Assembly (NCBI GenBank): GCA_030590165.1
Contig: JAUUZA010000010.1
Coordinates: 1-20,970, forward strand
From: Candidatus Altarchaeota archaeon
GTDB taxonomy: Archaea; SpSt-1190
DNA length: 20,970 nucleotides
Direction: 5' to 3'
Below, piece after piece: positions 1-20,970 of the stretch (the stretch's first letter is position 1; every line of letters starts with the position of its first letter). The notes beneath the pieces are model-generated. The model was not told where the DNA came from. It saw only the letters and a list, made by a program, of their open reading frames with translations, and did no database searches. Made by a program: the position numbers and the translations under genes.

Positions 1-1499
1 TCTTTTGTCCAAGTTGAATTACTTCCACCTTCAAATGGCATATTCAAAAACGCAATAGAATCTCCATTTCGTTTCCAATCAAATATATTTTTTGCAACAT
101 CTCCATCTAAATCTCTAAGATAATCACGAATATTTGGTCTCTCGTCACAATCGGATTTTCTTACATATTCTTTGAGGGTGTCTTTTATTTGTAAATCTTT
201 AGTTTTTTTGATTGTGTATTTAACAATTTTTTCAAGGAATTCTTCCTCTTTTTTTGTAGGTTTTAAATATCTCTTTATTAAAGGAGAACGTTTCATGTTT
301 CTTGAAGCATTTGTAATTTGTTGTTCTCTTCTTGGAAATCTTTCCTTTAAATATTCAAAAAATTCAGCAGAATGTTTTGGACTTAAGAATCCACCATCAC
401 TCATTGTTAAAAGTGAATTCATCGATACACTACTTTCCTTACTTTTTTCAATTATTTTTTTCATATTTTTATATACTAAACTCTCTCTTTCTTCACTTGA
501 AATAAACCCACTTTTTTCTGTTTTTATTAAAAGAGATATTGCGTTATAAGAATTCTTCTCCTTTTTTAATTCCTTATTAATCTCATTAATTACTTTCTTT
601 TTATTTTCCCCAACTAAAATATCTGAAATATTAGAGTAAGTTTTTACATCAAAAATATGTTCTATAGGTCTTAAGATTGTCCAATCATTATCAAAAAGAT
701 AATTCATAAAAGTCTCTTCAACTTCTTTCTTTGAACTAAGTTTTAATTTATATGCCTCAGAAACAAGGCGATATTTTAATTTTGTATTAGATATCTTATC
801 AATTTTTCGATGAATTTTGTTTTTTAATTTTTTCTTAGTGCCTTCAGTAAAAAAATCTAAAACTTTAGATTTAGAAAGTTTGGAAAGAATAACTGAAAGG
901 TTCTTTTCCTTTTTAAGCTCATCTTCAATGAAACGATTAGAAAAATATACAACACTTTTTTCGGAATAAACACCTTCATTATAAGCTTCTTCTATGAGTT
1001 CAAGTTTTTTATTAAAACTTTTTTCAACTCTAAGTTTCTCCCAATAAATTCTATTTCTCAACATTTTCCAACTTGATTTTCCTAATGTTTTTGATAATTG
1101 ATATTTGGAAGCCATTTTTAAAACATATTCCAATCCCCCTTCCTTGTGTAATTTTTTATTAATAACTCTGAAAAAATATTTTTCAATTTCTTTTTTTGGG
1201 GCAATTCCAAAATAAGACATTTTAGATAAAACACTTAACTCTTCATCAGTTTCCCCCTTATTCACATCTTCATAAACACGTTCAAAAAGTAATTTTTGAT
1301 CATATTTGTTATCTTTTTTAAATCTTTTAATTTTGTATTTAAGTTCAGGACAATCGTAATTTGTTAAAATTTTTATAAAATCCGAGGAAAGCACATTTAA
1401 AATATCCTCAGAAACTGTCTTAAACGGTTCTATTGTAGAAATTCCACCGAATCCACCTAAATTTTCAACATCTGCCTTTGACACAAATAATATTGCCAC
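1..1499 (-). CDS. Hypothetical helical protein, C-terminus cut by window edge
   Basis: An uninterrupted minus-strand frame of 499 codons runs from a GTG at 1499 to the window edge, so the C-terminus is missing. No in-frame ATG lies between this GTG and the upstream in-frame TAA at 1527-1529. The N-terminus reads MAILFVSKADVENLGG. The rest is hydrophilic, rich in Lys, Glu, Ser, Asn and aromatics, with no signal peptide or transmembrane segment, and looks mostly alpha-helical. It has repeated-looking stretches of the type FxxRxxxxxLKKE (for example SNRFIEDELKKEKN), which could be degenerate helical repeats. Visible cysteines are at YDCPELK and KSDCDERPN. I recognise no catalytic motif and assign no function. 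Codon use is AT-rich like its neighbours. That it is a real gene is well supported by length; its role is unknown. Confidence 0.8.
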   Translation of the reverse strand, partial: MAILFVSKADVENLGGFGGISTIEPFKTVSEDILNVLSSDFIKILTNYDCPELKYKIKRFKKDNKYDQKLLFERVYEDVNKGETDEELSVLSKMSYFGIAPKKEIEKYFFRVINKKLHKEGGLEYVLKMASKYQLSKTLGKSSWKMLRNRIYWEKLRVEKSFNKKLELIEEAYNEGVYSEKSVVYFSNRFIEDELKKEKNLSVILSKLSKSKVLDFFTEGTKKKLKNKIHRKIDKISNTKLKYRLVSEAYKLKLSSKKEVEETFMNYLFDNDWTILRPIEHIFDVKTYSNISDILVGENKKKVINEINKELKKEKNSYNAISLLIKTEKSGFISSEERESLVYKNMKKIIEKSKESSVSMNSLLTMSDGGFLSPKHSAEFFEYLKERFPRREQQITNASRNMKRSPLIKRYLKPTKKEEEFLEKIVKYTIKKTKDLQIKDTLKEYVRKSDCDERPNIRDYLRDLDGDVAKNIFDWKRNGDSIAFLNMPFEGGSNSTWTK

Positions 1500-1593
1500 T
1501 TTATAGTTTAAATAATTAATTACTGCTTATTTTTAATCATAATTCAATAATCACCACCTTAATTGACAAAACTTTAAACCCCCCTAAAATAAT

Positions 1594-1785
1594 TTATAAT
1601 TCAAACACATCTTCAATAAATTTTTTCTTCAAGGCTTTTTTTATTTTATGAGCAAGAACAAGAGAGGGATTGTAATTTCCCTTTTCAATTGCAATAATTG
1701 TTTGTCTAGTTACTTTCACTTTTTCTGCTAAATCTAACTGTGTCATTTTTAACGCTTTTCTCAAAAATCGAATATTAGTTTTCAT
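1594..1785 (-). CDS. XRE/Cro-type HTH transcriptional regulator (63 aa)
   Basis: This is a minimal single-domain regulator. The helix-turn-helix is at residues 14-36 ([20 protein letters not shown]), with the family signature of Q/LA in helix 2 and TRQTI...IEKG in the recognition helix, then the NPSL motif near residue 40. There is no effector domain. The ATG at 1785 overlaps the stop of the upstream membrane-protein gene by four bases (ATGA), and a GGAG at 1794-1797 sits seven bases before it, so the two genes are translationally coupled. Small XRE proteins of this type paired with a small membrane protein are common in archaea and bacteria. The usual inference is that the membrane partner modulates the regulator or that the pair is autoregulated. 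Its targets cannot be read from the sequence. Confidence 0.92.
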
Positions 1786-2210
1786 TTTGTTTTCTCCAGC
1801 TTAATATTTGTAATGCTCTTTGCCAATGCCCCACCAAAAAGAGCTAAAAGGATTAACCAATTAATTTTTATTTCATTTACTAATGCACCCTCCATAATTT
1901 CATACAACAAACCAATAACAAGAATAGTAACCATAGTCCAGGACGCATTACGCTCAGCAAGTGCCTCATGTTTTATTTCGCGTTCATCTTTTTTCAAGTG
2001 AAACATAATATTCAAAATGTCAATACTAAAGAGAAGAAGAAAAACACCAGTTACAACAAAACGAAAAGAAGCACTCCAGAAGGGAAGAAGATGAAACAAA
2101 AAAAGCGGAAGCATTACTACCAAAATATATACCCATCCTTCTTTTGATTTAGGATAAAGACCCCAACCACCATATTTTCTTCGTGAGAACCACTCTGGTT
2201 TTCCAATCAT
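1782..2210 (-). CDS. Small integral membrane protein, DUF2178-like, paired with XRE regulator
   Basis: This 142-aa protein has four predicted transmembrane segments: roughly residues 27-46, 50-68, 92-109 and 116-131. Between the second and third is a charged cytoplasmic-looking loop with the motif [19 protein letters not shown]. The DERE...HEA pattern after two TM helices resembles the DUF2178-type membrane proteins usually found next to XRE regulators. The N-terminus is basic and aromatic ([18 protein letters not shown]). The ATG at 2210 has a TATA-like box 24-29 bases upstream and no ribosome binding site, so it is probably the leaderless first gene of a two-gene operon. The family assignment rests on recognition of the loop motif and the neighbour, not on a search. 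The biochemical role is unknown; sensing or control of the linked regulator is inference. Confidence 0.85.
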
Positions 2211-2232
2211 AAAAAAGTAAAGTTTTATTTAC

Positions 2233-2239
2233 ATTTAAA
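2233..2239 (-). promoter_or_regulatory. TATA-like box for membrane protein/XRE operon
   Basis: The minus strand reads TTTAAAT, 24-29 bases before the ATG at 2210. The spacing fits an archaeal TATA box with transcription starting at or next to the start codon. No purine-rich ribosome binding site lies between. Confidence 0.5.
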
Positions 2240-2258
2240 GATTCCGAGAATGTAAAGT

Positions 2259-2690
2259 TTATATTACAAGAGTTTGACCTTTGACCAAATTCAATTCCTT
2301 AGTTATTCCAGCCTTAAACTCCACAACATATTGAGCCAACCCAAAATAAGGTTTACAAAGGAATTTACAAGGCCTAGCACTATGAACTATTTTTGTGATT
2401 TTGAAATCTTTATCAAGAAACACAATATCGAGTGCACTAACTGTTCCTTTCATCCAGAAAGTCTTTAAACCATATGAGGGGAATTCAAAAACCATGGCTT
2501 CATTTTCTAAAACCTTCTTATTCTTAAAACCTTGCTGCCAGCGTTCAATTGTATCTGCAGTATAAACTAAGAATTCACGCCCATTTATACTACATAATTC
2601 TGATTCAAATTCAACAGTAATTTGAGATAAAGTATCCGCAACTGCTGCAGGCAAGAGCAAGAGTCCAATTGCGATATCAAATATATTCAC
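2259..2690 (-). CDS. DUF192 family protein with N-terminal signal/anchor
   Basis: This 143-aa protein matches the DUF192 (COG1430) pattern along its length: an R-WQQGF-K segment near residue 50 (family RxxGLM), then AMVFEFPSYG, then FWMKGT near residue 80 followed by ALDIVFLD, and C-terminal YVVEFKAG and KGQTLVI. The first 20 or so residues are hydrophobic (IFDIAIGLLLLPAAVA), consistent with a signal peptide or anchor, so the domain probably lies outside the membrane. DUF192 is a small beta-rich domain of unproven function. The start is a GTG at 2690, with a TATA-like box 21-29 bases upstream, which supports this start and a leaderless transcript. A pair of extra cysteines (ARPCKFLCKPYFG) is not a core family feature; a disulfide is possible. 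Family assignment is confident, function is not. Confidence 0.9.
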   Translation of the reverse strand: MNIFDIAIGLLLLPAAVADTLSQITVEFESELCSINGREFLVYTADTIERWQQGFKNKKVLENEAMVFEFPSYGLKTFWMKGTVSALDIVFLDKDFKITKIVHSARPCKFLCKPYFGLAQYVVEFKAGITKELNLVKGQTLVI

Positions 2691-2710
2691 TTAAGAAAAA
2701 CTCAAAACAA

Positions 2711-2719
2711 ATATTTATG
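2711..2719 (-). promoter_or_regulatory. TATA-like box for DUF192 gene
   Basis: The minus strand reads CATAAATAT, 21-29 bases before the GTG start at 2690. There is no ribosome binding site in between. Confidence 0.5.
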
Positions 2720-2740
2720 GATTGACAAAACAAAATTGTT

Positions 2741-3058
2741 TTAGTCTTTTTTTTCACAAGTCAGTAATGTATTTGATTTAATTAATTTAATTAATTTAGT
2801 TGATTTAATTGTAACTCCAAAATTAGGTAGGCTTTTTGAAAAAATTATTGTTACTGAATCCGTTTCTTCAATCAAATTATTTGCTAATTCACTCTTTAAG
2901 TTTCTCCATAAAACATAATCTTTCAATGTTGTTTTCCAATAATTTTTCAAATTAATTTCCGAAAAAAGAGTTTCAAAAAATTCAAGTATCTCTTTGTTTC
3001 TAAATAAAATCTCAAAGTCCCAAAAATGTGTAACGAGTACTATTGGTTCTTTAACTTT
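2741..3058 (-). pseudogene. Probable C-terminal remnant of a larger enzyme (polysaccharide-deacetylase-like?)
   Basis: A frame open from 3058 to the TAA at 2741 encodes about 105 residues and is closed upstream by an in-frame TAA at 3059-3061. It contains no ATG or GTG. The only usable start is a TTG at 2950, which would give 69 aa and discard the most protein-like part. The upstream part reads EPIVLVTHFWDFEILF, followed by LEFFETLFSEINLKNYWKTT. The THFWDF strand and the following helix resemble the C-terminal end of polysaccharide-deacetylase or similar TIM-barrel proteins, but I cannot prove this. The simplest reading is a 5'-truncated gene, cut by the intergenic region that holds the rbcL promoter. 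A short gene starting at TTG is the alternative. Confidence 0.4.
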
Positions 3059-3087
3059 TTATTTTTCATATCCAATACAAAGCAGAG

Positions 3088-3121
3088 TTAACCTTCTTAT
3101 TTATGTATTTATGAAGGTTAA
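3088..3121. repeat. 9-bp perfect inverted repeat upstream of rbcL
   Basis: TTAACCTTC at 3088-3096 is exactly complemented by GAAGGTTAA at 3113-3121, with a 16-base AT-only-plus-G spacer. It ends about 10 bases before the rbcL TATA-like box. Its position suits an operator for a dimeric regulator. As RNA it could instead act as a terminator stem, but no T-run follows immediately on either strand. The regulator is unknown. Confidence 0.55.
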
Positions 3122-3130
3122 AACGGTTAC

Positions 3131-3140
3131 TTACATAAAT
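3131..3140 (+). promoter_or_regulatory. TATA-like box of the rbcL-e2b2 operon
   Basis: TTACATAAAT lies 23-32 bases before the rbcL ATG at 3163. There is no ribosome binding site between the box and the ATG (only a pyrimidine-rich tract), so a leaderless mRNA is likely. Confidence 0.55.
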
Positions 3141-3162
3141 ACTCCTTAAGTTTTTCTTTTTC

Positions 3163-4545
3163 ATGGCTTATGGTGGATATTCATATATTGATAAAAATTA
3201 TAGACCAAAAAAAACAGATTTTGTTACAATTCTTTGGGTAAAGGGAGAATCTACTTTTGAAATGTTGTCCGAGGCACTTGCTGCTGAAAGTTCTGTTGGA
3301 ACTTGGACTAAACTCGCAACCATGAACGATTTCGTTTGGAAAAAACTTCGTGCTCACGTTTTCAAAACCATAAAAGTTTCAGCTAATTCAGGATATGTTT
3401 ACATTGCTTATCCATACGACCACTTTGATTCAAGAAATTTACTCCAAATTTTAGCAAGTATAAGAGGAAATATTTATGGAATGAAAGAAATTCAAGAACT
3501 TAAAATCCTCGATTGGGTAATGCCCGAAAAATTTCAAAAACAATTCCCCGGACCAAAAATTGGGATAAAAGAAATTAGAAAAATTATTGGAACAAAATCT
3601 CGCCCTCATGTTGGAACAATTGTAAAACCCAAAGTAGGGCTCTCAGCAAAGGAGTGGGCGGATGTTGCACAAAAAGCTTTCATGGGTGGTCTTGACATGG
3701 TAAAAGATGATGAAAATCTTGTAAATCAAACGTTTTGTCCATGGGAAGAAAGAGTCATAAGAACTATCGAAGCCGCCGATAAAGCAAAAGATGAATTAGG
3801 TGAGGGAAAAATTTATGTTTCAAATATAACAGATTCAATCCCAAAAATGATTGAACGAATTGAATTCTTAGATGAACATGGATGGAAACAATGTATGATT
3901 GATGTCTATGTAATGGGAATTGCTGGAACTGAAGAAATTTTGAGAGAGCTTCACAAGCGAAAATTTTTGGTTCACGCTCACCGAGCAGGACATGGTGCTG
4001 AAACCAGAGGCCCTTGGGGGGTTGGTTTTAACTTCTGGGAAAAAATTTATCGCTTATTAGGTGTAAGCCAACTTCACACTGGAACTGGTGTGGGAAAAAT
4101 GGAAGGTTCACCCTTATTCATACAAAAATATGGAGAAATCGCAAGCAAACAAAAAATAAAGGGATTTGAACCTCTTTTCTTAAATTTTAAATGGGCAAAA
4201 AATATCAAACCAATGATGCCGGTTGCAAGTGGGGGACTTCATCCAGGACTTGTTGAAGGCGTTACAGCCATATATGGAAAGGACGTAACTATTATGGCAG
4301 GAGGAGGAATTCACGGACATCCTAAAGGCACCTTATATGGTGCAAAAGCTCAGAGGGCTGCTGCTGAAGATGTCAACAAGGGAATTAAATTAAATAAAAC
4401 ACAGAACATCTATCTTCAAGAAGCAATTAAAAAATGGGGATATGTAAGTGGAATTGAAATCAAAAAAAGAATAACTTCAATAAAAAAACTACCAATAAAA
4501 AAAATTGCGAAAGGTGGACTTGAAGCTCTTGATAAATTAAACTAA
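3163..4545 (+). CDS. rbcL: Ribulose-1,5-bisphosphate carboxylase, archaeal form III type
   Basis: This enzyme carboxylates ribulose-1,5-bisphosphate to two 3-phosphoglycerates. In archaea it works in AMP/nucleoside degradation rather than in the Calvin cycle. All catalytic positions are present (spinach numbering in brackets): E42 (E60) in AAESSVGTWT, T47 and W48, N103 (N123), K155 and K157 (K175, K177) in VKPK, the carbamylated K181 with D183 and E184 (K201, D203, E204) in VKDDE, H273 and R274 (H294, R295) in HAHRAGH, H305 (H327), loop-6 K312 (K334) in TGVGKMEG, S356 (S379) and G380-G381. At 460 aa it is slightly longer than typical form III proteins (about 425-445), the excess being a basic C-terminus. 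The HRAGHGAETR segment resembles forms II, II/III and III-a more than III-b, so the subform is left open. No small subunit is present. e2b2 follows after 11 bases in the same operon. Confidence 0.96.
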   Translation: MAYGGYSYIDKNYRPKKTDFVTILWVKGESTFEMLSEALAAESSVGTWTKLATMNDFVWKKLRAHVFKTIKVSANSGYVYIAYPYDHFDSRNLLQILASIRGNIYGMKEIQELKILDWVMPEKFQKQFPGPKIGIKEIRKIIGTKSRPHVGTIVKPKVGLSAKEWADVAQKAFMGGLDMVKDDENLVNQTFCPWEERVIRTIEAADKAKDELGEGKIYVSNITDSIPKMIERIEFLDEHGWKQCMIDVYVMGIAGTEEILRELHKRKFLVHAHRAGHGAETRGPWGVGFNFWEKIYRLLGVSQLHTGTGVGKMEGSPLFIQKYGEIASKQKIKGFEPLFLNFKWAKNIKPMMPVASGGLHPGLVEGVTAIYGKDVTIMAGGGIHGHPKGTLYGAKAQRAAAEDVNKGIKLNKTQNIYLQEAIKKWGYVSGIEIKKRITSIKKLPIKKIAKGGLEALDKLN

Positions 4546-4546
4546 T

Positions 4547-4553
4547 AGGTGAT
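4547..4553 (+). promoter_or_regulatory. Shine-Dalgarno site of e2b2
   Basis: AGGTGAT in the 11-base gap after rbcL, four bases before the ATG at 4557, complements the archaeal 16S 3' end. It decides the start and shows that e2b2 is translated as an internal operon gene. Confidence 0.7.
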
Positions 4554-4556
4554 GTA

Positions 4557-5411
4557 ATGAATACAATTGAAAAAATTGCAAACAAAATTAAAAAAATTGA
4601 GATTCAAGGAGCAACAAAAATTGCATTGTCTTCACTTGAAGTAATTCATGACTTTGCAAAAAAAAATAAAGTTGAAGAAATTCATAAAGGTATTAATTTA
4701 CTTCTCAGCACCCGACCAACTGAACCCTTAATGATTAATACTTTAACTTCACTAAAAAAAATATCAGACCCTTCAGAAATTAGTGAACGCGCGTTTCTAT
4801 TTAAAAAATCAATAAAAAAAAGTATGAATAAAATTGTTGAAATTGGAAGTAGATTAATTGAAGACGGTATGACTATCCAAACTATTTGTCATAGTTCAAC
4901 AGTCGTTAATATTATTAAAGAAGCACGAGATCAAGGTAAAAAAATAAAAGTAATAAATACTGAAACGCGTCCAAGATTTCAAGGAAGAATAACTGCTGAA
5001 GAACTTTACAAAGCAAGAGTTCCAGTTAAGATGTATGTTGATTCAGCAATGTATTCTGCTATGAGTAAAGAAAAAGTTAATATTGCTTTAGTTGGGATTG
5101 ATGCCATTTTTGTTGATGGAAGTATAGCAAATAAAATTGGAACTGGTCTTTTTTCTTTAGCAGCAGAAGCCTTAGAAATTCCATTCTATGCATCAGGACT
5201 CGCATTAAAACTTGATACAGGGTCTTTAATGGCACAATCTGTAAAAATTGAAGAACGTGACCCAAGAGAAGTATGGAGTTATCCAATTAACATTGGAAAT
5301 CCTGCATTTGAAATAGTACCTTCAAAACGAATTAAAGGAATTATCACAGAACTTGGAGTATTACCTCCAACAACTGCACATATTCAGATAGAAAAAGCAT
5401 ATAAAATCTAA
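4557..5411 (+). CDS. e2b2: Ribose-1,5-bisphosphate isomerase (eIF-2B-like family)
   Basis: This enzyme isomerises ribose-1,5-bisphosphate to ribulose-1,5-bisphosphate, the RuBisCO substrate, downstream of AMP phosphorylase. The protein has the eIF-2B alpha/beta/delta and MtnA-type fold. Motifs in order: IQGATKIA (16-23), STRPTEPL (51-58), the catalytic cysteine C111 in CHSSTV, NTETRPRFQGR (134-144), and the catalytic aspartate D182 in VGIDAIFVDG followed by ANKIGT. C111 and D182 correspond to the cysteine and aspartate shown to act in the Thermococcus kodakarensis enzyme. The distinction from eIF-2B regulatory subunits and from methylthioribose-1-phosphate isomerase rests on these motifs and on adjacency to rbcL. 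At 284 aa it is shorter than the Thermococcus protein (about 320), mostly at the N-terminus. It is cotranscribed with rbcL and has a good GGTGAT ribosome binding site. Confidence 0.92.
   Translation: MNTIEKIANKIKKIEIQGATKIALSSLEVIHDFAKKNKVEEIHKGINLLLSTRPTEPLMINTLTSLKKISDPSEISERAFLFKKSIKKSMNKIVEIGSRLIEDGMTIQTICHSSTVVNIIKEARDQGKKIKVINTETRPRFQGRITAEELYKARVPVKMYVDSAMYSAMSKEKVNIALVGIDAIFVDGSIANKIGTGLFSLAAEALEIPFYASGLALKLDTGSLMAQSVKIEERDPREVWSYPINIGNPAFEIVPSKRIKGIITELGVLPPTTAHIQIEKAYKI
5399..5407 (+). promoter_or_regulatory. TATA-like box inside the end of e2b2
   Basis: ATATAAAAT overlaps the last codons of e2b2, 19-27 bases before the ATG at 5426. That ATG has no ribosome binding site. The next gene therefore probably has its own promoter despite a gap of only 14 bases. 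Confidence 0.45.
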
Positions 5412-5425
5412 AATTGAATACCTAA

Positions 5426-6046
5426 ATGAAAAATACAATATTGTCAATGTTTTTTATGGGAATGTTATTTTCAATTGCATTCAGTCAGGGATTAAATCCA
5501 GAGAATACAATGGAAACAACTGGAATCTCAGAAGAAAACTTACGACAAATAAGAAACTCAGTTCATGAAAGTGAACTAACACAAATACAAACAAGAGCAC
5601 AAGAACGAATTCAAGAAATAACTAACAACGAAAATAGTTTGATTCAACAAAGAAAGAGTGAACGAGTCCAAGCACATGTTAATGGATTACTTGAAACCGT
5701 ACAAATTGAAGGAAATAGTAATATGAATCAATTAGGCCAAAATATTGCAGAATCTGTCAATTTAATGAATCAAGCTGAAAAAAAAGTTCAACAAAAAAGT
5801 GCATTCAGTCGTTTCCTATTTGGAACCGATAGAGCTGCAGTTAATGAAATGGAAAAAAATTTGAATTTAACTCGAGAAAGAATTCAAACCATGGAATATG
5901 AATTGAACTCAACAGAAGACCCAGCAATTCGTGAAATGATTCAGATACAACTTAATTCAATGAAAACAGAACTTGAAGCAGTTCAAACAAAAGTTCAAAC
6001 TGAACGAAAAGTTAAAGGATTATTTGGTTTCTTAATTAGGGACTAA
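5426..6046 (+). CDS. Secreted coiled-coil protein, function unknown
   Basis: This 206-aa protein has a clear signal peptide (MKNTILSMFFMGMLFSIAFS, probable cleavage before QGLNPE). The mature part is rich in Gln, Glu, Asn and Arg, with no cysteine and no further convincing transmembrane helix. Two long predicted coiled-coil stretches, about residues 38-90 and 135-196, are separated by a short basic, aromatic spacer (KSAFSRFLFGTDRAAV). A similar phrase, KGLFGFLIRD, closes the protein. The spacer and the C-terminus share the pattern basic-x-(F/L)-F-G, perhaps two membrane-binding or interaction patches. I recognise no named family. It lies 14 bases after e2b2 but has its own TATA-like box, so a functional link to RuBisCO is not implied. 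A surface or periplasmic structural role is inference. Confidence 0.82.
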   Translation: MKNTILSMFFMGMLFSIAFSQGLNPENTMETTGISEENLRQIRNSVHESELTQIQTRAQERIQEITNNENSLIQQRKSERVQAHVNGLLETVQIEGNSNMNQLGQNIAESVNLMNQAEKKVQQKSAFSRFLFGTDRAAVNEMEKNLNLTRERIQTMEYELNSTEDPAIREMIQIQLNSMKTELEAVQTKVQTERKVKGLFGFLIRD

Positions 6047-6066
6047 ACCTTTTATTTTTTTTATTT

Positions 6067-6092
6067 TCCCCTGCAGGGGATTTTATTTTTTT
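6067..6092 (+). terminator. Hairpin plus T-rich tract after the coiled-coil gene
   Basis: The perfect palindrome TCCCCTGCAGGGGA at 6067-6080 is followed by an almost pure T tract with single A interruptions to 6092, and another T-rich run precedes it. It lies 21 bases after the stop at 6046. The T-rich tract alone would suffice for archaeal termination. It stands out as a GC-rich island in AT-rich surroundings. Confidence 0.6.
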
Positions 6093-6135
6093 AAAAGAGT
6101 GATAACCTTTTTAGAGTTAAGCTTTAATTAAAGTT

Positions 6136-6987
6136 GTGAAAAAAAATTCGTTAATCTATGTTGCCCTTATCTCAATGGTTGTATATGGAATTATGATTCT
6201 TTTTTCTGAAAAATTAATTTTTCCTTCAGTATGGCTTGTTATTCTTCTTTGTGTTTTAACTTTTTTTGACTACATTTTAAAAAGTATACGATGGAAAATT
6301 CTTCTAAATCATTATGGGATGAAAATTAGTTTTCTTGAATCAATTAAGACATATGTAGCTGGATTGATGTTTGTAATAACTCCGGGAAAAGTTGGCAGCG
6401 TAATAAAAGCAGAATTGATGAATAAACGCCACGGATTCACTCACAAAAAAGTTGGATTCGTCGTAGTTGTTGAAAGACTTTTTGATATAATTGCTCACAT
6501 CATAATAGGAGGAACAATGGCTTTTTTTGTAGCTCAACAATATTTAAAAAGTATGTGGTTAATTTTTGGGATTATTCTAATTGGATTAATCGGACTTTAC
6601 TTTTTTAGAAATAAATTTAAATTTATAAAAGATGAACTTGGAAAATTGAAAGACACAAAACTCATAATAATTACAACAATATTATCTGTCATTTCTTGGA
6701 TGATTGAAGACATTGAAATTTGGATTGCAGTACTTTGTCTCGGTGAATTCATAACTCTTCCACAAGCCGCCTTTGCATTTTCAGCAAGTTTGGTTTTAGG
6801 AAATCTTTCAATGATACCGGGTGGACTTGGTGCAACTGAAGCAACATCAACTGGTTTACTCCTATTATTCTCAATAAGCAATGAATTAGCAACTTCAGTA
6901 ACTATGTTAACTCGTTTCACAACACTTTGGTTTGGGTTTATTATAGGTACTATAACTTGGTTTTTAACATATAAACAAATTAACTAA
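6136..6987 (+). CDS. Flippase-like integral membrane protein (UPF0104 / LPG-synthase TM domain family)
   Basis: This 283-aa polytopic protein has seven to eight predicted transmembrane segments. It carries the family marks of PF03706/COG0392: YILKSIRWKILL (46-57), TPGKVGSVIKA (82-92), VVERLFD (111-117) and the late MIPGGLGATEA motif, followed by a Thr/Arg-containing helix. It corresponds to the membrane half of lysylphosphatidylglycerol synthase. In archaea the stand-alone form has no aminoacyl-transferase domain and is thought to act as a lipid or lipid-linked-precursor transporter; the substrate is not known. The start is a GTG at 6136 (GTGAAAAAAAATTCG); no ribosome binding site is evident, and a weak TTTTTAGAG lies at about the TATA distance. 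The family call is confident, the substrate is open. Confidence 0.9.
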   Translation: MKKNSLIYVALISMVVYGIMILFSEKLIFPSVWLVILLCVLTFFDYILKSIRWKILLNHYGMKISFLESIKTYVAGLMFVITPGKVGSVIKAELMNKRHGFTHKKVGFVVVVERLFDIIAHIIIGGTMAFFVAQQYLKSMWLIFGIILIGLIGLYFFRNKFKFIKDELGKLKDTKLIIITTILSVISWMIEDIEIWIAVLCLGEFITLPQAAFAFSASLVLGNLSMIPGGLGATEATSTGLLLLFSISNELATSVTMLTRFTTLWFGFIIGTITWFLTYKQIN

Positions 6988-6990
6988 AAA

Positions 6991-7000
6991 ATTAATTTAA
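6991..7000 (+). promoter_or_regulatory. TATA-like box for the 148-aa hypothetical gene
   Basis: ATTAATTTAA lies 22-31 bases before the ATG at 7022, just after the stop of the flippase-like gene. No ribosome binding site precedes the ATG. Confidence 0.4.
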
Positions 7001-7021
7001 AGAACCAATATACTTTATCCT

Positions 7022-7468
7022 ATGAAAAAGGGCAAGCAAAAGAATAGTCAAGTTATTAGAGACGCATTAATTTATCTCATGGACGGCATTGAAAAAAATG
7101 ACGACGGAATTAGTCAAATTTATCTCACAAAAAATCATAATTATAAAATTACTGAATTCAAGACTTCGGAAACAGGAAGACCAATAATCAAAAAAATTAA
7201 AATTGGTAAAAATGTAATGGATGCAACATATGTAAAAACGGTAAGGGAAGTTGGAGGACTCAAAAAAGGTGATTTTTCAAATCACTCAATTTACAATTTT
7301 AAGAAAGATGACCTTGAAATCTATGCATTAATATTTTCTTACACTTCACGTATAGACCAAGATGGAACTAGTTTTAAATTTGTACTTGAAACTCTTACAA
7401 ATACATCAGAAGAAATGAAAACATATTTAGAAAGTAAAAATGATTACAAATCTCTTAAATCTGAGTGA
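7022..7468 (+). CDS. Hypothetical cytosolic protein (148 aa)
   Basis: I do not recognise this protein. It begins with a basic stretch (MKKGKQKNSQVIRDALIYL) that looks like a short amphipathic helix. A probable alpha/beta domain follows, with alternating beta-like segments (YKITEF, PIIKKIKIG, LEIYALIFSYTSRI, TSFKFVLETLTN), and it ends in a charged helix (EEMKTYLESKND). There is no cysteine, signal peptide or transmembrane segment. It begins 34 bases after the flippase-like gene, on the same strand and with a TATA-like box at leaderless distance, and it ends 46 bases before the tRNA. Its composition is typical of the neighbourhood. The DALIYLMDGIE start might be a helix-turn-helix-like or tetramerisation element, but the sequence alone does not show this. 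Confidence 0.75.
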   Translation: MKKGKQKNSQVIRDALIYLMDGIEKNDDGISQIYLTKNHNYKITEFKTSETGRPIIKKIKIGKNVMDATYVKTVREVGGLKKGDFSNHSIYNFKKDDLEIYALIFSYTSRIDQDGTSFKFVLETLTNTSEEMKTYLESKNDYKSLKSE

Positions 7469-7480
7469 CTTTTTAGTTAA

Positions 7481-7490
7481 GTTTTTTAAT
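7481..7490 (+). promoter_or_regulatory. Possible TATA-like box for tRNA-Tyr
   Basis: GTTTTTTAAT sits 25-34 bases before the first base of the mature tRNA. It suits an archaeal tRNA promoter with a very short leader. A second AT-rich patch (CATTTAAACT, 7501-7510) is too close unless the leader is absent. Confidence 0.3.
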
Positions 7491-7514
7491 GGCTAAAATC
7501 CATTTAAACTATTA

Positions 7515-7663
7515 CCCGCTGTAGCTCAACCTGGTAGAGCGGTCGGCTGTAGCCGGAGAGCATGCTCTTCGGACCTTTAATTAGGATAAACTCAATGCGT
7601 TGGGATAAAGGTAGCCTCCGTTCAGAAACCGACTTGTTGCCGGTTCAAATCCGGCCAGCGGGA
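7515..7663 (+). tRNA. tRNA-Tyr (GUA anticodon), intron-containing
   Basis: The cloverleaf is complete. The acceptor stem CCCGCTG (7515-7521) pairs perfectly with CAGCGGG (7656-7662), and the discriminator is A7663. The D arm is GCTC/GAGC. The anticodon stem GTCGG (7542-7546) pairs with CCGAC (7629-7633), around loop CTGTAG + A with anticodon GTA at 7549-7551. The variable loop has five bases, and the T arm GCCGG/CCGGC (7639-7643, 7651-7655) encloses TTCAAAT. C1-G72 with A73 is the archaeal identity set for tyrosine and agrees with the anticodon. CCA is not encoded. The mature tRNA is 74 nt after removal of an intron at 37/38. Identity is near certain. Confidence 0.96.
7553..7627 (+). other. 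tRNA-Tyr intron, 75 nt, at canonical 37/38
   Basis: The intron starts after G37 (7552) and ends before A38 (7628). CGGAG near its 5' end pairs with CTCCG near its 3' end. CAG (7623-7625) can pair with exon CTG (7547-7549), and AAA (7626-7628) forms the 3' bulge, giving a bulge-helix-bulge. The fourth central pair would be a U-U mismatch, so the motif is slightly relaxed. Inside, AGAGCATGCTCT is a perfect palindrome, and ACCTTTA pairs with TAAAGGT, so the intron folds into at least two further stems. Confidence 0.8.
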
Positions 7664-7664
7664 C

Positions 7665-7683
7665 TTTTTCTTTTTTTTATTTT
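7665..7683 (+). terminator. Poly-T terminator after tRNA-Tyr
   Basis: A run of T broken by one C and one A follows directly after the tRNA 3' end. It is a standard archaeal oligo-T termination signal. It also separates the tRNA from the convergent lipid-kinase gene. Confidence 0.7.
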
Positions 7684-7700
7684 ATTGAGAAGCATCCAAA

Positions 7701-8642
7701 TCAAAAATTCTTTGGAGCTACATACATCTCAGTATGTCCGGAAAGAAGATTTTCTTCAACTTCATAACAATCAGATAAAACTTCTCCATCAACTCCAAGT
7801 GGAATCTTTTTTGAATTCAAATTTATTACTTTAAACTTTTTAACATTTCTAATAATTTCTACATCACCAGAAGGCTTATCACAATTAGAAAGATTATTAG
7901 CCAAACCCAAAAGTTTCAGTTTTTCGGCTTTCTTATTTGTCGGAAAATATACTAAACACATTTCACCATCAAATGGAGTTTCATTAGGAACTCCAAACTT
8001 ACCCCCACCAGAGGTCCCAGTATTAAGCGCATATCCCCCAGAAATATATCCTTCGTAAATAATATTATTATTAACTTCAATAGCAACTTCTAAAGGTTTA
8101 TGATTTAATATTTTTTTTATCCCATTTAAAACATAAGCAAAATTTCCAAATACTTTTTTTGTAAGAGTTCCAACATCACCAACTTCTGCAAGAATACCGA
8201 ATGGAACGCCAATGAAACCTTTATCATTTATTACTCCTTCTTGAGTCTTATATTTAAAATCAATAACATCAAATTTTTTGGTTTCAAAACTACCTTCTTC
8301 AAGAAGTGAAATAGATTTATTTGAAGTTTCAGAAAAGGGTTTACTAAAACCTAAGGATCTTGGAAGATCATTCCCAGTACCACAAGCCTCAGGAAGAAAA
8401 ATACTTCCTTTTTCACTTGCAAATTTTCCAAATCCTTTATTTCCTCCATCTCCTGCCAATCCTACTATGTATTGGGGAACCTTATTTCCATTGTATTTTT
8501 CCATAAGGTTTTCATAAAAATCTACATCTTTAGACAAAACAAGTGTTTCCCCTAAATTTTGAAAGCGTTTCAAAGATTCTTTATCAAATTTTGATTCTTT
8601 GAATGGACTAATTAAAAATAAATATTCTAAAGTTTTTGCCAT
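7701..8642 (-). CDS. Diacylglycerol kinase/LCB5-fold lipid kinase family protein
   Basis: This 313-aa protein has the layout of the DAGK catalytic family (PF00781, YegS/DgkB type). The N-terminal nucleotide-binding domain has YIVGLAGDGGNKGF at 58-71 and ACGTGNDLPRSLGF at 86-99. The C-terminal beta-sandwich domain contains the GVDGE motif near residue 285. The GTGND loop and the C-terminal DGE are canonical. The first loop deviates: the family GGDGT is here AGDGG, and the following acidic position is missing. Expected role: phosphorylation of a lipid or polyprenol-like alcohol with ATP at the membrane. In archaea the substrate would be an isoprenoid lipid (inference). The ATG at 8642 has a TATA-like box 21-27 bases upstream. 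Reduced or altered activity is possible given the loop change. Confidence 0.82.
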   Translation of the reverse strand: MAKTLEYLFLISPFKESKFDKESLKRFQNLGETLVLSKDVDFYENLMEKYNGNKVPQYIVGLAGDGGNKGFGKFASEKGSIFLPEACGTGNDLPRSLGFSKPFSETSNKSISLLEEGSFETKKFDVIDFKYKTQEGVINDKGFIGVPFGILAEVGDVGTLTKKVFGNFAYVLNGIKKILNHKPLEVAIEVNNNIIYEGYISGGYALNTGTSGGGKFGVPNETPFDGEMCLVYFPTNKKAEKLKLLGLANNLSNCDKPSGDVEIIRNVKKFKVINLNSKKIPLGVDGEVLSDCYEVEENLLSGHTEMYVAPKNF

Positions 8643-8662
8643 ATTTCAAATTTTTATGTCTC

Positions 8663-8669
8663 TTTATAT
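8663..8669 (-). promoter_or_regulatory. TATA-like box for the lipid-kinase gene
   Basis: The minus strand reads ATATAAA, 21-27 bases before the ATG at 8642. It lies between the stop of the small upstream gene (8698) and the kinase start. Confidence 0.5.
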
Positions 8670-8697
8670 TAGTTGTCTAACTTTATATCGACATCTG

Positions 8698-8832
8698 CTA
8701 TTTTTTATTCTTAAAATATTCATCATACGTCACATGTTTTAACTTGTTTTTTAAAAAATGAATTAATAAATAAGCTCCAACAACCACTGCCATAGCGCCA
8801 AAAACAACCAATTGATTTAGTAGGAAAGTCAT
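8698..8832 (-). CDS. Small single-TM membrane protein (44 aa)
   Basis: A short frame from the ATG at 8832 to the TAG at 8698 encodes 44 residues. It begins MTFLLNQLVVFGAMAVVVG, followed by AYLLIHFLKNKLK, and ends in a charged tail, HVTYDEYFKNKK. The layout is one transmembrane helix (about residues 4-27) followed by a positive, helical, cytoplasmic-looking tail; this is a classic small membrane protein pattern and unlikely by chance in a gap. A TATA-like TCATAATAG is about 21-29 bases upstream. It sits between metG and the lipid-kinase gene on the same strand. No function or family is recognised. It could be a regulator of a nearby membrane protein or a translocase-type small subunit, but nothing proves that. 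Confidence 0.65.
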   Translation of the reverse strand: MTFLLNQLVVFGAMAVVVGAYLLIHFLKNKLKHVTYDEYFKNKK

Positions 8833-8911
8833 ACTTATCTAAAATCATTAATCTATTATGATTTAAGCTTAATTAATACAATAAAATATTATTTTGATGA
8901 AATACTTTTTT

Positions 8912-10504
8912 CTATTTTTTATACAAACCTTCTAGCTTTTTCATCATATCATCATCAACCTTTGGAAACAAAATTTCTGCTTTGTTTAAGGTGTGTCCTA
9001 CTTTTAACGCATCTTTTCCTTCCCACACTAAATCAACATTCAATAATTTTGCAACTTTCTTTGATTTAAGAGGTAAAATTGGGTAAAGTAGTTTATTTAG
9101 GATGACAAGAGAACTGGCAACAGTTCGAATAACTTTTGGTGCAATTTTTAAATTTTTCCAAGGTTCATTTCTTTGAAAATAAACATTCAATTCATGAATT
9201 AGCCCAACTGCAATCTTTAGTGCTTCTGACAATTTTGTTTCATCCATAAATTTTTCGTATTTGTTCACCGACTCCTGAACCTTCTTAAAAATTTCATCAG
9301 TTTCCACATCTTCAATTTTTGAACCTAATCTTTCTGAAAATTTCAAAGTCCTTTGTAAAAGATTCCCAAAATTATTCACTAATTCTTCATTAATAACTTT
9401 CTGAAATTCTCTTGCTGAAAAATCACTATCTTTCATTCCTTGTGGTGTTGTATATGTCATAAAAAACCTCAAGTACTCGGGACTAAATCCAAGTTCCTTC
9501 CATTGTTTAATTGAAATATACCATTGTCTACTCTTACTAAATTTTTTTTGTTCAAGAGTTAAATGACCTCGAACAGGAATCATACTTGGAAGTTTCCAAT
9601 CTACTCCCATCAAAATTGCTGGCCAAAATAGAAAATGATGATAAGCTATATCTTTACCAATGAAATGTACAATATTATCCCACCAATCTTCAAATTTTTC
9701 ACCTTTTTCATCACACCATTTTTTTAGGGTACTAGTATATGCAATAGGCGCATCAAACCAAACATAGAAGACTCCCTTTGAATCAGGAATTGGAACGCCC
9801 CACGAAATATCACGCTCAATATCCCAATCTTTAAGGCCATCATTAATCCAACCTAAAACAAAATTTTTGATGTCCTTAGGCGCATCAACATTTTCAACAA
9901 ATTTTTCTAACTTATCTGAAAAATTACTAAGTGTAAAAAAGACATGTTCACTCTCTCTAATTTCCGCTTTAGCACCACAAGTTTTACAAATAGCATTCAC
10001 TAATTGTCCACCTGTGAAAACCTTACCACATTTTTCACATTGGTCTCCATACTGTTCACTTGCCTCACAAAAGGGGCAAGTGCCAATAACATATCTATCT
10101 GGTAAAGGTTTATTTTCCTTAGGACACCAATATTGTTTTACACTTAATTTTTTTATATATCCTTTTTCCTTTAATTTTTCATATACTTCTTGAGTAATTT
10201 TAATATGTTCAGAACTATGAGTGTGATAAAATTTATCAAAATCAATTAAAACAAAACTCAAATCATCAAAATAACTTTGTCTCCACTTTAAGATATATTC
10301 TTCAGGTTTAACTCCTTGTTTTTCTGAACGAAATAATATTGGGGTTCCGTGTTCATCACTGGCACAAACATACACCGTTGGCAGCCCTTTAAACTTCATA
10401 AAACGCGTGAATATGTCGGCGGGGAGGTAGGTACTCTTAACATGTCCTAAATGAAGTTCCCCATTAGCATATGGAAGCGCTGCCGTTACAACTGTCCTTT
10501 TCAC
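8912..10504 (-). CDS. metG: Methionyl-tRNA synthetase, without C-terminal tRNA-binding domain
   Basis: This class I synthetase charges tRNA-Met with methionine. The Rossmann fold has the HIGH-type motif HLGH (18-21) after ALPYANGE. A connective zinc domain carries C127, C143PFC146, C156EKC159 and C173KTC176, consistent with two zinc knuckles. The catalytic core continues with WFDAPIAY (249-256) and FIGKDIAYHHFLFWPA, and the KMSKS loop is KFSKS (321-325). A helical anticodon-binding domain follows, with NNFGNLLQR and RNEPWKNL. At 530 aa it ends after the anticodon domain, so the EMAP/OB-fold domain of longer MetRS is missing; in many archaea that part is a separate gene. The start is a GTG at 10504 (no ATG nearby) with an AT-rich box 22-29 bases upstream. 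It follows the ATPase gene by 31 bases, so partial cotranscription is possible. Confidence 0.97.
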   Translation of the reverse strand: MKRTVVTAALPYANGELHLGHVKSTYLPADIFTRFMKFKGLPTVYVCASDEHGTPILFRSEKQGVKPEEYILKWRQSYFDDLSFVLIDFDKFYHTHSSEHIKITQEVYEKLKEKGYIKKLSVKQYWCPKENKPLPDRYVIGTCPFCEASEQYGDQCEKCGKVFTGGQLVNAICKTCGAKAEIRESEHVFFTLSNFSDKLEKFVENVDAPKDIKNFVLGWINDGLKDWDIERDISWGVPIPDSKGVFYVWFDAPIAYTSTLKKWCDEKGEKFEDWWDNIVHFIGKDIAYHHFLFWPAILMGVDWKLPSMIPVRGHLTLEQKKFSKSRQWYISIKQWKELGFSPEYLRFFMTYTTPQGMKDSDFSAREFQKVINEELVNNFGNLLQRTLKFSERLGSKIEDVETDEIFKKVQESVNKYEKFMDETKLSEALKIAVGLIHELNVYFQRNEPWKNLKIAPKVIRTVASSLVILNKLLYPILPLKSKKVAKLLNVDLVWEGKDALKVGHTLNKAEILFPKVDDDMMKKLEGLYKK

Positions 10505-10525
10505 AATTTAAATGAAAGAAGAAAG

Positions 10526-10533
10526 ATTAAAAA
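10526..10533 (-). promoter_or_regulatory. TATA-like box for metG
   Basis: The minus strand reads CTTTTTAAT-like sequence 22-29 bases before the GTG at 10504, partly in the gap after the ATPase stop at 10536. It could give metG an independent promoter. No clear ribosome binding site is present. Confidence 0.35.
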
Positions 10534-10535
10534 GA

Positions 10536-11504
10536 TTACAGAAGTTCCAATGCCCTCTTCATAGTATGACTTATTGCATAAATTTCCCCATTTACTGGGT
10601 CAAAAAAGGCAATCTCATTGTCAATTGCCCATTTTAAGAGTTTAGGATGAACTTCATCAACTGAAATTGCTTCTCTTGATAATTTTTTAACGAACCTAAA
10701 TTCTTTGGCTCCAACTGATTTTAATAAGAATTTCACTCTTGACATTTTTCTTTTTACAAGCGATTCAAGAACTCCTATTCCTCCAGTTGAACGGAAATGT
10801 TGAATTGAAATCCATAAATCAAATGGCCTTCCACCTACAACTGAAAAAACTTTCTTTGCTTTTACTTCATTCATACCTTCTTCTTGAAGCCATTCTAAAA
10901 TATTAGTTTTTGGTAAATCACCAACATACATAAATTCAGATGCTTCTTCAAGTCCTGCTTGTTTCACTATTTCATCAATGAATAAACAATCACTCGTTAC
11001 AATAATGGCATGAGCAATATGCAAACGCTTCGTTAAAGTAACTAAAAAGTTTAAGAGTTGAGCTAAATCTTTTGTATCAATTCCAGAATACTTTAAATTT
11101 TGAATTTCATCAAGAATAAGAACGGGTCGTTTCAATCCCTTTAATTTATTCACTAATGGAGCAAAGGGGTCAAGCTTACCTTCAGCCATCATTTTAATTT
11201 GGTTTGGGTGTAAAACAATTCCATCCTCAACATTACTGTGTCTTAATTTTTTTCTAAAATAATGTCGAACTCTCTCACTAAAACCAGGACGAGGAACAGT
11301 TAAAATTTCATGTAACTCAGTTGGACTTTTTGCCCGAAAATCATAAAGAATGACATCATTTTTAATTTGAGTTGCAAGCTTCATCATTAAAGTACTTTTC
11401 CCACTAGATTTTGGTCCATAAACAAATAAAACGAAGTTTGGGGGAGCATTCAAGATATTTGAGAGTTGCCACAACTCAGCTTCCCTATTAATGAATTTAA
11501 GCAC
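10536..11504 (-). CDS. Archaeal AAA-type ATPase (Arch_ATPase family)
   Basis: This 322-aa P-loop ATPase begins with the family signature FINREAELWQL (residues 4-14). The Walker A is GPKSSGKST (30-38), the Walker B is PVLILDEIQ (127-135), and a sensor-like IIVTSD is near 167-172. A C-terminal winged-helix-like region follows (ESLVKRKMSRVKFLLKS, then ISVDEVHPKLLKWAIDNEI). This is the PF01637 (archaeal ATPase) layout. Members are widespread in archaea, often with unknown partners, and some link to membrane or DNA processes. The start is a GTG at 11504 with a TATA-like box 20-28 bases upstream. It lies directly after the four-gene membrane cluster on the same strand, 34 bases from it, so it may energise that complex, but its own promoter makes this uncertain. 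metG follows. Confidence 0.9.
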   Translation of the reverse strand: MLKFINREAELWQLSNILNAPPNFVLFVYGPKSSGKSTLMMKLATQIKNDVILYDFRAKSPTELHEILTVPRPGFSERVRHYFRKKLRHSNVEDGIVLHPNQIKMMAEGKLDPFAPLVNKLKGLKRPVLILDEIQNLKYSGIDTKDLAQLLNFLVTLTKRLHIAHAIIVTSDCLFIDEIVKQAGLEEASEFMYVGDLPKTNILEWLQEEGMNEVKAKKVFSVVGGRPFDLWISIQHFRSTGGIGVLESLVKRKMSRVKFLLKSVGAKEFRFVKKLSREAISVDEVHPKLLKWAIDNEIAFFDPVNGEIYAISHTMKRALELL

Positions 11505-11524
11505 TAAGAAATAGAATTCAATGG

Positions 11525-11532
11525 TATAAAAT
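11525..11532 (-). promoter_or_regulatory. TATA-like box for the ATPase gene
   Basis: The minus strand reads ATTTTATA, 21-28 bases before the GTG at 11504, inside the gap after the membrane operon. No ribosome binding site is visible. Confidence 0.45.
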
Positions 11533-11538
11533 AGTTGC

Positions 11539-12501
11539 TCATTTTTTAATATCTAAACGATTACCAGTTGCAGCGTTAATATCTTTTATTATCATCCAAA
11601 ATGCCACAAAAACAAGGAAGTCTGCCACGACGGCTATAAGAGTCAAACCAGCAATAAAGAAAACCGGTAGAGCTAATCCATGAAGAATTGGTATTGATGC
11701 AAGGTCAAAACTAAAGAATTTATCAGCAAAATAAAGAAGTATTGCTGCAACAAAAACTAAACCGCTCACCGAACTCACTGTCTTTTTTATTCTCCTTTCT
11801 CCTTTCTCTTTTTTTGTATCATCCCCACTCAAAAAAACACTTCCCAAAAGAATCCGGGAAATCATAAAAAATCCTGCAATCGCACCTAATATGAGAACAA
11901 ACATGAGGATACTCAAAGATATGTCAGATGTGAATCCAAAATTAAGAAAAGTATCCAACCCTATAAATTTAGAGGGAAATACATCAAGAAGATAAAATAT
12001 TGTTGAACTCGACAAAAATCCACCGAAGGGAACACCAGAAACAGGAACTCCATCAATAACAATTGAATTTATTAAACCTAAATTTCCTGCTTTGGCTATG
12101 AACATTACAACTGCAGTTAGTGAAATCATATTTGCAATTTTTTCATCTCCGAATCCATAACTAAACCAATACTTCACAAAATTATAAACGAATCCAGCCG
12201 GGATAAGATATGCAAAAATTATTATAGGATTTCCGGCAATTGAAATCCCAAAGAAACTTTCTAAGAGAGTATTCATTAAAGTATATGCCTGTTTTATGGG
12301 TTCATTAAGAAAAGTATCCCAGAGGAAAATATCAAGTTTCAAATCCTTGTAATATACAATAAGTGAATAAATAAAAAATAAAATTCTACCTTCAAATGCT
12401 TTTTGCTTCGTCATAACATCCTTGGTTGACGAAAAAATTATTTCAACAATCATGAATAAATAAACAAACGACAATACCGTAATGAGAGTTTCAATTATCA
12501 T
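11539..12501 (-). CDS. Polytopic membrane protein of the membrane-complex cluster (320 aa)
   Basis: About eight transmembrane segments are visible: residues 3-24, 39-53, 92-112, 123-139, 158-174, 193-217, 243-263 and 278-305. A charged loop (SGDDTKKEKGERRIKK) lies between the sixth and seventh, and a short basic tail ends in NRLDIKK. Two glycine/proline-rich stretches (GVPVSGVPFGGFL, and GNPIIIFAYLIPAG) may be re-entrant or pore-lining. It has no recognised catalytic motif and no cysteine. It is the last of three closely packed genes (11 bases after the previous stop). A GTGAT ribosome binding site at 12507-12511 supports the ATG at 12501. I recognise no family; a channel or scaffold subunit of the neighbouring complex is inference from context. 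Confidence 0.82.
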   Translation of the reverse strand: MIIETLITVLSFVYLFMIVEIIFSSTKDVMTKQKAFEGRILFFIYSLIVYYKDLKLDIFLWDTFLNEPIKQAYTLMNTLLESFFGISIAGNPIIIFAYLIPAGFVYNFVKYWFSYGFGDEKIANMISLTAVVMFIAKAGNLGLINSIVIDGVPVSGVPFGGFLSSSTIFYLLDVFPSKFIGLDTFLNFGFTSDISLSILMFVLILGAIAGFFMISRILLGSVFLSGDDTKKEKGERRIKKTVSSVSGLVFVAAILLYFADKFFSFDLASIPILHGLALPVFFIAGLTLIAVVADFLVFVAFWMIIKDINAATGNRLDIKK

Positions 12502-12506
12502 TTTTT

Positions 12507-12511
12507 ATCAC
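12507..12511 (-). promoter_or_regulatory. Shine-Dalgarno site of the 320-aa membrane protein
   Basis: GTGAT on the minus strand, five bases before the ATG at 12501, lies within the 11-base gap to the upstream gene. It is the same motif as before e2b2. Confidence 0.55.
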
Positions 12512-12512
12512 T

Positions 12513-13220
12513 TCAAATGTTTCCTCTTCCTTCCTTAAAGTTGTCAACATCACTATTTGCTGTTCCAGCAATAGTAGACCCTTCTCCACGCACATCCTTT
12601 GCGGCACCTATACTAAGTAACCCAGTATAAGCACTAATTATTCTCATCGCTAACATAAATACTATGAAGATAATAAATCCAACCCCTGAAATCATAACAT
12701 TAAGCCAATTTGAAATTAAATCAAAAACATTTATTGCATTCAAAAAGAAAATTGCAATTAAAGTTATTGAAGACTGAAGGAAAAGTTTTGTTGTTTTTGA
12801 AAATGCAAATAGATAACGCATAATATATTCAAGCCAAATAAAAATGAATAATCCTGAAAAAACAAATTTGAAAAGACCCATTACATCCATTCCAAAAACG
12901 GCAGGAAGATATTTGAAAATCAAACTCGTTATAAAAAAACCAAAAAGCACTGAAGGCATATTCCCAAGGCCAACCGCAATATTCAAAATCATCCAGAATA
13001 AAATTAATATAATAAAAAATGCACGTGTAGACGGAAGCTCAAAAACATTGCAGTTATCAGGGTCATCACACCCTTCACTCAAATTCGGTACCAAACCAAA
13101 GGCCTTAAGATTATCAGTTATCATTGGGATAAATTCACCCAAGTCAAAGTCGAGAATGGTTTGTGCATATGAATTTGAAAATAAAAAAAGAAGAGAAAAA
13201 ATTAAGAATTTTTTTCTCAT
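12513..13220 (-). CDS. Membrane protein with signal peptide, membrane-complex cluster (235 aa)
   Basis: A signal peptide (KKFLIFSLLFLFSNSYA, cleavage before QTILDF) is followed by a short acidic extracytoplasmic stretch with two cysteines (SEGCDDPDNCNVFELPS) that could form a disulfide. About five transmembrane helices fill residues 66-205. A small hydrophilic tail (KDVRGEGSTIAGTANSDV) ends the protein. The ATG at 13220 shares one base with the stop of the preceding gene (TAATG). AGGTGAG at 13226-13232 is its ribosome binding site, so it is translationally coupled. The layout of a signal peptide, a small ectodomain and then several helices is reminiscent of channel subunits of secretion or conjugation systems (VirB6/TrbL-like), but I see no sequence motif to prove that. 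Function unknown. Confidence 0.82.
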   Translation of the reverse strand: MRKKFLIFSLLFLFSNSYAQTILDFDLGEFIPMITDNLKAFGLVPNLSEGCDDPDNCNVFELPSTRAFFIILILFWMILNIAVGLGNMPSVLFGFFITSLIFKYLPAVFGMDVMGLFKFVFSGLFIFIWLEYIMRYLFAFSKTTKLFLQSSITLIAIFFLNAINVFDLISNWLNVMISGVGFIIFIVFMLAMRIISAYTGLLSIGAAKDVRGEGSTIAGTANSDVDNFKEGRGNI

Positions 13221-14194
13221 TAATTCTCACCTTGTTTTTTCTTTAGGGCCTCATTAACATTTGACAGGGCTAATGCGCCTCCGACAACATTTGTTACTGA
13301 ATCAACAGTAGACTTGGCAACGCCAGCAGTCATAGTAATCTGTCCTAAAAGAACAGCTAAAATTGCCATGGCAAATATTGCAGCAAGGAAACTCTGCCCC
13401 AAACTCAAACCAACAAAACTCGAAACTGCAACTAAAAGATTTGCAAATGCACCAGTTAATATTGCAATCAAAGACGCAAAAATTGCAATCAATCTCCGTG
13501 TATTTGTTCTGAAGTAAGCAAAGGCCAAAATATCATTCAATAAATAGTAAGTTATTAAGAAAGGAAGCAGACCAAATATGAAGAAACATTGCCATGCTGG
13601 GCGTTTTTCTGTCATGAGTTGAATTGCAATTTTATTTGACTTACTAATACTCTCTTGTTGAATCGCGTTTAAACTTGCAAAGAAAGTATCAGAAGTTATT
13701 GAAACATTACTTCCACCAGTCACATCGTCTTCATCACCAAAACAATGACCTAATTCATAATCACTTTCCCCATCGCAGTTTTCAGTAGCATAATCTATGT
13801 TGTTTTTTACTGTAATCATTTGAATATTTTCTTCAACCCCTACAGTCTCAAGGGAAATTGAGTAAAAATAAGAACTACAATTATTAAGACCTTCTTCATT
13901 TCTCGTCTCATCTGTAGCATCACTTAAACTAAGGTCTTCAACCGCATATCTTATTGGTCCACAAAGCGGGTGATTTCCAGTTATTTCTAAACCACCTGCT
14001 GAATAAATTGACATTGCATAAGGATTAATGAAAGGACAATATCCAACCTCCCCCCCAAAAGCGTTTTCTATATTTTGCCTAAAGCTCAAAAAAGCCTTAC
14101 CGAATGTTGAACTTGGAGAAAATGCAGCCATTGTTCCAAAAATTAAAATCACGCCGAATAGAAGCCAAATAGTGTCTTGAGTCTTCCCTCTCAT
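13220..14194 (-). CDS. Cys-rich ectodomain membrane protein, paralogue B of a tandem pair (324 aa)
   Basis: One N-terminal transmembrane helix (residues 9-26) is followed by an extracytoplasmic domain of about 175 residues, three or more helices (about 202-290), and a short cytoplasmic tail. The ectodomain starts with YCPFINPYAMSIYSAGGLEI and holds further cysteines (HPLCGP, NNCSSYF, ENCDGES, GHCFGD). Just before the next helices is PAWQCFFIFGLLPF, then LLNDILAF. These same motifs, in the same order, are in the gene upstream, so the two are tandem duplicates. The ectodomain has an extra acidic insertion (GHCFGDEDDVTGG) compared with its sister. The ATG at 14194 is preceded by a TATA-like box and no ribosome binding site, so it starts a three-gene operon. 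The family is unrecognised. Confidence 0.85.
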   Translation of the reverse strand: MRGKTQDTIWLLFGVILIFGTMAAFSPSSTFGKAFLSFRQNIENAFGGEVGYCPFINPYAMSIYSAGGLEITGNHPLCGPIRYAVEDLSLSDATDETRNEEGLNNCSSYFYSISLETVGVEENIQMITVKNNIDYATENCDGESDYELGHCFGDEDDVTGGSNVSITSDTFFASLNAIQQESISKSNKIAIQLMTEKRPAWQCFFIFGLLPFLITYYLLNDILAFAYFRTNTRRLIAIFASLIAILTGAFANLLVAVSSFVGLSLGQSFLAAIFAMAILAVLLGQITMTAGVAKSTVDSVTNVVGGALALSNVNEALKKKQGEN

Positions 14195-14210
14195 AAAGGA
14201 AACTGTCAGA

Positions 14211-14226
14211 ACTATCTTATATGTAT
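14211..14226 (-). promoter_or_regulatory. TATA-like box for the three-gene membrane operon
   Basis: The minus strand reads ACATATAAGATAGT within the 51-base gap between the paralogues, 20-30 bases before the ATG at 14194. There is no ribosome binding site, so the transcript is probably leaderless. Confidence 0.5.
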
Positions 14227-14245
14227 TGCGAATGAAAACTTATCT

Positions 14246-15160
14246 TCATTTAAAATAATCCTTAATTGACTTTTGTTTCTTAGCTTTTGGCGAACTTCCA
14301 CTGCTACCAGTTTGTGATACTGCAGAAAGCATTTTTCTTTGAGCAAGCCCAGCAGCAGCTTGCGCAGACATTTTTCTTCCAGCCGCAAAGGCATTACTAA
14401 ATGAAGAAATCCAATTAAGGAGCAATGAAATAAACATGAATATTAACAAAACAATAAGGAAAGTAGCTTGAACACTCATCGATGCAATATGTGCAAGCTG
14501 CCATACAAAATTTGAAAATGTTCCTGTCATTATAGCAAGGAAAGACGTCATTAAAATTATGAGGTATTTCACTTTGTCTCTCAAAGGGGTGAATTGTAAA
14601 ATATCTTTTAAGAAAAAGAACATTGCGAAAAATGGCATTAATCCAAAGAACAACAAACATTGCCAACCTGGAATTTTATCTTTCAAGCTTAATCCAAAAC
14701 CAGTCTTTACACTGGATTCATTCAAACCTTCAATCATTTTACTCGTTGATAAAAATATTTCACTTGAAATTTCGTCCTTACAAGAAAGGGCGTATTCTTC
14801 AGTATCATAATTATATATTGCTGCCATAGATGAACTGCAACTAAACTCAAGATTCCTTTCTTCTTTCCCATAAACATATTCCAATGCTCCATGTATTGGT
14901 GAACTCTTTGTCACTTCAAGTGCACCGGTTGAAAATAATTGAGACATATATGGATTGATATACGGACAATAATCCTTTGTTGTCATACCTGTTAAATTCA
15001 ATTGTTCAGAAAGAAAAGGAGGAATTAAACCACCAAACAATCCGTCAAGCTGTTCTTCCAATTCAGGATTGTCCTCTGCACTACTAGTGAACCACATATA
15101 CACGGAACCAAAAACTATCATCAAAATCAAGGCTAACTTAAGTAAAAAGTCACGCGGCAT
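14246..15160 (-). CDS. Cys-containing ectodomain membrane protein, paralogue A of a tandem pair (304 aa)
   Basis: The topology matches the downstream gene. An N-terminal helix (residues about 6-25) precedes an ectodomain beginning DYCPYINPYMSQLFSTGALEV, with CSSSMAAIY and LSCKDE, then IPGWQCLLFFGLMPFF and LKDILQF leading into three further helices. A cytoplasmic tail rich in Ala, Gln, Ser and Lys (AQAAAGLAQRK... KAKKQKSIKDYFK) follows. The tail is longer and more basic than in the sister protein. I chose the ATG at 15160; a TTG one codon earlier is possible but less likely. The gene is divergent from the giant plus-strand gene, and an AT-rich TATA-like patch lies 21-30 bases upstream. The family is unrecognised. 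Shared cysteines suggest conserved disulfides. Confidence 0.86.
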   Translation of the reverse strand: MPRDFLLKLALILMIVFGSVYMWFTSSAEDNPELEEQLDGLFGGLIPPFLSEQLNLTGMTTKDYCPYINPYMSQLFSTGALEVTKSSPIHGALEYVYGKEERNLEFSCSSSMAAIYNYDTEEYALSCKDEISSEIFLSTSKMIEGLNESSVKTGFGLSLKDKIPGWQCLLFFGLMPFFAMFFFLKDILQFTPLRDKVKYLIILMTSFLAIMTGTFSNFVWQLAHIASMSVQATFLIVLLIFMFISLLLNWISSFSNAFAAGRKMSAQAAAGLAQRKMLSAVSQTGSSGSSPKAKKQKSIKDYFK

Positions 15161-15174
15161 CAAAAAGGTAATAA

Positions 15175-18100
15175 GTGGGTAGCATAAAAGCTTTTAGAGG
15201 GAAAATAGTGAAAATTGATACTTCATTTTGGATGTATTCTGTTGGAGTTTTGGCCGTATTATTTCTTATTGCCTCAATTTTTTTTCTCATAAGTCCAAAT
15301 AATACCCTTTTTACTGCATCACTTGCCATAGCGATTCTGACGGTAATAATCACTTTTCTTTTGAAAAGAAGTATAGAAAAAGGAAGTTCATCTGAAAAAC
15401 TTAAAAAGGGAATTATTCAAATTGGAACTGGTTCACTTGTTTCTGGTGGGGCCTTAATCCTCATAATTTCACTCTTTATTTTCTTCTTTGGTGGCGATCC
15501 AGCCGCAATTCTTTTTGGTTTATTATCTATTGAATTAATTTTAATGGGTTTAATTTTTTCAGGAGCAGGAAAAGGGGGAACAATTGTAACTATCATAGGC
15601 TTAGTTGGTTTTGACGCTATTTTTGTTTTTTTCTTACCTAGCAAATTCCCAATTCTTTCAACCATTCCTCTTGACCCTTGGCTGGGGTTTGCCCTATTAA
15701 TTTTATCTAAAGTTGCCATACTTGGTTTTCTCGCAACAATTGGTTTACAAATATTTCCTGAAAAAACAGGAGACGGAGGATTTGAGATTGCATCAATTTT
15801 TCAAATGCTTTTTGTTTTCTTTTTTGCAGCAATTCTAATAACCGCAATTGCTTTCCCAATATATTTCTTAGTAAGTTATGCAGGAACAGCAAGTGAAACA
15901 ACAACCAGTTTAATTGAAGTTCAAAACCCACTCATTCAAACCTTTCTGACTGATGCATTTCTAGCAGCCGATAGTACTGGAAATGTTTTACTTCAAATCG
16001 CAGAGACTTTTGCACCAAGTGGTGTGGAATCAATTACAATCCCTACTAAAGTTTTTAGGGTTTTTGCAGGGAGTATCTGGTCTGTATTCCTTGGACTACC
16101 TCTCGAATATCCTTCAGGGGAACTTGTTTTGCCAGCAACAATAATTACAATTGAAATTTCTGTTTTAGCAATAATGATGTTTGCAGTTTTCTTCCTCAAT
16201 AGAAACCACTTAATAAATTTTGGAAATATGCAAAAAACATCAAAAGGATGGATAGCTAAAACATATAAAAAACTAGAGGGAGCAGGTTATAGTTATCTTG
16301 AATTAAAAGCAATGAATTTTGTTGATGTGTGGCGTGATTGGTTAACTAACTCAAAACTATTTGGGAGTGAATTAAATGAAATCTCAAATGAAATTAATCA
16401 CTCAATTAATAATGCAAATTCAACAAACTCAAAACAAACAAAAGCAAAATTAACAGATTTAGTTTTAAAATTACAAAAAGTAAAAACAAATTATCTCAAA
16501 GATTTAACAAATATGTCCTTTGCAACAGTAATGGATTTTTTCATTTGGACTCCTACTATGGTGGTTTTTTATCTCGGTGTTTTAATTATTTCAACATTAA
16601 TAATGTGGTTACAAACTTTTGATGCTCTCAATTTTCTAACAATATTTCCACCTTGGACGCCCCTCTTCCTCGGATTAATGGTATTATGTGTCTGGTTATG
16701 GAGATCAATTTCACTTCTTGCAAAGAGAATGTATAGCGTGACTATGACTATGTTACCGGGGACACTTCAATATGTATATAATCTCCTTTTCATCTCAGAA
16801 GAAGCAAGTTTAAGCGGTCTTGCCATACTTACGGCTTCTTTAATTTCTTTAACTCTTCTTTCACTCGGGGTCGTATGGGGATTGAGCTTTGGAACTCTTC
16901 TTTTAGTTCTTGTTCTTTTTGTTTTATTATCGGCAGTACTAATGCTCCTTTCTAAAAAATTCTTTGAACTTGCAGGAACTTCATTTGTATTCATATTCAT
17001 AATTCGAGCAATTATGAGTACACTTGAAAGTTCAGGAATGGGAATAACTCTTTTTGATATGACTTTATCTAATTCACTTTCAATCTTACTTTACTTAACT
17101 GTTTTTGTGTTCTGGTTTGATTTTCTTGTTCACTTATTTTTGATAGCTTCATTCAAGGCGACAAAAAATATATTCAGTTTAGTTGAGTCCATTTCACTTC
17201 CTTCCTTTGGTGGTCCTTCAGAAGAAATGATGTTAACTACAGGAAAAACAAGTGCGAAAAACACTGAAAAAATGATTGATAAACTTGTTGATGATTTGGT
17301 TGAAAAAAGTACAAAAAGAACCTCTGAAATGACAAAACAGACTGGAAAAGCATACACTGCAATTAAAGATGCGGAAGGTAATGCAATCATTTTACCGAAT
17401 AAAATAAAAAAAATCTCTGACTCTGTCAAAGAAGCGCAAATCCAAGCATACAAAGTTACTGGAAAAAACAAAAGAAAGGGCAAAGAAGCAACATACGACA
17501 TTTTAAAAACGACAAAACAAGTAATAATTACAGATAAATATGGAAACACAACGATGGTTCCACACACTGGCCCTCTTGGCGATTTAGGTAAATTTATTGC
17601 AACACATCTCAAACTTCCCTCCTTCAAAAAAAACAGGGTTGAAGCTATTGGAACACCCAGTTTAGAAAGTTTAACTAATATAAAAGACGATGACGCATTT
17701 AAGAACACTTTTAACTTTATGGAAACAGCAAAAGTTGGGATGGACGGTCATGTTTATTTTAATGGCTTAGAAAAATATGGAAGAATTAATCGAAAAGGAG
17801 ACATTTCACTTATTGATAAAGAAACCTTTGACAAAACAGCAATAAATTATAAAAGCGATGTCGGAGCTATTTTGAAACAAATAAGACCAAGTGAAAACAC
17901 CAATCAAATATCAAATGAAATTAAAAAAAGGATAATTCTTGAAAAGCACCACCCAGGTTTTGGTTCAGCCCATAATTTACTTAAAATAGACGATAACAAA
18001 TTTGAGTTTTCAAACGAAGGAATAACTAACTTTAAAAAAAGAAAAGAATTAATTTATGAAAACAAAATGAAAAATTTTAATTTTGATAATGTTTTCAAAG

Positions 18101-20874
18101 AAAGTGTTCCAGGACAATATATTGAAATGCTTACGACAGGCAACACAAAAATGTTTCTAAAAATAAAAAATTCATATAAAAAAGGAAAAGATGAGGTCAA
18201 AACCTTCCAAATGGGGGATGATGATGGTTCTTCTCTTTTTTCAGTTAAAAATCCAAGAGGTATGGATATAGATAATTTTCAAAATATAATGAATAATTTG
18301 TCTAACGCAAAAATTAATGGGAAATCAATCAATTTAAAAGATACCACAAACTTAAAACGAATTTTAAGAGGTCAAACAAATCAGATGCTTAATATAAAAG
18401 ATGAACAAGGAAACTCAATTGAAGTTTCTCTTGCTAATCAAAAATTTGGGAGACGCGGTCGTTTCATTAATCGGTTCCGTCCTGGTTCACAACAAATTTT
18501 GAAAATTAAATCAAAAGGAAGTGAATTAACTTTTAACAGTGAAAAAAGTTTCGGAAAATTTGTAGAATCTTCAACTCATTTCAAAGGTCTAAAGAGAAAA
18601 CTATCTCAACCAAAAAGAGCAAGCAATACTTTAAAAAATGCAATATTAACACTAAAAAGACAAAATAAAAAAATTTCCACTTCTAACTTAAACGAACTTG
18701 TTGAAGTTGTTAAGTTAGACCAACAAACAATTGAAAAACTTGAAAAGTTAGACCAAGAATTCAAAAATGATTTAGAAGGTTTTGGTTTAGTAGCAAGATT
18801 TTTAGGGGATTCTTCAAACATCGAAACCCCAAATAAAAAAAATCAAAAATCTTTTGAAAAATTTTTAGAGAAACAAAATTTATCTGAAGAAGCAAAAAAG
18901 AACGCACTACCTAAATTAGGTGACTATTTTAAAAATAAAGAAGAAAACTTGGAAAAAAATAAAGATAGAAGAGATAAGATTCTTTCCAATTTAGAAGACA
19001 AAAACAAATCAAAACAGGAAATCTTAAGAGAGGTTTTTAAAGAAGTTCAAAAATCGGAAGATTATTCTCCACGACACGACACAAAAATAAGAAGAGCAAT
19101 TGAAAAAAAATTTAAAAATTTATCTGATGATGTTTTTAATGAATTAGAAGTTGGACTTATCTTAAGAGATGCTGGTAACGGCACTATTGACCCCAACTCA
19201 ATTGAAAATTCAATAAATAACATTCTTCCCAAACAAAAGTTAATTTCTAATTTAAAATCTCAAAAAACTCAAGGTGACTTTTTAGAAAACCAAAAAGAAA
19301 ACCGAACAAAATGGAAAAAAGATGCAGATAAAATATTCGAAACAACTTCAATCAAGGAAGGTGATTTTTCATCTGAACTTGATTCAACAGAAAAAGAAGA
19401 CCCTCCAATTTTTTACGAAAAAACGCCAAAAGAAAAACTTAAAGTTACAATTGAGAAAGGAGAAAAATTGTTGAAAAAATTAAAATCTAAGAAAACAGAA
19501 ACAAGTGAATCAATATCAAGTTCAATAGACGAAGAAACTCAACAAAAATCAACCGAGGCTCCCGTGGAAGTTCGTGCAGAAAAAATATTAAAAGAAATTC
19601 TTGATAAAAAATCAGCTGAAAAACAAAATGTCGTGATTGAAGAAAAGCTTCAAAAAGAACCAATTAAACTTGTTGAAAAAAAGCAAGTTGAAAGTTTAAA
19701 ACGAGAACCAACCAAAACACCTGATATATTAACTCCGCCTGCTTTAACTAAAGATAATAAGCAAAAGGAAACTATCTTTCCAGAAACAGAAAAAGGGTTT
19801 AAAGAGAGAGACAAACGTCGAAAAATAGACTACCAAAAAGCAGTGAAAGAAGCTAACATTGAAAACGCTAGAATTGAAGAAAATTACATAAAAGACAGAA
19901 ATCTTGCTTATGAAGAGAATAAAAAAATAGATGCCGCAGATAAAGTTTGGATGAAACGAAAACAAAAACCAACTGTTAGTGTCGACATCAAAACAAACAG
20001 AAATGGCTTAACCGAAGAATTCAGAAACACCTTATCAAAAAGTAGTGTAGATGAAATAAAAATATTACAAGAGGAAATAATACGTAAAAATACACAAAAA
20101 AAAGAAGGCAACACTTCAGGTGAAGACTTAACTAAACAAAATATTGATGACATAATTGAAATTCACGCTGGAAATATTAAGCCACCACGTGAAAAACTAA
20201 CTTTTTTTCAAAAAAGAAAATTAAGACAAGATGAAAAATCAAAACAAAAACAAATCGAAATAAATAAACATAACGAAGAAGTAGCTAAAAGAGCTAAACA
20301 AAATCGTAAAGAACGCTCTGAACAAAAAGAAGGGTATAAAAAAAGAAAACAAGAAGATAAAAAAATTGAAAGCCTAAAAACTGAAGCTAAAAATAAAGCT
20401 GACTTAGAATTTGAAAAAAATCAGGATCGAGGCAGATTACATGAAATTAAAGAAGAAATAAAAAGAAAAATATCAGAAAGTTCAGACCCACTCGAAATAC
20501 AAAAGTTAACTATTGAATTCAATGCATTCGACACTAAATATGATGAAATAGGAAAAAAATTTCAAGAAGAAAAACTCAAGCGCGAAGAAAACGCAAAAAA
20601 ACAATCAAAAAAAACAGAAAGAAAACTACAAAGACAAAAGATTAGATCTAAATTATTTGGAAAAAGAAAATCAGGAAACAAATCTCCACATTTAGATAAC
20701 CTTAAGATAAGTCAAAAATCAGGAAGTTCAGACAGAAACAAAGCTATTGAAAAAGAATTAAATAAATTCCCAGAACCACTATCTGGAATTCCATCATCAG
20801 AACCAACAACCGAACCAAGTTCAAAAAAGGAAGAATCAACCCCTTCAAAAAAGAAAAAGCTGCTAGAAGGCTAA
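15175..20874 (+). CDS. Giant polytopic membrane protein with long charged cytoplasmic tail (1,899 aa)
   Basis: The first 660 residues contain about 14 predicted transmembrane helices (near 20-40, 44-63, 85-106, 110-130, 134-154, 168-193, 208-235, 319-341, 450-478, 493-515, 545-567, 570-592, 597-616, 635-660). An extracytoplasmic-looking loop spans 236-318 and a charged amphipathic loop spans 342-449. The remaining 1,240 residues are hydrophilic, rich in Lys, Glu, Asn and Ser. They include a probably folded part at about 680-1150 (for example MDGHVYFNGLEKYGRINRKG) and long coiled-coil stretches later (such as EREEKLKREENAKKQSKK-like heptads), and end in a Ser/Pro/Thr-rich tail (SSEPTTEPSSKKEESTPSKK). 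There is no P-loop or other enzyme motif. The frame is open without frameshift over 5.7 kb. The GTG at 15175 follows an AGGT; the GTG at 15208 fits the TATA spacing better. I recognise no family. A large scaffold or surface-machine component is inference. Confidence 0.85.
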   Translation: MGSIKAFRGKIVKIDTSFWMYSVGVLAVLFLIASIFFLISPNNTLFTASLAIAILTVIITFLLKRSIEKGSSSEKLKKGIIQIGTGSLVSGGALILIISLFIFFFGGDPAAILFGLLSIELILMGLIFSGAGKGGTIVTIIGLVGFDAIFVFFLPSKFPILSTIPLDPWLGFALLILSKVAILGFLATIGLQIFPEKTGDGGFEIASIFQMLFVFFFAAILITAIAFPIYFLVSYAGTASETTTSLIEVQNPLIQTFLTDAFLAADSTGNVLLQIAETFAPSGVESITIPTKVFRVFAGSIWSVFLGLPLEYPSGELVLPATIITIEISVLAIMMFAVFFLNRNHLINFGNMQKTSKGWIAKTYKKLEGAGYSYLELKAMNFVDVWRDWLTNSKLFGSELNEISNEINHSINNANSTNSKQTKAKLTDLVLKLQKVKTNYLKDLTNMSFATVMDFFIWTPTMVVFYLGVLIISTLIMWLQTFDALNFLTIFPPWTPLFLGLMVLCVWLWRSISLLAKRMYSVTMTMLPGTLQYVYNLLFISEEASLSGLAILTASLISLTLLSLGVVWGLSFGTLLLVLVLFVLLSAVLMLLSKKFFELAGTSFVFIFIIRAIMSTLESSGMGITLFDMTLSNSLSILLYLTVFVFWFDFLVHLFLIASFKATKNIFSLVESISLPSFGGPSEEMMLTTGKTSAKNTEKMIDKLVDDLVEKSTKRTSEMTKQTGKAYTAIKDAEGNAIILPNKIKKISDSVKEAQIQAYKVTGKNKRKGKEATYDILKTTKQVIITDKYGNTTMVPHTGPLGDLGKFIATHLKLPSFKKNRVEAIGTPSLESLTNIKDDDAFKNTFNFMETAKVGMDGHVYFNGLEKYGRINRKGDISLIDKETFDKTAINYKSDVGAILKQIRPSENTNQISNEIKKRIILEKHHPGFGSAHNLLKIDDNKFEFSNEGITNFKKRKELIYENKMKNFNFDNVFKESVPGQYIEMLTTGNTKMFLKIKNSYKKGKDEVKTFQMGDDDGSSLFSVKNPRGMDIDNFQNIMNNLSNAKINGKSINLKDTTNLKRILRGQTNQMLNIKDEQGNSIEVSLANQKFGRRGRFINRFRPGSQQILKIKSKGSELTFNSEKSFGKFVESSTHFKGLKRKLSQPKRASNTLKNAILTLKRQNKKISTSNLNELVEVVKLDQQTIEKLEKLDQEFKNDLEGFGLVARFLGDSSNIETPNKKNQKSFEKFLEKQNLSEEAKKNALPKLGDYFKNKEENLEKNKDRRDKILSNLEDKNKSKQEILREVFKEVQKSEDYSPRHDTKIRRAIEKKFKNLSDDVFNELEVGLILRDAGNGTIDPNSIENSINNILPKQKLISNLKSQKTQGDFLENQKENRTKWKKDADKIFETTSIKEGDFSSELDSTEKEDPPIFYEKTPKEKLKVTIEKGEKLLKKLKSKKTETSESISSSIDEETQQKSTEAPVEVRAEKILKEILDKKSAEKQNVVIEEKLQKEPIKLVEKKQVESLKREPTKTPDILTPPALTKDNKQKETIFPETEKGFKERDKRRKIDYQKAVKEANIENARIEENYIKDRNLAYEENKKIDAADKVWMKRKQKPTVSVDIKTNRNGLTEEFRNTLSKSSVDEIKILQEEIIRKNTQKKEGNTSGEDLTKQNIDDIIEIHAGNIKPPREKLTFFQKRKLRQDEKSKQKQIEINKHNEEVAKRAKQNRKERSEQKEGYKKRKQEDKKIESLKTEAKNKADLEFEKNQDRGRLHEIKEEIKRKISESSDPLEIQKLTIEFNAFDTKYDEIGKKFQEEKLKREENAKKQSKKTERKLQRQKIRSKLFGKRKSGNKSPHLDNLKISQKSGSSDRNKAIEKELNKFPEPLSGIPSSEPTTEPSSKKEESTPSKKKKLLEG
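15181..15190. promoter_or_regulatory. Possible bidirectional TATA-like patch between divergent membrane genes
   Basis: AGCATAAAAG lies 21-30 bases before the minus-strand ATG at 15160. It also lies 18-27 bases before an in-frame GTG at 15208 on the plus strand. One AT patch could position both leaderless transcripts. If so, the plus-strand protein starts at 15208 rather than at the GTG at 15175. Confidence 0.4.
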
Positions 20875-20890
20875 TAATATTAAACAATAA

Positions 20891-20897
20891 TTTAAAT
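20891..20897 (+). promoter_or_regulatory. TATA-like box for infB
   Basis: TTTAAAT lies 21-27 bases before the ATG at 20918, in the 43-base gap after the giant gene. There is no ribosome binding site, so infB probably has its own leaderless promoter. Confidence 0.5.
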
Positions 20898-20917
20898 CCC
20901 TTTTTCCATCTAATTAT

Positions 20918-20970
20918 ATGCGTCAACCCATCGTCGTGGTCCTCGGACACGTCGACCACGGAAAAACTCA
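20918..20970 (+). CDS. infB: Translation initiation factor aIF5B/IF-2, N-terminal fragment
   Basis: Only the first 17 codons are in the window: MRQPIVVVLGHVDHGKT. The GHVDHGKT P-loop (G1 motif) directly after a short PIV.VLG strand is diagnostic of IF-2/aIF5B. This GTPase promotes subunit joining and initiator-tRNA placement. In archaea the protein begins almost directly with the GTPase domain, as here, while bacterial IF-2 has a long N-terminal extension, so this supports an archaeal origin. Codons are clearly richer in third-position C and G (10 of 16 complete codons after ATG) than in the neighbouring genes. The gene continues past the window edge. Confidence 0.93.
   Translation, partial: MRQPIVVVLGHVDHGKT

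Follow-up and report, generated by a model that had tools for sequence, protein, structure and literature searches.

Among the closest described systems are the archaeal type IV pili and Tad-like systems (Makarova et al. 2016, PMC4858521; DPANN islands of Makarova et al. 2019, PMC6393860), in which a motor ATPase and a FlaJ/TadC platform are accompanied by fast-evolving accessory genes that mostly code for pilins or for a few membrane proteins. The DPANN pilus loci are full of unannotated genes, those shown having been taken for pilins (PMC6393860). For cluster 2 DPANN and Undinarchaeota, Hamm et al. 2024 reported a pair of conserved loci that combine CpaF, TadC and coiled-coil proteins; proteomics confirmed them in part, and involvement in host interaction was raised as a possibility. 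Pilus-like loci with coiled-coil proteins have already been proposed as candidates for DPANN host attachment (PMC11291902). Finally, cryo-tomography has revealed a DPANN attachment organelle, a large envelope structure with a cone, a portal and a filament or tube, whose protein make-up is described as unknown (PMC11420986, PMC11104419).

The locus analysed here resembles the archaeal type IV pili and Tad-like systems in its linkage to a motor ATPase and FlaJ/TadC and in its fast-evolving accessory genes (PMC4858521, PMC6393860) but, unlike archaeal type IV pili, it brings in a large paralogous polytopic set together with a giant protein with a predicted cytosolic tail. By profile comparison, three members of the paralogous set lie in the window and more at a second locus. 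As in the loci of Hamm et al. 2024 (Fig. 4), which recur in several DPANN lineages, a T2SSE/CpaF-type ATPase, a FlaJ/TadC platform and coiled-coil genes are found together, whereas the polytopic families of the present set are not mentioned in the accessible text and legend of that paper (PMC11291902). Matched by gene make-up and not by sequence, the DPANN-wide locus described below is probably the same machine. The attachment organelle was shown in Nanobdellota and not in this phylum. No description of the polytopic families was found in passages of the open literature, subscription journals, figures and supplements lying outside the scope of that search. On balance, we lean towards the view that the five genes encode candidate lineage-specific membrane subunits of a DPANN-wide type-IV-pilus-like machine.

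The window, the whole 20,970-nucleotide stretch that was analysed, is contig C21 of a 724-kb genome (64 contigs, 88% complete). The original prediction had described four membrane genes on the minus strand, divergent from a 1,899-codon gene, and the ORFs and their coordinates are as claimed (Table 1). On the minus strand, the 305- and 324-aa genes are separated by 51 bp, the 324- and 235-aa genes overlap by 1 bp and the 235- and 320-aa genes are 11 bp apart; the 320-aa gene is followed after 34 bp by an ATPase_2 gene and, after a further 31 bp, by MetRS, all on the same strand. An AAAGGT-like ribosome-binding motif precedes the GTG start of the giant. A simple hydrophobicity scan, rather than a trained predictor, gave transmembrane (TM) counts of four for both the 305- and the 324-aa proteins, six for both the 235- and the 320-aa proteins and 14 for the giant. 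Since gene order and frame recur in relatives at an identity of 57% or less, these are not chance ORFs. Elsewhere in the window, at 3163-5411, a RuBisCO-like large subunit (form III by context) and, after it, a candidate eIF2B-type ribose-1,5-bisphosphate isomerase were identified by eye; such a pairing belongs to the AMP pathway of many DPANN archaea.

Table 1. Features of the membrane-protein set and its neighbour (positions in the window).
Feature	Position	Strand	Basis or remark
ATPase_2 (PF01637) protein	10536..11504	-	same operon in the window's family only
320-aa protein, family A2; about six TM	11539..12501	-	ORF, profile
235-aa protein, family A5; signal peptide, about five TM; distant third superfamily member	12513..13220	-	profile comparison
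324-aa protein, family A1, paralogous to the 305-aa protein; Cys53 and Cys203 conserved	13220..14194	-	ORF, alignment
305-aa protein, family A1; N-terminal TM, ~140-aa ectodomain, three TM	14246..15163	-	ORF, TM scan
Gap between the divergent start codons of the 305-aa gene and the giant	15164..15174	.	11 bp
Giant, 1,899 aa; 14 TM (residues 22-655) and charged, predicted cytosolic tail	15175..20874	+	ORF, hydrophobicity scan
Second TM module of the giant (about residues 372-690), its best-conserved part in the phylum	16288..17244	+	alignment A8, profile search, blastp to L003
Hydrophilic K/E-rich tail of the giant	17140..20871	+	composition

The 305- and 324-aa proteins, which had been taken for a pair of paralogues, are indeed 24% identical and share one topology: an N-terminal TM segment, an ectodomain of 140-180 aa, three TM segments and a cytosolic end. 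Cys53 and Cys203 are retained in 12 of the 13 members of the 305/324 family, even where they lie 14-23 residues apart, which suggests a disulfide between them. The signal peptide of the 235-aa protein is of the Sec type. Comparison of the 320-aa family with that of the 235-aa protein gave an hhalign probability of 65, and kinship of the 320-aa protein to the other window proteins is only suggestive.

For the giant, both the hydrophobicity scan and the composition agree with the original prediction of about 14 helices and about 1,240 residues of charged tail, residues 691-1899 consisting of 17% K and 10% E. The N-terminus and the tail are predicted to be cytosolic because the loops carry 22 K/R on one side of the membrane versus one on the other. 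The very long tail, although present, proved to be restricted to the window's own taxonomic family: homologues were detected in G004, G005, G008 and G009, and those of G008 and G009, from another family, are 584 and 643 aa long, with tails of about 150 aa. Tail similarity to the homologue in L003 (a contig of genome G005) fades at ~residue 876, or at ~1116 with the low-complexity filter of blastp switched off. By profile search, the second TM module is present in five of ten phylum genomes, the window's genome included, and was not found in about 190 archaeal genomes outside the phylum; in two further phylum genomes, a membrane ORF stands head-to-head at a contig end. In L003, one in-frame stop with an ATG directly behind it (L003:7599-7604) divides the homologue into ORFs of 417 and 2,024 aa, the break lying in the loop between both TM modules; this is either a gene fission or a sequencing or assembly change.

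As supposed, the window proteins fall in no characterised family: for none of the five was there a credible match in Pfam, NCBIfam, PHROG or PDB sequences, the PDB profile searches being run with three alignments, and a scan of viral contigs found no relative. Sub-threshold matches to T4SS_pilin, PRD1_DD, HCO3_cotransp and LMWPc were dismissed as composition noise, being hardly common to the homologues checked. AlphaFold models of the 324-aa protein (pLDDT 40.5) and of residues 1-704 of the giant (pLDDT 37.6), built on alignments of 3-4 rows, were unusable. In about 384 archaeal genomes outside the phylum, there was no credible member of either the 305/324 or the 320-aa family; three very weak matches to the 305/324 profile there (E 1.6e-4 to 7e-4) were judged to be noise, and two of them (L081, L082) lie in ordinary gene neighbourhoods.

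Within the phylum, by profile search, the 305/324 family occurs in all ten genomes and the 320-aa family in nine; in G007 neither the 320-aa protein nor the giant is detectable. The window genes are conserved together, with their order kept in the window's family and partly in two others. The whole arrangement is retained in L003 (DPANNHV_H2.bin.121, annotated as Ca. Altiarchaeota), where the split giant diverges from genes for proteins of 355, 318, 280 and 399 aa, ATPase_2 and MetRS. Downstream of the giant, G004 and G005 have a gene that resembles the one for translation initiation factor aIF5B (L079:6470-6889, L003:2-1435); in the window's family the set is thus framed by translation genes, the aIF5B-like one on one side and MetRS on the other. 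A small gene of ~100-110 aa with one or two TM segments lies inside the set in G009 (L027:5509-5808) and G007 (L031:11400-11738) and is missing from it in the window's family.

The second locus lies on contig C13 of the window's genome and encodes membrane proteins of 315 (P315), 273 (P273), 178 (A4), 111 and 73 aa, the 178-aa protein being of the 5-TM A4 family. The P315 family aligned with the P273 family at an hhalign probability of 98, with the 305/324 family at 97.9 (E 3e-13) and with the 235-aa family at 84. FlaJ and the giant, compared as controls with the superfamily profiles, gave 2 or less, and among 547 ORFs (151 with at least three TM segments) no unrelated polytopic ORF was matched. 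Hence, to judge from these profiles, the 305-, 324- and 235-aa proteins form one paralogous membrane superfamily with P315 and P273. The A4 family is tied in through intermediates (probability 62-76), its direct comparison with the 305/324 family being insignificant (6-9). The 320-aa protein and the giant lack such profile similarity to P315 and P273 and are linked to the remaining parts by synteny only. Beside the C13 locus (L030:4053-4978), and at the same place in L033 and L125-L127, there are two further conserved genes. One codes for a secreted, roughly 200-aa protein that has a C-terminal TM segment and the cysteine motif GESCMN..DC..C, the other for a single-TM protein of roughly 100 aa that is rich in proline; both products may belong to the outer portion of the same machine.

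We also looked at how the set is linked to motor genes. In all three genomes from other families (L027, L028, L031), P315/A4-type genes directly adjoin the set or a portion of it. The cluster of G009 is the most extensive: the 320-aa (A2) and 235-aa (A5) families, the small gene and the 305/324 family (A1) on the minus strand are followed by the giant, P315, A4 and a second A4 on the plus strand, then by two coiled-coil genes (minus) and a 760-aa T2SSE-family ATPase (plus). In G002, G004 and G006, P315/A4-type genes lie near a coiled-coil gene. Of 394 archaeal genomes, 85 have the A4 family (76 of these lie outside the phylum) and 86 the coiled-coil family (E 1e-14 or better), with both present in 83; the two genes lie within 6 kb of each other in 52 of 66 non-phylum genomes. 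The ATPase and a double FlaJ/TadC were present as well in ten of 12 such loci inspected, and single-TM pilin-like proteins were common there. A locus of T2SSE ATPase, double FlaJ/TadC, coiled-coil pair and tandem 5-TM proteins is thus present in about 85 of the 394 genomes. The window's own genome carries every part, P315/A4 on C13, the two cytosolic coiled-coil proteins on C16 and, on C53, a T2SSE ATPase adjoining a 643-aa double FlaJ-like protein and flanked by small pilin-like proteins with a single N-terminal TM segment; no window protein looks like a pilin. This 0.7-Mb genome has three T2SSE ATPase loci with FlaJ/TadC partners (C20, C53, C60), an unusually heavy investment in pilus-like machines.

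The pilus-machine reading thus draws on the homology of the 305/324 and 235-aa families to the P315 family, the contiguity of the set with P315/A4-type genes in every other-family genome, the G009 cluster running from the set to coiled coils and ATPase, the neighbourhoods of G002, G004 and G006, the co-occurrence and adjacency of the A4 and coiled-coil families, mostly with ATPase and FlaJ, and the presence of all parts in the window's genome. It is weakened because the set was never seen beside a T2SSE ATPase in its own family and the full chain is contiguous in G009 alone (several phylum genomes are fragmented), because the link from the 305/324 to the 5-TM family is indirect, because the 320-aa protein and the giant are joined to it by synteny only, and because G007 is without detectable copies of both. 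The same separation favours an independent phylum envelope complex, serving transport, membrane organisation or surface-layer anchoring, made of duplicated superfamily members and not coupled to a pilus-like motor: within the window's family the set forms an operon of its own, separate from the motor genes and beside ATPase_2 and MetRS, the 305/324 family goes back as far as the phylum itself, and one genome alone joins the set to the T2SSE ATPase. Superfamily membership and the contiguity with P315/A4-type genes outside the window's family speak against such independence, which we regard as rather unlikely. In summary, the idea of one undescribed complex holds in so far as the proteins are undescribed, conserved together and probably part of a larger envelope complex, but not as a self-contained five-protein machine, since paralogy and linkage point to the second locus and the DPANN-wide motor.

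Extended VirB6 proteins of type IV secretion systems are polytopic with a very long hydrophilic extension, and the giant, with its huge hydrophilic tail, resembles them. A Ced/VirB-type system for type IV secretion or conjugation, in which the giant would play an extended VirB6-like role, would also accommodate the sub-threshold T4SS_pilin match of the 320-aa protein, yet that match appears in one of eight homologues, the giant has no VirB6/TrbL match, and the TraG/VirB4-type ATPase (PF19044) is absent from the 88%-complete genome, in which controls were detected, so that this system is very improbable. The original prediction had suggested the neighbouring ATPase_2 as energiser. The gene lies on the same strand as the 320-aa gene and keeps its place next to it in G002, G004, G005 and G006; however, MetRS is an equally conserved neighbour where the contig allows, and the sets of G007, G008 and G009 have no ATPase_2 beside them. 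Proteins of the ATPase_2 family are usually interpreted as P-loop proteins with signalling or regulatory functions. A complex powered by ATPase_2 is hence hardly to be expected: the gene adjoins the set in one family only, as MetRS does, the linked motor is instead the T2SSE-family ATPase (on C53 in the window's genome), and the ATPase_2 protein is probably a bystander or regulator.

Returning to the pilus-like machine, from the computed conservation, paralogy and gene linkage we infer a physical complex in which the T2SSE ATPase would drive the FlaJ platform and so extrude pilin-like subunits from the membrane. Around this platform, the paralogous polytopic proteins would form a membrane collar with their ectodomains outward, the coiled-coil pair would couple the motor to the collar, and the giant could act as a cytosolic scaffold or gate attached to it. 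A surface or host-contact role of the set is plausible on these grounds. More specifically, and with little confidence, the paralogous polytopic proteins and the giant might be the membrane core of a DPANN apparatus for cell-to-cell contact or transfer, driven by the pilus-type ATPase; if so, they would be among the still unidentified components of DPANN attachment structures.

To the pilus-like loci already proposed, the present analysis adds the polytopic membrane proteins that accompany the motor, with the 5-TM family and its coiled-coil partner occurring together in 83 of 394 genomes, as well as an extension, particular to this phylum, that includes a giant scaffold-like protein. The set offers named candidates for the way in which DPANN cells make contact with others or exchange material with them, and specific genes are now available to tag, delete, or seek in tomograms and proteomes.

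Follow-up and report, generated by a model that had tools for sequence, protein, structure and literature searches.

Two paralogous membrane proteins of an Altiarchaeota genome belong to a larger paralogous set tied to a CpaF/TadC-type machine

The tandem genes A and B of the window, i.e., the whole stretch of 20,970 nucleotides that was analysed, encode paralogous membrane proteins. The sequence-only reading had treated them as a pair, which understates the case, because A and B belong to a larger paralogous set (A to H) that is tied to a CpaF/TadC-type machine. We consider it fairly probable that they are subunits with outer domains in a DPANN machine that is akin to type IV filaments and has a membrane part built from paralogues. 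The following was observed: A, B, E and F are homologous, as are G and H; A and B are strictly paired and have two invariant cysteines; G-type arrays co-occur with one subfamily of CpaF; and a single contig joins nearly all parts.

Results

Gene order in the window

The window is an entire contig (G000:C21) of a 724-kb genome assembly with a completeness of 88%. The genomes that were compared are fragmented assemblies, and the named relatives, which were taken from an alignment scan, are assemblies from metagenomes that carry the label Candidatus Altiarchaeota or DPANN. Downstream of A and B lie C, D, an ATPase_2 gene and a MetRS gene, all on the minus strand, and a giant membrane protein is encoded divergently from A:

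14246 to 15160, minus strand: gene A, open reading frame of 304 aa with TM1, an outer domain and three more TM helices (AF2 model, pLDDT 74)
13220 to 14194, minus strand: gene B, open reading frame of 324 aa, paralogue of A (AF2 model, pLDDT 65.5)
12513 to 13220, minus strand: gene C, 235 aa, signal peptide and TM helices, probable distant A/B paralogue (hhalign of A/B with C, E 2.3e-5)
11539 to 12501, minus strand: gene D, 320 aa, polytopic, possible distant paralogue
10536 to 11504, minus strand: AAA ATPase of the family PF01637 (ATPase_2, Pfam E 1.6e-28), after D in the window's family
15175 to 20874, plus strand: giant membrane protein, 1899 aa, about 13 TM segments and then a long soluble tail

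Six other genomes of the family have retained the order A-B-C-D-ATPase-MetRS, as far as their contigs extend. Elsewhere in the window, judged by sequence recognition only, positions 3163 to 5411 hold a type III RuBisCO-like gene and then a ribose-1,5-bisphosphate isomerase-like gene (AMP pathway).

A and B are full-length paralogues

An old duplication behind A and B had been proposed from shared motifs in the same order despite a low overall identity. All of these motifs were verified residue by residue at their places in both proteins. In A the order is YCPYINPYMSQLFSTGALEVT, CSS, PGWQC directly before LLFFGLMPF, and LKDILQF; in B it is YCPFINPYAMSIYSAGGLEIT, CSS, PAWQC directly before FFIFGLLPF, and LNDILAF. 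A tblastn search within the own genome connected A and B over residues 131-256 with 31% identity (E 1.4e-17), and a profile-profile alignment with hhalign covered nearly the full length at E 6.5e-44, while two unrelated membrane families and reversed profiles gave E-values of 0.04-0.6 with the A/B profile. The AlphaFold models of both proteins have the same order of elements, in agreement with the common order and topology that had been claimed.

The age of the duplication was also supported. Five other genomes of the family contain both A and B in the same order, some copies being truncated where a contig ends, and in a phylogenetic tree the two are set apart from their relatives E and F (96/89). 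A formed one clade (97/94), and B one side of a weakly supported branch (62/81). Proteins of the A/B type were detected in all ten genomes of the phylum that were searched and, in a profile search at E 1e-3, in none of 287 other archaeal genomes. The strict pairing favours a heteromer of A and B, as had been suggested, and makes it plausible. A viral origin was considered and discarded, as the A/B alignment scan of IMG/VR yielded no relative.

One cysteine pair at the base of the outer domain is invariant

The outer domains were delimited with the AF2 secondary structure and, for A, also with hydropathy. They and the cysteines concerned are located as follows:

14669 to 15076, minus strand: outer domain of A (residues about 29-164)
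13598 to 14119, minus strand: outer domain of B (residues about 26-199)
14966 to 14968, minus strand: Cys65 of A (YCP), invariant in 13 of 13 sequences
14657 to 14659, minus strand: Cys168 of A (WQC), at the outer end of TM2, invariant in 13 of 13 sequences
14036 to 14038, minus strand: Cys53 of B (YCP), invariant in 13 of 13 sequences
13586 to 13588, minus strand: Cys203 of B (WQC), invariant in 13 of 13 sequences
13715 to 13804, minus strand: acidic, Cys-containing insertion of B (residues about 131-160), from the alignment, pLDDT below 50

Both models show a helix, a strand, a helix, three strands and a helix, and then the TM helices. The predicted elements are H70-78, E80-84, H88-100, E111-117, E122-127, E134-138 and H139-153 in A, and H58-66, E68-73, H78-89, E106-118, E121-130, E163-167 and H168-182 in B. 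Eight columns are invariant among the 13 A/B-type sequences, i.e., C65, W166, C168, G173, P176, D186, F190 and F234 in the numbering of A. Relatives from another family (G008 and G007) are almost devoid of the outer domain and yet retain C...WQC or C...WAC; thus, the constant feature is the basal cysteine pair, and the intervening domain is a variable insert. In both models a two-residue strand pairing was seen directly before each invariant cysteine, which fits a single disulfide close to the membrane. Cys65-Cys168 of A and Cys53-Cys203 of B probably form this one disulfide at the base of the outer domain.

The idea of a disulfide-stabilised outer domain is consistent with the data for this one pair only. 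The other cysteines are lineage-specific and vary between A and B and between species. The cysteine of the CSS motif (Cys106) is invariant in B, together with Cys78, whereas in A it is not conserved, as the available part of two of the five orthologues contains no cysteines other than those of YC and WVC. Thus, CSS is present in A and B of the window, but was rejected as a conserved shared motif. The acidic insertion that had been noticed in one copy was confirmed for B, where it contains Cys140 and Cys151 and was modelled with low confidence; something similar occurs in the B protein of G003, and it is absent from the other B orthologues. As a separate observation, all six B orthologues begin with M(K/R) or M(K/R)(K/R), followed by G, a polar stretch with Asp and TM1 (window positions 14160 to 14194). 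This start is loosely like a class III (prepilin-type) signal, and A has no such start.

Foldseek recognised nothing for the two models in the PDB (best E 0.84 for A and 2.4 for B) or in BFVD (best E 0.15), and the best VIA-align hit, with Z 5.8, was a designed protein within the chance range. A search for sequence relatives in the PDB gave none below E 0.78. These missing fold matches do not make the fold new. None of the array members tested matched Pfam or NCBIfam above the cut-offs. Below its cut-off, B gave a match to the bicarbonate transporter family PF00955 (E 6.5e-4, 19 bits); if it were genuine, the proteins could be ordinary transporters. This is extremely improbable, because the score lies under the curated cut-off of 27, A has no match, the matched stretch spans the insertion of B and only a part of the TM region, and no fold match accompanies it. 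The transporter identity was thus rejected.

A and B belong to a larger paralogous set

A weak match of A in another contig of the own genome (C13) revealed a second conserved cluster, E-F-G-H. The proteins A, B, E and F are linked by profile searches at E 1e-7 to 1e-17; for example, an F profile built without A or B found B at E 1e-17 and E at E 9e-11 in the own genome. Profile-profile alignments with hhalign gave E 2.7e-15 for E with F and E 2.4e-12 for A/B with F. The outer parts of E and F also contain a cysteine pair in most members. G and H are tandem paralogues with four TM helices (hhalign E 3.2e-18).

The remaining connections are weaker than those among A, B, E and F, as hhalign joined C, D, G and H at E-values between 2e-5 and 4e-5, for the most part through merged profiles. 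A merged profile reached D at E 3.8e-5 and G/H at E 2.1e-5, and the controls with two unrelated membrane families and reversed profiles stayed at E 0.1-0.8. The single pairs of D or G/H with A/B were weak (E 0.01-0.03), some of the reversed controls came down to 0.004-0.006, and G even matched its own reverse at E 5e-4 in a single-profile alignment. Because these reversed controls come so near, the weak single pairs alone are insufficient, and the link of D and G/H to A/B, which is made less firmly, comes from the merged profiles and a common register. C is reached by another route too, since the A/B profile finds its syntenic counterpart in G009 at E 3.1e-5. Profile-profile comparison placed a core of three TM helices in one register in A to H, firmly for A, B, E and F and more weakly for C, D, G and H. 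When 1874 six-frame open reading frames were searched, only array members were among the matches listed. Counterparts of the giant protein adjoin the array in G003, G008 and G007; it was tried as a further paralogue and rejected, as its hhalign E-value of 0.15 equals that of the controls.

Several further observations concern the surroundings of these genes. E-F-G-H is preceded by a conserved protein of about 200 aa that is anchored in the membrane and has the cysteine pattern ESCM-x2-DC (L093, 6080 to 6960, with equivalents in L094, L095 and L097), and at the same four loci of the window's family a small one-TM protein precedes the cluster as well. Near exosome genes of G095, four polytopic proteins of 320-357 aa stand in a row (L164, 5913 to 10875); two of the four match the F profile (E about 1e-6), and the contig is another than that of its CpaF gene. 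The array of G009, a 3.8-Mb relative, is adjoined by a repetitive, cysteine-rich, secreted-type protein of 1203 aa (L051, 149 to 3760). G104 has six tandem G-type genes (L131, 7078 to 10763), and some of their N-termini are nearly identical, suggesting a recent duplication.

The set is linked to a CpaF/TadC-type machine

The G-type profile matched 65 of 297 archaeal genomes, nearly all of them small and DPANN-sized, often with 2-7 tandem copies. A subfamily of CpaF-type ATPases was present in 64 of these 65 genomes, and G in 64 of 72 ATPase-positive genomes; the score cut-off of the subfamily was set by eye after inspection of the list (a score gap, plus split or partial copies), and the counts run across related genomes that are not independent of one another. 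In the 64 genomes with both, the distance between G and CpaF was below 10 kb in 42 cases and the two were on different contigs in 22 cases; in no case were they farther apart on the same contig. At 13 of 16 distant G loci that were inspected, a T2SSE ATPase of about 755 aa adjoins, usually together with a TadC-like platform and two coiled-coil proteins. CpaF, TadC and two coiled-coil proteins stand side by side in relatives (L129-L131, L136, L137, L144 and others). In another DPANN family (L163), CpaF, a coiled-coil protein and four G genes adjoin two proteins with Cys-containing ectodomains, one of which matches the F profile at 4e-12.

The classification of the machine parts was checked in the phylum. 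PF00437, the family of PilB/CpaF/ArlI-type secretion ATPases, was above the cut-off in all ten genomes, and the solved structures nearest to the linked subfamily are CpaF, FlaI and 2oap (a type II secretion protein). The adjacent family of 643-741 aa matched T2SSF, as expected for a PilC/TadC/ArlJ platform, in 10 of 11 members (best E 1.1e-10), with the copy of the window's genome at only E 0.33. The prepilin peptidase PF01478 was found in nine of ten genomes, in the own genome with E 4e-6 at the cut-off of 26.5 bits. The platform gene is followed by small proteins that start with M(K/R)G and a hydrophobic stretch, with one N-terminal TM helix; the two that were tested had no Pfam match. In contigs of several DPANN genomes (G213:C8, G292:C16, G133:C4, G212:C1, G185:C35 and G248:C16), the frames of CpaF-type ATPases are 1263-2013 aa long, and some of them give two split matches (e.g., profile positions 8-470 and 490-752), a pattern that would be expected from an insertion like an intein close to the nucleotide-binding region.

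In the window's family the set is divided over three loci on different contigs, and adjacency to the ATPase was seen only in relatives:

G000:C53: ATPase, platform and pilin-like genes
G000:C13: E-F-G-H, with coiled-coil genes adjoining in relatives
G000:C21 (window): A-B-C-D and the giant protein

This division, with A-D beside MetRS and the ATPase_2 gene instead of CpaF genes, would fit a separate membrane complex of A and B, perhaps with C and D, e.g., for envelope or transport functions, which shares the ancestry of the array and has lost the link to CpaF. We regard such a complex as unlikely, because a single 14.4-kb contig (C29) of G008, a relative within the same phylum, carries D, C, A/B, the giant protein, F, G, H, both coiled-coil proteins and the CpaF ATPase, and because all genomes of the phylum with A/B also have the CpaF subfamily. 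The ATPase_2 gene was not seen adjoining the array in G008, and its role in the machine is uncertain.

In another reading the genes would encode a type IV secretion system of the conjugation type, in which the giant protein serves as a channel similar to VirB6/CedA and D contributes a pilin-like component. Extended VirB6 proteins are long and polytopic with a large tail, and the build of the giant protein resembles them; D, in addition, matches T4SS_pilin (PF18895) at E 0.0033. However, the 17.9 bits of D stay below the cut-off of 26.6, so that this identity was rejected, and the giant protein matched no T4SS family. The VirB4-type ATPase (PF03135) was found in none of the ten phylum genomes, although the model is narrow, as it matched only one of 14 known genomes in a control. 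Taken together, such a secretion system is very improbable.

Discussion

The preferred reading remains the machine related to type IV filaments, and its assembly, its disulfide and its function we infer as follows. The motor would consist of the CpaF/ArlI-type ATPase, the TadC-like platform and the two coiled-coil proteins; as type IV filaments suggest by analogy, it is the ATPase that would power the platform in the membrane. A, B, E, F and the tandem pair G/H, as paralogous subunits, would form the membrane part, probably together with C and D. Side by side in the membrane, these may make up a heteromeric ring or a collar close to the platform, or else a channel of their own. The alpha/beta domains of A and B, each with a single disulfide closing its base, would point to the surface layer or to a partner cell, and the machine could build a surface appendage or a conduit for cell-cell contact.

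The main addition to the sequence-only reading is the link of A and B to a DPANN-wide machine. Only tentatively, and with considerable doubt, we extend the proposal to a contact machine common to DPANN archaea and derived from type IV filaments, with a membrane part that is a heteromeric ring or channel of as many as eight paralogues, or more, some with disulfide-closed outer domains, and that serves host attachment or exchange. How DPANN archaea attach to hosts and draw on them is a long-standing open question, and, if the proposal is true, the ring or channel of paralogues would be a conserved apparatus for this purpose. A conserved and named set of membrane proteins with the CpaF/TadC/coiled-coil locus offers candidates for tagging, pull-down and tomography, which could be followed in the few cultivated DPANN-host pairs. 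The locus is also extended to the phylum Altiarchaeota, the members of which are often viewed as free-living.

Among known systems, the archaeal DNA import systems Ced and Ted (PMC9905601) likewise combine polytopic membrane proteins with an ATPase in a surface-directed system, but the ATPase is of another kind, and the phylum gave no VirB4-type match. Archaeal type IV pili and the archaellum (Makarova et al. 2016, PMC4858521) share the T2SSE-family ATPase, the T2SSF-type platform and the prepilin peptidase. A further likeness to archaeal pili is found in the several small proteins with one N-terminal TM helix after the platform gene of the window's family. An array of paralogous polytopic proteins that bear outer domains is, to our knowledge, not described for any archaeal pilus. 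The closest counterpart is the CpaF-TadC-coiled-coil "locus 2" of DPANN, which Hamm et al. 2024 (PMC11291902) put forward as possibly involved in host interaction. The main text of that article lists cluster-2 DPANN and Undinarchaeota, not Altiarchaeota, and contains no mention of a paralogous membrane array. The neighbourhood of ATPase, platform and coiled-coil proteins is the same, and the G/H arrays lie within it in most of the genomes that were checked.
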